The position numbers and the translations under genes were made by a program. Shown piece by piece: positions 1 to 64,000 of a stretch of 64,000 bases of DNA. The notes beneath the pieces were generated by a model that saw only the letters and a program-made list of their open reading frames with translations, ran no database searches and was not told the origin of the DNA. The DNA lies in NCBI RefSeq assembly GCF_000729995.1, contig NZ_JNFG01000018.1, forward strand, positions 1 through 64,000. The letters run 5' to 3'. Each line of letters starts with the position of its first letter. Positions within the stretch are counted from its first letter, which is position 1. The DNA comes from Caballeronia sordidicola. GTDB lineage: Bacteria > Pseudomonadota > Gammaproteobacteria > Burkholderiales > Burkholderiaceae.

Positions 1-563
1 GGCGGCGTAATCCAATAATCGTTGAAAGGCATCGTCGTCTCGACCTGGCAGCGCCTTATGTATCGCGCAAAATCCTCGCCGTTCTTCACTGCCTCGAAGC
101 CATAGCAATGGCGATAAATCGCGGCCAGCTCGGCGCCCATCACGTTCCACAGGTTGACGAGGTAGTCGTGCAGGCTGCCATCTGCGTCGTTGGCCCGATC
201 AGTGCCGGGATCGAAATCAACTGCCCAAAGCAGCCACGCAGTCGACACATCATCAACATGCTGATCCGTGAGAAGGTCTGTCTTCCTGATTGCATCAACG
301 AGGGAGTCGACCGGAACGCGGCCATTGAATGCAGGCTGGTCAATCACCACGAAGCGGGCAAAGTGCGTGCGCTCGCAGCGCGAGAAGGGGCTTTCACGCC
401 CCCCGGCAACGCATGCGGCGCTTTGCGCCGCAGTAGGCAGCGTCGCGAGCACTTCCCGCAGCGAGGAAGTGGGGGACGTCACTCGGCCGGCCGCATCCTT
501 CCAGGGATCGACCTGCACCGGCGACATTACAGTAAGGAAATAGTGACCACCGTCAAGGTTCAA
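1..563 (-). CDS. hypothetical protein, 3' end cut by the window edge
   Basis: The frame is open from a TTG at 561-563 to the left edge, giving 187 visible codons. I chose TTG because AAGAGG lies about 9 nt upstream and the reading begins just after the neighbour's stop (580). An internal ATG 12 codons later is the alternative. I do not recognise the family. The visible protein has no signal peptide; it has an Asp-rich stretch (FDPGTDRANDADGS) followed by DYLVNLWNVMGAELAAIYRH and a YIRRCQVETT segment. The last part resembles the middle of the upstream gene's product (QYIDAFADG..SGLDLFWY, then YIRANQIDTD), so the two may be tandem divergent paralogues or two halves of a duplicated fold. It is probably co-transcribed with that gene. 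Confidence 0.55.
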   Translation of the reverse strand, partial: MNLDGGHYFLTVMSPVQVDPWKDAAGRVTSPTSSLREVLATLPTAAQSAACVAGGRESPFSRCERTHFARFVVIDQPAFNGRVPVDSLVDAIRKTDLLTDQHVDDVSTAWLLWAVDFDPGTDRANDADGSLHDYLVNLWNVMGAELAAIYRHCYGFEAVKNGEDFARYIRRCQVETTMPFNDYWITP

Positions 564-579
564 GACAAGCTACCTCTTG

Positions 580-1227
580 CTAGGGCCAGGCACGATCGAT
601 GAAGGCTTGCCGGTTGATGTCCGCATTAGCCGTGTCGTTCGATGCCACGGGCGCCAGCCCGTGCGTGCCGAGATCGTTCTGCACCTTCACCAGTGCGGTT
701 CGATACGTTTCTGCAAAAGCCACGGGAGAAAGTTTCGCATGTTGCCCAGTCAATTCGATCAGTTTTGCCCGCACGCGTAGCGCCGCCTTGATATCGCGCT
801 GGGCAGCGCCGGGGGTCGCGTTATAGTAGTAGTCCGTATCGATCTGGTTTGCGCGGATGTAATCCTTGAACGGCGTGATCGGAATCGAATGTGGATACTT
901 CGTGCTGGCATACCAGAACAGGTCGAGGCCACTGGGAATACCGTCCGCAAAGGCATCAATATATTGGTCCCACGTCCCATTGAAATTACTGACGAACAGC
1001 ATGTAATCATTGGCGAGGTCGGACTTGGGCTGCCCCAGGTCGGGCCAGTCCCGCTGCCGAATAAACACCCAGCGTGCGAAATGGATGATCGACAGGCCGA
1101 GAAGTCCGCTCAGCGATGCCGGAAGCGCCCGCGCGATCATGAACAGGAAGCGGTTTATCCATGTCCGATGCGGGGGCATAGGCGTAACCACATTCATTGC
1201 GTAGGCCTTGCCTGCAACATTCGACAT
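580..1227 (-). CDS. hypothetical protein, likely membrane-anchored
   Basis: 215 aa. The first 55 residues contain a hydrophobic stretch (NRFLFMIARALPASLSGLLG) that could be a membrane anchor, followed by a soluble domain. That domain has FVSNFNGTWDQYIDAFADG, then FWYASTKYPHSIPI, then FKDYIRANQIDTDYYY. I do not recognise the family. It is the first gene of a pair with the partial gene to its left: 16 nt separate its stop from that gene's TTG start. The shared pattern with that neighbour (Q/D-Y..., aromatic-rich helix, YIRxxQ) is visible by eye only. No catalytic motif was found. Confidence 0.65.
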   Translation of the reverse strand: MSNVAGKAYAMNVVTPMPPHRTWINRFLFMIARALPASLSGLLGLSIIHFARWVFIRQRDWPDLGQPKSDLANDYMLFVSNFNGTWDQYIDAFADGIPSGLDLFWYASTKYPHSIPITPFKDYIRANQIDTDYYYNATPGAAQRDIKAALRVRAKLIELTGQHAKLSPVAFAETYRTALVKVQNDLGTHGLAPVASNDTANADINRQAFIDRAWP

Positions 1228-1769
1228 TTCCCCGTCCCTCGTCTGGCCTCACCGGTGCTTTTGTCGCCGGGAGGTTGGTCTTTCGAATTCGGACCAACAC
1301 CATTCGATAGCCAATCCTCAATCCTCAATCCTGCTACTCAGTTGGTTGATTCGGGTGTTTGGCCGCGACCTTGGCGTTTTCCTCGCCGCATAAGCAATCA
1401 CTACCACGCACGAAACGGAGTTGGTTCGCAGTGCTCGTTGTCGACAAGAAAATCACGGCTACATGAACGTAGCTTGAATTAAATTCTTTTTGGGGAACAA
1501 TTTCAAGTCCCTTTTTCTCTCCTGAACAGCGCCATTCAATTCCTCGCGGTGGGCTCATTACTTCGACACGGCAAAAAGATCGCTGCGCGTGGTGAAGGCA
1601 GCGCTCACGCTGCCTCCCCTGTACAAAGCTGAAAGCGTGGATTGCTGACGCCGCGGACACCGATGTCGATTGACTGCTTCCGGGCCGGACTGAGCCCGAA
1701 GACGGCCATGCCGAACTGGAGCGCCGCGTGTACCGTAGGAGCAGTTATCCAATGAGTTTGAGGAGCGCC
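1228..1769. other. intergenic region without a supported gene
   Basis: About 540 nt between the left-hand gene pair and a small ORF. Short open frames exist on both strands, but none has a ribosome binding site together with recognisable protein character. A segment near 1300-1335 holds short near-repeats (CAATCCTCAATCCTCAATCC). I see no RNA gene. Confidence 0.5.
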
Positions 1770-1961
1770 ATGAAAGCGATGTGCTCGCTGCACGGGCCAA
1801 CGACCATCATCGGCACGAACGCGTACGGGTTTCCGGTTTACGCTTGCTGCTGCGAAGACGTGCCCTATGTAACGCCCCCGGACGCATGTACCAGGGCGCC
1901 GACGCAACGCGGATCTGACCGGCAGCAGCAACCCCAACAACCGAAGGCGAAAAAGGAATGA
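1770..1961 (+). CDS. small Cys-rich hypothetical protein
   Basis: 63 aa. AGGAG at 1761-1765 sits 4 nt before the ATG, which is the main support. The protein has five cysteines: one near the N-terminus (MKAMCSLHG), a CCC run in VYACCCED, and one in PPDAC. It ends in a polar Gln/Lys tail (RQQQPQQPKAKKE). I do not recognise it. The clustered cysteines suggest metal binding, but that is a guess. It lies alone in a region otherwise empty of genes and could be a spurious frame. Confidence 0.4.
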   Translation: MKAMCSLHGPTTIIGTNAYGFPVYACCCEDVPYVTPPDACTRAPTQRGSDRQQQPQQPKAKKE

Positions 1962-2259
1962 CACTGACGATCGGCCTGCTGCCTGTGTGCTGATCCGCAG
2001 TATGTAGACATATTGCGGCGCAACGCTGCACTGGCTTTTCAGCTTGCCGGGGGCGAACCAGGCCCACCTGAGTCACGTTGATCGCGTCGATTCATTCAGT
2101 ACCGCGCAATCATCCGGGAGGAAACCAGGACCGCAACCGACCCTCCCGTGCCCTTCGACATTCAACGATCCTGTAACAGCTTCGAGGCAAAAACAGCCGT
2201 TCTTGCGGCAAAGCAGATAGCGGATGTTTGTCTGCTCCTGCCGCATTCCACGCTTCCGG
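1962..2259. other. intergenic region, nothing recognised
   Basis: About 300 nt downstream of the small Cys-rich ORF and downstream of the MocR gene, which ends here on the other strand. No convincing gene or clear hairpin was seen. Confidence 0.4.
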
Positions 2260-3672
2260 TCAAAAAGCACTAACGAGAGTTCGAGACAATGCGCTCGCCT
2301 CTTCAGTGGACCGGACATTGGTGAATCCAGTCATCAGTCCCCGGTTTGATGTTGCTCCGGCATACCACGTCGACAACGCCTGCACCGACAATCCAAGGCT
2401 TCTTGCGCGCAACGCAATCGCCTCATCATCCGAGCCGTTTTCGAGCATCGCAAGGAGATGCATGCCGCCGGCTTGCAGACGAATTTGCGCGCGCGTACCC
2501 AATGCGGCGCCCAGCGCACCGCCAAGCATCGCGCGGCGATCCGCGTAGACGCTCCGCATTTTAGTGATATGCCGCGCGAAATAGCCCTCTTCGATAAACC
2601 TTGCCAGGGTCGCCTGCAGCAAACGCGGACACTGATTCTGCATTCGATCAGCGGTTTCAACGAACTGCGTCACCTGCTCTTGCGGGACCACCAGATACGA
2701 CAGACGCAACCCCGGCGCGAGCACCTTGCTAAAGGTGCCCGTGTACAGCACTCTCCCCGGGCTGCCTGTATCAAGACTCTTCAACGCAGGAAGCGGCCGC
2801 CCTCTATACCGGTATTCACTGTCGTAATCGTCTTCAATGATCCAGCGGTCGCCCGCTCTTGCCCAGTCCAGCAACGCGTATCGGCGTGAAAGAGATAACG
2901 ACACGCCCAGCGGACTTTGGTGACTGGGGGTGACCAACGCAAAACGTGCGCTCGCGTGCATCTTGATACCGGCCTCGACATCCAGACCGTCGTCATCGAC
3001 TGGAACCGCCAGCAGCTTCATTCCCGCATTGGTGAGGAAGCGCCGCGCCATGAGATAGCCGGGATCTTCAAACCAGCATGCGTCTCCACTGCGCAATACA
3101 GCGCGACAGATCAGATCCAGGCTGGCGCGATACCCGGCACATATAAAAACCTGATCCGGCGAGCAGGCAACGCCGCGCGATACGCCCAGATACCCGGCAA
3201 TGGCCGCACGCAGCGGCGCATGCCCCTGCGGATCGGGATAAATCAGATCCTGGACACCGCTTTGGCGCATCTCACGCGCCGCCAGGCGGTTCCAGACCTT
3301 GCTTGGGAAAACATCCAGCGCGGGAAGTCCCATCTGCAGCGGCAGCGGCATTGTGCCGGTATGTTCCGACCACGGCGCAGTCTCCGGCACGACGCTGGCC
3401 TGCCCAGCCAACTCGGGCAATCTGATTTCTGGCGAGACCACCGTACCGGCCGGCCCACGGGCGATCAGATAGCCCTCGCTGATCAAAATTTGATAGGCCG
3501 ATTCAACGGTACCGCGTGCCAGATTCAGTTCGGACGCCAGTCCCCGCACCGACGGCACACGGTCTCCCGGACGCAACACCCCGTCCGCAATGGATTGGCG
3601 AATACGCAGATAGATCTGGCGATAGATCGGGCCGGCTGTCGCGGCATTGATGGGACTGAATGGAAGCGTCAT
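2260..3672 (-). CDS. MocR-family (GntR/aminotransferase) PLP-dependent transcriptional regulator
   Basis: 470 aa, normal for the family. Residues about 15-80 form a GntR winged helix (IYRQIYLRIRQSIADGVLRP, then VPSVRGLASELNLARGTVESAY). Residues about 110-470 form a fold-type-I aminotransferase domain with the PLP lysine in GTFSKVLAPGLRLSY. Known members such as PdxR and GabR sense an aldehyde or amine ligand and usually control a divergent gene. Here the divergent unit is the GNAT, azoreductase and AhpD-like operon, its likely target (inference). The start codon overlaps one of two direct repeats (3668-3691), which suggests autoregulation. Confidence 0.93.
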   Translation of the reverse strand: MTLPFSPINAATAGPIYRQIYLRIRQSIADGVLRPGDRVPSVRGLASELNLARGTVESAYQILISEGYLIARGPAGTVVSPEIRLPELAGQASVVPETAPWSEHTGTMPLPLQMGLPALDVFPSKVWNRLAAREMRQSGVQDLIYPDPQGHAPLRAAIAGYLGVSRGVACSPDQVFICAGYRASLDLICRAVLRSGDACWFEDPGYLMARRFLTNAGMKLLAVPVDDDGLDVEAGIKMHASARFALVTPSHQSPLGVSLSLSRRYALLDWARAGDRWIIEDDYDSEYRYRGRPLPALKSLDTGSPGRVLYTGTFSKVLAPGLRLSYLVVPQEQVTQFVETADRMQNQCPRLLQATLARFIEEGYFARHITKMRSVYADRRAMLGGALGAALGTRAQIRLQAGGMHLLAMLENGSDDEAIALRARSLGLSVQALSTWYAGATSNRGLMTGFTNVRSTEEASALSRTLVSAF

Positions 3673-3691
3673 GTCCTGTTTGTCATGTCCT
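3668..3691. promoter_or_regulatory. candidate MocR operator: direct repeat GTCATGTCCT x2
   Basis: GTCATGTCCT occurs at 3668-3677 and again at 3682-3691, a 14-nt period, in the short divergent region between the MocR gene and the GNAT gene. The first copy covers the regulator's start codon. MocR proteins are known to bind direct repeats, which makes this a plausible site, but the assignment is inference. A related inverted ATGACAT lies near 3724-3730. Confidence 0.4.
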
Positions 3692-3776
3692 ACTCGAATT
3701 CACGTTTCTTGGCTCTATAGAGTATGACATCAATCGCTTAAAGTACCTCAACGATGACGAACAAAGAGGTACAGCG

Positions 3777-4241
3777 ATGGCACCAACCATGAAACTTCAG
3801 GAACTGGACAACTCTATGCTGCAGCGGGCAGGCTTCGCGCTGATGCGCGAACTGCGCCCACACCTGACCGACGAGGCCGCGTTCAGCGAACAGATCGCGC
3901 GTCAATACGCGCACGGATATCGGCTGCTTGGCGCCTATATGGATAAGCGGATCGTGGGCCTGATCGGTTATCGCGCAACGGAAAACCTCATATATGGCCG
4001 CTTCGTCTATGTCGACGATCTGGTCATCGACGCAAGCGAGCGTCAGCAAGGTCTCGGCGCTTTCCTGATCACGGCGGTGCGCAACGAAGCGACGCGTCTG
4101 GGATGTTAGCACCTTGTCCTGGATACCGGCCTCCATATGGCATTGGCGCAGCGCTTTTATTTCCGTCAGGGCTTGTTGGCGCGCGGCATGCATTTTGTCC
4201 AGCCGTTGCCTTTGAAGCAACACCAACGGGATGCGGTATGA
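3777..4241 (+). pseudogene. GNAT-family N-acetyltransferase, interrupted by an in-frame TAG
   Basis: Starts at ATG 3777 with AGAGG 7 nt upstream. The frame meets TAG at 4107-4109 (codon 111) and then continues open for 43 more codons to TGA 4239-4241. The part after the TAG reads HLVLDTGLHMALAQRFYFRQ and later GMHF, which is typical GNAT C-terminus (LD.G, AQRFYFRQG). Before it are VYVDDLVIDASERQQGLGAFL, the acetyl-CoA binding region. The far TGA overlaps the next gene's ATG (ATGA), the coupling expected for the intact gene. The simplest reading is a nonsense change such as CAG to TAG. A 110-residue truncated product would lack the last strands. A sequencing error or amber read-through is possible. 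Confidence 0.8.
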
Positions 4242-4882
4242 AAGACTTTTTATTTTTGAGCGCGAGCCCGAATCAACAGGCTTCGCACGCATATCGTTTC
4301 GCCGACGCGCTGCTTAAAACGCTTAGCGAAAGACATCCGGGAATGAGCGTGAATCGACGCGACCTCTCAGCGAATCCACTGCCGCCGCTGAGTACCGCGT
4401 ACGGGGCGGCACTGACAAAGCGCACTCCCTTCGATGACCCCGCCTTTCGGCAATCGGAGCAGTTGATCGATGAGCTGGAGCGCAGCCGCCACCTGTTGAT
4501 CGCCACGCCGATGCATAACTTCACCGTGCCGGCGACGCTGAAGTTGTGGATCGATCACGTGTTGCGGATTGGACGCTCTTTTTCGGCAGGTCCTGATGGA
4601 AAAGTCGGTCTCTTAGCCGATCGCCCGACTTACATCATCGTGAGTTCTGGTGGTTTTCACCAAGGGCCGCAAGCGCGACAACCTGATTTCCTGTCCGACT
4701 ATTTGCGCCACGCACTGCAGACGATTGGCATTACTAATAGTCACTTTATCTATCTGCAGGGACTGGTCGGAAGTGAAGAGGCGGTGAGCGCCGCATTTTC
4801 GAGCGCGCGGCAGCAGTTATCGCAAACGCCACTCTTTGCCGGTGTTAAACCCGAGTCGACCACGTCTATGCCGTCAGCATGA
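4238..4882 (+). CDS. azoR: FMN-dependent NADH-azoreductase / NAD(P)H oxidoreductase (AzoR-like)
   Basis: 214 aa, close to the size of AzoR (about 200). It starts at the ATG of an ATGA overlap with the GNAT frame. Flavodoxin-like features are the N-terminal LFLSASPNQQASHAYRFADA phosphate-binding strand and loop, the ATPMHNFTVPATLKLWIDHV segment and the SSGGFHQG loop. Family members reduce quinones and azo compounds with two-electron transfer from NAD(P)H in the cytoplasm. It sits between the GNAT gene and a peroxidase-like gene downstream of a MocR regulator, suggesting a quinone or electrophile response (inference). Confidence 0.88.
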   Translation: MKDFLFLSASPNQQASHAYRFADALLKTLSERHPGMSVNRRDLSANPLPPLSTAYGAALTKRTPFDDPAFRQSEQLIDELERSRHLLIATPMHNFTVPATLKLWIDHVLRIGRSFSAGPDGKVGLLADRPTYIIVSSGGFHQGPQARQPDFLSDYLRHALQTIGITNSHFIYLQGLVGSEEAVSAAFSSARQQLSQTPLFAGVKPESTTSMPSA

Positions 4883-4946
4883 ACTTTTTGCTTCAACTCG
4901 CTTCACTTTTTCTACCACCCTTTTTCCACACCTTCAGAGTCTGATC

Positions 4947-5378
4947 ATGAGCCAACTTCGCCTTCCTTTTACGACACTATCTCCCGCCGCTTACCACGGT
5001 CTTCTGGCCACCAGCAAAGCGCTTTCCGAGAGTAGCCTCGGCCAACCAATGGTCGAATTGATCTATCTGCGCATCTCGCAGATCAACGGTTGCTCATTCT
5101 GTCTCGGCAAACATTCGTCGACGTTGCGCGAATCCGGTGTCGCGCAACGCAAGCTCGACCAACTCGCGGGATGGCGTGTCAGCGAGCTATTCGACGCACG
5201 GGAGCGCGCCGCGCTCGCATGGGCCGAGACGTTGACGCACGTCGCCGAACAAGGTGCTCCCGACAAACGCTACACCCCGCTGAAGGCGCTCTTCTCCGAT
5301 GCGGAAATCTCGGATCTGACATTGGCCATCGCGTTGATGAATGCGTTCAATCGTCTCGCTATCGGGATGCTGCTGTAG
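4947..5378 (+). CDS. carboxymuconolactone decarboxylase / AhpD-like alkylhydroperoxidase family protein
   Basis: 143 aa, typical for small AhpD-like proteins. The redox CxxC-H signature appears as NGCSFCLGKHSSTLRESG, preceded by the RISQIN helix. The downstream helix ERAALAWAETLT and the C-terminal LTLAIALMNAFNRLAIG also fit the family. Such proteins act as thiol peroxidase partners or reductants. It is third in the GNAT, azoR, AhpD-like unit (64 nt after azoR), consistent with oxidative or electrophile stress protection. The exact substrate is not readable. Confidence 0.9.
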   Translation: MSQLRLPFTTLSPAAYHGLLATSKALSESSLGQPMVELIYLRISQINGCSFCLGKHSSTLRESGVAQRKLDQLAGWRVSELFDARERAALAWAETLTHVAEQGAPDKRYTPLKALFSDAEISDLTLAIALMNAFNRLAIGMLL

Positions 5379-5594
5379 GAATTGCGATTATTCGCGTACA
5401 AGCTCGAACGGCTTCGCTTGGCGGAGGTGAAATGGAAAGCCGATTTTCGCGACTAGCAGGGCGCTGCGCGAATGGCCGTTTTCAGCGCTACGTCGTTCGG
5501 CCTGAGCAGATCGAGTAGCTGAAGGACACGCCGCGGTTCGACGCGGAGAGATGCCGTCTTGGGCGGCTGCTGGCGTCACCGCCCATGACATCAG

Positions 5595-5732
5595 TTAATG
5601 ACAGCGGTTTTGCCAGTGGCCATGCACCTTCACCTTGTGGCATACGCGGTGATGGTGATCCTCTGCGAAAGCGGATGAAAACGCGCCAAGCGTGAGAGCG
5701 GCGGTGATGACGGCGAGAATGGTCTTTTTCAT
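5595..5732 (-). CDS. HHHH-motif small secreted protein
   Basis: 45 aa, with ATG at 5730-5732 and TAA at 5595-5597. The protein has a clear signal peptide (MKKTILAVITAALTLGAF, cleavage after SAFA), then a short His-rich mature part with EDHHHRVCHKVKVHGHW and a final RCH. Two cysteines could pair. Proteins of this size and pattern are annotated as HHHH-motif proteins in Burkholderiaceae; no function is known to me. Metal binding in the periplasm is a guess from the histidines. The ribosome binding site is weak. Confidence 0.75.
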   Translation of the reverse strand: MKKTILAVITAALTLGAFSSAFAEDHHHRVCHKVKVHGHWQNRCH

Positions 5733-5851
5733 ATGACTATATAAAGTAGAAGGGAATCGAAATGCTAGCAGCGTTAGATTACAGTCCCGAATAGCGCGCC
5801 CGGTGCTAAGACTATTGAAGATCCCGCGCGGTATGCGTTGGTAGCCTTTGT

Positions 5852-6886
5852 CTATCGCTGCGCCACCTGTTTTTCCGCGAGTCGCGCAGTCGAGCCGCGC
5901 ACAATCAGATCCGTCGGCAACGTGATGCGATCCGAGGGCGATTCGATCCCGGCAATCCGGGCCAGCAATATGTTGACCGCCGATCTCCCCATCTGCTGCA
6001 ACGGCTGACGAACGGTTGTCAGTGGGGGATAAACCTGCGACGCCATGGGGACATCGTCGAACCCGATCACGGAAACATCTTCGGGGACACGCATTCCCAG
6101 TTCGCGCGCCGCGGCGATCGCACCAAACGCGCTCAAATCGTTCGCGGCAAAGATCGCGGTCGGCGGCCGCTTCAACTTCAACAGATGCGATGCCGCCTTG
6201 AACCCCATCGCCTGACTGAAGCGTCCGATTGCCGTCAAGCTCGCTTCAGGACGCAGGCCGTGCTGCCGCATCGCGTCGTTAAAGCCGCGGGCCCTGTCGT
6301 GCGCTGCTGTCAGGCGTTCATCACCGCTGATAAACGCAATCCGCGTATGGCCGAGTTCAGCCAGATGCTGCACCGCCAGACGCGCACCCTCGTAGTTGTC
6401 CGATGCAACCGAGGGATACTGCGGAAAAACACCACGCTGATCGACCACTACGATAGGCACGTTCGCCTCATTCAGCGCCTTTAGATAAGGCGCGTCATCG
6501 TGTGGAAGGATAGCCACCAACCCGTCCGAAAACTGCTGCAGTAACGACAACACATTGTGGTGAGTCTCACGATCCTCGTCGAACATCGGATACACAAGCA
6601 TTTCATATCCAGCTTTTCGGGCAGCCCGGCCCGCCCCGACGATTAACTCGCTGACAAACTGATCCTGCCGCACCGGCGTGAGCAAGCCGACAATCCGGGT
6701 ACGTCCGCCTGACAGTTTCTGTGCGGTCCGGTTGGCGACGTACCCGATCTCCGCGGCAATGCGCAAAACCTTGTCGCGTGTCTGCTGCGACACCCCATGA
6801 CGGTCGTTGATGGCGCGCGACGCGCTCATCTGGGAAATGCCGGCCAGCTCCGCGAGCCGGGCCAACGTCGGGCTCTGTTTTACCAT
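5852..6886 (-). CDS. LacI-family transcriptional regulator of the adjacent sugar operon
   Basis: 344 aa from ATG 6886 (a GTG two codons upstream is the alternative). The N-terminal helix-turn-helix reads [20 protein letters not shown], followed by the hinge region, then a periplasmic-binding-protein-like sensor domain with [20 protein letters not shown] and [20 protein letters not shown]. It is divergent from the ABC sugar operon starting at 7087, and a LacI-type 16-bp site lies at 7038-7053. It is probably a repressor relieved by the transported sugar (inference). Confidence 0.93.
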
Positions 6887-7037
6887 GGTCACGAATCAAC
6901 TTAGTAAGATTAACTAATCATTACAGCCAGCTATTGCCGTGCAGCGCATCCGTTGAAGTACGCGGTCCGAAGTCATGTCCCGGCTCGGGTAAATACGCAT
7001 TTCACAGAGGATGGCCGCTCCCTATTATTGTTACACA

Positions 7038-7053
7038 ACGTTAGCGGTAACGT
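7038..7053. promoter_or_regulatory. candidate LacI-family operator before the sugar operon
   Basis: ACGTTAGCGGTAACGT has 6-bp inverted arms (ACGTTA/TAACGT) around GCGG, with a central CG step as is usual for LacI-family sites. It overlaps a second palindrome, GTAACGTTAC at 7047-7056. It lies 34 nt before the start codon of the binding-protein gene, where bound regulator would block transcription. No footprint is available; this is inference from shape and position. Confidence 0.6.
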
Positions 7054-7086
7054 TACAAAACATTTTATAACTAAAAATGGAAAGAT

Positions 7087-8397
7087 ATGAACGGAATCGT
7101 TTCAGTCTTGAACCGCCGCCGGACCCTTGTCACAGCCTGCGCAGCCCTCGCCACAGCCCTCGGTTCGTTGGGGTGGTCCAGCACTGCCGCGGCCCAGACG
7201 AAGACGCTTACCGAATGGGATTCACAGACTGTCGGCGCGGGTCCGAAGATCATCAACGATGCGGCGGGGCGTTTTGAGAAGGCGAACCCCGGCTTCAAGG
7301 TCGAGTCATCTCATGTCCTCAACGATGCATACAAAACCAAGCTGAAAATCGCGTTTGGTGCGAACCAGCCGCCCTGCGTCTTCTCGAGTTGGGGAGGCGG
7401 TCCTCTGCGCGAGTATGTGAAGTCGAATCAGGTGGTTGATCTCACGCCTTATCTCAAGCAAAACGCATCCTTCCAAAACCGCTTCCTGGCAACCGCCTGG
7501 CCGGCGGCCACCTTCGACAACAAGGTTTGGGCCATCCCCGCCGAGAACACATCGGTAGCGGTTGTCTTCTACAACAAGGAGATTTTCGACAAGTACAAGC
7601 TGACACCCCCGAAGACCTGGGACGAGTTGCTCCATGTGATCAGCGTACTGAAATCGAACAATATCGCGCCGTTTGCGTTGGCAAACAAAAACAAATGGAC
7701 CGGGTCCATGTACTACATGTACCTGGTCGACCGTATAGGAGGTTCTGACGTGGTGCGCCGCGCGGTCATGCGGGCGCCGGGCGGCAGTTTCGCCGATCCT
7801 GCCTTCGTAGAAGCGGGAACGCGCCTGCAGGAACTGGTAAAGGCTGGCGCTTTCGCGCAGGGATTCAATGGACTTGACTACGACATAGGCGCGTCAAGGC
7901 GCCTTCTTTATTCCGGGCGTGCGGCGATGGAACTCATCGGGAGCTGGGAAGCGTCGACCGTGAAGGCGGAGAATCCGGCATTTTATTCGAAGCTCGACTA
8001 CTTTCCCTTCCCTTCCGTACCGGGTGGAAAAGGCAATCCGGACGACGTTATCGGCACAGTGGGCGATAACTTCTACAGTATCTCCAAGGCCTGCGCGGAT
8101 CCTCAGGCGGCGTTCCGCTTGATCCAGTCGATGACGGACGATCAATCCATGCGAGAACGCGTGGCGGACACGCGCATACCACCGGTCAAGAACCTGGAAG
8201 TGAACGATCCTATGCTTAAACGCTTTCTAAAGACGGTGTCTGACGCGCCTGCGGTGCAACTCTGGTACGACCAGGAATTGCCACCAGCCCTCGGCGAATT
8301 GCACAAAAACACCACGCAGGCGCTCTTCGGCTTAACGATGAGTCCGCAGGAAGCCGCACAACAAATGGAAGCTGAGGCGAAGAAAGACCTCAATTAA
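7087..8397 (+). CDS. carbohydrate ABC transporter substrate-binding protein (CUT1, family 1)
   Basis: 436 aa with a Tat- or Sec-like N-terminus ([18 protein letters not shown], cleavage near AAAQ). The mature part has family-1 solute-binding features: [33 protein letters not shown], and [14 protein letters not shown]. It captures a sugar in the periplasm for the two permeases that follow. The operon has a Gfo/Idh/MocA and a ThuA-like gene, so a disaccharide such as a trehalose-type sugar is possible, but the ligand is unknown. The GGAAAG ribosome binding site is close to the ATG. Confidence 0.92.
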
Positions 8398-8480
8398 CGC
8401 TACTGACACTAAACGCCTGCGTTTCGTTCAAGCAGCGCGTCCGCCTGATCGTCGATTCAATCGACAAACTGGAGGAAGAT

Positions 8481-9407
8481 GTGAGTTCTACGAAGCTTCG
8501 CATGATGTCCCTGCCGAAGCGATCGCGTCTGGGAAGACCCTCCGCGATGGTCTCAGCTACGTTTCTTGCACCCGCTATTGCCTTGCTCGGCCTCTTTCTT
8601 CTCTACCCGTTGATCTCGAGCTTCCGGTTATCGACGCTCGACTGGAACGGACTTGGCACCACGGGACGCTTCATTGGTCTTCAGAACTGGATTCATCTCT
8701 CGCATGATCCCGCTTTTTTTAAAGCGGTACGCAACAACCTGATACTCGCAGTCTTCTCCGTGCTCATACAGATGCCGATCGCATTGACTCTTGCCGTCAT
8801 GCTCGACAAGGCAGGCCGGGGATCGCGTACGCTCAAGATCCTATATTTCCTGCCGCTGCTGATGTCGAGCGTCGCCATAGGGGTCGTGTTCAAGAACGTG
8901 TATGACCCGAATTTCGGTCCGTTAAACGCGGCTTTGAACGCCCTCGGACTTGGCAATCTGGCGCAAGACTGGCTGGGTGACGGCCGCTTCGCTTTAGGCG
9001 CCACGTTAGCGGTCATCTGCTGGCAAAACATCCCGTTCTACATGATTCTCTTCATGGCTGGACTGTCCTCCCTCTCGCCCGAACTTCGTGAAGCAGCGCG
9101 CCTTGACGGGGCCTCTCCACTGAGGGTGTTCTGGCACATCGAGTTGCCGCATCTGCAAGGCACCTTGCGCACCGGTGTGCTGCTTGCCGTGATCGGTTCG
9201 CTGCGTTATTTCGATCTGATTTTCGTGATGACCGGCGGCGGGCCTGACGGCGCGTCGGAGCTCATGGCGACCTACATGTACCGCACAGTCTTCAGTTCGT
9301 TTCAACTCGGCTACGGCAGCACCATCGCCTCGGCAATGTTCCTGATCGTGCTGGTCGTCGCCAGCGTCACTCTGACCCTCACACGCCGTTTCGAGACGGA
9401 GATATGA
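8481..9407 (+). CDS. sugar ABC transporter permease, MalF/UgpA type
   Basis: 308 aa from a GTG start preceded by GGAGGA. It has six predicted hydrophobic segments, the first at about residues 27-47 ([20 protein letters not shown]). The EAA loop, which couples to the ATPase, is clear: [20 protein letters not shown]. It forms the membrane heterodimer with the next permease; the genes overlap by 4 nt (ATGA). No ATP-binding subunit is encoded in the operon, so it must borrow one from elsewhere. Confidence 0.92.
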
Positions 9408-10279
9408 AAGCGATCCCCAACGTTCACCTTGAATCGAGTACCCCATTTCGCGCGCCCAGGTTTTCCGTATCGCGTGCAATGGTCCTGACGCTCGGCGTCG
9501 GCTGGCTCGCGGTAACAACACTACCTTTTTTGTTCGTCGTGGTAACCAGCCTGAAATCCCAGCAGGACACGTATTCCGGATCGGCCTGGTCGCTCCCGTC
9601 GGTCCTGGACCTGAGCAACTATCGAGCGGTCCTTGAAGGCGGTTTTTGGGTTTATCTGCGCAATAGCCTGTTCGTTGTGGGCTTGTCGACCGCACTGATC
9701 CTGTTGACTGGTTCAATGGCCGCCTACGTATTTGCGCGCATCAGCTCCCGCCTCAACAGATCGATTTTCTCGCTGGTGGTCGCCGGAATGATCGTGCCGT
9801 TGCACGTCACCCTGGTACCGGTTTACCTGATGACGCGCACCGCAGGACTCTACGACACACCCTTTGCCTTGATCGGCCCTTATGTAGCGTCGAGCCTTCC
9901 GGTTTCGATCTTCATTCTCACGGAGTTCATGCGCCAAATCCCGCGTGAACTGGAGGAAGCCGCCATGCTCGACGGCTGCGGACCGTTCGCCATTTTCTGG
10001 CGCATCTTCGTTCCGCTATCCGGGCCGGGACTCGCCACGGTCGCCATCTACAACGCCATCGCATTGTGGAACGAGTTTATTTTTGCCTACGTACTCACCT
10101 CGACGCCGGCCAATCGCACGCTGCCGCTCGCGGTGTGGGACTTCCAGGGTCAATACGCATCGAACATTCCAGCAACGCTCGCGGTCGTCACGCTGACCTC
10201 CCTGCCGTTGATCGTCGCCTACGCGTTCGGCCAGGAACGCATCATAAAAGGAATGATGGTCGGCTCCGTCAAGGGATGA
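9404..10279 (+). CDS. sugar ABC transporter permease, MalG type
   Basis: 291 aa with about six membrane helices and an EAA loop ([20 protein letters not shown]). Its start overlaps the end of the preceding permease, indicating translational coupling and equal stoichiometry. It is the second half of the transmembrane pore for the sugar captured by the upstream binding protein. Confidence 0.92.
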
Positions 10280-10349
10280 AAAGCGGGGTGAAATCTTTTT
10301 CCATTTGCCCGCCGATGGGCACGTGTTCATTCGTTCGAGGCAACATTAC

Positions 10350-11477
10350 ATGACTTCAGCACCCCATCAGAAGTTGCGCGTCGCGGTTGTCGGCTGCGGC
10401 TATATCAGCGACATTTACCTGACCAACCTTCCGAAATTCGCCGGCGTCGAGGTCTGCGCTGTTGCGGATCTCGATATGGAACGGGCACGCGCTTCGGCGC
10501 TCCGGCACGGGGTTGCCCGTGTCCTTGCCGCCGACGCGGTCTACGCCGACCCCGGCATTGACTTGATCCTCAATCTCACGCATCCGGCCGGGCATGCAGA
10601 GGTCGCGCGACGCGCGCTACAGTCGGGAAAGCACGTCTACAACGAGAAGCCGCTGACCCTCGATCTCGATGAAGCGCGCGGGTTGATCGATGCGGCACGC
10701 TCGGCCGCTCTTCAAATCTGCTGCGCGCCGGACACGGTACTGGGTGCGGGCATCCAGACCTGCCGCGCATTGATCGATAGCGGCGCTATTGGCGAGCCGA
10801 TCGCCGCGACGGCCTTCATGACCAACCACGGCCATGAAGGCTGGCACCCCGACCCGTCGTTCTACTACCAGCCAGGCGCTGGTCCGATGTTCGATATGGG
10901 ACCGTACTACCTGAGCGCGCTAGTCAATCTCATCGGGCCCGTCGATGCCGTATCGGGATTTGCTCGCGCAAGTTTTGCCAAGCGAGTCATCGGGAGCAAG
11001 CCCAAACGCGGTCAGCAGATCGACGTGAACACGCCTACGCACGTAGCCGGCCAGATGCAGTTCGCCAACGGTGCAATCGGAACAATTGTGACGAGCTTCG
11101 ATATCTGGGGTGCGAAGCTTCCCTTCATCGAGATCCATGGAACAGAGGGAAGCCTGAGTGTGCCCGACCCCAACACGTTTGGTGGTCCGGTAAGCATCAA
11201 GGTTCGCGATGGTGACTGGACTGAAGTCCCGCTCTCGCATCCCTATAGCGACAACACGCGAGGGCTTGGTATTGCGGACCTTGCACGTTCGCTCCAGACG
11301 GGTGAACGGCCGCGCACAGACGGCGAGATTGGCTACCACGTGCTCGAGGTCATGCACGGCTTTCTTGCCGCGGCGGACCGGCGCCAGACCGTCTCGATTC
11401 ACAGCAGCTTCCAACGACCCGCGCCCATGTCGGAGCAACCCCTGACCATGGCAAACGAGAGATTCACCCATGCCTGA
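10350..11477 (+). CDS. Gfo/Idh/MocA-family NAD(P)-dependent oxidoreductase
   Basis: 375 aa from ATG 10350 with GAGG 9 nt upstream. It has an N-terminal Rossmann fold ([20 protein letters not shown]), the family EKP motif ([12 protein letters not shown]) and a C-terminal substrate domain starting near residue 130. The region around [19 protein letters not shown] is the conserved active-site helix. Family members oxidise or reduce sugars, often at C3. Together with the ThuA-like gene it resembles the ThuAB pair used in 3-keto-disaccharide metabolism in rhizobia (known), so a similar role is inferred. Confidence 0.9.
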
Positions 11478-12150
11478 AAACAACCTGACATCGCGCCGCT
11501 CCGCATTGATGGTCTGGGGTGGATGGGACGGCCACGAGCCGCGCCTGACGACCGAGCGCTTCGCGAATCTGCTCGAGCAGCAGGGATTCGCGGTAGAGAT
11601 CCACGACGACCTTGACGTGTACCTCGACCGTGACCGGCTCGCTGAACAGAACCTGATCGTCAACTGCTTCACCATGGGCCAGCTGGACAAGACGCATACC
11701 CAAAATCTGCTCGCAGCGGTTCGTGGCGGCGCAGGTTTCGGAGGCTGGCACGGCGGTGCCGGCGACGCGTTCCGCGCGAATACCGACTACCAGTTCATGG
11801 TGGGGGGCCAATGGGTCGCGCATCCTGGCAACATCGTCGACTACACTGTTCAGATCGCCGCCTCCGATGACCCGGTTGTTGCTGGACTCGCCGATTTTTC
11901 AATGCACTCGGAGCAGTACTACATGCATTTCGATCCGAGCAACGAGGTACTCGCGACCACCTGCTTCAACGGGCCGTATGTACGAGAACATGAGCCACAA
12001 GTAACGGGCGTCGTCATGCCGGTCGCCTGGAAACGCCAGTGGGGCAAAGGAAGGGTTTTCTATTCGTCGCTGGGTCATATCAACACCGACTTCGATGTCC
12101 CGGAAGCCCGCGAACTGACGTTGCGTGGCCTACTTTGGGCAGCGCGCTGA
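11470..12150 (+). CDS. ThuA-domain (trehalose utilisation-like) protein
   Basis: 226 aa. It has the ThuA fold marks: [10 protein letters not shown] near the N-terminus, the [11 protein letters not shown] glycine-histidine loop at about residues 87-97, EQYYMHFDP, and the C-terminal [10 protein letters not shown] motif. It overlaps the preceding dehydrogenase by 8 nt. ThuA proteins act with Gfo/Idh/MocA enzymes on sugars; the exact reaction is not certain. It is the last gene of the sugar operon. Confidence 0.9.
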
Positions 12151-12250
12151 GTGGGTCAAGCCAGGTCTCGTTTCGTCGGTTGCGGGTCCATGTGCACCTG
12201 GTGCGGGTATCAACAAAACAGCCGATACCAGCATGCCCGTGGAAGACCGT

Positions 12251-13153
12251 TCAATCGTCCATCGGGCGATCGTTCGGATGCGAAAAGATGGCCTTCAGAG
12301 AATCGCTCATCGGCAACCCGAGCGTGATGCCCTTGGGCGCAATCGGCGACATGAACCACGTGTTGTAAAGCGACTGGCCGCGGCCACTTGTTTCAAGCCG
12401 TGCGATGGTTCGATCGACGACCGCCTTGAACGGGGCATCGCCCTTGGGAAGCATGCATGCGATCGCTTCATGCGTTTGCGGCTCCCCCGCGATCACATAG
12501 TCGTCCGGCCGGTGTGCGGTCGCCCGTTCGCTGGCGAGCACATCGGCATCCATGAAAAAGGCTGCGGCGCGACCGGTTTCGAGGTTCAGGAACGACGCGC
12601 TGTGGTCTCGTGCTTCGACAAGCGTGATGTTCGCGTTGTTCTTCTGGATATACGATCTGATGTAACGCTCGGATGTCGTACCGGTCGTGACCGCCACGGT
12701 CTTGCCTATCAGGTCGTTAAACGAATGGATGTTTGAGTCCGCCTTCGTCAGCAAGCGCGTTTCAGTCACAGAGATCGTATTGGAGAAATCAACCTGCTGC
12801 GCGCGTTCCTTGTTGTTCGTCGTCCCGCCGCACTCAAGATCAATCGTGCCGTTCTGAACCAGCGCGATACGGTTCTGCGCGTTCACCGGAATCATGCGAA
12901 CCTGAAGGTCCGGTGAACCAACCGCTGTCTTGATCTCCTTCACGATCTCCTGCGCAATGTCCTGCGAATAGCCGATGACGTGGTCGTTATTGTCATAGTA
13001 GGAATACGGCACCGACGACTCGCGGTAGCCCAGCACGATCGTATTCCTGGATTTGATCGATGCGAGCCGTCCCGTGAGATCCTGAGCGTGAGCACCGAGC
13101 GCCACGCAGCCGAACACCATGAGGGCAGCGGCACGATAAGGCAGACTGTTCAT
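12251..13153 (-). CDS. amino-acid ABC transporter substrate-binding protein (GltI-like)
   Basis: 300 aa with a signal peptide (AAALMVFGCVALGAHAQ). The family-3 binding fold is clear: IVLGYRESSVPYSYYDNNDH at residues about 39-58, NRIALVQNGTIDLECGGTT, and a hinge with KTVAVTTGTTSERYI. Similar proteins bind glutamate or aspartate. It is the last gene of the minus-strand operon, 57 nt after the aminotransferase. No permease or ATPase for it lies in the window, so it either feeds a transporter encoded elsewhere or has a scavenging role. Confidence 0.9.
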   Translation of the reverse strand: MNSLPYRAAALMVFGCVALGAHAQDLTGRLASIKSRNTIVLGYRESSVPYSYYDNNDHVIGYSQDIAQEIVKEIKTAVGSPDLQVRMIPVNAQNRIALVQNGTIDLECGGTTNNKERAQQVDFSNTISVTETRLLTKADSNIHSFNDLIGKTVAVTTGTTSERYIRSYIQKNNANITLVEARDHSASFLNLETGRAAAFFMDADVLASERATAHRPDDYVIAGEPQTHEAIACMLPKGDAPFKAVVDRTIARLETSGRGQSLYNTWFMSPIAPKGITLGLPMSDSLKAIFSHPNDRPMDD

Positions 13154-13209
13154 TTTTCCGTTCCTTTCCCGATAGTCCGATGGTTGTTACCGCACGCTTC
13201 GCACGCAGG

Positions 13210-14415
13210 TCAGGGACGAAGCGCCGAACATGCAGCCGCAATCCGCTTGCACGCCTCTTCGAGTTGCGCGAAGGAAGTGGCGAATGAAATGCGAAAAGCC
13301 GGAGACAGGCCAAAAGCTGCACCCTGGATTACCGCGACTTCGTGGCTCTCGAGCAGGTACATGACGAAATCGGTGTCGTTACCGATTACCTGACCACCAG
13401 GAGTGCGCTTGCCGATGACGCCCGCACATGAGGGGTAGACGTAGAACGCGCCCGTGGGACGGGGACAATTCAGACCCTCGATCGCGTTCAGGCTCTCCAC
13501 GACGAGATCGCGCCGCCGCTGATATTCACTGCGCCAGCCGGCAAGAAAATCGGTTGGCCCGGTGAGGGCGGCCAGTGCCGCGGCCTGGCTTATGGAGGAC
13601 GGATTGCTGGTGCTTTGCGACTGGAGCTTGGCCATGGCCTTGATAAGCGCCTTGGGGCCGCCCGCGTAGCCAATGCGCCACCCTGTCATGGCAAACGCCT
13701 TCGACACACCGTTGATGGTCAGCGTGCGCTCACGCAGATGCGGGTTGCAGCGGGCAAACGTAGCGAACTTCAGGCCGTCATAAATGAGGTGTTCGTAGAC
13801 GTCATCGGTCATGATCCAGACATGGGGATGGCGGCTGAGCACCTCGCCAAACGCGACGAGTTCACTCTCGGTGTAAGTCGCCCCTGTCGGGTTGCACGGC
13901 GAGTTGAGCACGACCCACTTGGTGCGATCGGTGATGGCCGCGTCGAGCTGCTCCGGCGTCATCTTGTAGTTGCTGCTCACATCACATTCGACCACGACCG
14001 GCCGCCCGCCATTGAGCAGCACCATGTCCGGATAAGACACCCAGTATGGCGCGGGGATAACGACTTCGTCCCCCTCTTCCACCGTGCTCGTCAAGGCGTT
14101 GAACACGACCTGCTTGCCGCCGTTCCCGACCGTAATCTCATCCGGCGCGAAAACCAGCCCGTTCTCCCGTTCGAATTTATCGCAGATGGCGCGCTTGAGT
14201 TCCGGCGTACCGTCCACCACCGTGTAGCGAGTCTTGCCCGCCTTCATCGCGGCATAGGCAGCTTCGACTATGTGCGGCGGCGTGTCGAAGTCCGGCTCGC
14301 CGGAGGTCAGGCCTACGATGTCCCGGCCTGCCGCGCGCAGTTCCTTCACGCGTGCCGTGGCCATTGAACTCGGCGATGGTTTGATGCGCTCCATACGGGC
14401 GGCAATCAGTTTCAT
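13210..14415 (-). CDS. PLP-dependent aminotransferase, aspartate aminotransferase type I
   Basis: 401 aa from ATG 14415 (GAGAG 6 nt upstream). The PLP lysine lies in NGVSKAFAMTGWRIGYAGG. Other features are GLTSGEPDFDTP near the N-terminus, GNGGKQVVFNALTSTVEEGD and LNSPCNPTGATYT, the conserved Asn-Pro-Thr segment. It transfers the amino group of an acidic or aromatic amino acid to 2-oxoglutarate or oxaloacetate. In its operon with leuC/leuD-like genes and an aldolase, it probably deaminates the imported amino acid to the 2-oxo acid acted on next (inference). Confidence 0.92.
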   Translation of the reverse strand: MKLIAARMERIKPSPSSMATARVKELRAAGRDIVGLTSGEPDFDTPPHIVEAAYAAMKAGKTRYTVVDGTPELKRAICDKFERENGLVFAPDEITVGNGGKQVVFNALTSTVEEGDEVVIPAPYWVSYPDMVLLNGGRPVVVECDVSSNYKMTPEQLDAAITDRTKWVVLNSPCNPTGATYTESELVAFGEVLSRHPHVWIMTDDVYEHLIYDGLKFATFARCNPHLRERTLTINGVSKAFAMTGWRIGYAGGPKALIKAMAKLQSQSTSNPSSISQAAALAALTGPTDFLAGWRSEYQRRRDLVVESLNAIEGLNCPRPTGAFYVYPSCAGVIGKRTPGGQVIGNDTDFVMYLLESHEVAVIQGAAFGLSPAFRISFATSFAQLEEACKRIAAACSALRP

Positions 14416-14445
14416 TTTGGTCTCTCGTGAGAAGGTCAAAGATGC

Positions 14446-15126
14446 TTAGGCGATCACGCCTTTTTGCTTCAGGTAGATGTCGATCCAGCCGCGCTTGTCC
14501 TGGCCCACGAGGATCGCCTCCTTGCGTTGCTGTTCCCTCTGCGCCTGAGCGGTGGCGGCAGCCAGCAGGGTCTCGAGCTGGTCAGCGGGAATAGCGACAA
14601 GCCCGTCTTCATCCCCAACGATCAGATCACCGGCCTCGATCACGAGACCACCGATAGCAACCGGCACGTTGATCTCTCCAGGCCCCTCCTTGAACGGACC
14701 ACGATGCGTGTTGCCTCGCGCAAAGCAGGGAAAGTCGGCCGCATAAAACGCGGCGACATCACGTACTGCGCCGTCGATGACAAAGCCGGCGACACCGCGG
14801 ACCTGCGCGTGCATCTGCATCAACTCGCCGACCAGCGCTTGCGTCACTTCACCGCCACCATCGACGACAATGACATCGCCGGGCTCGGCAATGTCTATCG
14901 CCTTGTGGATCATCAGGTTGTCGCCCGGCCTCACCTTGACCGTGATGGCGCGGCCCACGAGCTTCTTCTGGCGGTGATACTGTTTCAGCCCGATCACGCC
15001 ACACAAGCGGTGCATGTTGTCGCTGATGTGCGGAGTAACGAGTGACTGAAAGCGCTCGATAAGGTCTTTCGGAATCGGCGCTGGCATTGGCATGATGCGA
15101 AAGCCAGGCATGGGTTGATGGCTCAT
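14446..15126 (-). CDS. RraA-fold aldolase (4-hydroxy-4-methyl-2-oxoglutarate/CHA aldolase type)
   Basis: 226 aa from ATG 15126. It has the RraA/aldolase fold marks: DNMHRLCGVIG near the N-terminus, DVIVVDGGGEVTQALVGELM, and FVIDGAVRDVAAF, which contains the Arg-Asp pair of the metal-dependent HMG/CHA aldolases. Known members cleave 4-hydroxy-4-methyl-2-oxoglutarate to two pyruvates, or 4-carboxy-4-hydroxy-2-oxoadipate to pyruvate and oxaloacetate. RraA itself (RNase E regulator) shares this fold, but the operon with hydratase and aminotransferase genes favours an aldolase. Confidence 0.87.
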   Translation of the reverse strand: MSHQPMPGFRIMPMPAPIPKDLIERFQSLVTPHISDNMHRLCGVIGLKQYHRQKKLVGRAITVKVRPGDNLMIHKAIDIAEPGDVIVVDGGGEVTQALVGELMQMHAQVRGVAGFVIDGAVRDVAAFYAADFPCFARGNTHRGPFKEGPGEINVPVAIGGLVIEAGDLIVGDEDGLVAIPADQLETLLAAATAQAQREQQRKEAILVGQDKRGWIDIYLKQKGVIA

Positions 15127-15149
15127 GAGTGCAAGTCCTGTAACGAGGA

Positions 15150-15653
15150 TTAAAGTGTTGAATGCGCGCGCAGGTAGGGCACGAGACCGCCCGCGTCGAG
15201 GATTTTCAGAATGTCGTGCGGGATAGGCGCAGCCTCGATTTCGTGGCCGTCGAGCGCGCCATGTACCAGGATGCGCGGCCCCATATCGATCTGGAGGGCA
15301 CAACCTTCCGCTATGCGGCTGGTATCGCATTCAATCGGATAGAGTCCGTTGTTCACTGCGTTGCGAAAGTAGGTCCGCGCAAAACTTTGAGCGAGCACGA
15401 TCCTGATCCCGGCGCCGATCACCGCCGTCACGGCGACCTCCATCGCCGAGCCGCAGCCGAAATTCTTGCCCGCGACAAGGATATCGCCGGGACGCACGGA
15501 GGCCGCGAATTCGGGTGCAATGGTCTCGAACAGATAGTCCTTCAGGACGGCAGGATCGAGCGATTCCCGCTTGCGTCGCGAAGAGATGATGTAGTCGGTA
15601 TTGATGTCGTCGCCAAAGCGCCGCGCAGTAGCCTTGATGGATAGTGACGTCAT
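15150..15653 (-). CDS. LeuD-like small subunit of an isopropylmalate dehydratase-family hydro-lyase
   Basis: 167 aa, the normal length of archaeal-type LeuD. The swivelling-domain motif is GKNFGCGSAMEVA, and GDDINTDYIISSRRK is the conserved N-terminus. It pairs with the LeuC-like large subunit encoded 4 nt upstream to form the hydratase active site. Because it sits with a catabolic aldolase and aminotransferase rather than leuB/leuA, it likely hydrates or isomerises a substrate other than isopropylmalate; homoaconitase and dimethylmaleate hydratase are known alternatives in this family. Confidence 0.9.
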   Translation of the reverse strand: MTSLSIKATARRFGDDINTDYIISSRRKRESLDPAVLKDYLFETIAPEFAASVRPGDILVAGKNFGCGSAMEVAVTAVIGAGIRIVLAQSFARTYFRNAVNNGLYPIECDTSRIAEGCALQIDMGPRILVHGALDGHEIEAAPIPHDILKILDAGGLVPYLRAHSTL

Positions 15654-15657
15654 TCTT

Positions 15658-16923
15658 TTATCGCCTGGAGAGGGTTTGCGGGCTGGCTATGCGGCCCGCT
15701 ATAGCGCTCGCGGCACACACTTCCGGCGACGCCAGGAAGATATTGGCGCTTGGATTGCCCATTCGCCCTTTGAAATTCCTGTTGGCCGTGGAGATCACAT
15801 TCGCGTCATCTTCGGGGATGGCGCCGGCCGTGCCGCAGCATGCACCGCAACCCGGCGTAACGATAATGGCGCCCAGTGCGATCAACTCGGCAAGCTCACC
15901 GCCAAGAGCCAGCTCGTGCAGCGCTTCGCGCGATGCCGGCGTGACGACCAGTTGCACGCCCGCAGCGGGCCTGCCGAACTTACGGAACACCGCCAGCGCC
16001 TGACGAAAGTCTTTCGCACGGCCGCCCGTACACGTGCCGAGACAGGCCATCTGTATGGACACCTCACCCAGTTCGTCGAGGCGTGCGACGTTGTCTACGT
16101 TATGTGGGAGTGCCACGTATGGGCACAACGTCGTGAGATCTATGTCCAGCGTTCGGGTATAGATGGCATCCGCGTCCGCAGAGAGGCCTTCCAACGGGAC
16201 GGCGACGCGTCCGTCGAGATAACGCATACAGGCTGCGTCGAAAGGGAACACGGCGTTCTTGGCTCCCATTTCGACTGACAGATTGGCAAGGACCAATCGA
16301 TCCTCGAAATCAAGCGTGTCGAGTCCTTCGCCGTGAAATTCGAGCGTCTGATACGCGGCGCCATCCGCGCCCAGCAGCTTCGCCAGATGAAGCGCGAGAT
16401 CCTTCGGGTACACACCTGGCGGCAGTTCGCCATGCAGCCTGATCCGGATCGACTCAGGCACCTTGAGCCACACCTTTCCGGTCATCATCACGCCCGCCAG
16501 ATCGGATGAACCAACACCGGTCGCAAAACAATTCGCTGCACCGTAGGTCACCGCATGACTGTCGGCACCGACGAGAAGCCGTCCCGGCGCTGCAAGGCCC
16601 TGTTCAACCACGATCTGATGGCCGATCCCCTCGCCGATATCGAACAACGGAATGCCCTGCTCGCGTGCAAAATGCCGGATCCTCGCCTGCAACATGGCTG
16701 CCTTCGGGCTGGGCGCTGGTGCATAGTGGTCGAGTGCAAAAAGCAGCTTGTGGGGGGAATGAACGCGTGAAGCGCCCATCGCGGCGAAGTAGTCCATCGC
16801 CATAGGAATGGAACCATCGGTGCCCATAGCACAATCCACTTCACAGATCGCGATATCGCCCGCTTTGACGCTGCGTCCCGAGCTAAGCGACAACAGCTTT
16901 TCTGATAGGGTTTTTCCTGACAT
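15658..16923 (-). CDS. LeuC-like large subunit of an aconitase-superfamily hydro-lyase
   Basis: 421 aa from ATG 16923. The three [4Fe-4S] cysteines typical of the family are present: one in ACLGTCTGG and two in PGCGACCG. GADSHAVTYGAANCFATG is the substrate-loop motif. Length fits the compact LeuC/homoaconitase type (about 420). It is the first gene of the minus-strand operon and divergent from a LysR gene. A role in hydrating an unsaturated dicarboxylic oxo acid before aldol cleavage is inferred from the operon. Confidence 0.9.
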   Translation of the reverse strand: MSGKTLSEKLLSLSSGRSVKAGDIAICEVDCAMGTDGSIPMAMDYFAAMGASRVHSPHKLLFALDHYAPAPSPKAAMLQARIRHFAREQGIPLFDIGEGIGHQIVVEQGLAAPGRLLVGADSHAVTYGAANCFATGVGSSDLAGVMMTGKVWLKVPESIRIRLHGELPPGVYPKDLALHLAKLLGADGAAYQTLEFHGEGLDTLDFEDRLVLANLSVEMGAKNAVFPFDAACMRYLDGRVAVPLEGLSADADAIYTRTLDIDLTTLCPYVALPHNVDNVARLDELGEVSIQMACLGTCTGGRAKDFRQALAVFRKFGRPAAGVQLVVTPASREALHELALGGELAELIALGAIIVTPGCGACCGTAGAIPEDDANVISTANRNFKGRMGNPSANIFLASPEVCAASAIAGRIASPQTLSRR

Positions 16924-17260
16924 GTCGTTGGTCTCGCGGATTCGGAACGGCCTGGTTTGAGCGGGTCTCGACCGGGCACTGACGGCACGCTGCAATGCTC
17001 TTTTCCCCGTGGTCTCAAAGCCTACCGCAGAGCTGAGTATCGCAAACCGTGGCAACTCGTATTACGAGTAATAGGCATCGTGACCGATGAATAAAATTCA
17101 TAGGTCATCGAGTTAAAAATGGCGTCGTAAGGTAGTGGCTTCCTTGCAAACCACCCGACATGGGTCAATACTTCAGCGCTGCCGCCGGCCGAAGCCGGCG
17201 CTGAAATGATCTCCGGCGACTGAATAACATCAGCGAACACCATTTGATGCGCATGAGACC
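16924..17260. promoter_or_regulatory. divergent control region between leuC-like operon and LysR gene
   Basis: 337 nt with several inverted repeats: ACTCGTATTACGAGT at 17055-17069 (7-bp arms around a single T), the 27-nt repeat at 17081-17107, and a larger hairpin at 17172-17205 whose outer arms are TTCAGCGC/GCGCTGAA. This density fits a LysR-controlled divergent promoter. A short open frame on the minus strand (17022-17243) looks like chance. Confidence 0.6.
17081..17107. repeat. 27-nt inverted repeat (12-bp arms), candidate operator
   Basis: Arms TGACCGATGAAT and ATTCATAGGTCA flank AAA. Eleven of 12 positions pair; only the G/A at arm position 6 mismatches. It lies between the divergent leuC-like operon (158 nt from its start) and the LysR gene (154 nt from its start), as expected for a shared operator. 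Which regulator binds is inferred, most simply the adjacent LysR protein. Confidence 0.6.
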
Positions 17261-18175
17261 ATGCTAACGCTCAAGCAACTGGAAGCCGTCTATTGGGTCG
17301 CCAAGCTCGGGACCTTCGGTGCAGCGGCGGACCGTCTTTACACGACTCAGTCGGCCATTTCAAAACGCATCAATGAACTGGAAGTCTTCTTTGTGGCTTC
17401 CCTGTTCGATCGCAGCCGACGCACCGTGCGGCTCACAGCGAAAGGACGGGAATTGCTGGAGGCCGCTGAGGAGATGTTGCAGGCCCGCGATCGATTACTC
17501 GAACGCATGGGCAAGGAAGTTGAAGTCGTGCGGCACTTCCGCCTGGGCATCACGGAACTGATCGCGCTGACGTTTCTGCCGCGACTCGTGCAGGAGATTC
17601 GCCAGGCTTACCCCACGGTGTCTCTCGAACCGGAAATTGATGTCAGCACCAATCTCGCCACGAGGCTTCTGCACGGCGAGATCGATTTCATCATCGCCCC
17701 GAGCGTTCTCAAGGATCCGCGCTTCACGTCGGTTCCCTTGAAAAAACTCCAGCTCAACTGGATGTCGAGCCCGTCATTGATTGCTGATTCGCGAGTGCTC
17801 TCGCTGGAAGAAATTGCGAACTATCCCATCCTGATGCAGATTGGCACGTCCGGTGTCGACGCGATCTACGAGCGGTGGTTTGAGTCGAAAAACCTGACGA
17901 TCCGCCGCACGTTCGCGGGCAATAGCCTGATCGCATTGAGTTCACTCACGGTGGCGGGCTTCGGTGTGAGCTATCTGCCGGCGCTGTATTTCTCCGATCT
18001 CGTAGACCAGGGCTTGCTCAACGTACTGCATTCGACGCAGAGCTTGCCCGCGGTGCGCTATTACGCGATCTATCGCAACGATGGGCCTACGCCGCTCTAC
18101 TCAATGGTGGCCGACCTCGCCAGGCGGCTCTGCGATTTTTCAAAGCCGGACCTCGCGTCTGTCATTGCGCGGTAG
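17261..18175 (+). CDS. LysR-family transcriptional regulator
   Basis: 304 aa. The N-terminal helix-turn-helix is LEAVYWVAKLGTFGAAADRL and LYTTQSAISKRINELE. The effector domain covers about residues 90-300, with FRLGITELIALTFLPRLVQE at its start. It is divergent from the leuC/leuD/aldolase/aminotransferase operon and is probably its activator, with the amino acid or oxo acid as co-inducer (inference from position). Confidence 0.93.
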   Translation: MLTLKQLEAVYWVAKLGTFGAAADRLYTTQSAISKRINELEVFFVASLFDRSRRTVRLTAKGRELLEAAEEMLQARDRLLERMGKEVEVVRHFRLGITELIALTFLPRLVQEIRQAYPTVSLEPEIDVSTNLATRLLHGEIDFIIAPSVLKDPRFTSVPLKKLQLNWMSSPSLIADSRVLSLEEIANYPILMQIGTSGVDAIYERWFESKNLTIRRTFAGNSLIALSSLTVAGFGVSYLPALYFSDLVDQGLLNVLHSTQSLPAVRYYAIYRNDGPTPLYSMVADLARRLCDFSKPDLASVIAR

Positions 18176-18215
18176 ACGTTGTGTGACGAGGTGCTTGCAC
18201 TCCGCCCGCAAACGC

Positions 18216-19757
<1,542 letters not shown>

Positions 19758-19839
19758 GGCGGCACTCACTAGCGCTGAGAGAGACGGGACGGCCGGCGCG
19801 CAAAGGCCGTCCCGCACGGTTGCTTCGGTTCTCGGTCGA

Positions 19840-20787
19840 CTACTTGCCAGCCGTAAATTTGTCGACGTTCGATGAATCGACAATGTCCACACCTGTGTCC
19901 GTGACCGGGGGCACCTTTTCGCCCTTGGTCAGTTTATCCAGTTGATCGATCGAGTCCGTGCCCATGCTTGTCGGCCGCTGACCGACCAGCGTGGTCGCAT
20001 ACCCTTCCTTCAGGAGCTTGATCTGCGAAGGCAAGGTATCGAACGACACGATCACGAACTTACCCGACTTGAGATCGGCCGCCTTGTTTTTCAGCGCTCG
20101 CGTATAGGCTTCCGGTGCGAACATCGGCCAGCCTCCGGCGAAGAAAATGCCGTCGATATTCGGGTTCTTGGCAAGGATGTCCTGGATCAGTTGCACAGCC
20201 GTACTGGAATCGTCGTTGCAAGGGAAAGGAGAACCGGATACCTCCTTGAAGCTGCCACCGAGCTTTGACTTGAAGCCCTTGATGCGGTCGTTGAGGTTCG
20301 CCGCCGACAACCCGCCGGTTATCACCGCGTAGTTCCCGCCATTCGGAAGCGCCTTGGCGAACGCCTCGCCTGCCGACACGCCGCCCGCCTCATTGTTGGT
20401 GCCAATGAAGGCGATACGCTTGGACTTCGGTGCGTCGGAGTCGAAGGTAACGACCGGAATGTTCTTGGCCAATGCCGCACTGATCACGCTGCTGATCGAA
20501 TCAGGATTGTTCGGCGCAATCGCGATCCCCGCCACCTTTTTGGTGATCAGGTCGCGGACAATGCGAGCCTGCTCGGCGTCATCTAATTGGGCAGGTCCGG
20601 TGAAAAGGCACTCCGCCCCAATCTTGGCCGCCTCTTCCTTGCAGCCTTTTTCGGCATCGGCGTAGAACGGTACGCCGAGCGCTTTCGGCACCACGGCGAA
20701 CACTTTTTTATCGGCGGCCTGGGCCTGTCCTGCGATCCCAAGTCCTAAAACAGCGGCGGCTACGGCTCCGAGCAATAAGCGTGACAT
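19840..20787 (-). CDS. sugar ABC transporter substrate-binding protein (CUT2), second set
   Basis: 315 aa from ATG 20787, with GGAGG before it. The signal peptide is SRLLLGAVAAAVLGLGIAG (cleavage after AQAA). The mature part has the RbsB-like fold: VFAVVPKALGVPFYADAEKG, IAIAPNNPDSISSVISAAL and PVVTFDSDAPKSKRIAFIG. It binds a sugar or polyol in the periplasm; the ligand is unknown. A near-complete set (permease 20822, ATPase 18216) surrounds it. Confidence 0.92.
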   Translation of the reverse strand: MSRLLLGAVAAAVLGLGIAGQAQAADKKVFAVVPKALGVPFYADAEKGCKEEAAKIGAECLFTGPAQLDDAEQARIVRDLITKKVAGIAIAPNNPDSISSVISAALAKNIPVVTFDSDAPKSKRIAFIGTNNEAGGVSAGEAFAKALPNGGNYAVITGGLSAANLNDRIKGFKSKLGGSFKEVSGSPFPCNDDSSTAVQLIQDILAKNPNIDGIFFAGGWPMFAPEAYTRALKNKAADLKSGKFVIVSFDTLPSQIKLLKEGYATTLVGQRPTSMGTDSIDQLDKLTKGEKVPPVTDTGVDIVDSSNVDKFTAGK

Positions 20788-20821
20788 TGTTTCCTCCAAG
20801 AGATTGTTATGGGTAAAACAC

Positions 20822-21823
20822 TCACCGGCGTCGCCAGACGCCCTTCCTGAGCTGGTCGATAAATACTGCAAAGACGATGACAGAACCAACGAAAACCCCT
20901 TGCCAGTAGGCGTCGGTTCCAAGCAGGATGAGGCCGTTGCGGAGCACTTCGAGGATCACGGTGCCGACGAAGACGCCGATCACGGTGCCCTCGCCGCCGC
21001 TGAGCGCGGTACCGCCAATGACGGCTGCCGCGATGACGCTGAGCTCCTTGCCCAAGCCCTGGTTGGAGATTGCCGAGGATAGATAGCTAACCTCAATAAT
21101 GCCGGCGAGACCCGCCAGCACGGAAGACATGACATAGACGCTGATCTTCAGCCGGTCTACATCGAGGCCGGTCAGCATGGCGGCCCGCTCGTTGCCGCCG
21201 ACTGCGTACAACTGGCGGCCATACACACTACGTTTGAGCACGACGCCGGCAATGATCGACAAGACCACGAAGATCAGGAACGGCGTGGGCAGGCCAATGA
21301 TGTCGCCGCCGCCGAGCGCGAAGAATGCATCGCCGTCCGGCCGGAAGCCGTCAATGGCCTTGCCGCGGGTGATGATGAGGGCGAGCGCGCGCGCAATGCT
21401 CATGGTCGCGAGCGTCGGCACAAAGGGCAGCATGCGCAGCTTGGTCACGCACAAGCCGTTGAACAGGCCCACTGACGCCGCGATCAGGAGCGTGAGCACG
21501 CACGCCGGAACGACGCCCATCCCCGCTTGCATCATCGCGGCGGAGGCGACGGCGGACAGGCCCCAGACACTGCCGACCGACAGGTCGATACCACCGGTGA
21601 TCATCACCGCGGCCTGCCCCAGGACGACGATCCCGACGAACGAGAGGTTGCGCGTGTCGTTGAGGAGATTGTCGACGCTCGCAAAGTTGGGCGCGAAGAT
21701 CGACAGCGCCACGATCATGATCAGAAGCGCGCCAATGATGCCCGTCTCCCGGGACCGCAGGAGACGAACACCGAGACCCGCCCGGCGCTTCGTGTTCATT
21801 GTTGCTTCAATGGGCTTGTTCAT
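20822..21823 (-). CDS. sugar ABC transporter permease (CUT2, RbsC-like), second set
   Basis: 333 aa from ATG 21823 (another ATG at 21799 is possible). About eight to ten hydrophobic segments, starting near ETGIIGALLIMIVALSIFAP. The RbsC hallmark segment VMITGGIDLSVGSVWGLSAV is present. YGRQLYAVGGNERAAMLTGL is the cytoplasmic loop contacting the ATPase. It forms the homodimeric pore for the second transporter set. Confidence 0.92.
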   Translation of the reverse strand: MNKPIEATMNTKRRAGLGVRLLRSRETGIIGALLIMIVALSIFAPNFASVDNLLNDTRNLSFVGIVVLGQAAVMITGGIDLSVGSVWGLSAVASAAMMQAGMGVVPACVLTLLIAASVGLFNGLCVTKLRMLPFVPTLATMSIARALALIITRGKAIDGFRPDGDAFFALGGGDIIGLPTPFLIFVVLSIIAGVVLKRSVYGRQLYAVGGNERAAMLTGLDVDRLKISVYVMSSVLAGLAGIIEVSYLSSAISNQGLGKELSVIAAAVIGGTALSGGEGTVIGVFVGTVILEVLRNGLILLGTDAYWQGVFVGSVIVFAVFIDQLRKGVWRRR

Positions 21824-21907
21824 CTCGGATGCCTTGTGTGCCAATGTCGCCAGGAGATCCGGTCGCGGGATGCTCCTGGCATTGCGCTCCATGCGAGCAT
21901 GAAAATC

Positions 21908-22885
21908 CTAGAACTGCTCCTTGCCGAAGAGCGACTTCGCATTGGTCTGGTCGATGCGTTGAGTGGGCACCAGGATATTGCGGGGAACCTCGGTCGCGCA
22001 GTCGATCAGGATTTTCTTGGCGAGTTCGAGTGCCTGGGCGGCGCCGGTCGGGTACGTAAACGTTGCGGCCCATTGGCCGTCTGCGACCGCACGTATGCCA
22101 CCGGACGGACCCGGCAGGCCATCCGTGCCAATGATCTTCACCTGGTCCGCTTTGCCCGCCTGCTTGGCCGCGATGTATGCACCGGCGGCAGCAAGGTCAT
22201 TGCTCGTATAAACGAGCTTGATGTCCGGGTGCGATTGCAGCATGGCGGAAAATACGGTCACCGCTTGGTCTTCCATCCAGTCGACTGGCTGCACAGCCAC
22301 GAGCTTGATCTTGGGATTGCTGGCAATGCCTGCCTTGAATCCTTCAAGACGTTCGATGGCGGGCGACGAACTCGGCAAGCCTTCGAGAATGGCCGCCTCG
22401 CCTCCGTCGGGCAGCAGTGTCTTGGCGGCCCACTCGCCCGCTTCCTTGGCGATCGCCCGGTTGTCCCCTCCCACGAAGGCCGTGTAGTTGTCTCCACTCG
22501 TCTTGCGATCGAGTTCGATCACCGGCACGCCCGCCTTGTAGACCGCCGATACAGACGGTGTCAAAGGAGCGGCTTCGAAGGGTGAAATCATCAGCAGGTC
22601 GACGCGTTGCGTCATGAAGTTTTCGACCTGCGACACCTGGGTGTTCACGGTCGCCTGTCCGTCGGCGATAACGAGCTTGAATTTCGGGTAGTTCTTCACG
22701 AGGCGTTCGAGCTCGTGATTGACGTGCTCGCGGTACGGCTCCTTGAAGTTCGCCTGGCTAAAGCCGATGACGTAATCCTTGTCCGGCCCGCATTCCTTGG
22801 CAAGCGGCTTGCCGGCCGCTGCCCACGCACCCGATGCAAGAGCGGCGCCGGCAACCAGCAAAGTGGTCCTTAGAACTACTTTCAT
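21908..22885 (-). CDS. sugar ABC transporter substrate-binding protein (YtfQ-like), first set
   Basis: 325 aa from ATG 22885, with CTGGAG upstream. The signal peptide is VVLRTTLLVAGAALASG (cleavage after AWA). Mature fold includes YVIGFSQANFKEPYREHVNH, LLMISPFEAAPLTPSVSAVY and VPVIELDRKTSGDNYTAFVG. This segment pattern resembles YtfQ, a galactofuranose-binding protein, but the sugar cannot be fixed by eye. It belongs with the ATPase (24018) and permease (22984) upstream. Confidence 0.9.
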   Translation of the reverse strand: MKVVLRTTLLVAGAALASGAWAAAGKPLAKECGPDKDYVIGFSQANFKEPYREHVNHELERLVKNYPKFKLVIADGQATVNTQVSQVENFMTQRVDLLMISPFEAAPLTPSVSAVYKAGVPVIELDRKTSGDNYTAFVGGDNRAIAKEAGEWAAKTLLPDGGEAAILEGLPSSSPAIERLEGFKAGIASNPKIKLVAVQPVDWMEDQAVTVFSAMLQSHPDIKLVYTSNDLAAAGAYIAAKQAGKADQVKIIGTDGLPGPSGGIRAVADGQWAATFTYPTGAAQALELAKKILIDCATEVPRNILVPTQRIDQTNAKSLFGKEQF

Positions 22886-22983
22886 TTTTTTCGTCTCCAG
22901 TCTTATGCAACGAAGTTGCGAAAGTTTTTTATGCGTCCGACCCACTGCAACGTCCACCACCTCTTGAAATCACGCCCAACGAT

Positions 22984-24021
22984 TCACCGAGCCGAGCTTC
23001 CGCGCCCGACCACATAGGTTTGCAATGCAGCAGCGATCACGATGATTGCGCCCGTCGCAAGCAGTTGCATGGCGGCGCTGACGTCGTTGAGCTGCAGAAT
23101 ATTCGCCAGCGCGCCGAGCATGACGGCGCCCGCGATCGTGCCGATCATGGAGCCCGCTCCTCCGAACAGGTCCGTGCCGCCGATCACAACCGCCGCAATA
23201 GCGGTGAGTTCATATCCCGCGCCGTCGTTGGGGCTGCCGAACGAGAACTGTCCGGCGTGAACGATGCCCGCGATGGCGGCCACGAATCCTGTTAGTGCGT
23301 AGACCGAAATCTTGATCGCGCTCACCGGGATGCCGGAAAGTCGAGCCGCCTTTTCGTTTCCGCCGACGGCAACAACGTAGCGTCCATAGCGCGTGTTATT
23401 GAGCAAAAAGGCTGCCACCACCGCAAGCACGAGGAACACCAGGGTCGCGACCGGGAAGACGCCGCCGATCCGCTCGCCGAGCACCCCGAAGGCCGGCGGT
23501 GCATTTCCGGGCCCGGCACCATAGTTGATGTTGATGAACGAATTGTTGGACGCAATCAACGACAGGCCGCGCGCCACCTGAAGTCCCGCGAGTGTGACGA
23601 TGAACGCCTGAATCCGAAACTTGGTGGAGATCACGCCCTGGATGGCGCCGAATACCACGCCCGTCGCCACGACCAGCGACAACGTGCTCCACAGGCCCCA
23701 CCCTTCATTGACCAGCAGGGTTGCGGTCAGCACGGAGCAAAGGCCGAGCACGGCTCCGACCGAAAGATCAATACCGGCCGCAATGATCACAAAGGTCATG
23801 CCGAGCGAAAGAATGCCGGTTTCGGAAATCGACCGGATGATATTGGCGATGTTGTCCGGCGCGAGGAACAAAATATGGCCATGCCGGCGCGGGGAAAACA
23901 GGATGCCCGCGCTCACCACCAGAATGAGCCCGAGCAGGCTCTGAAAACGCACCAGATATGCCAGCAGGCTGTGACGCGGACGAACCGGAGCCGTGGCTGA
24001 GGAGGTTGGAGTTGTGCTCAT
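22984..24021 (-). CDS. sugar ABC transporter permease (CUT2, RbsC/YjfF-like), first set
   Basis: 345 aa with about nine hydrophobic segments and the RbsC hallmark FVIIAAGIDLSVGAVLGLCS. NTRYGRYVVAVGGNEKAARL is the cytoplasmic coupling loop. Its start overlaps the ATPase gene by 4 nt (ATGA), showing coupled translation. It is the membrane part of the first transporter set. Confidence 0.92.
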   Translation of the reverse strand: MSTTPTSSATAPVRPRHSLLAYLVRFQSLLGLILVVSAGILFSPRRHGHILFLAPDNIANIIRSISETGILSLGMTFVIIAAGIDLSVGAVLGLCSVLTATLLVNEGWGLWSTLSLVVATGVVFGAIQGVISTKFRIQAFIVTLAGLQVARGLSLIASNNSFININYGAGPGNAPPAFGVLGERIGGVFPVATLVFLVLAVVAAFLLNNTRYGRYVVAVGGNEKAARLSGIPVSAIKISVYALTGFVAAIAGIVHAGQFSFGSPNDGAGYELTAIAAVVIGGTDLFGGAGSMIGTIAGAVMLGALANILQLNDVSAAMQLLATGAIIVIAAALQTYVVGRGSSAR

Positions 24022-25538
24022 GCTGCCAGGCCCTCACCCTCGCTGATCCGCCGGACAGCATCCTCGCTGGGAGCCGCGCCAAATTCGTGAATCGTGCAGC
24101 CAGCACGCATGACAATGATCCGATCACACAAACCGATAAGTTCCGGCAGTTCGGAGGACGCGACCAACACGCCCAAGCCCTTGTTTGCGAGGCCGCGCAA
24201 GCGCCGATAGATTTCCGCCTTGGCGCCGACGTCGACCCCGCGCGTCGGTTCGTCGAGCAGCAGCAAGCCTGGTTCGCTCATGAGTTCCTTGGCGAAGACG
24301 ACCTTCTGCTGGTTGCCGCCCGAGAGGTTGACGACCTTGGCTTCGGGGCGCCGCGGGCGCACGTCGTAGTCTTCGAGGGCGCGCTTCACGTGGCGTCTCT
24401 CGAGTGCTCGTGAAACGAGACCAAACGGCGTGACACGCTTGAGCGTCGACATGACCGCGTTCTGTCCAACCGTGTGATTGAGGATCAGCCCCGTGCCGCG
24501 CCGGTCGTCCGTCACATAAGCGATGCCTGCACGCCGCGCCGCGCGAATAGTCCCGAGTGCCGCCGGTTTGCCGTGCATTTCGACCAGACCCCGCCAACGC
24601 CCGTTTGCGCCGAAGCCATGCAGCGCGGACAGCAATTCTGTCCGGCCGACTCCCATCAACCCTGCAAGACCCACGATCTCACCGACATGCACCGTCAGTG
24701 AAACATCGCGGGGAGCCTGCCAGCCGGCGCGTGGGATGTCGGGATCGAATGCGGCATGATCGAGCCGCAGGATAGGCGCTCCAATCTTCTCGGAGCGTGC
24801 CGGAAACAAATCGGAAAACGGCCGCCCGACAAGAAGCTGGACGAGCGTCGCTTGCGGTGCGTCGGGCGACGTGGTTCCAACCACGGCGCCATCACGCATC
24901 ACCGTCACGCGATCCGCGATGCGCGTCACTTCCTCGAGCCGGTGAGAGATATAGATAATTCCGACGCCGCGCCCGGCAAGCTCTTTCACAACAGTAAAAA
25001 GATGGTCCGCCTCGACGGCTGACAAGGCCGCGGTCGGCTCGTCCATGATCAGGATGCGTGCCTTGGCCGACAAGGCTTTGGCAATGGCCACGAGCTGCCG
25101 CTCGCCCATCCTCAGGCTGGCAACAGGAAGGCTTGCATCAAGCGACACGCCTGCGCGCGCCAGCAGATCCTGTGCTTGGCTGCGCATCGCGGCGCCCGCC
25201 AGTACACCCTTGTTGGTGATCTCATTGCCGAGAAACAGATTGGCCGCGATATCGAGGCCCGGAACGAGGTCGAGTTCCTGCGGGATCATCGCGATTCCCG
25301 CGTTATGGGCGTCGCGGGGCGTAGCAAAACGCACGGGGTTGCCGTCAAGCCTGATGACGCCTTCGTCAGGCACGACCGCCCCCGAAAGCACCCCCATCAA
25401 GGTCGATTTCCCTGCGCCGTTTTCGCCCAGCAGGACGTGCACCTCACCGGCTTCGAGGTCAAAATCCACGCCCCGCAGCGCATGCACGCCGCCGAAACGT
25501 TTCTGGATCCCTCGCAATTCGAGGAGGTGCGCAGTCAT
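24018..25538 (-). CDS. sugar ABC transporter ATP-binding protein (CUT2, two NBDs), first set
   Basis: 506 aa. NBD1: Walker A GENGAGKST, signature LRMGERQLVAIAKAL, Walker B ILIMDEPTAAL. NBD2: signature LSGGNQQKVVFAKEL and Walker B LLLLDEPTRGVDV, with a degenerate P-loop (GLMGVGRTELL). It is the first gene of the six-gene double-transporter operon and is divergent from a LacI gene. Transcription probably starts just upstream, within the tandem palindrome region. Confidence 0.92.
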   Translation of the reverse strand: MTAHLLELRGIQKRFGGVHALRGVDFDLEAGEVHVLLGENGAGKSTLMGVLSGAVVPDEGVIRLDGNPVRFATPRDAHNAGIAMIPQELDLVPGLDIAANLFLGNEITNKGVLAGAAMRSQAQDLLARAGVSLDASLPVASLRMGERQLVAIAKALSAKARILIMDEPTAALSAVEADHLFTVVKELAGRGVGIIYISHRLEEVTRIADRVTVMRDGAVVGTTSPDAPQATLVQLLVGRPFSDLFPARSEKIGAPILRLDHAAFDPDIPRAGWQAPRDVSLTVHVGEIVGLAGLMGVGRTELLSALHGFGANGRWRGLVEMHGKPAALGTIRAARRAGIAYVTDDRRGTGLILNHTVGQNAVMSTLKRVTPFGLVSRALERRHVKRALEDYDVRPRRPEAKVVNLSGGNQQKVVFAKELMSEPGLLLLDEPTRGVDVGAKAEIYRRLRGLANKGLGVLVASSELPELIGLCDRIIVMRAGCTIHEFGAAPSEDAVRRISEGEGLAA

Positions 25539-25630
25539 AACGCGCCGGACCCGGTTTGCCGAATGAACACGAGCATCTCTTCTCCTGTCTCTTGCTCTAT
25601 TTTCGCTTCTTTTGTTCTAGCTCGGGTCCA

Positions 25631-25659
25631 AGCTTATTCAAAGGCAAGCGCTTGCGCAA
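25631..25659 (-). promoter_or_regulatory. candidate promoter of the double CUT2 transporter operon
   Basis: On the minus strand TTGCGC (25654-25659) and TAAGCT (25631-25636) are separated by 17 nt. The -35 element lies inside the tandem palindromes, so bound LacI-type repressor would block it. Prediction by eye only. Confidence 0.4.
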
Positions 25660-25667
25660 GCGCTTGC
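25644..25667. promoter_or_regulatory. two abutting perfect palindromes, GCAAGCGCTTGC, candidate LacI operators
   Basis: GCAAGCGCTTGC occurs at 25644-25655 and again, with no spacer, at 25656-25667. Each copy is a perfect 12-bp palindrome. They lie in the 274-nt region between the transporter operon and the divergent LacI gene and overlap the -35 elements of both candidate promoters. A LacI-family dimer pair binding side by side is the simplest explanation (inference). Confidence 0.7.
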
Positions 25668-25692
25668 GTTACGTTGTTTACCCTCATATTCT
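25664..25692 (+). promoter_or_regulatory. candidate promoter of the LacI gene
   Basis: TTGCGT (25664-25669) and TATTCT (25687-25692) with 17-nt spacing. The -35 element overlaps the second palindrome, which would allow autoregulation. Prediction by eye only. Confidence 0.4.
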
Positions 25693-25812
25693 GGAATAAT
25701 GCGACAAAGGTAAGCTCATGGCACGTCATTCAGAGAACGCTTAATATCGGGCCGCGAATCGTCGCTTTGTATAGATTCGCTGCAATTCCAAATCCACAAC
25801 CAAGGGGACGAG

Positions 25813-26811
25813 ATGGCAACCATCGCCGATGTCGCACGGCTCGCGGGGGTCGCGACGTCAACCGTTTCCCACGTTCTCAATGGCACACGGTTCGTCAGCC
25901 CGGAAACCACCAGCGCGGTTCGGGAAGCGGTTCGCGCACTGGGCTACGCGCCCAACACCGTCGCGCGAGCCTTGGCTCGCTCGACCACGAACACGATTGG
26001 CCTTGCCATATCGTCGACGAAAAACCGCTACTTTTCCGATGTGATCAACGCCATCGAGGAAGAGTGTTCGAAGCTGGGAATGATGGTACTTCTTGCGAAT
26101 ACCCGGGACGATCCGGAGTGCGAACTAGACATGGTGGCGGCCCTTCACCAAAGACGCGTCGATGGAATCATCATCGCGCCCTCTTGCGGTCCCAACAACA
26201 GCGCGCTCACCTACTTGCGCGAGCAGCGTATTCCTTCGGTGATGGTCGACCGTCTTCCCGATGTCGCCCTCGACGGTGTCGGCGTCGAGAACCGGCAGTC
26301 GGTTGCGACCATGGTGACCCACATGGTTGGCCACGGGCACAGGCGAATCGGCTTCCTGGCCGGCCAGTCCAATTTCACCACGGCGATGGAGCGCGCAGAC
26401 GGCTTTCGCGACGGACTACGCGGCCATGGGCTTCCCGTCGACGAAGCGCGCATTTCCATCGGTCACACCGACCTGGCGACGGCCAGGGACGCCGCCACGC
26501 GGCTTCTCACCGCGGCCGAACCTGTGACGGCCCTGATCGGCGGCAATAACCTGACGACGATCGGCATCATGCTGGCGGCGCAGGATTGCGGCATGCGGGT
26601 GCCCGCTGATATCGCGGTAGCAGGTTTCGACGATTTCGATTGGGCCGATGCGTTCGAGCCTCGTCTCACCGCCATGGTTCAGCCCTGCCACGAGATCGGC
26701 CGGATGGCGGCAACGCTGCTCAAGCGAAGAATCGATTTCGCAGCGGAGGAAACCGAGACTATCAGGCTGCAGCCGACCTTCGCGATCAGGAATTCCTGCG
26801 GTTGCAAATAG
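25813..26811 (+). CDS. LacI-family transcriptional regulator of the double CUT2 operon
   Basis: 332 aa. The N-terminal helix-turn-helix reads MATIADVARLAGVATSTVSHV, and the hinge helix VARALARSTTN follows. The sensor domain includes RRIGFLAGQSNFTTAMERAD and AVAGFDDFDWADAFEPRLTA. AAGGGG lies before the ATG. It is divergent from the six-gene sugar transporter operon and most likely represses it until a sugar is present; the tandem palindromes at 25644-25667 are the probable sites. Confidence 0.93.
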   Translation: MATIADVARLAGVATSTVSHVLNGTRFVSPETTSAVREAVRALGYAPNTVARALARSTTNTIGLAISSTKNRYFSDVINAIEEECSKLGMMVLLANTRDDPECELDMVAALHQRRVDGIIIAPSCGPNNSALTYLREQRIPSVMVDRLPDVALDGVGVENRQSVATMVTHMVGHGHRRIGFLAGQSNFTTAMERADGFRDGLRGHGLPVDEARISIGHTDLATARDAATRLLTAAEPVTALIGGNNLTTIGIMLAAQDCGMRVPADIAVAGFDDFDWADAFEPRLTAMVQPCHEIGRMAATLLKRRIDFAAEETETIRLQPTFAIRNSCGCK

Positions 26812-26867
26812 GGACGCGGAGAGAAGCAGCGATAACGCATCTACCTTGCTGCGTACGAAGTCATCAC

Positions 26868-27443
26868 TTACCGCGTGGCTTCCGTGGCGCCGGTGCCCTG
26901 CTTCACGCTGCCGTCGGACTGCGGAACTGCCACCGGCTTGACTTCCACGGGAGCGGTGCCGTTTTCCTTCAAGCCGAGCTTATCGGCAGTCTTGGGCGAT
27001 ACGTCGACGATTCGACCGTTGACGTAGGGACCGCGATCCTTGATTTCGACCTCTTCGGTTTTGCCGTTTTCCAGATTCGTGACCTTCGCCTTGGTGCCAA
27101 GCGGCAGAGTCTTGCTCGCGGCGACATTGGATTGCGGATCCATGTGCGTACCGTCAGCCATCTTTTTCGAGTAAAAGTTCTGGCCGTAGTACGAGGCCTT
27201 GCCCTTGCGCGTTTTGCCCGAGCGGTCAAGATGGCCGTGGTTGGCTGCTTTCGCGTTCGCGTGGCTGGTATCGATGGATTCCGACGGTTGCGCCGCAAGC
27301 GCCGTGCTCAGGCAGCAAGACAGGACCAGGAACAGAAGCGTTAGAAGCTTGTGTCTTCGACCGGGCCACATAGGGGGTAGAACGCCAGACTTGTACACCA
27401 CCCATCGAGGCGCCATCACAACCGGAACACGTCGCGCTTTCAT
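26868..27443 (-). CDS. RlpA-like double-psi beta-barrel protein (septal ring lytic transglycosylase family)
   Basis: 191 aa from ATG 27443 (GAAGGGG before it). There is an N-terminal hydrophobic export segment (KLLTLLFLVLSCCLSTALAA). The DPBB domain covers about residues 80-175: KGKASYYGQNFYSKKMADGT, then SKTLPLGTKAKVTNLENGK, VEIKDRGPYVNGRIVDVS. The conserved Asp of KDRGPY, the catalytic residue in RlpA, is present. It lacks the C-terminal SPOR domain of E. coli RlpA. A periplasmic role in glycan strand cleavage is inferred. Confidence 0.88.
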   Translation of the reverse strand: MKARRVPVVMAPRWVVYKSGVLPPMWPGRRHKLLTLLFLVLSCCLSTALAAQPSESIDTSHANAKAANHGHLDRSGKTRKGKASYYGQNFYSKKMADGTHMDPQSNVAASKTLPLGTKAKVTNLENGKTEEVEIKDRGPYVNGRIVDVSPKTADKLGLKENGTAPVEVKPVAVPQSDGSVKQGTGATEATR

Positions 27444-27715
27444 ATGCACCCCTTCCGCATCGGGGAGAAGGTTGAGCAGCCGATTCTCCAAGGTATGAAG
27501 ATTCGTTTTAGTTACCACTCCTCTTCAGCCTCACGCAAACCGTGTGCCCGTGATGCGACGAAGGTGGCGCCTGCACCTTTCGCAGCGCCCGATTTCCATC
27601 CCGCGTCAGAACAATGCTCCGAATCTGGCAAGGGCAGCCGTTCTGCGCCTTAAGGCCCCATGAGCCGAGTGCCATTACAATCCAGCACTTACATCCGACA
27701 ACCGTGATTCAGGCC

Positions 27716-28117
27716 ATGAAATACCTCTTTGCATTGACACTCGCTACGGTCATCGTGGGCGTAAGCACGGCCGCGACAGCCCAAACATCCGCGGCCAGCG
27801 ACACCCCCAAACAAGAGTGCGCCATTGGGAATGTCACCGGCGTCGGCGGATCGGCCCAGAGCTTTAGTGAATACCTCGCGACCCCCGACAGAGACAAATA
27901 TCGCTACGTTACGGACAACCCGATCCAATGCAAGGTCTCCGACGAAGGTCGCACGTCCGGCTGTACCGGCCTCACAAACCTGCGGAATGAAAAAGTCAGC
28001 GTGTATGACGATATCGACAGCACGACGATGGCCGTGGTCGCGCGCGTGGAACTCGAGCACGGGACCTACCCGGTGATTATTGTGGTACGAAAGCAGGACG
28101 TGCAATGCGAGCAGTAA
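27716..28117 (+). CDS. secreted hypothetical protein
   Basis: 133 aa from ATG 27716. The signal peptide is MKYLFALTLATVIVGVSTAA (cleavage near TAQ). The mature part has four cysteines (ECAIG, IQCKVS, SGCTGL, VQCEQ) that could form two disulfides. I do not recognise a family. No operon partner is evident: the next gene is convergent, ending at 28161. Confidence 0.75.
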   Translation: MKYLFALTLATVIVGVSTAATAQTSAASDTPKQECAIGNVTGVGGSAQSFSEYLATPDRDKYRYVTDNPIQCKVSDEGRTSGCTGLTNLRNEKVSVYDDIDSTTMAVVARVELEHGTYPVIIVVRKQDVQCEQ

Positions 28118-28160
28118 ATGCGGTCACTTTGCTAACGCGCTTGTCTGCACGGACAACGCC

Positions 28161-29120
28161 TCACGACGCCCGCAACTCACGTACTCCCTTACCTATGCGC
28201 CGCCGCAGCAACGTTCGCAACGTGTGGCCGTCCGCATACCCGACCTGCTCGGCAATGCGATCGACGGTGAGCTTGGTCGTTTTGAGCAGATGGACGGCGC
28301 GCTCGATCCGCAAATCCTGAATGTACTCGATGGGCGTCTTACCGAGCACCGCGTTCAGACGTCGCGTCAATGTCCGGGTGGTGGTCGCCAATGCGTCGGC
28401 GACCACGTCGAGCGAAATTGCCGCGTCGAGGTGTTCACGCACCCAACGGTCGAAACGCTCGACGAGCGGGTCCGAATGGGAAAGGTGATCGGAGATCGCA
28501 TAGGCGGATTGCGACAGCCGCGTATCGAATACGAGGTACTTGGCCACGAGCGCCGCAAGCTCAGGACTGTTGTTGCGGATCAACCAGAGTGCAAGGTCGA
28601 GGTGGCTCAGGGCCGCACCTGCCGTTACCGCCCCGCCGCTAGGAACGACAATCCGATGTGCATCCAGGTGTACGTGCGGGTAGCGCTGCCGGAACAGCGG
28701 CGAGAGCCACCAGGTGGTCGTGGCTTCGCCACCGTCGAGCAAGCCGCTTTCAGCCAGCACGAACGTACCCGTACAGGCGGCTGCCACGCGAGCGCCGCCA
28801 CTTCGCCACGAGCGCAACGCACCTAGCGCATCGACCACATCTTCCCGCCCAAGCACAGGCACAAGCGCCTCGCCCGTCATGCGGTTGATCGCCGGCATGA
28901 CGACCCAATCCGGCGCAGGAGCGCCGCTCATATCGCGCACGGGGACCCGCAACCCAAGCTCGGTATGCACCTCGGGCCGCATGCCCACCACGGTGATATC
29001 GAAGCCGGTTGTGGCCATCCCTGTCGCACGCCCAAGGCTGTTGGCCATCGTCAAGCTATCGAGCACGGTGGTGAGACCTGTGTCGAACACTCCGTCAAGC
29101 GCGAGGACAAAAATTCGCAT
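28161..29120 (-). CDS. GlxA-family transcriptional regulator (DJ-1/PfpI plus AraC domain)
   Basis: 319 aa from the ATG giving MRIFVLALDGVFDTGLTTVL; a longer in-frame start 15 codons upstream is possible. Residues about 1-190 form the DJ-1/PfpI domain, with the cysteine region ARVAAACTGTFVLAESGLLD. Residues about 220-319 form an AraC DNA-binding domain, with two helix-turn-helices (LDVVADALATTTRTLTRRLN and LTVDRIAEQVGYADGHTLRT). It is divergent from the ABM monooxygenase gene and may control it. Confidence 0.92.
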   Translation of the reverse strand: MRIFVLALDGVFDTGLTTVLDSLTMANSLGRATGMATTGFDITVVGMRPEVHTELGLRVPVRDMSGAPAPDWVVMPAINRMTGEALVPVLGREDVVDALGALRSWRSGGARVAAACTGTFVLAESGLLDGGEATTTWWLSPLFRQRYPHVHLDAHRIVVPSGGAVTAGAALSHLDLALWLIRNNSPELAALVAKYLVFDTRLSQSAYAISDHLSHSDPLVERFDRWVREHLDAAISLDVVADALATTTRTLTRRLNAVLGKTPIEYIQDLRIERAVHLLKTTKLTVDRIAEQVGYADGHTLRTLLRRRIGKGVRELRAS

Positions 29121-29230
29121 GGCTGGATTGATACCAAAATTGTCGATTGAGACAGTATTCGCCAACGCACTCTGTTTGTACAGTGTGGCTCACCGCGTGA
29201 AACCCCTCACGCAGACACTGGAGAACAAAG

Positions 29231-29536
29231 ATGATTACGCACGCCTTTTTTGTCCGACTCGAAGCCAAACCGGGAAAGGAGCAGGCGTTAGCAGACTTTC
29301 TTACTGACGGCCTCGAGATGACCAATCGGGAAGCGACCACGCCGATCTGGTTCGCCCTCAAGTTGTCGCCGACGACCTTCGGCGTCTTCGACGCCTTCAA
29401 GAGTGAAGAGGATCGCCAGGCGCACCTGGGCGGCAGCATGGCCAGCGCACTGATGGCGCGCGCCGAGGAGATGCTGGCAAGCCCCCCGTCGATCGAGCCG
29501 ATCGACGTCCTGGCCATGAAGAACCAGCTGGCCTGA
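29231..29536 (+). CDS. ABM-domain monooxygenase (putative quinol monooxygenase)
   Basis: 101 aa, the normal size for the dimeric ferredoxin-like ABM fold. Marks are HAFFVRLEAKPGKEQALADF at the start and FGVFDAFKSEEDRQAHLGG in the middle. GGAG lies before the ATG. Members such as YgiN use no cofactor and oxidise quinols. It is divergent from the GlxA-type regulator, which suggests induction by an aromatic or quinone signal (inference). Confidence 0.88.
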   Translation: MITHAFFVRLEAKPGKEQALADFLTDGLEMTNREATTPIWFALKLSPTTFGVFDAFKSEEDRQAHLGGSMASALMARAEEMLASPPSIEPIDVLAMKNQLA

Positions 29537-29654
29537 GTGGTTCGCGCCTCGGCAGCGCACAACGCTTGCCGCCGAAGGACCATCGCAGGCAACTGTGACA
29601 TCCGCCGGCGTCTGGCGTCCCGATTCAATCGCATTCATGTAGATGGAGTAACTC

Positions 29655-30269
29655 GTGTCGATTCATTTCAAACTAGGTGTTTTGTTCGCTGCCCTTGCGT
29701 TGTCGAGCGTGTCTTTCGCGCAAACGCCTGACGTCAAGCCGGAACGAATCCGTGGCGATATCGTGTCGTTCAAAGGCGAAGTGCTGACCGTGCACCGCAA
29801 CAGCGGCGACACCGTGTCGGTCGATGTCAAGCCGGACGTCGGGGTATCGGCTTTCAAGCCCGCCAAGCTTTCCGACGCCAAGGTCGGTTCGTACGTGGGG
29901 ACACCGGCGATCACGGGCAGCGATGGGAAATTGACGGCCACTTCGATGATCGTTTTTCCTGAAGCGGCGCGCGGTACGGCCGAAGGGCATTTTGCTTATG
30001 ACTTCGGTCCCCAGAGCACGATGACAAATGCAAACGTGGTGTCGGTTGTCACCGGCACAACCGGCCGCGAACTGAATCTGTCGTACAAGGGCGGCACCAG
30101 CACGGTGACAGTGCCGGAAAACGTGCCCGTCGTGACGCCGGTTCCGGCAAGCAAGGCAGATCTGACGGCGGGGAAGAAGGTGTTCATCGTGGTGACACCG
30201 GGTGCCAGCGGCGTTTATGACGCACACGTGCTGTTCGTCGAAAAGGACGGCTTGGCGCCGCAGTTCTAA
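29655..30269 (+). CDS. exported hypothetical protein with repeated beta-strand pattern
   Basis: 204 aa from GTG 29655, with GGAG before it. The signal peptide is HFKLGVLFAALALSSVSFA. The mature part begins ERIRGDIVSFKGEVLTVHRN, similar to metal- or DUF5666-type beta-barrel proteins, and ends with KKVFIVVTPGASGVYDAHVL. Function unknown. It follows the ABM monooxygenase and precedes the alpha/beta hydrolase on the same strand. Confidence 0.82.
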   Translation: MSIHFKLGVLFAALALSSVSFAQTPDVKPERIRGDIVSFKGEVLTVHRNSGDTVSVDVKPDVGVSAFKPAKLSDAKVGSYVGTPAITGSDGKLTATSMIVFPEAARGTAEGHFAYDFGPQSTMTNANVVSVVTGTTGRELNLSYKGGTSTVTVPENVPVVTPVPASKADLTAGKKVFIVVTPGASGVYDAHVLFVEKDGLAPQF

Positions 30270-30463
30270 CGCATGACGCCGGGCCACTGTGGCCGCTCAT
30301 GGCTTTGATCTGCCCCACTTGCTGTAAGCGTTGGCGCGTTGAGGATCGTGGATGACTACGGCAGGGACTACAAGCCGCTTCACGCCGTTGACATTGCGAT
30401 CTTCTTTCCATCCATTCAATAATCCTAATCGATTTTTTCCGTTTACCTATTCAAGGATTGACC

Positions 30464-31237
30464 ATGCGTTTTCCCGCGTTACGGTCTGCCGCGGCGCACG
30501 CCGCCGCTGCACTGTGCCTGCTTAGCTCTGCTGCTGCGCCTGCTTTTGCCTCGCCCGTGAAGAATATCGTGGTGGTTCACGGTGCATTCGCCGATGCCGC
30601 AGGTTGGCGCCCTGTGTACAACATTCTGACAAAGGATGGCTACCACGTGACACTGGTGCAACAACCGCTGACATCGTTTAACGACGACGTGACCGCCACG
30701 AAGCGCGTGCTCACCAGCCTCGACGGTCCCTGCATACTCGTCGGCCACAGCTACGCCGGCGCGATCATTAGTGAAGCCGGGAACGACGATCATGTGAAGT
30801 CGCTCGTCTACATCGCCGCGCATGCGCTCGACGCCGGTGAAACCATGGCGGACAACGGCAAGAAGTACCCGGGCGCGCCCATCTCCATCGTCGGGACTCC
30901 GGATAATTTTGTCTACCTGAAACCGGCCGACTATCCGTCGCAGTTCGCACCCGACCTGCCCCGTGCGCAGGCCGAGTTCGAAGCCCATGCGCAGATTCCG
31001 CTTGCGGCATCCGAGTTCTCTGCGCAAGTGTCCGATCCGGCATGGAAGACAAAGCCGAGCTGGTACATGGTCGCGAAGGCCGACAAGATCATCAATCCGG
31101 ATCTCGAGCGCATGTATGCAGCCCGCGCACACTCAATTACGGTCGAGGTCGCCGGTGCAAGCCATGCGGTGTTTGAATCCCATCCGCGGGAAGTCGCTGC
31201 CCTGATCGAACAGGCAGCGCAGCAGTCTAGCCAGTAG
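30464..31237 (+). CDS. exported alpha/beta-hydrolase
   Basis: 257 aa from ATG 30464 (AAGGA 6 nt upstream). The signal peptide is RSAAAHAAAALCLLSSAAAP (cleavage near AFA). The hydrolase fold shows NIVVVHGAFADAAGWRPVYN (oxyanion loop), the nucleophile elbow LVGHSYAGAIISEAG with Ser in GHSYAG, and the catalytic His near GASHAVFESHP. Similar exported esterases act on small esters or lactones; the substrate is unknown. Confidence 0.9.
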   Translation: MRFPALRSAAAHAAAALCLLSSAAAPAFASPVKNIVVVHGAFADAAGWRPVYNILTKDGYHVTLVQQPLTSFNDDVTATKRVLTSLDGPCILVGHSYAGAIISEAGNDDHVKSLVYIAAHALDAGETMADNGKKYPGAPISIVGTPDNFVYLKPADYPSQFAPDLPRAQAEFEAHAQIPLAASEFSAQVSDPAWKTKPSWYMVAKADKIINPDLERMYAARAHSITVEVAGASHAVFESHPREVAALIEQAAQQSSQ

Positions 31238-31360
31238 GCGATTGCGGCTCTTAAATGAACACAGGCCGCTCTCGAATGAACATTTCGCTCACCCGCTTCG
31301 ATGCACTGTCGGGTTGGACCTGAGTTCGATCGCGACGGCGGAGGGCAGCTTTTCATTTAA

Positions 31361-32035
31361 CTATGTCGACTGCAGCCCACCCTTCGGCTCGCGAACGATA
31401 TAGTCGGCGTACCAGTCTGGCCAGTTTTCGTCGCGGTGGCCGATCCGCTTCTCGTGCTCGCCGTGCGCGGCCGCAGCGCGGCGCAGCGCACCCGCGAGTT
31501 CGGAAGATGAGGTAAATGAAGTGTCGCGCTCGCTAATCCTTCCGGGAAGTCTTGTCGTGACTTCCTGGAAGATCCAGCCGTTTCCGTCCGGATCGCTGAA
31601 TGCGGCGAACGAACCATAGCTTTTACCCTCAGGATGCGGCCCACTCACGCGTCCTTCTGTACCTGCATGATGAAATAGACCACCGATGTCGTGGAAAATT
31701 TCACTCACTTCGACGCCCTGACCGACCAGCGTTGCGCGCACTGCGTTCAGATCAGACACGATGAGATGAAATCCTTGCCCCGACCCTGGCTCTTGCGTCG
31801 TGACACCTTTGCCAAAGAGGACCGAGCAATGTGAGCCCGGGGGGGTGAAATGCACCACTCGAAACTGCTCATCCTTCGCGATATCAACGTCGAGCCTCCA
31901 ACCTAAACTCGCATAAAACTGCTTCGCGCGGTCGACGTCCGAAACGGGAATGACAAGCACCTCGAGTTTCATGTCGAGAGGCTGTGCCCCTTTCTCGGCC
32001 GTTGCGGCTTCCGCGTGCGTCTGTGTAGCGTTCAT
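31361..32035 (-). CDS. VOC (glyoxalase/bleomycin resistance) family protein
   Basis: 224 aa. The VOC domain spans about residues 24-160: VLVIPVSDVDRAKQFYASLG, then HFTPPGSHCSVLFG, and AAFSDPDGNGWIFQEVTTRL with the metal-ligand Glu. The C-terminal tail (EHEKRIGHRDENWPDWYADY) is a conserved extension seen in a subset of VOC proteins. It could act on an electrophile or as a small-molecule isomerase. No operon partner lies nearby. Confidence 0.88.
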   Translation of the reverse strand: MNATQTHAEAATAEKGAQPLDMKLEVLVIPVSDVDRAKQFYASLGWRLDVDIAKDEQFRVVHFTPPGSHCSVLFGKGVTTQEPGSGQGFHLIVSDLNAVRATLVGQGVEVSEIFHDIGGLFHHAGTEGRVSGPHPEGKSYGSFAAFSDPDGNGWIFQEVTTRLPGRISERDTSFTSSSELAGALRRAAAAHGEHEKRIGHRDENWPDWYADYIVREPKGGLQST

Positions 32036-32454
32036 GTCAGGTTCCTCTCCAATGAATGATCAGACAAGGGCACGTCGAACAACATGATCCACAGCGAACG
32101 TAGCCCGCTGCATGGCATTCATTAAGGCATGTCTGCGACATCCCAAAAGCGTATAGCGTCGGCAGATCATTTTCAACTTACACGAAGCGTATGGCGTGCA
32201 AGTGTGCCGTTCGTTTTTGCCTGATCGTCACGGATAGTCGACGAACGAAGGATTTACATCAAAGCGTTCGGGCACACGCTTACGTAAGACCAATCGGGTT
32301 GTGGGTTCATGTTGCCGCCCTCTGTGCCGCCAATTAGTAAGTCGGGCTTTGTCCAGGTTTAGCAATCAGAAAGCAGGTGGCCTGCGCTTAAGCACATAGT
32401 CATTTGACCAGCAACAAACCAACTGGAGTGAGCGGCGAGATCGCGCGGAACTGT
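32036..32454. other. intergenic region, nothing recognised
   Basis: About 420 nt upstream of the VOC gene and before the decayed hydrolase remnant. I found no gene or RNA that I could support. Confidence 0.4.
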
Positions 32455-32660
32455 CTGCTTACGCGCGCGACAGATTTCCAGAGTCCTGACTGCGATCCAC
32501 CTTCGCGGCTTTGGCACAACGCGGTTCCTCTCAGACGCTACAGCTCGGACTGGCCAGCAGGCGGCCTTGGTGGCGGACGCCCTGAACTTCGTCGATGCGT
32601 TGAAGATCGACAAGGTGGGTCACGTCATTCACGGATCAGGTTGGATTCGGCGCGAGCCAA
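32455..32660 (+). pseudogene. remnant of an alpha/beta-hydrolase gene
   Basis: In one open frame the DNA reads RVLTAIHLRGFGTTRFLSDA, then TARTGQQAALVADALNFVDA and LKIDKVGHVIHGSGW. This resembles the cap and strand-5 region of an alpha/beta hydrolase (compare the usual LRGFGxTRFL, SGQQAALxADLLALMDAL and GHDWGG). The nucleophile elbow is lost and both ends of the gene are missing. No start with ribosome binding site or full-length frame is present. It is a fragment left by deletion. Confidence 0.65.
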
Positions 32661-32723
32661 AGAAGGTGGGAATGCCCTTCGCTTACGTCACGAACGTCCT
32701 GTTCCGAACCCCATCGGCGCCAG

Positions 32724-34211
32724 TCACCGCGGCTTCAGTTCGACGGGCGGATCGGCGCGATAGCCGCCGCCGAGCGCCTTTGTCAACGCGATCTCCTGAC
32801 TGAGCGTCTGGCCGTTGAGCGTGAGCAGCGCAACCTGTTCCGCGATCACGGGCTGGCGCGCTTCGAGCGCCGCAAGCTGGCTCGTCAGTCCCCGTTGATA
32901 AGATGCTTCACTACTGTCCCTCGCGAACGCAACCGATTCGATCCGTTGCTTCTGCAGCCCGGTCTGAGCATCAAGGGCCTGCAGACGACTGCCCGTCTGC
33001 GCGACATCACGCACCGCGTTGAGGACGGCCTCGTTGTACTGCTCGATCAACAGGTTGCTTCCCTCGCGTGCACCACTCAGGTTTGCATTGAGACTGCCGC
33101 CGTCGAAGATGGGCAAGTACAGCCCCGGAATGAAGTTGATCTGCTGGCTTGCATGCTTGAAGAGGTCGGCGAGGTGCAATGCGTCCAAACCGAAGAACGC
33201 CTTGATGTCGAAACTCGGATAGAACGCCGCCTTCGCCGCATCGATCTTGTCGAACGACGCCTGTACATACCATCGCATCGCCTGCAGATCGGGACGGCGT
33301 GCGAGCAGTTCGTATGAAAGCGTCGCCGGCAAGGCCGCCTGCGAGCGCGGCAGTGCCACGGGAGCGATCGCGGCCAGGCCGTTGGGGCCTGCACCGACCA
33401 GCGCACGCATCGATTCGCGATACTGCTTTATCTGCGCTTGCGCCGACACGATCTGTTGTTCAATGCCCAGTTGCTGCGCCCGTGCTTCTTCCAGCAGCGT
33501 GCGCGCTTCGAGGCCGCGTGCCGCACGCGCTTCGTGGGCTTGCACCGCGAACACCGCTATCTCATGCAATTTGTTCAGCAGATCGATGAGCTCGTAAGTC
33601 GTCTGAATGCCGTAGTAAAGCTGCGCGACATCCGTCGAGAGTTCGAGTTCGACAGCGGACGTCTCGGCAAGCCGCGCATTGCTCACGCCGAGCGACGCGG
33701 CAATCTGCGCGCGCTGCTTGCCCCAGATGTCGACGTTCAGGCTTGCACCCAGCCCGACGATGCCTTCGGTGTACCACGGGCCTGTCAGCCCTGCAGCCGG
33801 TTCGTTGTTCGCGAACGGCCCGAGAAAACCGTTCGCCGAGATGTGCTCGCGATCCAGCGACGCCAGCGCGGACACTTGAAGGTTCGATCCCGCGGTGACC
33901 AGCTCGACATCCGACTTCGCCTGCGCGACACGCGTGCGCGCGATCACCATCGTTGGTGCATTGGCGAGCGCCTGATCGATCAGCGCATCGAGTTGCGCAT
34001 CGTCATAACGCGTCCACCAGCGGGCGGCGGGCCAGCCATCGCGCGCGAGATGGATGTCGTCGGCGAGATTGATCTGCGCGGGCGCGATCTCGGTATAGGG
34101 CGTGCCATTGTGATGGATCAGCGCGCAGCCCGGCAGCACGGACGATATCCATGCGACGCATAAAAAGCATCCGCGCCATCGCCAATTGCGCACTCCCGGT
34201 CGTGCGTTCAT
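32724..34211 (-). CDS. outer-membrane efflux lipoprotein, NodT/OprM type
   Basis: 495 aa. The lipobox is SSVLPGCALI (Cys at about residue 29). The TolC-like alpha-hairpin repeats lie in about residues 70-280 and 290-480, with LLARRPDLQAMRWYVQASFD as the family motif. It forms the outer-membrane channel of the adjacent HlyD/FUSC efflux system, whose FUSC gene overlaps it by 4 nt. Confidence 0.93.
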   Translation of the reverse strand: MNARPGVRNWRWRGCFLCVAWISSVLPGCALIHHNGTPYTEIAPAQINLADDIHLARDGWPAARWWTRYDDAQLDALIDQALANAPTMVIARTRVAQAKSDVELVTAGSNLQVSALASLDREHISANGFLGPFANNEPAAGLTGPWYTEGIVGLGASLNVDIWGKQRAQIAASLGVSNARLAETSAVELELSTDVAQLYYGIQTTYELIDLLNKLHEIAVFAVQAHEARAARGLEARTLLEEARAQQLGIEQQIVSAQAQIKQYRESMRALVGAGPNGLAAIAPVALPRSQAALPATLSYELLARRPDLQAMRWYVQASFDKIDAAKAAFYPSFDIKAFFGLDALHLADLFKHASQQINFIPGLYLPIFDGGSLNANLSGAREGSNLLIEQYNEAVLNAVRDVAQTGSRLQALDAQTGLQKQRIESVAFARDSSEASYQRGLTSQLAALEARQPVIAEQVALLTLNGQTLSQEIALTKALGGGYRADPPVELKPR

Positions 34212-36313
34212 GTTCTTATAGCCTGTGATGAGGGCGCCGAGACTAAAGCATCAACTCGCCAATCCGGCAGCCCCGCGACCTGCCGCGACAGTTCGTCCGC
34301 TGCACCAATGAGCGGCCCGTCGGCCAACTCCGGTTCAACACCTTGCGTAGCGATCCCGATGCGCCGCGGCGCGTGCGCATCGGGCGGGTTGGCCGCGAGT
34401 TCATCGGCGTATCGCTTGAGTTCGGCACAGGCCCGTTCCTGCGCCGCGCGCACAGCATCGACCGTTCTTGAGCTCACCGATCCCGCTTGCGCCGCGACCG
34501 CTTTGCGCAACGCGTCGCCGGCGAGCATGATTTCGCGCCCCTGCGCGAGAACCGTTTGCGCATGCACGGTCAGTTGCTCCTGCTCCCCTTCCTGCCAACT
34601 GGGCTCGAGCGCGACGCGCGACAGCGTTGCTTCGCACTCGGACAACACGGCCCACCCCTGCAACTGCCGCTGCACAGAGGACAACTCGTCTTGTAGTCCG
34701 ACGCCGGCCCGTGGGGCACCCAACTGCGTGGCAATTGCGCGCAACAGGGTAGCGAGTTTCTGCCGCAGCACGTCGCCCTCGCTTTCCCGCCAGAAGGACA
34801 TCTGCACGAAGGTCGCCACGCAGATACCCAGCGCAATGCCCACCAACCGGTCGCGGATCTCCGTCAAATTCGCCGAGGGTCCGAACTCTCCGAGCACCGC
34901 AAGCGAGAAGGTGAACATTATCTGGAGGCCGGCATAACCGATCCTCTCCGAACCCGCCAATATCCACGCCCCGAGCGCGACGACAGGCAACACGATCAGC
35001 AGCAGGCCGGCGATGTCGTCGAAATGCGGAACGATGAACACCACCATGAACAGCGCCAGCGCGCTGCCGATGGCGGCCCCCGACAACCGCAGCAACGCAC
35101 GTTGCGCCGATGCCCCAAGACTCGGCAACGCGACGACCAGGCAGGTCAGCATGATCGTATGAACGCCCTGCCAGTCCACGGCGTTGTAGAACACGTAGCA
35201 GACGAGAACAGCAAGCAGTGTCTTCAGCGAAAAACGCATATAGGCGGGATTGGTCCATGCGTCGTGCGCGACCATTGGCTCGCTCGCGGGCGGCTTGCCG
35301 GGTTCCTCACCGCTTGCGACGAGATCCGCGTACGCATGCAACGCCCTCTGCAATTCGCCTGCGGCGGGAATGGTGTCGGCTGCATTGCGCTCGTCAGGTG
35401 TCGCCGTGCTCACGTAACGATACGGCTCACCCGACACCACCGCTTCGTCGAGCGCCAGGACGTTCGCGCGCAGCTCCCGCAACATCGCAAGCCGCACCGC
35501 CGACGCGCCCGGCCAACTGAGCTGCAGTTCACTCGCACCGCGATATAAACGCGACACGGTCGCAATGCACGCCAGCTGCGCTGCCTGATGCTCGCGATAA
35601 CGCGTATCGCGCATTGTCGTGAACCGCAGCAACTTTTGCAGCGAGAGCGCGCCTTGCTGGACGGCCGCCAGCGTGATTGGCGCCACGCCCGTCGCGCCAT
35701 CGATCAGTTGCGTCAGGCGCGTTTCCAGCGCCGCGAGTTGCCGATGGATTTCCGCCTTGAGTTGCAATTGAGGTTCGGCAGGCAACAGCAACATGTTAAC
35801 CACGAGCGTCAGCGCGATCGGATAGTTGACGGCGACCCACACCCACAACACCGCGCGAATCAGCAGTTCGGCCTGGTCGGTCTGGTCCACGAAGCTCTGC
35901 ACGTAGATCACGACGATCGCGACGATGAAAAATACAATGCCGATCTTGAGCACACGGAGCAGGTACACGCTGCAGAAGAACATCAGGCTCGCAATGACAA
36001 TCCGCAGCAACGGATAGTCAAACGTAAACTTCAGCAGCAGGATCGACAGGCCGATGGCGAGCGTCGACCCGACCATGAACATCACGCCGACCAGCCGCGT
36101 GACCACGACGTTCGACTGCGTGACGTAAAACACCACCAGCAGCGACAGCGCGAGCTCCGGCACTTCAAGCGTCATCGAGATAACGATCACGATGGCGCTC
36201 GTCAGCATGCAACGCAACATCACGTTGAGCCGCCCGGGAAATGGCGCAAGCTCACGCTTCAGGAAAGCGCCCGCATCGAGCAGCGTGACGGGCAGATAGT
36301 CGGCGATGGTCAT
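34208..36313 (-). CDS. FUSC-family inner-membrane efflux transporter (AaeB-like)
   Basis: About 701 aa from ATG 36313; an ATG at 36337 adds eight residues. Two membrane blocks of about six helices each: residues about 30-180 (LALSLLVVFYVTQSNVVVTR) and 365-500 (MRFSLKTLLAVLVCYVFYNA). Long cytoplasmic regions follow each block. AaeB-type pumps export aromatic carboxylic acids with HlyD and outer-membrane partners, both encoded here. Substrate is unknown; aromatic acids are the obvious guess. Confidence 0.9.
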   Translation of the reverse strand: MTIADYLPVTLLDAGAFLKRELAPFPGRLNVMLRCMLTSAIVIVISMTLEVPELALSLLVVFYVTQSNVVVTRLVGVMFMVGSTLAIGLSILLLKFTFDYPLLRIVIASLMFFCSVYLLRVLKIGIVFFIVAIVVIYVQSFVDQTDQAELLIRAVLWVWVAVNYPIALTLVVNMLLLPAEPQLQLKAEIHRQLAALETRLTQLIDGATGVAPITLAAVQQGALSLQKLLRFTTMRDTRYREHQAAQLACIATVSRLYRGASELQLSWPGASAVRLAMLRELRANVLALDEAVVSGEPYRYVSTATPDERNAADTIPAAGELQRALHAYADLVASGEEPGKPPASEPMVAHDAWTNPAYMRFSLKTLLAVLVCYVFYNAVDWQGVHTIMLTCLVVALPSLGASAQRALLRLSGAAIGSALALFMVVFIVPHFDDIAGLLLIVLPVVALGAWILAGSERIGYAGLQIMFTFSLAVLGEFGPSANLTEIRDRLVGIALGICVATFVQMSFWRESEGDVLRQKLATLLRAIATQLGAPRAGVGLQDELSSVQRQLQGWAVLSECEATLSRVALEPSWQEGEQEQLTVHAQTVLAQGREIMLAGDALRKAVAAQAGSVSSRTVDAVRAAQERACAELKRYADELAANPPDAHAPRRIGIATQGVEPELADGPLIGAADELSRQVAGLPDWRVDALVSAPSSQAIRT

Positions 36314-36320
36314 GGGCTTC

Positions 36321-37379
36321 TCAATGCCGCTCGCCATCGTTGCTGCGCCCGGGGTACAGCACGGCCACCGCCGATGTACCGACGCGAAACAGCTCCGGAT
36401 TCGGCTTGTCGACCCGGATCTTCACCGGGAAGCGCTGCGATACATGGACCCAGTTGAGCGTGCGTTGAATGCGCGGCAACCCGCCGGGCAATGCAAGGCC
36501 GCCTTCATCGGGCGCGACGCCGTAGCTGATCGAATCAACGGCGCCCTGGAAACGCTGGCCTGTATCGCTCATCAGGTACACCGTGGCGGGCGTGCCCGTG
36601 CGGACACCCTCGAGTTCCGTCTCGCGAAAGTTCGCGACCACATACCAGTGGCGCGTATCGATCAACGTGAAGACGGGTTTCAGCGCCGACGCGAACTGCC
36701 CCGTCGATGTTTTCAACGACACGATGCGGCCATCGAACGGCGCGCGCACGGTCGCATATTCGAGGTTCAGCTCGGCGGTCGCGATCTCCGCGATGACGAC
36801 GGCGCGTTGCGCGACCAGCGCATCGACGCCGCTCACCGCCGCTGCCGCCTGCTGCGCCTGCAGTTGCGCGGCGTTGAGTTCGGCCTGTGTGGCGCGTTGT
36901 GCGGTGCGCGCACGGTCGACGTCATCCGCCGCCACATACCCGTGTGACAAAAGTGGCTCCATGCGATGCAGCGTATCGGACGCCTGGTTGGCTGCAGCTC
37001 GCGCGCGCTCGACAGCCGCACGCACCGACTCCGCGTTGTATTGCTGTGCATTGACTGAGCGCTGGGTCAATTCAATCTGGCGATCGAGCGCGACGAGGGA
37101 CGCCTTGCCCCGCGCCAGCGCATCCTGATACGGACGCGGATCGATACGAAACAGCAGATCGCCCTGCTTCACCGCCTGATTGTCGCGCACGGGCAATTCC
37201 ACGATGCGCCCGCTGACCTCGGGCACGACATCGATCGTATCCGCATAGACGTACGCGTCATCGGTGCGAGGCGTGCGGTCCCACAGCCGGATGACGAAGA
37301 CGAGCAGCACCAGCGTCACCACGACCAGGACAATGGCCGGCCATGTTCTCTTCGATGTCTTGCTGGCTGTCGTCGCCAT
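36321..37379 (-). CDS. HlyD-family periplasmic adaptor (AaeA/EmrA-like)
   Basis: 352 aa. One membrane helix at about residues 13-30 (AIVLVVVTLVLLVFVIRLWD), then the adaptor: IVELPVRDNQAVKQGDLLFR lipoyl half, a coiled-coil hairpin at about residues 80-190 and VRAPFDGRIVSLKTSTGQF as the second lipoyl half. It bridges the FUSC pump and the NodT channel. It precedes the FUSC gene and overlaps it if the upstream FUSC start is used. Confidence 0.92.
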   Translation of the reverse strand: MATTASKTSKRTWPAIVLVVVTLVLLVFVIRLWDRTPRTDDAYVYADTIDVVPEVSGRIVELPVRDNQAVKQGDLLFRIDPRPYQDALARGKASLVALDRQIELTQRSVNAQQYNAESVRAAVERARAAANQASDTLHRMEPLLSHGYVAADDVDRARTAQRATQAELNAAQLQAQQAAAAVSGVDALVAQRAVVIAEIATAELNLEYATVRAPFDGRIVSLKTSTGQFASALKPVFTLIDTRHWYVVANFRETELEGVRTGTPATVYLMSDTGQRFQGAVDSISYGVAPDEGGLALPGGLPRIQRTLNWVHVSQRFPVKIRVDKPNPELFRVGTSAVAVLYPGRSNDGERH

Positions 37380-37397
37380 TCATTTACCTATAGGGAT

Positions 37398-37745
37398 TCA
37401 ATGTTGGAACAGCACTAACCACACAGCGAGTGACAGCAAAGCGACAAGCGTGGGATACACCACGGCCGAAGGTCTCATCAAATGGTCCGCTTGCAAACGC
37501 TTGACGATCAGATAGATGACGACCGTGAGCACAACGCCCGCGATGATACAAAACAGCCAGTCCGGAAAGTACGCGCCGAGCACGCCAATGGATGGCGAAT
37601 TTGTGCACCCTGACACGAGACCCGTGGCGGCCATCATCGCGATGGCAATCTCGACTGCACGCTGCGGCCATCTCTTTGACCATCTGCCTCTGGCGAGGGG
37701 GAATTGTCGTTTCAAAATCGTCCCTGCGGTTGGAATCAATGTCAC
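37398..37745 (-). CDS. YtcA-family small membrane lipoprotein of the efflux operon
   Basis: 115 aa. SGCTNSPSIG supplies a lipobox and the segment GVLGAYFPDWLFCIIAGVVL plus a second hydrophobic stretch (PTLVALLSLAVWLVLF) marks the YtcA family, usually found before HlyD/FUSC pumps. The N-terminal 30 residues are basic and may be partly untranslated; a shorter start at the Met-Met before the lipobox is possible. It is the first gene of the YtcA, HlyD, FUSC, NodT operon. Confidence 0.75.
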   Translation of the reverse strand: MTLIPTAGTILKRQFPLARGRWSKRWPQRAVEIAIAMMAATGLVSGCTNSPSIGVLGAYFPDWLFCIIAGVVLTVVIYLIVKRLQADHLMRPSAVVYPTLVALLSLAVWLVLFQH

Positions 37746-37806
37746 ACCTTGCAGCTACGCCGATGCATTTATAACGCCAGCTTACTTACTTTAAACATCA
37801 ACACAT

Positions 37807-38172
37807 TCAGGCGATGCTATCCAGCAGGTCCAGCAACGCGTCTCCGTCGACAGGCTTTCGGAAGAAACCTAATGCGCCTTTCTGCAAATAGTAATCTTCC
37901 GTATGTTCGCTCGGCTTGCCCGTGATAATGATGACAGGCGTGGCTGCGTCCGAATGAACCGTTCTGTCGAGCACCTGGATGCCGTCAATGGGGCGCATGC
38001 CCAGGTCAGTGATAACGCACACAAGACCCTTGTTGCCGTCGGAAAAAAAATCCAGTGCAGATTCGTAGGCCCGTGTTTCGTAACCGCCCGAGGCCAACAG
38101 GTTCGCCAGAGACGTCAGAACGCGTCGGTCATCATCAATCACGGCAACCGTTCGCGCCGCAGGCGTGGGCAT
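37807..38172 (-). CDS. single-domain response regulator (receiver only)
   Basis: 121 aa. Receiver marks are VAVIDDDRRVL (acidic pair), VCVITDLGM with the phospho-acceptor Asp at about residue 57, IIITGK with the conserved Thr, and FFRKPVDG with the conserved Lys. It has no output domain, so it may pass phosphate on or act as a sink. It lies between the efflux operon and the FixJ-like regulator gene, both on the minus strand. Confidence 0.92.
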   Translation of the reverse strand: MPTPAARTVAVIDDDRRVLTSLANLLASGGYETRAYESALDFFSDGNKGLVCVITDLGMRPIDGIQVLDRTVHSDAATPVIIITGKPSEHTEDYYLQKGALGFFRKPVDGDALLDLLDSIA

Positions 38173-38217
38173 TTTTTTCCCCGGGTCATCAAGTCCGACA
38201 ACGAAATAGCGTGAGCG

Positions 38218-38856
38218 TCAGGCATCGAACGTGGTCATCGACGATGTTTCGAGCTGCAATCTGCTCGCCAGCCTGACCAGCGTGGCAAATGAATTGGCTT
38301 GCATTTTTCTCATGATGTGGCCGCGATGTACCTGCACCGTGTATTCGGTGATGCCGAGTACCGACGCAGCCTGCTTGTTGAGCAAGCCGCTTGCAAGTAA
38401 CGGCAAGAGCTCCTGCTCACGAGGCGTCAGCGATTGATAAAGAGCCAGGAGCGCCGCTATCTCTTCCGCCTCCTTGCGAAGAACGTGCGCGCGGGCGAGG
38501 GCCGCGTCAATTGCACGCATCAACACATCTTCATCGAGGGGCTTGGTGAGGAAGTCCACAGCCCCGCCCTTCATGGCAAGGACTGTGGATGGCACATCTC
38601 CCCTTCCGGTAATGAAAATGACGGGAATCTGCGAGTCCGTGCTTACAAGCTTCTGGACCTCCAGCCCGTTCATGCCCGGCATTCTCAAATCCAGGATCAG
38701 ACACGCAACGACATCCTGACGCGGTGTGTCCAGAAATTCCGCGCCCGAGTTGAATGCGCGGACGTCTCTTCCGTTTGCGCGCAACAGCGCAGAGAGTGCT
38801 TCTTGCACCCGTCTGTCGTCGTCGACCACATACACCAGTCCGCTTGGCCGTTCCAT
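38218..38856 (-). CDS. FixJ/NodW-like response regulator
   Basis: 212 aa from ATG 38856 (GGAG upstream; a longer start at 38868 is possible). Receiver at about residues 8-120 with CLILDLRMPG (phospho-Asp), FITGRG and LTKPLDED (Lys). LuxR-type helix-turn-helix at about residues 140-200: LTPREQELLPLLASGLLNKQ and LGITEYTVQVHRGHIMRKM. It is divergent from the seven-PAS kinase gene, its likely partner. A target in the neighbouring efflux operon is possible but not shown. Confidence 0.92.
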   Translation of the reverse strand: MERPSGLVYVVDDDRRVQEALSALLRANGRDVRAFNSGAEFLDTPRQDVVACLILDLRMPGMNGLEVQKLVSTDSQIPVIFITGRGDVPSTVLAMKGGAVDFLTKPLDEDVLMRAIDAALARAHVLRKEAEEIAALLALYQSLTPREQELLPLLASGLLNKQAASVLGITEYTVQVHRGHIMRKMQANSFATLVRLASRLQLETSSMTTFDA

Positions 38857-39454
38857 GCACCTCTCCATTGCCGGGTGAAAGCCCTCGTCCACGACAATCT
38901 CGCTGAATGTCCTTCTCATGCGCTCGCGCAGACAAAAAATTATAGCTGCCGGAATCGTCACCTGGAACCACCGGCGGCCGTGTTTTGCATTACATGATCA
39001 TGTAATGGCACACCCTCATATGGCGTTGTAAATTCAGATTTTCTCCTCATCGGCCTGAGCGTGGTTCCCTTTTCGGTATCCCCCGAACGGGTGATATTGC
39101 TTTCAGGCCGACCTTGTTACAGTCAACGCGGATTGCAAACAAGTGGGCAGTCCGGCGGCAGTGGGCTCCTTGATAGTTCGACACTCTTCTTCAAAACTGC
39201 GTCTTCGAAAAAGCTTCAATTTCCCCAGGACGCAGGTAGCTGCCCGCAATGGTGTGACCTATCTCCATTGCTCCCGTATTCGATTTGTGCCGCCGCGGTG
39301 TGTGCCAGCAAACCTCGCAAGTGCGACACAAAACAACCGTCGACCCTCCTCGCCCGATTGACACGCAAGGGAAACGTTGCGCTTGAAAATCCCGCCATTC
39401 GCGGGCAAATGCCGAGTACCAGTAGCCAATGCGCCGACGACCTCCGAAATTGCC
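38857..39454. promoter_or_regulatory. divergent control region between FixJ-like and PAS kinase genes
   Basis: About 600 nt. It contains one perfect 20-bp palindrome (38988-39007). The remaining frames on both strands look like chance. The large size suggests promoters for both genes and perhaps an unannotated leader; no RNA gene was identified. Confidence 0.5.
38988..39007. repeat. perfect 20-bp palindrome, candidate operator
   Basis: CATTACATGATCATGTAATG is fully self-complementary. It lies about 130 nt upstream of the FixJ-like gene and about 450 nt upstream of the kinase gene. A dimeric regulator site is the likely role; the FixJ-like protein is the obvious candidate but its site consensus is not known to match. 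Confidence 0.6.
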
Positions 39455-42400
39455 ATGCTTACTGTGTTGACACCACGCTCGCCTCGGGTTGTCGCCCTCA
39501 GCGTTGCCATAGCCGGCGCGTCAGGGGTGGCAGGGTTACTCGAACCGATTGCGGGTTGCCTCAGCCTCGTTTTGGTTGTCCTGTTCGCGCACTTTCTCGG
39601 CCGCAACTTCGGGCGTCTCGCCGCGGGTTTCACCTCGCTTGGGATCGCCGGAACACTGTTCGCTTCGAGTTTCGTTTTCGGTCACCCTCCTCCGGCCTCT
39701 GACTCCATCATTCGCTGCGCCATCGCAATCGCCGCGGCATGGCTTTGTGCCGAGCTGGTCTCCCGGCGGCCCCGGCAGCCAGGCTCAACGGCCCGGTTAA
39801 AGGTTGACCCGTTTGAGCTGCCGATTGACCAGCTCAGCCGGAATATCTGGTCGCGAACCGGACATGGCGAACTTGAATATGTGAGTCAATCAATCCTGGA
39901 CTATTCGGGCCAAACGTTTGAAGCGCTGCGTTGGCCTTATACGCTCACGCATCCCGACGACGTGGGAATCCCGGCGCAAGCATTTGAACGCGCGAAAGAA
40001 ACAGGAGAAGCCCAGGAATTCCAGTGCCGCTACAGGTCAAGGACCGGGACCTACGAGTGGTTTTCAGCAGTGCTTCACACGCAACGTGACCGGAACAACA
40101 ACGTCTCGCGCGTGTACGGCATGCACTGGAACATCAACAAACAAAAAAACGAGGAAGAGCAACTCCGCGAACAAAACCAGACACTTCAAAGCGTCAGCAA
40201 TCTTTTCCCCGGCCATGCGTGGACTGCGCTACCTAATGGCTCCATCGAATATCTCAGTCCCAGCCTATGCGAATACACGGGCATAAAGGAAGTGCATAGC
40301 TACGATATTTTTCGAGCTGCAATCCACCCGGATGACCATCAGGCAAACGACCGATACTGGGACGCAGTCGTGTCCGGCAATGACCAGGGAGAGCTCGAGT
40401 TTCGACTCCGGCGCTCGGACGGCATCTACCGATGGTTCCTCTGCCGTGTCAAAGCCATAAGAAACGACAGTGGCCGGCTACTGCGATGGGTCGTTGTAAG
40501 CTGGGACATACACGACCGGAAGACTGCAGAATTTCTTCTTCGTACAGAAGAAGAAACCTATCGGCGCATTGTGGACAGCGTGCCGGCGTGCATATGTGTT
40601 GGTGATCCGACCGGCAAGATTCTCTACGTGAATAAAGTCGGTGTCGCCGCGCTGGGAAGACCGATGGAGGCACTACTCGGCGACCGATGGATGACCTGCA
40701 TTCACCCCGATGACGTGCAGGCCGCGCAGCAACAATGGAACGCGTGCATTGCTGCGTGTGAACCGGTCGACATTGCCGTGAGGATGCTGCAACACGATGG
40801 CGTATACCGCTGGCAGCATCTTCTAGCCGAACCATCACGCTGCTCACGAGGGGATGTCATCAGCTGGTACCTCATCGGAATTGAAATTGAAGAAACCATC
40901 AAGGCTCAACAGGCATTAGCGGCAAGTGAGAGAGAAGCCAGAGAGCTCCTCGACCGGTTACCGGGCCGCTTCGCTACCCGGACAGCGCAGGACTTCGATT
41001 TCGTCAACCGGCAGATTCTTGAGGAGGCCGGAACAACGCTGGACGGCATGAAGAATCTCGGCTTTTTGCGCTTTATTCACCCCGATGATCGAGACAGAGT
41101 GCAGGAAGGTTATCTGCGCTCTGTTCGGGAAAAGAGCGCATACGATACGACCTACCGGTGGGCCGACCGTGACAGCGATTATCGATGGCGTCACTCGCGC
41201 TCCGTTCCTTATTTCAACGAGGACGGGAGTGTCTACAAATGGTATGCGGTGAACATGGACATCGATGATCTTTACAAGTCCGAGGAGGTCGTTCGTGAAC
41301 GTGATGTTCAACTGAACTGGCTGGCGGAGACTCTTCCTAGCCTGCTCTGGCGCACCGACTCCCGTGGCCGCGTGGAATATGTGAACAAGCGCACTGAAGA
41401 CTACACCGGACTACGGCTCGAGGATCTGAAAGCGAACGGCTGGCTTCGCCTCGTGCACCCGGACGACTCCGCGTCAACCACGGCAGCGTGGCAGGATTCC
41501 CTCGATAGCGGGAGACCTTACGACCGGGTTCATCGGCTCCGCGCGTCCGACAACACGTATCGCTGGTTTCAATGCAAAGGGACTTCCACGCGGGATGCTC
41601 GCGGCGATATTGTGAATTGGTACGGTCTTTCGACGGATATCCACGAGCGGCAGTTAGCCCAGGAGGCCCTTCGCACGGAAGAGCTGAATCTGCGAAGACT
41701 GGTAGACGCATTGCCCGCGATGATCTGGAGGGCAACCCCGCAAGGAGATGTCGACAGATGGAATCCGCAAATGCTGAAGTTCATGGGAAAGAGCGGGGAA
41801 GAATTCGACAAGGAAATGTTACTTCGCCTCATCCCGGAAGCTGACCGTCCTCGTGTGCGTTCGCGCTGGAGGCGAGCTGTCCAGGAAGGTGTGTCCTACC
41901 AGGACACGTACCAGGTTACTGGCGCCGATGGGAAACCGCACTGGTATCTCGCTCGCGGTGAACCGTTTCGCGACGAAAGCGGGCAGATCCTGCACTGGTA
42001 CGGCGTATGTACGGACATCAACGATCTGAAGCAAACGCAAGCGGTACTGGAGCAGCGGGAGTACCAGCTGCGCGAGTCTGTAGAGACCATCCCGGGCATG
42101 CTCTGGTGTAATGACCCACAAGGGCGGCTCACTTACATCAATCGGAAAACCTCCGAATTTGTTGGCTTGGATATGTCGCAACTCGCGGACCTCGGTTATC
42201 AGAAGACTTTCCATCCTGACGACCTGGACAGCGTGGGTCGAGCGTGGACTCATTCGATCGAGACTGGCGAACCGTACTGCCACGTTGCCCGGCTTCGCCG
42301 CAGAGACGGGATTTACCGGTGGTACCAGCACACCGCTGAAGCAATGAGAGACTCCGATGGCAACATTGTCCAATGGTACGGACTCAGCCTTGATATTGAC

Positions 42401-43168
42401 GAACCGAAGCGTGCGGAGGACCGGCTCAGACAGACTCAGGCCGAGCTTGCCCGGGCAACCCAGATTGCCACGGTTGCAGAACTCTCCGCGTCCATCGCAC
42501 ACGAACTCAACCAGCCTCTCACCTCTGTTATTGCTAATGCGCAGGCTTGCAAACGGTGGCTCGCAGCATCTCCGCCCAACTTGATGGAGGCCAGGGCCTC
42601 AGTGGAAAGCGTGGTTCGGGATGCCCGTTCCGCTGACGAGACAATGCAAAGTATCCGCGCACTGTTCAAACGGCAAACTTTCCAGAAGAGGGAATGGAAT
42701 GTGAAGGACATGGTCCTCGAATCCGTACGACTGCTACGGGAAGACGAAACCAGGCGTACCGCCGACATCGAGTTCGACTTGCCCGATGGCCTGCCTCCGG
42801 TGTTCGTCGACCAGATACAGATTCAGCAGGTCCTTCTCAACCTTGTTTCGAACGCCCTTGAGGCCACGGAAAACTCGGGACGCATATCTAAGATTCGCAT
42901 TACCGCAAGCCCTCTTGACGACTGGTCGGTGCTGCTTGAGGTCATCGATAACGGTTCGGGTATTGTTGGTGGCGACAGCATATTCGACGCATTCGTCACG
43001 ACCAAGAGCAAGGGAATGGGCATTGGGCTTGCGGTGTCCCGCTCCATCATCGAAGCTCATGAGGGTCGCCTTACCGCCTCCAATAATGAGGGCCATGGAG
43101 CAACTTTCAGCGTCGTCCTGCCAGTCCTGCACGTCCAGATTTCCCAACAGGAGGTGGGTGTCAAATAA
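39455..43168 (+). CDS. multi-PAS sensor histidine kinase (seven PAS domains)
   Basis: 1237 aa from ATG 39455 (an upstream start at 39377 would add 26 residues). Four hydrophobic stretches lie in the first 110 residues. Seven PAS repeats follow, starting at about residues 122, 236, 362, 492, 615, 738 and 865; six of them carry the HPDD element, and the sixth carries PEAD at that place. HisKA at about 995 has the H-box SIAHELNQPL; the ATPase domain at about 1080-1230 has LLNLVSNALEA, VIDNGSGI and GMGIGLAVS. The H-box and overall type resemble FixL/NodV kinases. It is divergent from the FixJ-like regulator and probably phosphorylates it. The signal is unknown. Confidence 0.93.
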   Translation: MLTVLTPRSPRVVALSVAIAGASGVAGLLEPIAGCLSLVLVVLFAHFLGRNFGRLAAGFTSLGIAGTLFASSFVFGHPPPASDSIIRCAIAIAAAWLCAELVSRRPRQPGSTARLKVDPFELPIDQLSRNIWSRTGHGELEYVSQSILDYSGQTFEALRWPYTLTHPDDVGIPAQAFERAKETGEAQEFQCRYRSRTGTYEWFSAVLHTQRDRNNNVSRVYGMHWNINKQKNEEEQLREQNQTLQSVSNLFPGHAWTALPNGSIEYLSPSLCEYTGIKEVHSYDIFRAAIHPDDHQANDRYWDAVVSGNDQGELEFRLRRSDGIYRWFLCRVKAIRNDSGRLLRWVVVSWDIHDRKTAEFLLRTEEETYRRIVDSVPACICVGDPTGKILYVNKVGVAALGRPMEALLGDRWMTCIHPDDVQAAQQQWNACIAACEPVDIAVRMLQHDGVYRWQHLLAEPSRCSRGDVISWYLIGIEIEETIKAQQALAASEREARELLDRLPGRFATRTAQDFDFVNRQILEEAGTTLDGMKNLGFLRFIHPDDRDRVQEGYLRSVREKSAYDTTYRWADRDSDYRWRHSRSVPYFNEDGSVYKWYAVNMDIDDLYKSEEVVRERDVQLNWLAETLPSLLWRTDSRGRVEYVNKRTEDYTGLRLEDLKANGWLRLVHPDDSASTTAAWQDSLDSGRPYDRVHRLRASDNTYRWFQCKGTSTRDARGDIVNWYGLSTDIHERQLAQEALRTEELNLRRLVDALPAMIWRATPQGDVDRWNPQMLKFMGKSGEEFDKEMLLRLIPEADRPRVRSRWRRAVQEGVSYQDTYQVTGADGKPHWYLARGEPFRDESGQILHWYGVCTDINDLKQTQAVLEQREYQLRESVETIPGMLWCNDPQGRLTYINRKTSEFVGLDMSQLADLGYQKTFHPDDLDSVGRAWTHSIETGEPYCHVARLRRRDGIYRWYQHTAEAMRDSDGNIVQWYGLSLDIDEPKRAEDRLRQTQAELARATQIATVAELSASIAHELNQPLTSVIANAQACKRWLAASPPNLMEARASVESVVRDARSADETMQSIRALFKRQTFQKREWNVKDMVLESVRLLREDETRRTADIEFDLPDGLPPVFVDQIQIQQVLLNLVSNALEATENSGRISKIRITASPLDDWSVLLEVIDNGSGIVGGDSIFDAFVTTKSKGMGIGLAVSRSIIEAHEGRLTASNNEGHGATFSVVLPVLHVQISQQEVGVK

Positions 43169-43174
43169 TGCATC

Positions 43175-43200
43175 CCGGGCGATTTTTGCCGGTCGCCCGG
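43175..43200. terminator. hairpin after the PAS kinase gene
   Basis: CCGGGCGA at 43175-43182 pairs with TCGCCCGG at 43193-43200, with a loop of 10 nt containing a T-run. It starts 7 nt after the kinase stop. There is no T-tract after the stem, so it may be a weak or factor-dependent terminator. Confidence 0.4.
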
Positions 43201-43310
43201 CCGCCGCCTGCTGCCCGTTGCAGGCGAGTCGTCCAGGTGCGTGGCCTCGCTGATTCCAGATTCATGTAATTGCCGTCCTTCGCCCTGCTACCTACCATCA
43301 ATCACATGGC

Positions 43311-43436
43311 ATGACGAACCGTTCGATTCGACTACTACGGCTTGGTGATTGCATCCGGTCTGTAGTGCTCGGTGGCATCGTGCTTGCGATGTTCATGCGC
43401 GAGACCGCACGGGTGCGCGAACGCGTGAGGCTGTGA
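43311..43436 (+). CDS. small hydrophobic ORF before the DUF3331 gene
   Basis: 41 aa with a basic start (MTNRSIRLLRLGDCIR), a hydrophobic centre (SVVLGGIVLAMFM) and a charged end (RETARVRERVRL), which is a single-membrane-helix pattern. The ribosome binding site is weak, so a real gene is uncertain. It ends 27 nt before the next start and may be a leader peptide. Confidence 0.28.
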   Translation: MTNRSIRLLRLGDCIRSVVLGGIVLAMFMRETARVRERVRL

Positions 43437-43463
43437 AGCTTTGAGGCTGAGAGGAATCACATC

Positions 43464-43856
43464 ATGCAAGCACCCTTTGAAGCAGACAGAACGTGGCTGT
43501 CAACGATCGCCCTCCTCTCGAGCGAAGGCGAACTATGCCAGCGCACTGCGTCCAGTCAGGTCCGCCCGATGTACAGCGAAGGCCACTTCCGGAAATGCGC
43601 CATCCGGGTTCTGGAGCGCAAGGGACAGACCTCGGCAACGGTTGCATGGAGCGACGCGACCTCCTGCTGCTACGGCGAACAGTTATGGCGACGCTGCATC
43701 GCGAAGAAAGCCGGGATTTGCGCCCTGAGTGGCCAAGCCATTGCAACAGGCGATATCGTCTTTCGACCCAGGCTTGTTAAACCTGCACCACGAAACATAG
43801 AAGCGATGATTTTGGCCACCATCATGGCAGATATCCCTGCGGAGGAACGTGCCTGA
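43464..43856 (+). CDS. DUF3331 family protein
   Basis: 130 aa with GAGGAA upstream. The conserved part is WSDATSCCYGEQLWRRCIAK followed by AGICALSGQAIATGDIVFRP, which matches my recollection of the DUF3331 pattern (SC.YGEQ.W, CALSG..I..GD.V.RP) common in Burkholderia. The cysteines (CC, and one each in CIAK and ICAL) could bind zinc. No function is known. Confidence 0.82.
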   Translation: MQAPFEADRTWLSTIALLSSEGELCQRTASSQVRPMYSEGHFRKCAIRVLERKGQTSATVAWSDATSCCYGEQLWRRCIAKKAGICALSGQAIATGDIVFRPRLVKPAPRNIEAMILATIMADIPAEERA

Positions 43857-44120
43857 CGATTCGAATCCGTCGGTTCGTCAACGAGGCAACTCCGCATTCT
43901 ATACGCGCGAAATGCGTTTTTTAACAGGACATTTACGCTCGATCCGATAGGCTTCGTTTGATCCAATTGAATGGAATTCGAAGCAAATCATCATGAAGAT
44001 CGAAGATGTCTTAACGAGCATTTACGCGGGCAAGGTATCCCGCCCGGCGGCAGTTTCAAACGCTGTAAGCCACCTCAATCCTTCGCGTGCAGCCGGTCGC
44101 CGCGCGCAGCGGAGTTGAGC

Positions 44121-44993
44121 ATGGTGTCTGGAATATGGTTGCCTATCGTCACACCGTTCAAGGACGGACAGGTCGACGTCGATGCACTCCAGCGCCTCGC
44201 CGAACGCTATCTGAGCCAGGAGATCAGCGGTTTCGTCGCGCTCGGAACGACAGGTGAAGCGGCGCTGCTCGATCACAGCGAACGGCTTAAGGTCCTGCGC
44301 TCCTTGTTCGAGGTGATCGGGACACGCCTGACGGTGGTAGTGGGTGTCGGTGGTATCAATACGCGCGACATGGTGCAGGAAATCCGCGAACTGGACCGCT
44401 GGGATATCGGCGGATATTTGGTCTCAGCGCCCGCCTACATCTGCCCCGATCAAAACGGCATTCGCTGGCACTTCGACCAGGTGGCGAGCGTCACCGAACG
44501 GCCCATCATTTTGTACGACGTGCCGCATCGCACCGGCGTTTGTATCGAGACGAGCACCGTCGAGCGTCTCGTCGAACGCGCCAATATTGTCGCCATCAAG
44601 GCGTGCGTGCCAGCGACTTTCCAAAAGCTCTGCCAATTGCCGATCAGCGTACTGTGCGGCAACGACGATGCCTATGTCGACTGCCTGATCGCGGGCGGCT
44701 CGGGCGGCATCCTGACGAGCGCTCATCTTTTCGCCGATATTCTTGCCGAGATCCACGAACGGGTTTTATCGGCAAGAACGGACGACGCTGTTGCGTTTTT
44801 CGAGGCGCTCAAGCCGGTCATCAAGCTCTTGTTCGCCGCGCCCAATCCTGCCGGCGTGAAGGCGGCACTGGCGATAGACGGCGTGATCAGAAGTGAGACT
44901 CGCTTACCCATCATGGAAGCGTCGGTCACGCTCAAAGAGCAGCTCCGGATCGCGCTGGACGCCTGCACCCGGCAGATCGCCATCATGGCCTGA
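44121..44993 (+). CDS. DapA-family class I aldolase (dihydrodipicolinate synthase-like)
   Basis: 290 aa from ATG 44121 (GGAG 6 nt upstream). Family marks are GFVALGTTGEAALLDHSERL, with the GTTGE loop, the catalytic Tyr in IILYDVPHRTG and the Schiff-base Lys in NIVAIKACVP. DapA makes 4-hydroxy-tetrahydrodipicolinate for lysine; many paralogues instead cleave sugar-acid derivatives. This copy lies outside any lysine operon and next to a porin, so a catabolic aldolase is equally possible. Confidence 0.85.
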   Translation: MVSGIWLPIVTPFKDGQVDVDALQRLAERYLSQEISGFVALGTTGEAALLDHSERLKVLRSLFEVIGTRLTVVVGVGGINTRDMVQEIRELDRWDIGGYLVSAPAYICPDQNGIRWHFDQVASVTERPIILYDVPHRTGVCIETSTVERLVERANIVAIKACVPATFQKLCQLPISVLCGNDDAYVDCLIAGGSGGILTSAHLFADILAEIHERVLSARTDDAVAFFEALKPVIKLLFAAPNPAGVKAALAIDGVIRSETRLPIMEASVTLKEQLRIALDACTRQIAIMA

Positions 44994-45111
44994 ACACGGC
45001 CTATCCCCTTTCCAAAGTATCCGATGTCTGTTTGCGCCGGGTCGACACTTCGACCCGGCGGCAAGCGGTTTCAAAGCGCGCTCAGCGCCGTAACACCATG
45101 GAGTTGTGAAT

Positions 45112-46287
45112 ATGAATAAATCCCTGAACACGTCTTTCCTGGCCGCCGCTCTATCCGCTGGCTGTGTTGTCTCAGCGCATGCACAAAGCAGTGTGACGCT
45201 GTATGGTGTAATCGATGCCGGCCTTATATACACGAACAACCAGGGCGGCCACAGCGCCTGGCAGGAAACGAGTGCTGCAACCGAAAACACCGTCTTCGGA
45301 CTCAAAGGCGCAGAAGACCTGGGCGGCGGCCTGCAAGCTGTATTCAAGCTCGAGAACGGTTTCAACCTGAACAACGGTACGCAGTTCAACAGCGGCGACG
45401 CCTTCGGTGAACAAGCGTACGTGGGCCTGCAAAGCAGCCAGTTCGGCACCGTGTTGCTCGGGCGGCAGTTCGATTCGGTGAATGACTATCTCGGCCCGTT
45501 ATCGGCAGCGGGCAGCGGTTATGGCGGCAATCTTTCGGCGCATCCGTTCAACAACGATAATCTCGCGGCTGACTCGTTGAGCCTGAACAACACGGTCAAA
45601 TATGTAAGTACGACTTACGCGGGCGTCACGTTCGGCGGCGCGTATTCGTTCAGCAATAACGCGGACAGTTTCTCGAACAATCGTGCCTATGGGTTTGGTG
45701 CTACCTATGCGCATGGTCCGTTCAATGTGGCAACGGCCTACCTGCAGATGAACAACGCGGGCGGCGGTGTGTTGGGGACGAATCCCAATGGCGCGGTGTC
45801 GCTAGCCGATGGCAGCGCGGATTTCGTCGCAGCCCGTCAGCGTATCTGGGGCGTGGGCGGCAACTATGTGTTTGGCCCGGCGACTGTTGGTTTGCTGTGG
45901 ACGCATTCGCAGATCGACAATATGGCTAGCGTGTTTGCCGGCAGCGCAGGAAATGTCGCGTTGAACGGAGGCTTGCGGTTGAACAACTACGAGGTCAATG
46001 CGCGTTATGCGTTGACCTCTGCGTTAAGTCTGGCAGGCGCTTATACCTTCACCGACGGTGCCTATAGCACGGGCGGCACGTCGTCATCGCCGAGGTGGCA
46101 CGAGGTGACGCTGCAGACAGATTACTCGCTCAGCAAGCGCACGGATCTCTATGCGGAAGGCGTCTATCAGCACGTCAGTGGTGGTACTGACGGCTCGGCG
46201 CTTAATAACGCCACCATCAACACGCTGTCGCCTTCGTCGACGAACAGTCAGGTCGCCATCACTATCGGCGTCAAGCATGCGTTTTAA
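45112..46287 (+). CDS. outer-membrane trimeric porin (Burkholderia type)
   Basis: 391 aa from ATG 45112 with GGAG upstream. The signal peptide ends at VVSAHAQ. The mature protein starts SSVTLYGVIDAGLIYTNNQG, the usual opening of this porin group, and ends with KHAF, the C-terminal Phe needed for outer-membrane assembly. About sixteen strands are expected; NLSAHPFNNDN and GNVALNGGLRLNNYEVNARY are loop and strand regions. A strong hairpin follows it. Confidence 0.93.
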   Translation: MNKSLNTSFLAAALSAGCVVSAHAQSSVTLYGVIDAGLIYTNNQGGHSAWQETSAATENTVFGLKGAEDLGGGLQAVFKLENGFNLNNGTQFNSGDAFGEQAYVGLQSSQFGTVLLGRQFDSVNDYLGPLSAAGSGYGGNLSAHPFNNDNLAADSLSLNNTVKYVSTTYAGVTFGGAYSFSNNADSFSNNRAYGFGATYAHGPFNVATAYLQMNNAGGGVLGTNPNGAVSLADGSADFVAARQRIWGVGGNYVFGPATVGLLWTHSQIDNMASVFAGSAGNVALNGGLRLNNYEVNARYALTSALSLAGAYTFTDGAYSTGGTSSSPRWHEVTLQTDYSLSKRTDLYAEGVYQHVSGGTDGSALNNATINTLSPSSTNSQVAITIGVKHAF

Positions 46288-46312
46288 GACTGCGTAGTTG
46301 TAGTGTCGAAGG

Positions 46313-46360
46313 AGCACGGTGCATCGGGGCAAGTGCGAATACCCCGATGCACCGTGCTTT
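46313..46360 (+). terminator. intrinsic terminator after the porin gene
   Basis: The 17-nt arms AGCACGGTGCATCGGGG (46313-46329) and CCCCGATGCACCGTGCT (46342-46358) pair perfectly around a 12-nt loop. TT follows, then GTGT, so the U-tract is poor but the stem is strong. It starts 26 nt after the porin stop. Confidence 0.75.
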
Positions 46361-46776
46361 GTGTAGCCTTGCCTGCCATCCCGCCAGCGATATCTGGAAG
46401 CTGCCTCAGCTTCGTCTTCATGCCTGAAAGGCATGGCCCCCTGCTTACAAAGTCTTTGTCGCAAGCTCCACGCAAACCTATAGTCACTACATCAACAAGG
46501 TGGTCGATAGCGAGCCTGCCCGATGTGGAGCGTTAAGTTAAGCGCTACGTTCAATCGCGCGTGAGGTACGTAGGGCCTGACGAGTTTGTGCCGCTCGGGG
46601 ACGTCGACCGAATAGCTCGGGTCTGGCTTGACGATATGCAGAGAGTTCTGGTTCTCCAGGACTTTCCTTCTCGCGAGAATATTAGCGATCCTGACTAATT
46701 GACTTTCACTAACCAATGAATCATCAACTAAATCAGTGACGCATTGATTCACTCACCGAAAATTCAAGGAAAGCAC
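46361..46776. other. region before the SDR gene, possible remnant coding
   Basis: About 415 nt. From 46537 a frame on the plus strand is open for about 50 codons (reading RYVQSRVRYVGPDEFVPLGD, then RVWLDDMQRVLVLQDF), but it has no start with ribosome binding site and I do not recognise it. An inverted pair TGAATCA/TGATTCA lies between 46720 and 46755, just before the SDR gene. Confidence 0.4.
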
Positions 46777-47517
46777 ATGTCTAAGTTAACCGAAAAAGTG
46801 GCGCTCGTTACCGGTGGTTCGCGAGGGATCGGCGCAGCAATCGCGAAACGTTTGGCCGCGGATGGAGCAAGCGTGGCTGTTACCTACGCGAAGGACGCCA
46901 GCGCAGCGTCTGGCGTGGTGAAAGCGATTGAGCTCAATGGCGGAAAGGCAATTGCGATCCAGGCGGACGCTGCCGACGTCAAAGCCGTCGAAGCCGCGGT
47001 CGAAAAAACTGTCGCGACATTCGGCCGGCTGGATGTGCTGGTGAACAATGCTGGGACGGCCATTCCGAAAACGTTCGAAGACACGACGCTGGAGGAGATG
47101 GATCGAGTGATCGACATTAACATCCGCGGTGTATTTGCCACGACCAAGGCTGCGCTGAAGCACCTGGGTGATGGGGGCCGCATCATCATGATCGGTTCGG
47201 CGGTGGGCGAGCGCGCCATTGCGCCGGGGCTGGTGCCCTACGCAGCCACGAAGGCAGCCGTCAGAATGTTCACTCAGGCGCTCTCCAGAGAGGTAGGAGC
47301 CCGGGGCATCACGGTCAACAATGTCCAGCCTGGTCCGATTGATACAGACTTGAACCCCGCCTCCGGCGATTGGGCGGTGCCGCAGAAGGCCGCCACTGCG
47401 CTCGACCGGTACGGGCGCGTTGAGGAGATCGCCGCCATGGTAGCGTTCATCGCCGGCCCGGAGTCCTCGTACATAACCGGAGCGAATCTTACCGTGGATG
47501 GCGGAATGAATGCCTGA
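46777..47517 (+). CDS. SDR-family oxidoreductase (FabG-like)
   Basis: 246 aa from ATG 46777 with AAGGA upstream. The cofactor motif is VTGGSRGIGAAIAKRLAADG, the NAG motif is VLVNNAGTAIPKTF, and the catalytic Ser-Tyr-Lys set lies in IMIGSAVGER and PYAATKAAVRMFTQ. It is an NAD(P)-dependent ketoreductase. Position among redox genes suggests a detoxification or secondary-metabolite role rather than fatty-acid synthesis. Confidence 0.9.
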   Translation: MSKLTEKVALVTGGSRGIGAAIAKRLAADGASVAVTYAKDASAASGVVKAIELNGGKAIAIQADAADVKAVEAAVEKTVATFGRLDVLVNNAGTAIPKTFEDTTLEEMDRVIDINIRGVFATTKAALKHLGDGGRIIMIGSAVGERAIAPGLVPYAATKAAVRMFTQALSREVGARGITVNNVQPGPIDTDLNPASGDWAVPQKAATALDRYGRVEEIAAMVAFIAGPESSYITGANLTVDGGMNA

Positions 47518-47608
47518 GCCTACGCCCATACTCGGCTTACGGACCTGAAGAAAGAAGCGTCCGTGCGGTCGCGACGGAGAGTCGATGAACTAACGGAGTC
47601 GGCTCTCC

Positions 47609-47628
47609 ACTAGTCACCACTAGTCACC
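47609..47628. repeat. tandem 10-bp repeat ACTAGTCACC x2
   Basis: ACTAGTCACC occurs twice head to tail (47609-47618 and 47619-47628) in the short region between the convergent SDR and aldo/keto reductase genes. It could be chance or replication slippage. No function is assigned. Confidence 0.5.
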
Positions 47629-47716
47629 AGGCCGCGCGGATGCAGGCAGCGGACGCGGCCCGCCAATCCACTTAACGAAGCAGGTAGGAAAATCGCGTTA
47701 TATCGGGCACACGTAG

Positions 47717-48553
47717 TCAAACGCTAGTGCTGTCCCACAGCGGGGCGAGTCCGGGGGGATCGACAATGCGGCTATCCTCCGTCGCCAACGAGTGTATTGC
47801 CGCCATATCCGTGTTACCCAACTCAAAGTCGAATACGGCCAGATTCTGCGCCAGTCGATCGATCCGGGTGGTCCTCGAAAGCGCCACGATCCCGCGCTGT
47901 TGAACTAGCCACCGCAAGACAATCTGGGCGATGGTTTTGCCGTGACGTGCCCCGATCTCCTTGAGCGTCGGGTCGGAGAAAACGCGGCCAATCGCCATGC
48001 CGCAATATCCTGTCACGGCAAGCCCCGCCTGTAGCGTGCTTTCTATAAGCCGGGACTGGTTCAAATACGGATGGTATTCGAACTGATTCGTCACGAGAGT
48101 GGCAGCAGAGAGGCCGATAGCTTCCGTCATCAGTGCGCGGTTGAAATTGCTGACGCCAATGTGTTTTACCTTGCCGGCGCGTGCGACCGCATTGAGTCCC
48201 GCGATCTGCTCGGCCAGCGGCACATCCGAACCTGGCCAGTGCAGCAAGAGCAGATCGATATAGTCTGTCTTGAGCTTTCGGAGGCTCTCATTGACCGACG
48301 CTTCGAATAATCGCTCTGAGTAGTTGCTGACCCAGACTTTGGTCGTCAGAAAGATTTCGCTTCTTGGAATGCCGGACGCGGCCACGCACTCGCCTATTTC
48401 GCCCTCGTTACGATAGATTTGCGCGGTGTCGATATGACGGAAGCCAGCACCAAGGGCTGCGGGAATCAATCGATAGACGTCGGTGGCACTCATTCCATAA
48501 GTGCCAAAACCGATTGCGGGAATAGCCGCGTTGCCAACATTGACGTTTAGCAT
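47717..48553 (-). CDS. aldo/keto reductase
   Basis: 278 aa. Catalytic residues are visible: Asp and Tyr in FRHIDTAQIYRNEGEIGE, Lys in FLTTKVWVSN and His in DLLLLHWPG. The NADPH-binding end is IVALSRTTRIDRLAQNLAVF. It is the last gene of the pirin, DoxX, pirin, reductase unit and likely reduces reactive carbonyls with NADPH. Confidence 0.92.
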   Translation of the reverse strand: MLNVNVGNAAIPAIGFGTYGMSATDVYRLIPAALGAGFRHIDTAQIYRNEGEIGECVAASGIPRSEIFLTTKVWVSNYSERLFEASVNESLRKLKTDYIDLLLLHWPGSDVPLAEQIAGLNAVARAGKVKHIGVSNFNRALMTEAIGLSAATLVTNQFEYHPYLNQSRLIESTLQAGLAVTGYCGMAIGRVFSDPTLKEIGARHGKTIAQIVLRWLVQQRGIVALSRTTRIDRLAQNLAVFDFELGNTDMAAIHSLATEDSRIVDPPGLAPLWDSTSV

Positions 48554-48604
48554 GAAATATTCTCGATAGAGTATTCGCGTCCTGCCGACATCACTTTCGG
48601 CGGA

Positions 48605-49456
48605 TTACCCGATGCGGCCGCGGCGACGCAGTTGTGCCCCAATCTCCCCGATCCTGGCCTCCCCCACGCGCAACGCCTCTGATGAGGTATGAACCGAGTA
48701 ATAGCCAAGCACGAGATTGTGCGGATGCGGGACCGCCGAGCCCAAGACGAACTCCGAATCTTCGTCGGCGGTGAATGCCAAAATACCTTCGGATTCGCCC
48801 AACACGACGAGCTCATCGGAGATCGGTTCGTCAGCGATGCTTACTGCGCCACGTTGAACGCTTAGCCAGGCGACGTTGTGGCCGGCCGGCGGCGTGTACT
48901 GCCACTGTTCTCCTGCCGAAAGTTGCACGAGCAGGTAGTTGATGCCTTGGGGTGCGGGTATCGGACTTTCCGCGTCTCCATAACGACCCAGGATGACGCG
49001 GGCCGGGCCGGTACGAGGTATTTCGCTCGCAGATAAATACTGGCTATAGGGCTCGCCCAGTTCGAGCTCAGGGGGCAACGCGACCCACAACTGATAGCCG
49101 CGCACCGGACCATTCCCTCTGGCACGACCGTCATGCCACACGCCCCTGCCCGCATTCATCCACTCGACGCCGCCGGCCGGCATGATCCCTGATGCACCTG
49201 TCGTATCTTCGTATTCGACTTCACCTTCCAGCAGCACGGTCGTCGTGGCGAGGCCGGAATGGGGATGCATGGAAAACCGCATTTCGGCGTCGACCGAGCT
49301 ATCGAAATAGTCGAGAAAGACAAAGGGTTTCAGCAGCTCTCCAAGGTCGGACGGGCTGACCAGCCGCTTGACAGGACCGTGTTGCCGACCTGTCGTGCGC
49401 GTGACTATCGCTTCGCCGCGAAGCAATGAAGCGGAGGGTTGGGAATTAGTTTGCAT
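48605..49456 (-). CDS. pirin-family protein
   Basis: 283 aa from ATG 49456 with GGAG upstream. Double-cupin pirin marks are FVFLDYFDSS and MHPHSGLATTTVLLEGEVEY, with the His-x-His metal ligands in HPHSG, and VEWMNAGRGVWHD. YrhB or quercetinase-like pirins bind Fe or Ni. It differs from the other pirin here (50013-50711), which is the YhhW type. Confidence 0.9.
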   Translation of the reverse strand: MQTNSQPSASLLRGEAIVTRTTGRQHGPVKRLVSPSDLGELLKPFVFLDYFDSSVDAEMRFSMHPHSGLATTTVLLEGEVEYEDTTGASGIMPAGGVEWMNAGRGVWHDGRARGNGPVRGYQLWVALPPELELGEPYSQYLSASEIPRTGPARVILGRYGDAESPIPAPQGINYLLVQLSAGEQWQYTPPAGHNVAWLSVQRGAVSIADEPISDELVVLGESEGILAFTADEDSEFVLGSAVPHPHNLVLGYYSVHTSSEALRVGEARIGEIGAQLRRRGRIG

Positions 49457-49541
49457 ATCTGACAATTCTCCATCTTATGCAGAAAACGAGACGATCGCAC
49501 GCCGGATCAGGCAGGCGAAACGCCTCGACCACTCCGTCTTC

Positions 49542-49964
49542 CTAGCTCGCGTTCAGAGGCGAAACACGCAAGACTATCCGGCCGGTGCGCGCGTCCAGGC
49601 TGAACGCGCCGGCACCGAACCAGGTGATCTGCAGGAGACCACCGGCCATCATCACGTTCTTGAGGAAGTGAATCATCTGGTTTTGATCCGCGAAGTTGTG
49701 GTGAAAGAACAGCGCAGTGACCACACAGAACAGCGCCATCGCCAACGACACAAAGCGAGCCCGGTAGCCCGACAGCAGCAGCAGGCCGCCGCCCAGCTCG
49801 ATCAGCACGGAAACAAGAAACGCGAGTGGCGGCACGGGCAGACCCATGGCCGCGATATAGCCAACGGTCGCACTGTACGCAGCGAGTTTGCCCAGTCCGC
49901 TCATGACAAACGGCCCACCGATCAAGATACGACCTAACAGCGGAAGAAATTTAAAACGTTCCAT
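49542..49964 (-). CDS. DoxX-family membrane protein
   Basis: 140 aa with AGGAG before the ATG. Four hydrophobic segments: LGRILIGGPFVMSGLGKLAA, PLAFLVSVLIELGGGLLLLSG, FVSLAMALFCVVTALFFHHN, and MMAGGLLQITWFGAGAF. It is the middle gene between two pirin genes. DoxX proteins are linked with oxidative stress; the mechanism is unclear. Confidence 0.92.
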   Translation of the reverse strand: MERFKFLPLLGRILIGGPFVMSGLGKLAAYSATVGYIAAMGLPVPPLAFLVSVLIELGGGLLLLSGYRARFVSLAMALFCVVTALFFHHNFADQNQMIHFLKNVMMAGGLLQITWFGAGAFSLDARTGRIVLRVSPLNAS

Positions 49965-50012
49965 GAAAATCTCCTGACATAAAATTGCGGAGGTGGATAA
50001 CGAAAAAGGGAA

Positions 50013-50711
50013 TCAGCCGGCGTCCACCATCACCAGCTCGGAATCTTCAAGAGCGGAAATCTGCGCTGCAGCGACCTTCGTGATCGCCACGCCATCTAGC
50101 GGCCCAACGGGCTCGCCGTTCACTTCAATGCGTCCCGAGGCCACGACGAGATAGGCACGGCGTGCCGGACTCAACTCATGACGAACGCTTTCACCTGCCT
50201 TTAGCATCGCGCCAAGCACACGCGCATCGGCGCGAATAGGGAGCGCTCCTTCATCCTCGGCGAACCCGCTGGCAAGGACTACGAATCGTCCTGACCGGTC
50301 GCCTTTGGGGAATGGCTTGGTACCCCACGCGGGTTCGCCACCGGCTTCACGAGGTAAAAGCCAGATCTGGTAGAGCTTGAGCGGCACTTCGCCCCGGTTG
50401 AACTCGGCGTGACGTATGCCTGTGCCGGCGCTCATGACCTGCACATCACCCGCGTGGATGGTTCCCTCGGATCCCAAGGTGTCCCGATGCCCGAGCAGGC
50501 CCCGGCGCACGTAGGTGATGATCTCCATGTCACGGTGCCCGTGCATGGGGAAACCGCTGCCACTGGCGATCTCGTCGTCGTTCCAGACGATCAGGGGACC
50601 CAGCGCGGCGTGCGCGGGATTGCCGTCGGCGCTGACCACGAAATGGTGTTTCGCACGCAGCCAGTCGAGATCCGCCCTGTCCAATGATTCCCAACGCCTG
50701 TGTGTGAGCAT
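50013..50711 (-). CDS. pirin-family protein, YhhW (quercetinase)-like
   Basis: 232 aa from ATG 50711 with GGAG 6 nt upstream; an ATG at 50723 is possible. Metal-ligand region is FPMHGHRDMEIITYVRRGLL, followed by HAGDVQVMSAGTGIRHAEFN and the Glu/His motif of a bicupin. E. coli YhhW is known to act as a quercetinase. It is the first gene of a four-gene minus-strand unit (pirin, DoxX, pirin, aldo/keto reductase) and divergent from a LysR gene. Confidence 0.92.
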   Translation of the reverse strand: MLTHRRWESLDRADLDWLRAKHHFVVSADGNPAHAALGPLIVWNDDEIASGSGFPMHGHRDMEIITYVRRGLLGHRDTLGSEGTIHAGDVQVMSAGTGIRHAEFNRGEVPLKLYQIWLLPREAGGEPAWGTKPFPKGDRSGRFVVLASGFAEDEGALPIRADARVLGAMLKAGESVRHELSPARRAYLVVASGRIEVNGEPVGPLDGVAITKVAAAQISALEDSELVMVDAG

Positions 50712-50723
50712 GTCCGTCTCCAT

Positions 50724-50899
50724 TTCCCGTTCCCCGCTTCTCGCAAATGCGACGCTTGTCGCCTGTGCCCGCCACCGAATTCGATGCTGGTACAGGCGAT
50801 GAGACGAATGCTATATTCGCAACGAACAGACGCATAGATCCTGGATTAGAAGGCATCATTGCCGTGGATAGAACGATCAGAAGGAGTTAAAGGCTGCTC
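50724..50899. promoter_or_regulatory. divergent control region, pirin operon / LysR gene
   Basis: Holds the inverted pair CGAAT/ATTCG at 50805-50819 (5-bp arms, 5-nt spacer) and T/A-rich stretches. It is the expected position for LysR binding. The motif match is weak. Confidence 0.35.
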
Positions 50900-51817
50900 A
50901 TGAACGCAATTACCGACCTGAACGATCTTCGGCTGTTCTCAGAGGTGGTCGAGCATGGAAGCTACACGGCGGCCGCGCGCAGCCTCGGCCTGCAGACGTC
51001 GAAACTCAGCCGGCGCATTCGCGCCCTGGAAGAAGAACTGGGCGTGCGCCTGCTCAATCGCACCAGCCGGAGCCTGTCTCTGACGGAAACCGGGCGGCAG
51101 TTCCACCAGCATTGCCTCGCGCTGGTGGCGGAGGCCAAGGCCGCCAAAGATATCGTGGACCGCACGCGCTCAAAGCCGCAGGGCACCGTTCGCATCGCCT
51201 GCGCCGTGGCCTTGCTGGAGTCCGGCATCTCCACGATGATCGCGCGGTACATCCAAGAGAACCCCGACGTCCAGGTCCTGCTGGATGCAACCAACCGCCG
51301 CGTGGATGTGGTCGAGGAAGGCCTGGACTTTGCGATCCGGGTCAGGATTGCGCCATTGGAGAACACCGATCTTGCCGTCCGCCAGCTGGGCTTGTCGATC
51401 CGCATTCTGGTTGCCAGTCCCGAATTGGCGGCGCGCCATGCGGTGCCCAGTTCGATCGAATCGGTGAAGGAATGGCCCACCCTCTCCATGGCCAGCAACA
51501 GCGAGCGATTTGTCTGGGACCTGGTCGACGCCGAAGGACGTGTGACATCGTGGGCACATCAACCGCGCCTCGCGACCGACGACCTGGCCAGCCTTCGGGT
51601 TGCGACGCTATCCGGCGTCGGAGTAGCAATGCTGCCCAAGGAACTGGTTGAGGCCGATATTCAGGCCGGCCGTCTGCAACACCTGCTGCCAGGTCTGGCG
51701 AGCACGCCGGGCCTTGTCCATGCGATCTTCCCCACGCGCAGAGGCATGGTCCCAGCCGTGCGTCATCTACTCGATGCGCTCGTTGCGGGATTCGAAGATC
51801 TGAACCGGCAGCGCTAG
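50900..51817 (+). CDS. LysR-family transcriptional regulator
   Basis: 305 aa. The helix-turn-helix is FSEVVEHGSYTAAARSLGLQ with SKLSRRIRALEEELGVRLLN. The effector domain begins near residue 90 (GTVRIACAVALLESGISTMI). It is divergent from the pirin/DoxX/reductase operon and probably controls it in response to an electrophile or quinone (inference). Confidence 0.93.
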   Translation: MNAITDLNDLRLFSEVVEHGSYTAAARSLGLQTSKLSRRIRALEEELGVRLLNRTSRSLSLTETGRQFHQHCLALVAEAKAAKDIVDRTRSKPQGTVRIACAVALLESGISTMIARYIQENPDVQVLLDATNRRVDVVEEGLDFAIRVRIAPLENTDLAVRQLGLSIRILVASPELAARHAVPSSIESVKEWPTLSMASNSERFVWDLVDAEGRVTSWAHQPRLATDDLASLRVATLSGVGVAMLPKELVEADIQAGRLQHLLPGLASTPGLVHAIFPTRRGMVPAVRHLLDALVAGFEDLNRQR

Positions 51818-51923
51818 AGCGGCGGTCGGTATTGTGCGCCCGCATTTCGATGCCGATGTCGGCCAAGCGGCGATCTGCCTGGCCGACTCGTTCGCGCGTC
51901 GACGGTGCGAATCTGGCTGACGA

Positions 51924-52523
51924 TCAGCCAAACAGCTTGTTTGCCGTCCGGGCGACCAGTTCGCCCTGGTGGCGAGCGCCGTCGAGATCAATTGCGCTCG
52001 GCTGGCGCTGACCTTGTGTACCGGCGATCGTCGTGGCGCCGTACGGAGAACCGCCGACAATTTCGTCCAAGGTCATCTGCCCCGCGAAACTGTACGGCAG
52101 GCCGACAATGACCATGCCGAAGTGCAGAAGATTGGTGATAACCGAGAACAACGTCACTTCCTGTCCGCCATGCTGGGTCCCGGTCGACGTGAACGCACCG
52201 CCCACTTTGCCGACCAGCGCACCCTTCATCCACAAGCCGCCGGCCTGATCCAGGAATGAAGCCGTCTGCGAGGCGATGCGCCCGAATCGGGTCGGCGTGC
52301 CGACAATAATGGCGTCGTAGTCAGCGAGCTCGGCGATCACGGCAACCGGCGCCTTCTGGTCCAGCTTGAAGTGAGCGGCCTCGGCTACCTCTCGAGGCGC
52401 TGTTTCCGGGATCCGCTTGATATCGACGGTAGCGCCTGTGGAGCGCGCGCCCTCGGCGACGGCTTCCGCCATCGTTTCGACATGGCCATACGAGGAATAG
52501 TACAGAACCAGAACTTTGGACAT
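51924..52523 (-). CDS. wrbA: NAD(P)H:quinone oxidoreductase, WrbA family
   Basis: 199 aa, the normal WrbA length. The flavodoxin phosphate loop is [20 protein letters not shown]. The FMN-stacking segment is [20 protein letters not shown], and [14 protein letters not shown] is the conserved loop. AGGAGG lies before the ATG. It reduces quinones by two electrons, keeping with the adjacent stress genes. Confidence 0.94.
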
Positions 52524-52702
52524 TCTCGACCTCCTTCCTATATCTGCGGTGGTGCCGCGGGGGGAAATTAGCCAGTCTTGGGGTGACTGGCTGACCAGCC
52601 CGCACTAACGGACCGGACATGATCGTGTTGCCTTGGCCTGTCAATTTACATGCAAATCCCCGTCCGCCATTCCGTAGGCCTCAAAAAAACCTTCCCGACT
52701 CG

Positions 52703-53470
52703 TCATGTAGCGAGAAAGCCGCCGTCCACGGCCAGTTCAGCGCCCGTCACGAAGGACGACTTATCCGACAGGAGCCATACGGCCGCGGCAGCGATTTCCT
52801 CGGGTGAGCCGATACGCCCGACCGGATGAGATGCCCGAAGCTTCTCGAGTAAGTCTGCAAATTGCGGATCCGACGTAAGCGCTTGAACCATTGGCGTATC
52901 TACAGCGCCGGGGAGAATGGCGTTGACGCGGATATGCTGGCGGCCATAGTCGACCGCTGCGCCTTTTGTCAAACCCAATACCCCGCCCTTCGACCCGCAA
53001 TAGTCAGCCGAGAGTGGCACCGCTACCCGGCCAAGCGTGGACGATGTATTGACAATGGCGCCCCCGCCGCTTTGCAGCATCGCGCGTATCTCGTGTTTCA
53101 TACAGAAGAAAACGCCGTCGTAGTTGACGCTTTGAATACGGCGCCACTGCTTAGCAGTCAAGTCGTGCAGCAAGACGTTCGCTTGGGCGAGACCTGCGTT
53201 GTTGAACGCGCCGTCGAGCCGTCCGAATTTGTCTACCGCTGCCGCCACGAGCGCCTCGACCTGCGTTTCATCGGCAACATCGGTTGCCACGAAAATAGCT
53301 TCGCCGTCCTGTTGCCGAATCGCTGATACGGTGTCCTCCCCCAGCGCCACGGCGATGTCCGCTACCACCACGCGTGCTCCTGCTGCAGCGCAGGCAATGG
53401 CCGCCGCCCGCCCAATACCCGAGCCACCGCCCGTGACAATGATCGTATTGCCTTCAAGAGCCCGGTCCAT
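52703..53470 (-). CDS. SDR-family oxidoreductase of the catabolic cluster
   Basis: 255 aa from ATG 53470. TGxxxGIG motif is VTGGGSGIGRAAAIACAAAG, NNAG is in GAFNNAGLAQAN, and the catalytic Tyr/Lys pair is DYCGSKGGVLGLTK. It is the last gene of the BKACE cluster, 21 nt after the SnoaL-like gene. The substrate, probably a hydroxy or oxo intermediate, is unknown. Confidence 0.92.
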   Translation of the reverse strand: MDRALEGNTIIVTGGGSGIGRAAAIACAAAGARVVVADIAVALGEDTVSAIRQQDGEAIFVATDVADETQVEALVAAAVDKFGRLDGAFNNAGLAQANVLLHDLTAKQWRRIQSVNYDGVFFCMKHEIRAMLQSGGGAIVNTSSTLGRVAVPLSADYCGSKGGVLGLTKGAAVDYGRQHIRVNAILPGAVDTPMVQALTSDPQFADLLEKLRASHPVGRIGSPEEIAAAAVWLLSDKSSFVTGAELAVDGGFLAT

Positions 53471-53491
53471 GCGTTTATGCCCCCGTTGCAA

Positions 53492-53872
53492 TCAATGCGC
53501 GAACAGCGGCGCAACGTCGATGTAGATACGGTAGTCTTCGATTTGCTTATCGCGCACCCGCCAGATCGTCACGGCCGGCACGGTCAGTGTCGATCCGTCC
53601 TTGCGCGTGTAGGTCACTTCGAGCCGCGAGACAATGACATCGTTGAACGCCCAGACATCAAGCAGTTGGTGCTTGATGCCGGCGATCAATGCCAAGAAGT
53701 TCTTCGAAGACTCGGCGATATTTTCGCGTCCGACGACAGGGTCGCTATTGGCATAAACAAACGTGCAGTTTTCCGTCAGGAAGTGGGCTAGCCGCTGCTC
53801 ATCCTTCGAATCAACCGCTTCGTACACCTGTGATGCGTAGTCGAATGCTGCTGTGGGCGCCTCGGTGAACAT
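53492..53872 (-). CDS. SnoaL-like / NTF2-superfamily protein, small
   Basis: 126 aa from ATG 53872 with GAGGAGG upstream. NTF2-like features are FDYASQVYEAVDSKDEQRLA, the LTENCTFVYANSDPVVG strand and the end IWRVRDKQIEDYRIYIDVAP. This fold hosts lactonases, dehydratases and isomerases. It lies between the AAHS transporter gene and the SDR gene. Confidence 0.87.
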   Translation of the reverse strand: MFTEAPTAAFDYASQVYEAVDSKDEQRLAHFLTENCTFVYANSDPVVGRENIAESSKNFLALIAGIKHQLLDVWAFNDVIVSRLEVTYTRKDGSTLTVPAVTIWRVRDKQIEDYRIYIDVAPLFAH

Positions 53873-53918
53873 GTCGGGTTTCCTCCTCAAAGGGTGATCG
53901 AATACGTTGGAGATAGCC

Positions 53919-55289
53919 CTAGCGGCCGGTCAATGACTCGGCGATCCGGTTTCCGTCGGGCGCAGTCCTCACGATCTGCGGCGGCGCGATCTGCTTGACG
54001 AGCAAAGCGATGCACGATAAGGCTCCCGCAACAGCGATCGTCGCAAAGACGCCTACAAACGTGACATGCCAGCGTACGAGTTCAGCTACGAGAAACGAGC
54101 CTGCGATGCCGCCAAAGCGGCCCATTCCGAGCATCCACGCGACACCGGTGCCACGCCCTTCAGTCGGATAAAAGCCAGCCGCAAGAGCATTCATGGACGC
54201 TTGTGCGGTGTTCATCAGCACACCGGACACGAGTACGATTGGCACGAGCAAGGCTAGGTTTCCCGCAGTCGCTCCAATACAAAAGAGGCTGATCGCGGCG
54301 AGCGCGTAGCACGCGGCAATCACGAGGTTTGCATTGAAGCGATCCATCAGCGCACCGCACAGCACCGCGCCGACGCCACCGAGCGGGAACAGCGCAGAGA
54401 TCAGCGTCGCGCTTTTCAGGCTCAGGCCTGCATCGTTCAGCAGAATCGGCATCCAGTTGAATAATGCGTAAATAATCAGGAGTCCCATGAAGGCCGCGAC
54501 CCATAGCATCAATGAACCGACGATGTATGAACGCGACAGCACGAGTCCGAGCCCGTTACCGCCCGTTCCCGGCGCGGTCTCGGTCAGTACGAAGCCACGG
54601 GCATTGATTGCTTCATCGGAGATGCGCGTCAGAATGGCGCGAATGCGCTCTACGGGCTTGCCATTTGACACCATGAAGCGTACCGATTCCGGCATCTTGA
54701 GCAACAGCAAGACCCCGTGAAGTATCGGTGTGACCCCGCCCAGCATCAGGACACTTCGCCAGCCGGCATGGGGAACCAGCCATGCCGCAAGCAATCCGCC
54801 CAAAGCCGCGCCGAGCGGGAATCCGCAGCACATCAGGCTGGTGACCGTTGCCCGGCGTCGGGTTGAACAAAACTCGTCCATCATTGTCACCGCGTTAGCC
54901 ATCGCTGCGCCGAGGCCGATGCCCGTCATGAAGCGCAGCACAGTCAGTTGACCGATGGTCGTTGAGAACGCGGACACGACACAGGCAACACCGAAGAGGA
55001 ACACGGACCCGACCATCAGGGACCGACGTCCAACGCGGTCGGACAAAGGGCCCGACACGAGCGCACCGAGTGCGAGGCCGAACAGTGCGGCACTCAGGAC
55101 TGGTGCGAGATCAGGCTTTGCCAGATGCCACTCGGTCAGTAACGACGGCGCGATGAATCCGATTGCCGCGGTGTCGAAACCATCGAGCAGGACAATCACG
55201 AAGCACATGAAAAAAATGAGTCGTTGAAAGCGGCCGAACGGGTGCTCATTGATGAACCCCTGGACGTCAACGAGCGAAGCCCGTTTCAT
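53919..55289 (-). CDS. MFS transporter, aromatic acid:H+ symporter (AAHS) type
   Basis: 456 aa with AAAGGAGA before the ATG. Twelve membrane segments are expected: the first is FFMCFVIVLLDGFDTAAIGF, whose DGFD motif is typical of AAHS carriers. GPLSDRVGRRSLMVGS is the MFS loop 2-3 signature. It probably imports the aromatic acid degraded by the cluster. Its leader carries the repeated hairpin (55329-55374). Confidence 0.92.
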   Translation of the reverse strand: MKRASLVDVQGFINEHPFGRFQRLIFFMCFVIVLLDGFDTAAIGFIAPSLLTEWHLAKPDLAPVLSAALFGLALGALVSGPLSDRVGRRSLMVGSVFLFGVACVVSAFSTTIGQLTVLRFMTGIGLGAAMANAVTMMDEFCSTRRRATVTSLMCCGFPLGAALGGLLAAWLVPHAGWRSVLMLGGVTPILHGVLLLLKMPESVRFMVSNGKPVERIRAILTRISDEAINARGFVLTETAPGTGGNGLGLVLSRSYIVGSLMLWVAAFMGLLIIYALFNWMPILLNDAGLSLKSATLISALFPLGGVGAVLCGALMDRFNANLVIAACYALAAISLFCIGATAGNLALLVPIVLVSGVLMNTAQASMNALAAGFYPTEGRGTGVAWMLGMGRFGGIAGSFLVAELVRWHVTFVGVFATIAVAGALSCIALLVKQIAPPQIVRTAPDGNRIAESLTGR

Positions 55290-55303
55290 TGTTTGTCTCC
55301 TTT

Positions 55304-55327
55304 GTCCACCAGAGTGGGCGCTTTAGC
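55304..55327. repeat. partial third copy of the leader hairpin repeat
   Basis: 24 nt matching the left half of the leader repeat, reading GTCCACCAGAGTGGGCGC then TTTAGC, directly beside the full copy at 55329-55374. It differs at three positions from the copy at 57178. It lies 15 nt upstream of the MFS start codon and suggests a local tandem duplication of the element. Confidence 0.65.
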
Positions 55328-55328
55328 T

Positions 55329-55374
55329 GTCGACCAGAGTTCGCGCTTTAGCGCGTTACTCTGGTCCCATGCAA
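55329..55374 (-). repeat. leader hairpin repeat, copy 1 (before MFS gene)
   Basis: A 46-nt element. The stem is ACCAGAGT...ACTCTGGT plus CGCGC/GCGCG around a TTTA loop (hairpin 55333-55365). It lies in the 5' leader of the MFS gene. The second copy at 57178-57223 is nearly identical but has GGCGC/GCGCC, that is, one stem pair changed from C-G to G-C on both sides. The pairing is kept, which argues for a structural role. Confidence 0.75.
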
Positions 55375-55497
55375 GATGGTTGCAGTCTATTTTTAAACTG
55401 CATCCCTTCCGCGAATTTAATAGTTATCCGAACTGATTTTGAGCGTGGCAAACATATCTACTGGAAGCCGGTGCCAAAGAATCACCCGACCCGCGGA

Positions 55498-56607
55498 TCA
55501 GCCGACGTGCACCCGTCGACCTGTCTGATCAGACTGCTCAATCGCGGATAGAACCTTGTGAAGCTCGAGCGCGTCATCGAAGTTGGGAGCCGCACGAGTT
55601 CCGAGGCGCAGATCGTCAGCCATTAACCGGTATATTCCTGCGACGTTGCGGGAAGCTACAGCATCCTCAAGACCGAAGTAATACGTTTTCGGTATCTCAA
55701 GCTCGATGTAGCCGTCCTGGCCTTTACGACCCGCTTCCACACGCAGCGGAGAGATGTTCACCACAGGAGCCTGTTCGATCGCGGCCGTGATGCGCAGGTC
55801 ACCTTCGGTGCCATTGATCTCCCATAGCAACTTGATTCCGCGCGGCAAACCACCACGAATCTGCAAAGACAGAGGCGCGCCAGACTCAAGCACTGCATTG
55901 ATCATCACATGATCGGGCGTCTTCAACGGGATGCTCTCCCCCGTGTCGACGATGCTCACTGTTTGCCGGCGCTGCGACAACACGGCGCCAATCTCGCGGA
56001 TAGGCCCCAGCACGCTTTGCACCGCCGCAATGGCATGCCCTCCGATAACCGACAGCAGCGTCGCGCCGTTTTTGGAGTCCATCGCATAAGCGTCGCCACG
56101 TGGTACGTGTTCGCCCCAGCTGACCCCGGCACTGATGTACGTCGATGACAACACGTCTCCGATGTACCCGTCAGCCACGAGCTTGCGAACGAATTGCACT
56201 TCGGGTGATGCGACCGCTTGAGTTCCAATGACTGCTAGCGCCTTCGTTTCATTCGCGAGACGAGCAAGCTCGGTGGCTTCGGCAAGTCCATTTCCAAGCG
56301 GCCATTCACAGTAGACACTTTTCCCAGCCGCAAGCGCCGCCGCGACCACGTCCCTATGGTAGGGGACCTTTACCGTTACAACCACGGCATCGATGTCTGG
56401 AGAAGCGACGAGTTCCGCGACGTTCCCGAAGGCGCGTGGAATGTCAAAAGCGGCCGCGGCGGCCTGCGCACTCGCCAGACTGGTGTTTGCCACACCGGCG
56501 ATTTCAAATACGTCCGCCAGCGCGCGCAGTGCTGGAATATGCGCTGTAGTAGCCCAACCACGCTCGGCGCTCAGACCGACAATGCCCACACGAAAACGTT
56601 TTTCCAT
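55498..56607 (-). CDS. Gfo/Idh/MocA-family oxidoreductase of the catabolic cluster
   Basis: 369 aa from ATG 56607 with GAGGAA upstream. The Rossmann start is FRVGIVGLSAERGWATTAHI and the usual EKP motif is replaced by SVYCEWPLGNGLAEATELA (EWPLG). The substrate domain follows from about residue 125. It follows the SnoaL-like gene by 47 nt. It probably oxidises a cyclic alcohol or sugar-like intermediate; the EWP variant is seen in galactose dehydrogenase-like members. Confidence 0.9.
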   Translation of the reverse strand: MEKRFRVGIVGLSAERGWATTAHIPALRALADVFEIAGVANTSLASAQAAAAAFDIPRAFGNVAELVASPDIDAVVVTVKVPYHRDVVAAALAAGKSVYCEWPLGNGLAEATELARLANETKALAVIGTQAVASPEVQFVRKLVADGYIGDVLSSTYISAGVSWGEHVPRGDAYAMDSKNGATLLSVIGGHAIAAVQSVLGPIREIGAVLSQRRQTVSIVDTGESIPLKTPDHVMINAVLESGAPLSLQIRGGLPRGIKLLWEINGTEGDLRITAAIEQAPVVNISPLRVEAGRKGQDGYIELEIPKTYYFGLEDAVASRNVAGIYRLMADDLRLGTRAAPNFDDALELHKVLSAIEQSDQTGRRVHVG

Positions 56608-56654
56608 TGCTTCCTCAGAACCAAAAAGTGACTTCATTTGCGACCGTCAGGACT

Positions 56655-57164
56655 TCAGACGAACCCGTATTTGTACGACGGGTCATCCTTATCGCGCCGG
56701 CCGACGTTGGAGTTCTCAAGTAGCGGTAAGTCGGCGGGGACCGGGTCCGAACGCTGGGAATCGAGCACTACGACCCGATCGGCGATACGCCACGCTCCAT
56801 TTCGCCGTTCCATCCGGTCGACGTAGCGGACGTTCACGACCCAGTCCATGGGGGGCTTGTCGCCCTCAGGCTTCGTTCGGTGGGATGCCTGCGCGTAGTG
56901 CTCCGCGTACGCCACATCGCCATGAACCTCCACGTACTGGTTGCCGGTAAAGTGTTGTGTGCTTTCAAGGGTCGGCAACAAATGCGCGGCCCAATCAATG
57001 AACCCTTCCACTCCGCCGTTATAAGCCCCGTGACGATCAATCGCATCTGGGTGATAACACGAGCGCACGAGATCCCAGTCCATGCGGTCGATACCCCGGC
57101 AATAGCGGATATGAACGCGTTTGATCTCTGCCTCGTCGAGAAACTGTTGAAGTCGCGATTCCAA
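56655..57164 (-). CDS. SnoaL-like protein (nuclear transport factor 2 family)
   Basis: 169 aa from TTG 57164, chosen because GGAGA lies 4-9 nt upstream and the protein starts in register with the family (LDEAEIKRVHIRYCRGIDRM). The DWDLVRSCYHPDAIDRHG motif is that of the SnoaL-like/ring-hydroxylating beta-subunit group. The upstream extension would run through the repeat element and is not likely coding. It is the gene preceded by leader repeat copy 2. Confidence 0.82.
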   Translation of the reverse strand: MESRLQQFLDEAEIKRVHIRYCRGIDRMDWDLVRSCYHPDAIDRHGAYNGGVEGFIDWAAHLLPTLESTQHFTGNQYVEVHGDVAYAEHYAQASHRTKPEGDKPPMDWVVNVRYVDRMERRNGAWRIADRVVVLDSQRSDPVPADLPLLENSNVGRRDKDDPSYKYGFV

Positions 57165-57177
57165 GGTTGTCTCCAAT

Positions 57178-57223
57178 GTCGACCAGAGTTGGCGCTTCAG
57201 CGCCTTACTCTGGTCCCATGCAA
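57178..57223 (-). repeat. leader hairpin repeat, copy 2 (before SnoaL-like gene)
   Basis: 46-nt element. The hairpin (57182-57214) has arms ACCAGAGT...ACTCTGGT and GGCGC/GCGCC around TTCA. It ends near the ribosome binding site of the SnoaL-like gene. Relative to copy 1, the compensatory pair change and loop variation leave the fold intact. The flanks (GACAxxxGGAGACAA) are also similar between the two copies, so the whole leader looks duplicated. Confidence 0.75.
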
Positions 57224-57284
57224 AGCGGGAAGATACTTGCGTATGTTTTGCGAACGGTGATGCGGACCTGCACAAACGCTAGCC

Positions 57285-58328
57285 TCACTTGCCCACGCTC
57301 GGGTGCGGTCCGTATTCGCCGGTTTCCATCAACTGCGAGGCTGCAATCGCCTTGGGCGTCCAGCGAAGCGTCGCGCGCGTTTCCAGCAACCACGCCTGAT
57401 AGGTCTCGGGAACATTCTCGGCCGGTCCGTGGTGAATGACGCCCTTTGGCACCCAGGTCAACGTGCCGGGCTCCGAGCACCCGCCCCAAACACCGGGTCC
57501 TCGCACATAACAGATCACCTCATCGAAGTCCGCGTTGATATGAACGGGTGGCCGGCTCGAAATGCGCGAACTCAGGTTGAACATCAGCACGTCTCCCGTT
57601 CCGGACGATAGAAACGGACTCGGGGGCCCGCCTTCCGGCAAATAAGTGAGGACCTGAATCTTGTTCAGATTCAGCTTCCAGACGGGAACTGACTCCGACA
57701 GTTGCAGACCAAGAGAGAGCGGGTCATGCGGCATGGTGAACACCGTATTCTCGCCGTCGGAGGTCTTCAATATCAGTTTCGTCGGTCCGCCTACGGGAAT
57801 CTCCGGATCGACCCTGGCATGCTTCAGGTCACGCGCGACGTTGAGCATTCCTGTAGGCGCCGGAGGCGAGAGTTTCAAAGCCGACGGGCTTTCGACAATG
57901 ATGCTGCGCATGGCGTCGCCGGTCGGTGCGTATCGGTACGCTATCGACCGTGGGATACAAACGAAGTCACCTTCCTCAGCCGTTAGAGAACCCACGTCAG
58001 TTTCGAATTTGACGCTGCCTGACTGAATGAAATGAATTTCGTCTGCTTCAACATTTCGGACCACATAAGGCATTGGCTTGCGTCGACCGGACACAAGCAA
58101 CTTGACACCCAGCCTGGAGGTAGCCACCGTTGTCGGAAGAGCTTGCGCATCGTCCTGATCGTCAGGGATCAATCGATCAAGCACTGCCCGCCGCGGCGCA
58201 TGCGGACCTTCAACGGAAAGGTAGTCTGGCGCATATGTCGATCGCGTCACGACAGAAATTGCGCCCATGAACCCATCCCGAGTCCACAGTTGCACGGGAG
58301 GCGCGCCGCCATTTGTCTGATCACTCAT
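57285..58328 (-). CDS. homogentisate 1,2-dioxygenase-like cupin protein
   Basis: 347 aa, shorter than typical homogentisate dioxygenase (about 430). The cupin segment is EIHFIQSGSVKFETDVGSLT followed by EEGDFVCIPRSIAYRYAP. Candidate Fe ligands are His and Asp/Glu in VHINADFDEVI and His in PKGVIHHGPAEN. AAGGAGA lies before the ATG. Ring cleavage of an aromatic diol is the likely role, but substrate and position of cleavage are unknown. It is second in the cluster after the BKACE gene. Confidence 0.8.
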   Translation of the reverse strand: MSDQTNGGAPPVQLWTRDGFMGAISVVTRSTYAPDYLSVEGPHAPRRAVLDRLIPDDQDDAQALPTTVATSRLGVKLLVSGRRKPMPYVVRNVEADEIHFIQSGSVKFETDVGSLTAEEGDFVCIPRSIAYRYAPTGDAMRSIIVESPSALKLSPPAPTGMLNVARDLKHARVDPEIPVGGPTKLILKTSDGENTVFTMPHDPLSLGLQLSESVPVWKLNLNKIQVLTYLPEGGPPSPFLSSGTGDVLMFNLSSRISSRPPVHINADFDEVICYVRGPGVWGGCSEPGTLTWVPKGVIHHGPAENVPETYQAWLLETRATLRWTPKAIAASQLMETGEYGPHPSVGK

Positions 58329-58520
58329 TTGTCAATCTCCTTCATCGTCAAACCCATACAAGAGGCGTGCCTCCCCGGAGCGTTTACGCATGCGCTGTCG
58401 TCTAATTGGAGGCACTGCACACCCGGCCTGCAAACGAGTCTCGTCTTCCCTGCAATCTATCTTATGCAAAAGCTGGACGAACAGTCGTGTGTGCAAGTGG
58501 CGGCGCCCCCTTGAGTGCTG

Positions 58521-59465
58521 TTAGCGTTCCGGCTTTCCGACCAGCGCCCGGTACTCGTTCGCGGTTGCCGGAGTGCGCCCGAGCAAGCCGGCAATGTCAC
58601 GCGCCATATTGAACATTTCAAGGTTGTCCTTGAGATGCACGTCGCTGTTCGGGTGCTTCCACGGCGTATCTTCCGTGCCGATACGGATGTGTAATCCCAT
58701 CATCGTGGCGAGCGTCGTCATGTACAGCGTTGCGCGCCCCGCCGCACAAACACTGATGACTGAGGTCGGATCAATCTTGCGAATCTGGTCGACCATCAGG
58801 AACATGTGTTGGGCCATGTCCTGCGCATCGCTGACCCACGTGCCCGACACCAGCGTGCGACCCACGTTGAACGGCAGCCCGTACAAAAGCAGCCAGTTGT
58901 ACGGCTTCTTGAGAATGCCTGTGTCGATGAGCTTTCGCTTGGCAAGTTCAATCTCGCCGGAGCTATGGACGGCAAGTTCCGGCTTGACGCCAGTCGCCTC
59001 GAGCGCCTCGATTGCGGGCACCATGAAGGCTTCCGGGTGACCTGGGGCGCACGGCGCCACTTCAGTCAATCCCGCACGCGCGGGACTCATGCATATATCG
59101 AAGGTGGTGCCGTGGAGCACGTTCAGGTTCGGGACGAAGTCGTTGCCAAAGCGCGCCCTGAGCGGTTCCAGAACAGCACTGTAGGCTTCGACCGGCGGAA
59201 TGTCCCGGTCGAGGCGCCGCCCCTGTTTGTCGGTCATCCATGAAAAGTCGATGTGAACACCACATGCGCCGGCCTCGATCACGCTGGACGCCGCATCCAC
59301 GTATTCCTCGAGCGACGTGGTCGTCTCAAAGCGGCCAGACACAGCGGCGTTGATGGCGATCTTTGGTGACACGTCCCATTTGGGCTGCAGTTCGGGTCCG
59401 GCGAGGAACTGGTATTCCTCCATTTCGCGCTTGGCGGCTTCCCAAAGTGGCAGTTTTTCAATCAT
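58521..59465 (-). CDS. BKACE-family (3-keto-5-aminohexanoate cleavage) protein
   Basis: 314 aa with AGAGG before the ATG. Family marks are PKIAINAAVSGRFETTTSLE at the start of the barrel, VIEAGACGVHIDFSW, the Glu of HIRIGTEDTPWKHPNSDVHL, and the C-terminal ARDIAGLLGRTPATANEY. Known members cleave a beta-keto acid with acetyl-CoA and a metal. Here the usual His-x-His metal pair appears as His-Ile-Asp. It is the first gene of the cluster and probably produces a CoA ester from the ring-cleavage product (inference). Confidence 0.85.
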   Translation of the reverse strand: MIEKLPLWEAAKREMEEYQFLAGPELQPKWDVSPKIAINAAVSGRFETTTSLEEYVDAASSVIEAGACGVHIDFSWMTDKQGRRLDRDIPPVEAYSAVLEPLRARFGNDFVPNLNVLHGTTFDICMSPARAGLTEVAPCAPGHPEAFMVPAIEALEATGVKPELAVHSSGEIELAKRKLIDTGILKKPYNWLLLYGLPFNVGRTLVSGTWVSDAQDMAQHMFLMVDQIRKIDPTSVISVCAAGRATLYMTTLATMMGLHIRIGTEDTPWKHPNSDVHLKDNLEMFNMARDIAGLLGRTPATANEYRALVGKPER

Positions 59466-59495
59466 GATAATCCTCTACGCAGGTAGTGAAGTAAA

Positions 59496-59515
59496 GGTTC
59501 GAACTGTTTCGAACC
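59496..59515. promoter_or_regulatory. MarR-type inverted repeat before the catabolic cluster
   Basis: GGTTCGAA and TTCGAACC are perfect 8-bp arms around CTGT. It lies 30 nt upstream of the BKACE start codon, so a bound MarR dimer would block transcription. It faces the divergent MarR gene (59847). Shape and position fit MarR sites; binding is inferred. Confidence 0.65.
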
Positions 59516-59770
59516 AACGGCAATCAGACTTGCAAAAAACGTGACCATTGCGTGGCGTCGTCACTTGCATGTTGCTATCAGCGCCATCTATTAATTAGCA
59601 TTCCTATTTCAATACAAACCGACACGATTACTGCCCCCGGCCTCGGAACAGAGTCATAACGCAAGACCGGCCTACAGTTTCCTCTAGCGGATCATTTGTG
59701 CTACGATGATTCCAAGTAACATCGATTTAGATCGAATGATCTGCCTTGGAATGAATAAAGTCAAGCACAG

Positions 59771-59784
59771 TAGGGAATCCCCTA
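59771..59784. promoter_or_regulatory. TAGGG..CCCTA inverted element, copy 1
   Basis: TAGGGAATCCCCTA lies 63 nt before the MarR start. It is similar to elements at 60882-60899 (ACTAG..CTAGT with GGG) and 61144-61160 (CTAGGGA..TCCCTAG). Confidence 0.4.
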
Positions 59785-59846
59785 GGAAATCGCCTTGACT
59801 GCGGCCCTTGTCTGGACGCCCCATCTACATGTCGAGGAATGAGCTA

Positions 59847-60389
59847 ATGGCTAAGCCCTACTTCACCGAAATCGATACGACCCTGAATGTCATGGAACCG
59901 TCTTGCGGGTCGTCGAGAAAGGAAGCGCCCGAAATCTTCGACGATCGGGGCAGAACAGTTCCGTGGATGGCCCGAACGTTGAATCGGCTCTATGACGTGC
60001 AAGCACAGAGGATCCTCGACCAGGAAAAAGTGTCCATCGCGCATTGGTATTACCTGCGGGTGCTGGCTCAACGCGGCGAACTGAATCAACTGGAACTGAG
60101 CAAGCGCGTTGGCATCGCCTCGACAACCGCTGTGCCCGCTTTGGATAGCATGGAAAAGCGCGGTCTATTGAAGAGGACTCGCGATCCGAAGGACCGGCGC
60201 AAGTACGACGTTAGCCTCACTGACGATGGCAAACGTCTGGTGGATAAGATGATGCCGGAGATCATCCGCATGATCTCCGGCTCCTTTGATGGGGTGGACC
60301 CTCACGAGATGGTCGTCTTCTGGAAGGTTTTGCATCAGATCGCGCAAAACCTCTCGGAGAAGTCCAGCGAAGACTCGGTCGTCGATTAG
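59847..60389 (+). CDS. MarR-family transcriptional regulator
   Basis: 180 aa from ATG 59847 (GAGG 9 nt upstream; ATG 59829 is possible). The winged helix is LNQLELSKRVGIASTTAVPA and LDSMEKRGLLKRTRDPKDRR, a typical MarR motif with the conserved DxRRK-like wing (DPKDRRKYDVSLTDDGKRLV). It is divergent from the BKACE cluster and the likely repressor, relieved by an aromatic ligand (inference). Confidence 0.93.
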   Translation: MAKPYFTEIDTTLNVMEPSCGSSRKEAPEIFDDRGRTVPWMARTLNRLYDVQAQRILDQEKVSIAHWYYLRVLAQRGELNQLELSKRVGIASTTAVPALDSMEKRGLLKRTRDPKDRRKYDVSLTDDGKRLVDKMMPEIIRMISGSFDGVDPHEMVVFWKVLHQIAQNLSEKSSEDSVVD

Positions 60390-60425
60390 CAACCTACGTC
60401 TGCGCTGGACGCACACATAACAAAA

Positions 60426-60469
60426 CGGCTGAGTCTTTCCCACCGAAACAGGTGGGAAAGACTCAGCCG
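60426..60469 (-). terminator. strong intrinsic terminator of the DUF4148 gene
   Basis: 19-bp perfect stem: arms CGGCTGAGTCTTTCCCACC (60426-60444) and its complement (60451-60469) with loop GAAACA. On the minus strand TTTTGTTATG follows the stem, so it terminates the DUF4148 gene (60512-60796). On the plus strand it also ends transcription from the MarR gene, 37 nt after its stop. Confidence 0.8.
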
Positions 60470-60511
60470 CAACTTGCGCGATTGTCGAAAATGGCGCCTT
60501 AACGCCCAGCA

Positions 60512-60796
60512 CTACAGTCCGCTTGCCGTGCCAGAACGAGACGTTCCGTTAGATGCACCGCCGTATCCTGAAGTGGCGGCCTGGACCGTGGCGTTCTGTG
60601 CCTCGACCTTTGCTTCAGCAGCCTGGATGTTCTCGGGGTAGTGAACGTAGTCGCGCGGGTCGTAACCCGCTTTCTCGACTTGCGTCAGTTCCGCACGCAC
60701 CTGCGCGCGACTCACCGATTGACTGGACTGCGCGAACGACGCAACAGGTGCTGCAATAAGGCCCGCAATAAGGACCATCCTGGTGAAAGACTTCAT
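60512..60796 (-). CDS. DUF4148 family exported protein
   Basis: 94 aa from ATG 60796. The signal peptide is KSFTRMVLIAGLIAAPVASFA. The conserved DUF4148 part is SRAQVRAELTQVEKAGYDPR followed by DYVHYPENIQAAEAKV. Family members are abundant in Burkholderia; their function is unknown to me. Confidence 0.9.
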   Translation of the reverse strand: MKSFTRMVLIAGLIAAPVASFAQSSQSVSRAQVRAELTQVEKAGYDPRDYVHYPENIQAAEAKVEAQNATVQAATSGYGGASNGTSRSGTASGL

Positions 60797-60881
60797 GATG
60801 ACGTACCTCAACGATTGTCGTTAGCAGCGCTACAAAAGAACTTCTTGGCCACGGTTGACTGAAGTCTAAAGGACACAAATC

Positions 60882-60899
60882 ACTAGGGTAAGTACTAGT
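60882..60899. promoter_or_regulatory. ACTAG..CTAGT inverted element, copy 2
   Basis: ACTAG and CTAGT flank GGTAAGTA, 86 nt upstream of the DUF4148 start. It shares CTAGGG with the elements at 59771 and 61144. Confidence 0.35.
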
Positions 60900-61143
60900 T
60901 TTCCCAACTCTCCGTTGCAGGTGCGTCAACAATCGGTCAACACGGATCCGACCGTTTCTCTTGCAGAATGCAGTCACCCGGAAAGAACGCTCCGTGTGAC
61001 GCACTACCTCCGCTTGCTTCGATTCAGCAGCGAAGCGCTTGCCAAATCTTGTGGATGCGCTCCTGCCAAGACTCACGCAGGAACGGTTCAACTGCGCATT
61101 TCGCCTTCCCTCGGCTGCCCCCAACACGGCGCGCGTCCCATCG

Positions 61144-61160
61144 CTAGGGAGATTCCCTAG
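61144..61160. promoter_or_regulatory. CTAGGGA..TCCCTAG inverted element, copy 3
   Basis: CTAGGGA and TCCCTAG are perfect 7-bp arms around GAT. It is the most symmetrical of the three related elements in this end of the window. Confidence 0.5.
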
Positions 61161-61574
61161 GGTTCTTGACTTTAATCGTCCCGAAACACATTATTTGATA
61201 TCAATCGATCTGTCACAGTATCGTTTTATATCAAGTTAATTGCGGAAGGGAAACTGGAACGCCCTTCCCTGTCCGGCGGTCGACGACTCCGGATTACTTT
61301 ATCGAACCACGTAAATAACTAAGGAATACATAGTTAATACGGCAAGGAGGACGATATGCAAAGCCCACGATCAAGGACATGTAAAGGACCGGAGAGTGTC
61401 CTGGCGCAGCCATGGCATCTCATCTGCTCGCTGTTGGTTGATGGCGCCACCTTTAAACATCAGCCTCCAACGCGCTCGCACAACAGCGTAAGCGCAGCTC
61501 AAAAGCTTTCTCTGCTTCGTTATCCGTCTCAACCAACATTGAATCCAAATCCATCACCCAATCCGAGGATCGTC

Positions 61575-62798
61575 ATGTTCGATAAGTTCCGAGTCTGGCA
61601 CGCTGCAGCGCCAAAAATGCAGAACCAGTTTGTAGTGAGCGACGGGTTGCTTACCCATCAGGACAAGCACAAAGAACTCGGCGTTGTGCGAGTTGGGGGA
61701 TTCCACCGGTGCAAGAAAGTGGTCAAGGATTCTCTTTGCAAGATCGGCCTGCTGGTTTCGGCAGGTCTGATCTGCACTGCAGCAAATGCGGCAGACGACT
61801 CCCTCACGAACCGCCAGGGCGACATCACCCCGCTCTGTGGCACCAAGCCGATGATTGTCGGCGTGTCCGACGGATACGGCGGCAATACCTGGCGCAAGAC
61901 AGGGTTGGCCGAGGTCAAGGATGAGCTGAGCCGTTGCAAGAACGTCAAGCGGGTCATCTACAGTAATGCCAACGGGGACCCGCAGAAGGCCAACTCGGAC
62001 ATCAACAGCATGGTCGCACAAGGGATCAACGTCCTCATCATGCTCCCGGATTTTGGCGCCGTACAACTCCCGGCCATGCGATCGGCCATGAAAGCAGGCG
62101 TACAGGTTGTACCGTATTCGGCACAGATAGCAGGCGTTCCCGGGCGCGACTATGTGGTCAACGTTGTCGGAGACTCGAAGCAGATCGGCATCCTTTGGGC
62201 CGACTGGCTGGGAGCCAATGTCAAGAAAGGCAACGTGGTGTTCATGGGTGGATCGCCTGGCGCCGCGCCGTCGCAAAATTTCATGGACGGCCTGCGGGCA
62301 GGTCTCCAGAAATACCCCAATCTGAAGCTCCTGAACGATCAGTTTGTGGTGACGAACTGGAATCCGGTGGATGCGCAAAAGGCGGCGGCAGGCCTCATTG
62401 CGCAGTACCCGCAGATTAACGCCATTGTTACGGATTACGGAGTAACTGCGCTCGCAGCAGCGAAAGCGTTCGAACAGGCACATCTTCCCGTGCCGGCCAT
62501 CGTCACAATCGCAAGCGACAACGAGCTGAACTGTCATTACCTGTCGTCCAGGAAGTCGGGAGCCGCCTTTCCCTACTACACGCTCGACGGCACGACGACC
62601 TATGTTCGCTTTGCGGTGCGGCAAGGAGTAGCGGCCTATCAGGGCACGAAAGACAACGAGTCGCCTGCAGTCCTTCCTTTCGCATACGCCGACAGCGCCC
62701 GTGGCCTCGATCCCAAGTGCGACCCAGGCGCGCCGCCTGATGCCGACCTGTCCTCAGCGCTCCCCCCAGAAAAGCTCAAGGCAGTGTTTGAGCAGTAA
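61575..62798 (+). CDS. sugar ABC transporter substrate-binding protein (CUT2)
   Basis: 407 aa from ATG 61575 (GAGG 6 nt upstream). The mature signal is unusual: a 55-residue N-terminal extension precedes the hydrophobic export segment CKIGLLVSAGLICTAANA, so the true start may be later, for example a GTG at the KKVVKDSL segment. The RbsB-like fold includes IVGVSDGYGGNTWRKTGLAE, NVLIMLPDFGAVQLPAMRSA and IVTIASDNELNCHYLSSRKS. The ligand is unknown. It is followed after 16 nt by its ATPase. Confidence 0.87.
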   Translation: MFDKFRVWHAAAPKMQNQFVVSDGLLTHQDKHKELGVVRVGGFHRCKKVVKDSLCKIGLLVSAGLICTAANAADDSLTNRQGDITPLCGTKPMIVGVSDGYGGNTWRKTGLAEVKDELSRCKNVKRVIYSNANGDPQKANSDINSMVAQGINVLIMLPDFGAVQLPAMRSAMKAGVQVVPYSAQIAGVPGRDYVVNVVGDSKQIGILWADWLGANVKKGNVVFMGGSPGAAPSQNFMDGLRAGLQKYPNLKLLNDQFVVTNWNPVDAQKAAAGLIAQYPQINAIVTDYGVTALAAAKAFEQAHLPVPAIVTIASDNELNCHYLSSRKSGAAFPYYTLDGTTTYVRFAVRQGVAAYQGTKDNESPAVLPFAYADSARGLDPKCDPGAPPDADLSSALPPEKLKAVFEQ

Positions 62799-62814
62799 TA
62801 GCTCGAGATAAATC

Positions 62815-64000
62815 ATGAACGACCAGAACACATTGCTTCAGATTGACGGCGTCACCAAAATCTTCCCCGGTGTGCGCGCGCTCGATAACGTCACGTTCTC
62901 AGTGCTCGCTGGAGAGGTACATGGTCTCGTCGGCGAGAACGGCGCCGGCAAGTCCACGCTCATGGCTGTCGCGTCCGGCTCGCTCGTCCCCGAGAACGGG
63001 CGCGTCGTTATCAATGGCGTAGAAACCAGGGGCGACACCGACGAGGCGCGGCGGCTCGGGTTGGCGATCGTGCGGCAGGAGCCGGCTCTCATGCCCGATT
63101 TGACCGTCGCAGAGAATCTTTACCTCGGTGTACCTGAGGCGCAGCGTCCGTCTCTCTTGCGAACAAGCGAATGGGCATACCAACTCCTTCGGCAGTGGAA
63201 TGACGACGTCGCGATTGACGCGAGCGAGCGCGTTTTGAGCTTGAACCCTGAACAACGCTTCATTGTCGAGATCGTAAAAGCGCTCGCCGCCAAACCCAAG
63301 GTGCTGGTCCTCGATGAACCGACCGAACATCTGCTGACCGAGGACGTCGAGCGTCTCTTTGAACGCATTCGTAAAGTGACGGCATCTGGTTGCGCAGTCG
63401 TCTATATCTCGCACCGCATTCGCGAGGTACAAAAAATTGCCAATCGTCTTACCGTGCTCCGCGATGGACAAGGACAAGGGACCTACGACGCGGCCGGCCT
63501 CAGTGAGCAGCAGATTGTCGAACTCATCGTCGGTGGGGCGCTGGACCGGGACTTCCCCGCCAAAGCTGGAAATAGCCGCGCCGGCATGGTCGTCGATGTG
63601 GTGTCGCTACGCGGTGCAGGTTTCACCGATGTATCGCTTCAGGTCCGCGAGGGTGAAATCGTGGGCCTCGCCGGCATAGACGGCAATGGACAACGCGAGT
63701 TCATGCGCGCCCTTGCTGGTCTGGCTCGAAGCCGCGGTAGCGTCAACGTGAACGGGAAGCCGGCAAGACTTCGGAATTCCCAGGCTGCCGCCGCTTCAGG
63801 TATTCGTTGCCTCCCTGGTGACAGGCACAGGGAAGGCATCTTCGGTGACCTGTCTGTGCGCGAGAACTTCTCGATCCGCAGTCTTCCGTTCGACTCCGTC
63901 AAAGGCTGGATCAGCCAGCGAAGTGAAGCCAGGCGCACCAAACTGGCAATTGAAGGTTTCGCAGTCAAGACGCCGTCCGTTGAGACACCCATCCGCTCCC
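62815..64000 (+). CDS. sugar ABC transporter ATP-binding protein (CUT2), 3' end beyond the window
   Basis: Open frame from ATG 62815 to the right edge (395 codons seen; usual length about 500). NBD1 has Walker A GENGAGKST, Q-loop VRQEP, Walker B VLVLDEPTEHL and the His switch VVYISHRIREV. Its signature is divergent, reading SLNPEQRFIVEIVKAL in place of LSGGQQ-like residues. NBD2 starts near residue 260 with a degenerate P-loop (GIDGNGQREF), as is common in this family. The permease gene should lie further right. Confidence 0.9.
   Translation, partial: MNDQNTLLQIDGVTKIFPGVRALDNVTFSVLAGEVHGLVGENGAGKSTLMAVASGSLVPENGRVVINGVETRGDTDEARRLGLAIVRQEPALMPDLTVAENLYLGVPEAQRPSLLRTSEWAYQLLRQWNDDVAIDASERVLSLNPEQRFIVEIVKALAAKPKVLVLDEPTEHLLTEDVERLFERIRKVTASGCAVVYISHRIREVQKIANRLTVLRDGQGQGTYDAAGLSEQQIVELIVGGALDRDFPAKAGNSRAGMVVDVVSLRGAGFTDVSLQVREGEIVGLAGIDGNGQREFMRALAGLARSRGSVNVNGKPARLRNSQAAAASGIRCLPGDRHREGIFGDLSVRENFSIRSLPFDSVKGWISQRSEARRTKLAIEGFAVKTPSVETPIRS

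Follow-up and report, generated by a model that had tools for sequence, protein, structure and literature searches.

A recurrent operon of LeuCD-like, RraA-fold and aminotransferase genes with a possible role in the breakdown of substituted glutamates

Substituted glutamates occur among the amino acids of plants and fungi, and legumes contain 4-methylene and 3-hydroxy-4-methyl glutamates. The window (the whole stretch of 64,000 nucleotides analysed) holds an operon in which a LeuCD-like enzyme stands beside an RraA-fold protein, an aminotransferase, and a glutamate-type binding protein, raising the question of which compound such a set of genes would handle. The first-pass annotation had proposed that a branched or unsaturated glutamate-type amino acid, such as 4-methyleneglutamate, is taken up, transaminated, hydrated, and finally split by the aldolase into two pyruvates.

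Gene order and recurrence of the module

The features of the locus were as follows.

15658..16923, minus strand: LeuC-like large subunit, aconitase superfamily (ORF, family profiles, residue alignment, tree)
15150..15653, minus strand: LeuD-like small subunit (family profiles, residue alignment)
14446..15126, minus strand: candidate class II pyruvate aldolase of the RraA fold, PRK06201 family (profiles, alignment to 3NOJ)
13210..14415, minus strand: class I aminotransferase, PRK06107 (aspartate transaminase) family (profile score)
12251..13153, minus strand: periplasmic binding protein of the GltI/DEBP type, carrying the equivalents of S72A and S90G (profiles, alignment)
17261..18175, plus strand: divergent LysR-type regulator (profiles)
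17088..17100, no strand: palindromic T-N11-A (TGAATAAAATTCA), a possible LysR box by consensus match only

The five minus-strand genes were tightly packed, with gaps of 4, 23, 30, and 56 bp in order from LeuC to the binding protein, and the T-N11-A palindrome lay between them and the divergent LysR gene, which bears out the earlier reading of a single operon. Pfam agreed with the family calls for the operon proteins; "aldolase" and "glutamate-binding" are used here as family-level labels for predicted proteins.

Neighbouring genes within 8 kb were counted at 37 loci of the LeuCD clade (30 plus 7 added later) and at 66 other LeuCD loci. The clade loci had an aminotransferase in 33 cases, an RraA-fold protein in 31, and both in 30, versus 15, 1, and 0 of the 66 controls, so the genes are grouped beyond chance. 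Four of the 37 were without an aminotransferase and six without an intact RraA in this range, some of the contigs ending nearby. L090-L109 and L142-L149 each span 3 kb, either of the window itself or of places represented at greater length by L110-L128 and L150-L157. The counts omit L114, L123, L126, L127, and L151, whose contigs have the same lengths as those of L021, L013, L011, L009, and L015. The module was seen in Paraburkholderia/Burkholderia, Cupriavidus, Pseudomonas agarici, Bradyrhizobium, and one Solibacteraceae MAG. In P. agarici (L022), LeuC, LeuD, a binding protein, an aminotransferase, two permeases, an ATPase, and RraA were all on one strand. Every one of the nine Bradyrhizobium operons carried a threonine-aldolase-like gene, and two of them had no intact RraA gene close by: the one in L153 has an internal deletion, and in L157 none was found near the operon. 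HyuA-type genes occurred in 4 of 30 loci. A tblastn search of a plasmid collection gave 600 records, the best (54%) from Cupriavidus campinensis, a record unannotated there.

The aminotransferase belonged to class I in 22 clade loci and to class V in 11. These classes are unrelated, so the reaction sequence seems to be conserved, and not merely one ancestral operon. A search of open-licence literature for an HMG aldolase, an isopropylmalate dehydratase, and an aminotransferase combined in an operon returned none, and the module is real and conserved, and apparently undescribed.

We tentatively read the locus, at a confidence somewhat short of probable, as an operon under LysR control that serves the catabolism of a 4-substituted (alkylidene- or hydroxyalkyl-) glutamate. 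The GltI-type protein would capture the amino acid, and the aminotransferase, judging by its family, would convert it to the 2-oxo acid. The LeuCD-like enzyme, with a remodelled carboxylate pocket, would then add water to give a 4-hydroxy-2-oxo diacid, as pocket and neighbours suggest, and the RraA-fold aldolase, in view of its retained catalytic residues, would cleave this to pyruvate and a second 2-oxo acid.

The LeuCD-like enzyme

Profile searches placed LeuC above the cut-offs of NF001614, TIGR01343, and TIGR02086, and LeuD above that of TIGR02087 (137.8 vs 108.95 bits). These are superfamily-level LeuCD models; both proteins fell below the equivalog cut-offs for isopropylmalate dehydratase-type models (LEU2, 382.3 vs 610.65; leud, 116.4 vs 245.85) and for homoaconitase (HacA, 339.8 vs 550; HacB, 115.9 vs 230). 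In a tree of 88 of the 96 LeuC rows, with the 7 later-added loci left out, the LeuC proteins formed their own clade with support of 100/100. Leucine or lysine biosynthesis was considered and rejected, the operon LeuD being without the Ser-Arg pair described below and the genome having other, sub-cut-off LeuD-type matches at C43 and C70.

LeuC C298, C359, C362, R382, and R387, that is, the [4Fe-4S] cysteines and NRNFxGR arginines kept in the window protein, were present in 37/37 clade loci. T35, G101, and G300 stand where the control group has Q35, C101, and N300; a single LeuC row, probably that of L113 with its split match, was partly unreadable, giving n=36 at some positions. In LeuD the general-base Ser69 was retained, and the Ser-Arg that usually follows was Ala70-Met71. 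This GSAME form was found in all 36 readable clade sequences (L017 LeuD is truncated at a contig edge), versus Ser-Arg (GSSRE) in 58/58 control LeuD proteins found in the 66 control loci. Of the 37 clade loci, 22 were found through the GSAME motif itself; among the remaining 15, Ala-Met was present in 14/14 readable ones. The loop S25-x-R27-K28-R29 of the window LeuD recurred as R27-K28-(R/K)29 in 37/37 loci. The lost pair corresponds to S643-R644 of the aconitase triplet S642-S643-R644; a literature search on the roles of aconitase Arg644 and Arg580 gave no useful result. Aconitase-superfamily active sites are described as strongly conserved (PMC8184944), and an active-site Arg/Lys exchange as shifting activity between aconitate and homoaconitate (PMC3556520).

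Loss of the Ser-Arg pair bears on whether the enzyme hydrates or isomerises. Isomerisation is the usual LeuCD reaction, and an isomerase could move the hydroxyl of 3-hydroxy-2-oxoglutarate, made from 3-hydroxyglutamate, from C3 to C4; RraA would then split 4-hydroxy-2-oxoglutarate into pyruvate and glyoxylate. The threonine-aldolase-like genes of Bradyrhizobium agree with such a route, as do the class V aminotransferases of all nine Bradyrhizobium operons, for which the best model in the one tested (L014) was the aspartate-glyoxylate enzyme BhcA (275.3 vs a cut-off of 650 bits), and a glyoxylate-reductase-like gene in a sister cluster of the same genome. However, the altered pair would suit a one-way hydratase equally or better, no glyoxylate-handling gene was present among the nine window proteins scanned, and 3-hydroxyglutamate is rare as a nutrient. 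We consider this isomerase route unlikely, although it is the best placed of the alternatives.

Aldolase candidate, aminotransferase and uptake

The operon RraA scored above the NF004850/PRK06201 cut-off (302.8 vs 231 bits) and below that of LigK (TIGR02798, 124.5 vs 304.5 bits). Its closest solved relative was the HMG/CHA aldolase 3NOJ (E 1.5e-31), of which the equivalents of N71, H75, R123, D124 (a metal-site residue), K147, and E199 were retained, and D102, T145, and R195 were replaced by Glu, Pro, and Gln. The D-X20-R-D motif of LigK-type aldolases read E-X20-R-D in the window protein, D-X20-R-D in a paralogue (L005), and G-X20-R-D in L021/L022. Changes of N71, R123, or K147 cost the P. 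putida aldolase most of its activity (PMC5065237).

A gallate or protocatechuate pathway as primary function was rejected. That alternative is weakened because a separate LigK, scoring 405.7 bits against the cut-off of 304.5 (L139), is encoded elsewhere in the genome close to Amidohydro_2 genes, and no aromatic-pathway enzyme was found among the nine window proteins scanned. The same LigK weighs on a tricarboxylate version of the route, in which LeuCD would hydrate a 4-oxalomesaconate-like compound, derived from 4-carboxymethyl(ene)-glutamate, to 4-carboxy-4-hydroxy-2-oxoadipate, and RraA would release pyruvate and oxaloacetate. The relationship to 3NOJ, the Arg/Lys-rich LeuD loop, which would suit an extra carboxylate, and the TctC-type binding proteins at Cupriavidus-type loci speak for it, but with RraA under the LigK cut-off and a source amino acid that would be very rare, we regard it as quite improbable.

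The aminotransferase narrowly missed the PRK06107 cut-off (615.6 vs 617 bits). A paralogue in the same genome (L135, 720.6 bits) is paired with a second RraA beside 5-oxoprolinase-type subunits and the glyoxylate-reductase-like gene, and this cluster may represent a parallel (pyro)glutamate-type route. The L136 aminotransferase is an open frame of 404 aa.

The binding protein matched 2IA4 over its whole length (E 7.6e-87) and scored below the PRK10797 cut-off (340.3 vs 375 bits). Two GltI pocket serines were missing from 10/10 operon copies and from 0/3 canonical copies: the S72 equivalent was Ala in all ten, versus Ser in the three canonical proteins, and S90G or S90A accompanied a changed MDxDV stretch. 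No permease gene was directly beside the window binding protein. Elsewhere, a GltP-type symporter (L012, 623 vs 638 bits) replaced the binding protein, and at 14 of 30 loci a TctC-type binding protein lay within 8 kb and the operon had none of the GltI type. S72 contacts the glutamate side-chain carboxylate, and S72A switches GltI-based sensors to a preference for aspartate (PMC10942590); the pocket change alone therefore does not imply a larger glutamate.

The aspartate preference would also fit an RraA that decarboxylates oxaloacetate, as the HMG/CHA aldolase does (PMC5065237), with the aminotransferase, whose family is named aspartate transaminase, acting on aspartate and LeuCD as a merely adjacent isopropylmalate- or citramalate-type isomerase. 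Against this, all three genes stay associated across non-homologous replacements and the Ser-Arg pair is lost in the clade, and we regard this explanation, too, as quite improbable. Plants make substituted glutamate by pyruvate aldol condensation, dehydration, and transamination, and the three operon reactions are in principle reversible, but the binding proteins, permeases, or symporter of many clade loci resemble uptake operons and make a biosynthetic direction the least credible of all.

Standing of the proposed route and comparison with known systems

The earlier interpretation was supported in part. The recurrent module, the remodelled LeuCD site, and the altered pocket, as predicted from the sequences, support its general logic: an acidic amino acid taken up, transaminated, hydrated by a LeuCD relative, and cleaved in a retro-aldol step to pyruvate. 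4-Methyleneglutamate is a fair candidate substrate, put forward from chemistry and reasoning, and this specific route does not predict the threonine-aldolase-like gene of Bradyrhizobium or the HyuA-type genes. Several observations count against the simple version: that threonine-aldolase-like gene, which the route does not need; the two Bradyrhizobium operons missing an intact RraA; the Glu, Pro, and Gln in the window aldolase candidate; the TctC-type loci; and the double-bond migration required before a 4-methylene group can be hydrated.

Open-licence literature on 4-methyleneglutamate and its relatives concerned metabolomics, synthesis, and pharmacology, with no catabolic genes by title, and nothing was found at title level on substituted-glutamate breakdown. 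A coherent clade in which the pair beside the catalytic serine is changed, and whose genes accompany those of a transaminase and a protein of the pyruvate aldolase type, offers a direct handle on its function. Should a substituted glutamate prove to be the substrate, the operon would be a bacterial sink for this amino acid class, and the generic names "3-isopropylmalate dehydratase" and "hypothetical protein" (PRK06201) would be corrected for such genes. Slightly more tentative than the catabolic reading itself is the suggestion of a new pathway around a new functional class, a 2-oxo-diacid hydratase with Ser-Arg changed to Ala-Met, which would open branched or unsaturated glutamates to soil and root bacteria.

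Archaeal-type LeuCD/homoaconitase (PDB 4KP1/3VBA, 4KP2/2PKP) shares with the operon enzyme its sequence family, two subunits, cluster cysteines, general-base serine, and NRNFxGR arginines. The operon enzyme differs in GSAME for GSSRE, in its S-x-R-K-R/K specificity loop, and in its aminotransferase and RraA neighbours, and the LeuC T, G, and G set it apart from the LeuCD control group. DmdAB, the 2,3-dimethylmalate dehydratase of nicotinate fermentation, performs a LeuCD-type hydration that is followed by C-C cleavage to pyruvate by a lyase; a literature search on dimethylmalate gave no useful result. The operon LeuD also fits the LeuD/DmdB model TIGR02087, whereas the DmdAB lyase is of another family and the proposed operon substrate is an amino acid. 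In gallate/protocatechuate 4,5-cleavage the LigK-type aldolase has a hydratase partner, so that its hydratase-then-aldolase logic and six active-site equivalents are alike; in contrast, the operon RraA belongs to another subfamily with three exchanged residues, its proposed hydratase partner has the aconitase fold, and the nine window proteins scanned include no aromatic-pathway enzyme. GltI/DEBP (PDB 2VHA/2IA4) is of the same family as the binding protein over the full length, and the operon copies differ from it in S72A, S90G/S90A, and the altered MDxDV, with the window copy under the PRK10797 cut-off.

Layout and conservation of the LeuCD operon

The five genes of the operon, located on contig C18 of the 10.26-Mb genome, were separated by 4, 23, 30, and 56 bp from LeuC through the binding protein. 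The gene labels given in the first-pass annotation were borne out at family level by family scans. The features are as follows.

15658-16923, minus strand, LeuC
15150-15653, minus strand, LeuD
14446-15126, minus strand, RraA-fold protein
13210-14415, minus strand, aminotransferase
12251-13153, minus strand, GltI-type binding protein
17261-18175, pointing away from the operon, LysR gene
17088-17100, palindromic T-N11-A site

No permease gene directly adjoined the binding protein in the window. Just past the LysR gene (18216-24021) was a ribose-type ABC cluster with one ATPase, identified by family scan, and two binding proteins and two permeases, identified by eye. On the strand opposite to the operon and heading toward it (7087-12150) were a sugar ABC transporter (by eye), a GFO/IDH/MocA oxidoreductase, and a ThuA-family gene.

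LeuC was searched once against genome_contigs, which covers 84,980 species genomes; at least 580 relatives were returned and the best 80 retained, consisting of 14 loci at 51-80% identity (L009-L022, the clade of the window copy) and 66 at 43-49% (L023-L088, the controls). Paraburkholderia rhizosphaerae was the nearest named relative (80%) among these best 80. The small-subunit motif GSAME was found in 2/58 genomes of the window's genus, 18/398 of its family, 2/399 of its order, and 2/398 of its phylum, in overlapping samples that each count the window's genome, and in 8/213 genomes of a genus taken as Bradyrhizobium; the reversed-pattern control gave 0 in the tables. Removal of duplicates left 37 clade loci: the window, 14 loci retrieved with LeuC, and 22 retrieved by motif (15 + 7). 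Many are close kin (9 Bradyrhizobium, 12 Cupriavidus-type), so they do not represent 37 independent events.

Within 8 kb of LeuC, an aminotransferase was present in 33 of the 37 clade loci (26/30 and 7/7 in two batches), an RraA protein in 31 (26/30 and 5/7), and both together in 30 (25/30 and 5/7). Among the 66 control loci, 15 had an aminotransferase, one (L072) had an RraA protein, and none had both, under unequal criteria (identity floors for the 30-locus clade batch, E and coverage alone for controls) and with less sensitivity to distant genes, because the mean flank covered was 11.3 kb of 16 and the genomes were distant from the queries. L072 is a Lachnospiraceae locus whose LeuCD, of the ordinary GSSRE kind, lies some 1.2 kb from an RraA-fold gene.

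The partners of LeuCD were themselves exchanged. A class I aminotransferase (PRK06107 type) was found in 22 loci and a class V enzyme in 11, the latter being the seven loci of the second batch and four of the first (two Bradyrhizobium, one Solibacteraceae, one Hyphomicrobiaceae). By eye, the RraA proteins could be sorted into several sequence groups in which the D102 position is occupied by Glu or Gly. Uptake genes varied too: 10 loci had a GltI-type binding protein (L022 and L128 with permeases as well), L012 had a GltP-type symporter, 14/30 loci had TctC-type proteins inside the 8-kb limit (Pfam check on L021), and an SBP_bac_6 ABC system was present in Bradyrhizobium loci and near L019. The pattern suggests conservation of a reaction sequence more than inheritance of a single operon.

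Proposed route and loci that fit it poorly

In the proposed route a 4-substituted glutamate would be transaminated and, if it is a 4-methylene compound, its double bond would migrate, possibly spontaneously. LeuCD would then hydrate the product to a 4-hydroxy-2-oxo diacid, and retro-aldol cleavage would yield pyruvate and a second 2-oxo acid. Legumes are a source of 4-methylene and 3-hydroxy-4-methyl(ene) glutamates. Natural products include some 2-oxoglutarates that are substituted at C3/C4 (PMC11345546).

A hydroxyglutamate route explains some of the counter-evidence better. All nine Bradyrhizobium loci (L014, L015, L150, L152-L157) carried a threonine-aldolase-like gene directly 3' of the ABC permease, absent from L016 and L018; it matched PF01212 in L153, and the GntG model below cut-off in L153 and L015. 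The RraA of L153 lacked residues 68-190, and L157 had no RraA nearby; RraA-fold genes were present elsewhere in both genomes. L019 contained two decarboxylase-like subunits, an aldehyde dehydrogenase, and RraA on the opposite strand, and no aminotransferase. HyuA-type genes occurred in 4/30 loci. Neither aminotransferase nor RraA was found in L020, nor within 8 kb in L112 (L112:8355-14117), the second clade LeuCD copy of a Cupriavidus-like genome (G744), which is followed by HyuA/HyuB.

In the window's genome, RraA-fold matches numbered 12 and binding-protein matches 34. One cluster (L135:1-10870; G000:C20:236000-255900) encoded a full-score PRK06107 aminotransferase and a PRK06201 RraA beside 5-oxoprolinase-type subunits (PxpA subfamily above cut-off, PxpC equivalog below), an amino-acid ABC transporter, and a protein resembling glyoxylate reductase, and is apparently a sister route for hydroxylated (pyro)glutamate. 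A full-score LigK lay near Amidohydro_2 genes in L139. The aminotransferase-RraA pair of the window operon is therefore not unique in this genome, whose LigK lies outside the operon. At L136:6510-10909 (G000:C18:108500-112900), a PRK06107-like aminotransferase (52% identical) adjoined three RraA paralogues.

Active sites and comparison with known enzymes

In a tree built from 29 clade rows and 59 control rows, the clade LeuC made up one side of a branch supported at 100/100. All 37 clade LeuC retained the D-S-H motif, the arginines of NRNFxGR, and the cluster cysteines C298, C359, and C362, and the general-base Ser69 of LeuD was retained in 36/36 readable sequences; the corresponding base in aconitase is Ser642 (PMC8184944). 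The two residues after Ser69 were Ser-Arg in 58/58 control LeuD (from 66 control loci) and Ala-Met in 14/14 readable sequences from the 15 clade loci that the motif searches had not supplied. The LeuD specificity loop was Arg27-Lys28-(Arg/Lys)29 in 37/37 clade loci and Y-K-F in most controls. LeuC had T35 and G101 in 36/36 readable clade sequences and G300 in 37/37, compared with Q or H, C, and N, respectively, in controls (n=66). Aconitase Ser643, Arg644, and Gln72 bind carboxylate, and T35 presumably occupies the place of Gln72. We infer that the carboxylate usually on the deprotonated carbon is absent or shifted outward, as in a 2-oxo acid group, and the basic LeuD loop could hold the displaced carboxylate. 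Such changes can reset the substrate, in that a single active-site Arg/Lys exchange shifts aconitate versus homoaconitate use in yeast aconitases (PMC3556520).

In 10/10 operon-linked binding proteins, position 72 was Ala and position 90 either Gly or Ala; both Ser were kept in 3/3 GltI-like copies elsewhere in the loci. S90 is a serine of the GltI pocket. According to PMC10942590, S72 of GltI touches the carboxylate on the glutamate side chain, and the S72A change makes aspartate the preferred ligand.

Neither the Ala-Met LeuCD clade nor the three-enzyme module was found described in searches of open-licence papers, which were covered mostly as listings; the operon enzymes belong to known families. 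Counting against HMG/CHA aldolase activity, D102, T145, and R195 of the known enzyme are Glu, Pro, and Gln in the window RraA, and T145A also reduces the activity of the known enzyme (PMC5065237). The window RraA and the P. putida aldolase share equivalents of N71, H75, R123, D124, K147, and E199, of which changes to N71, R123, and K147 remove most activity (PMC5065237).
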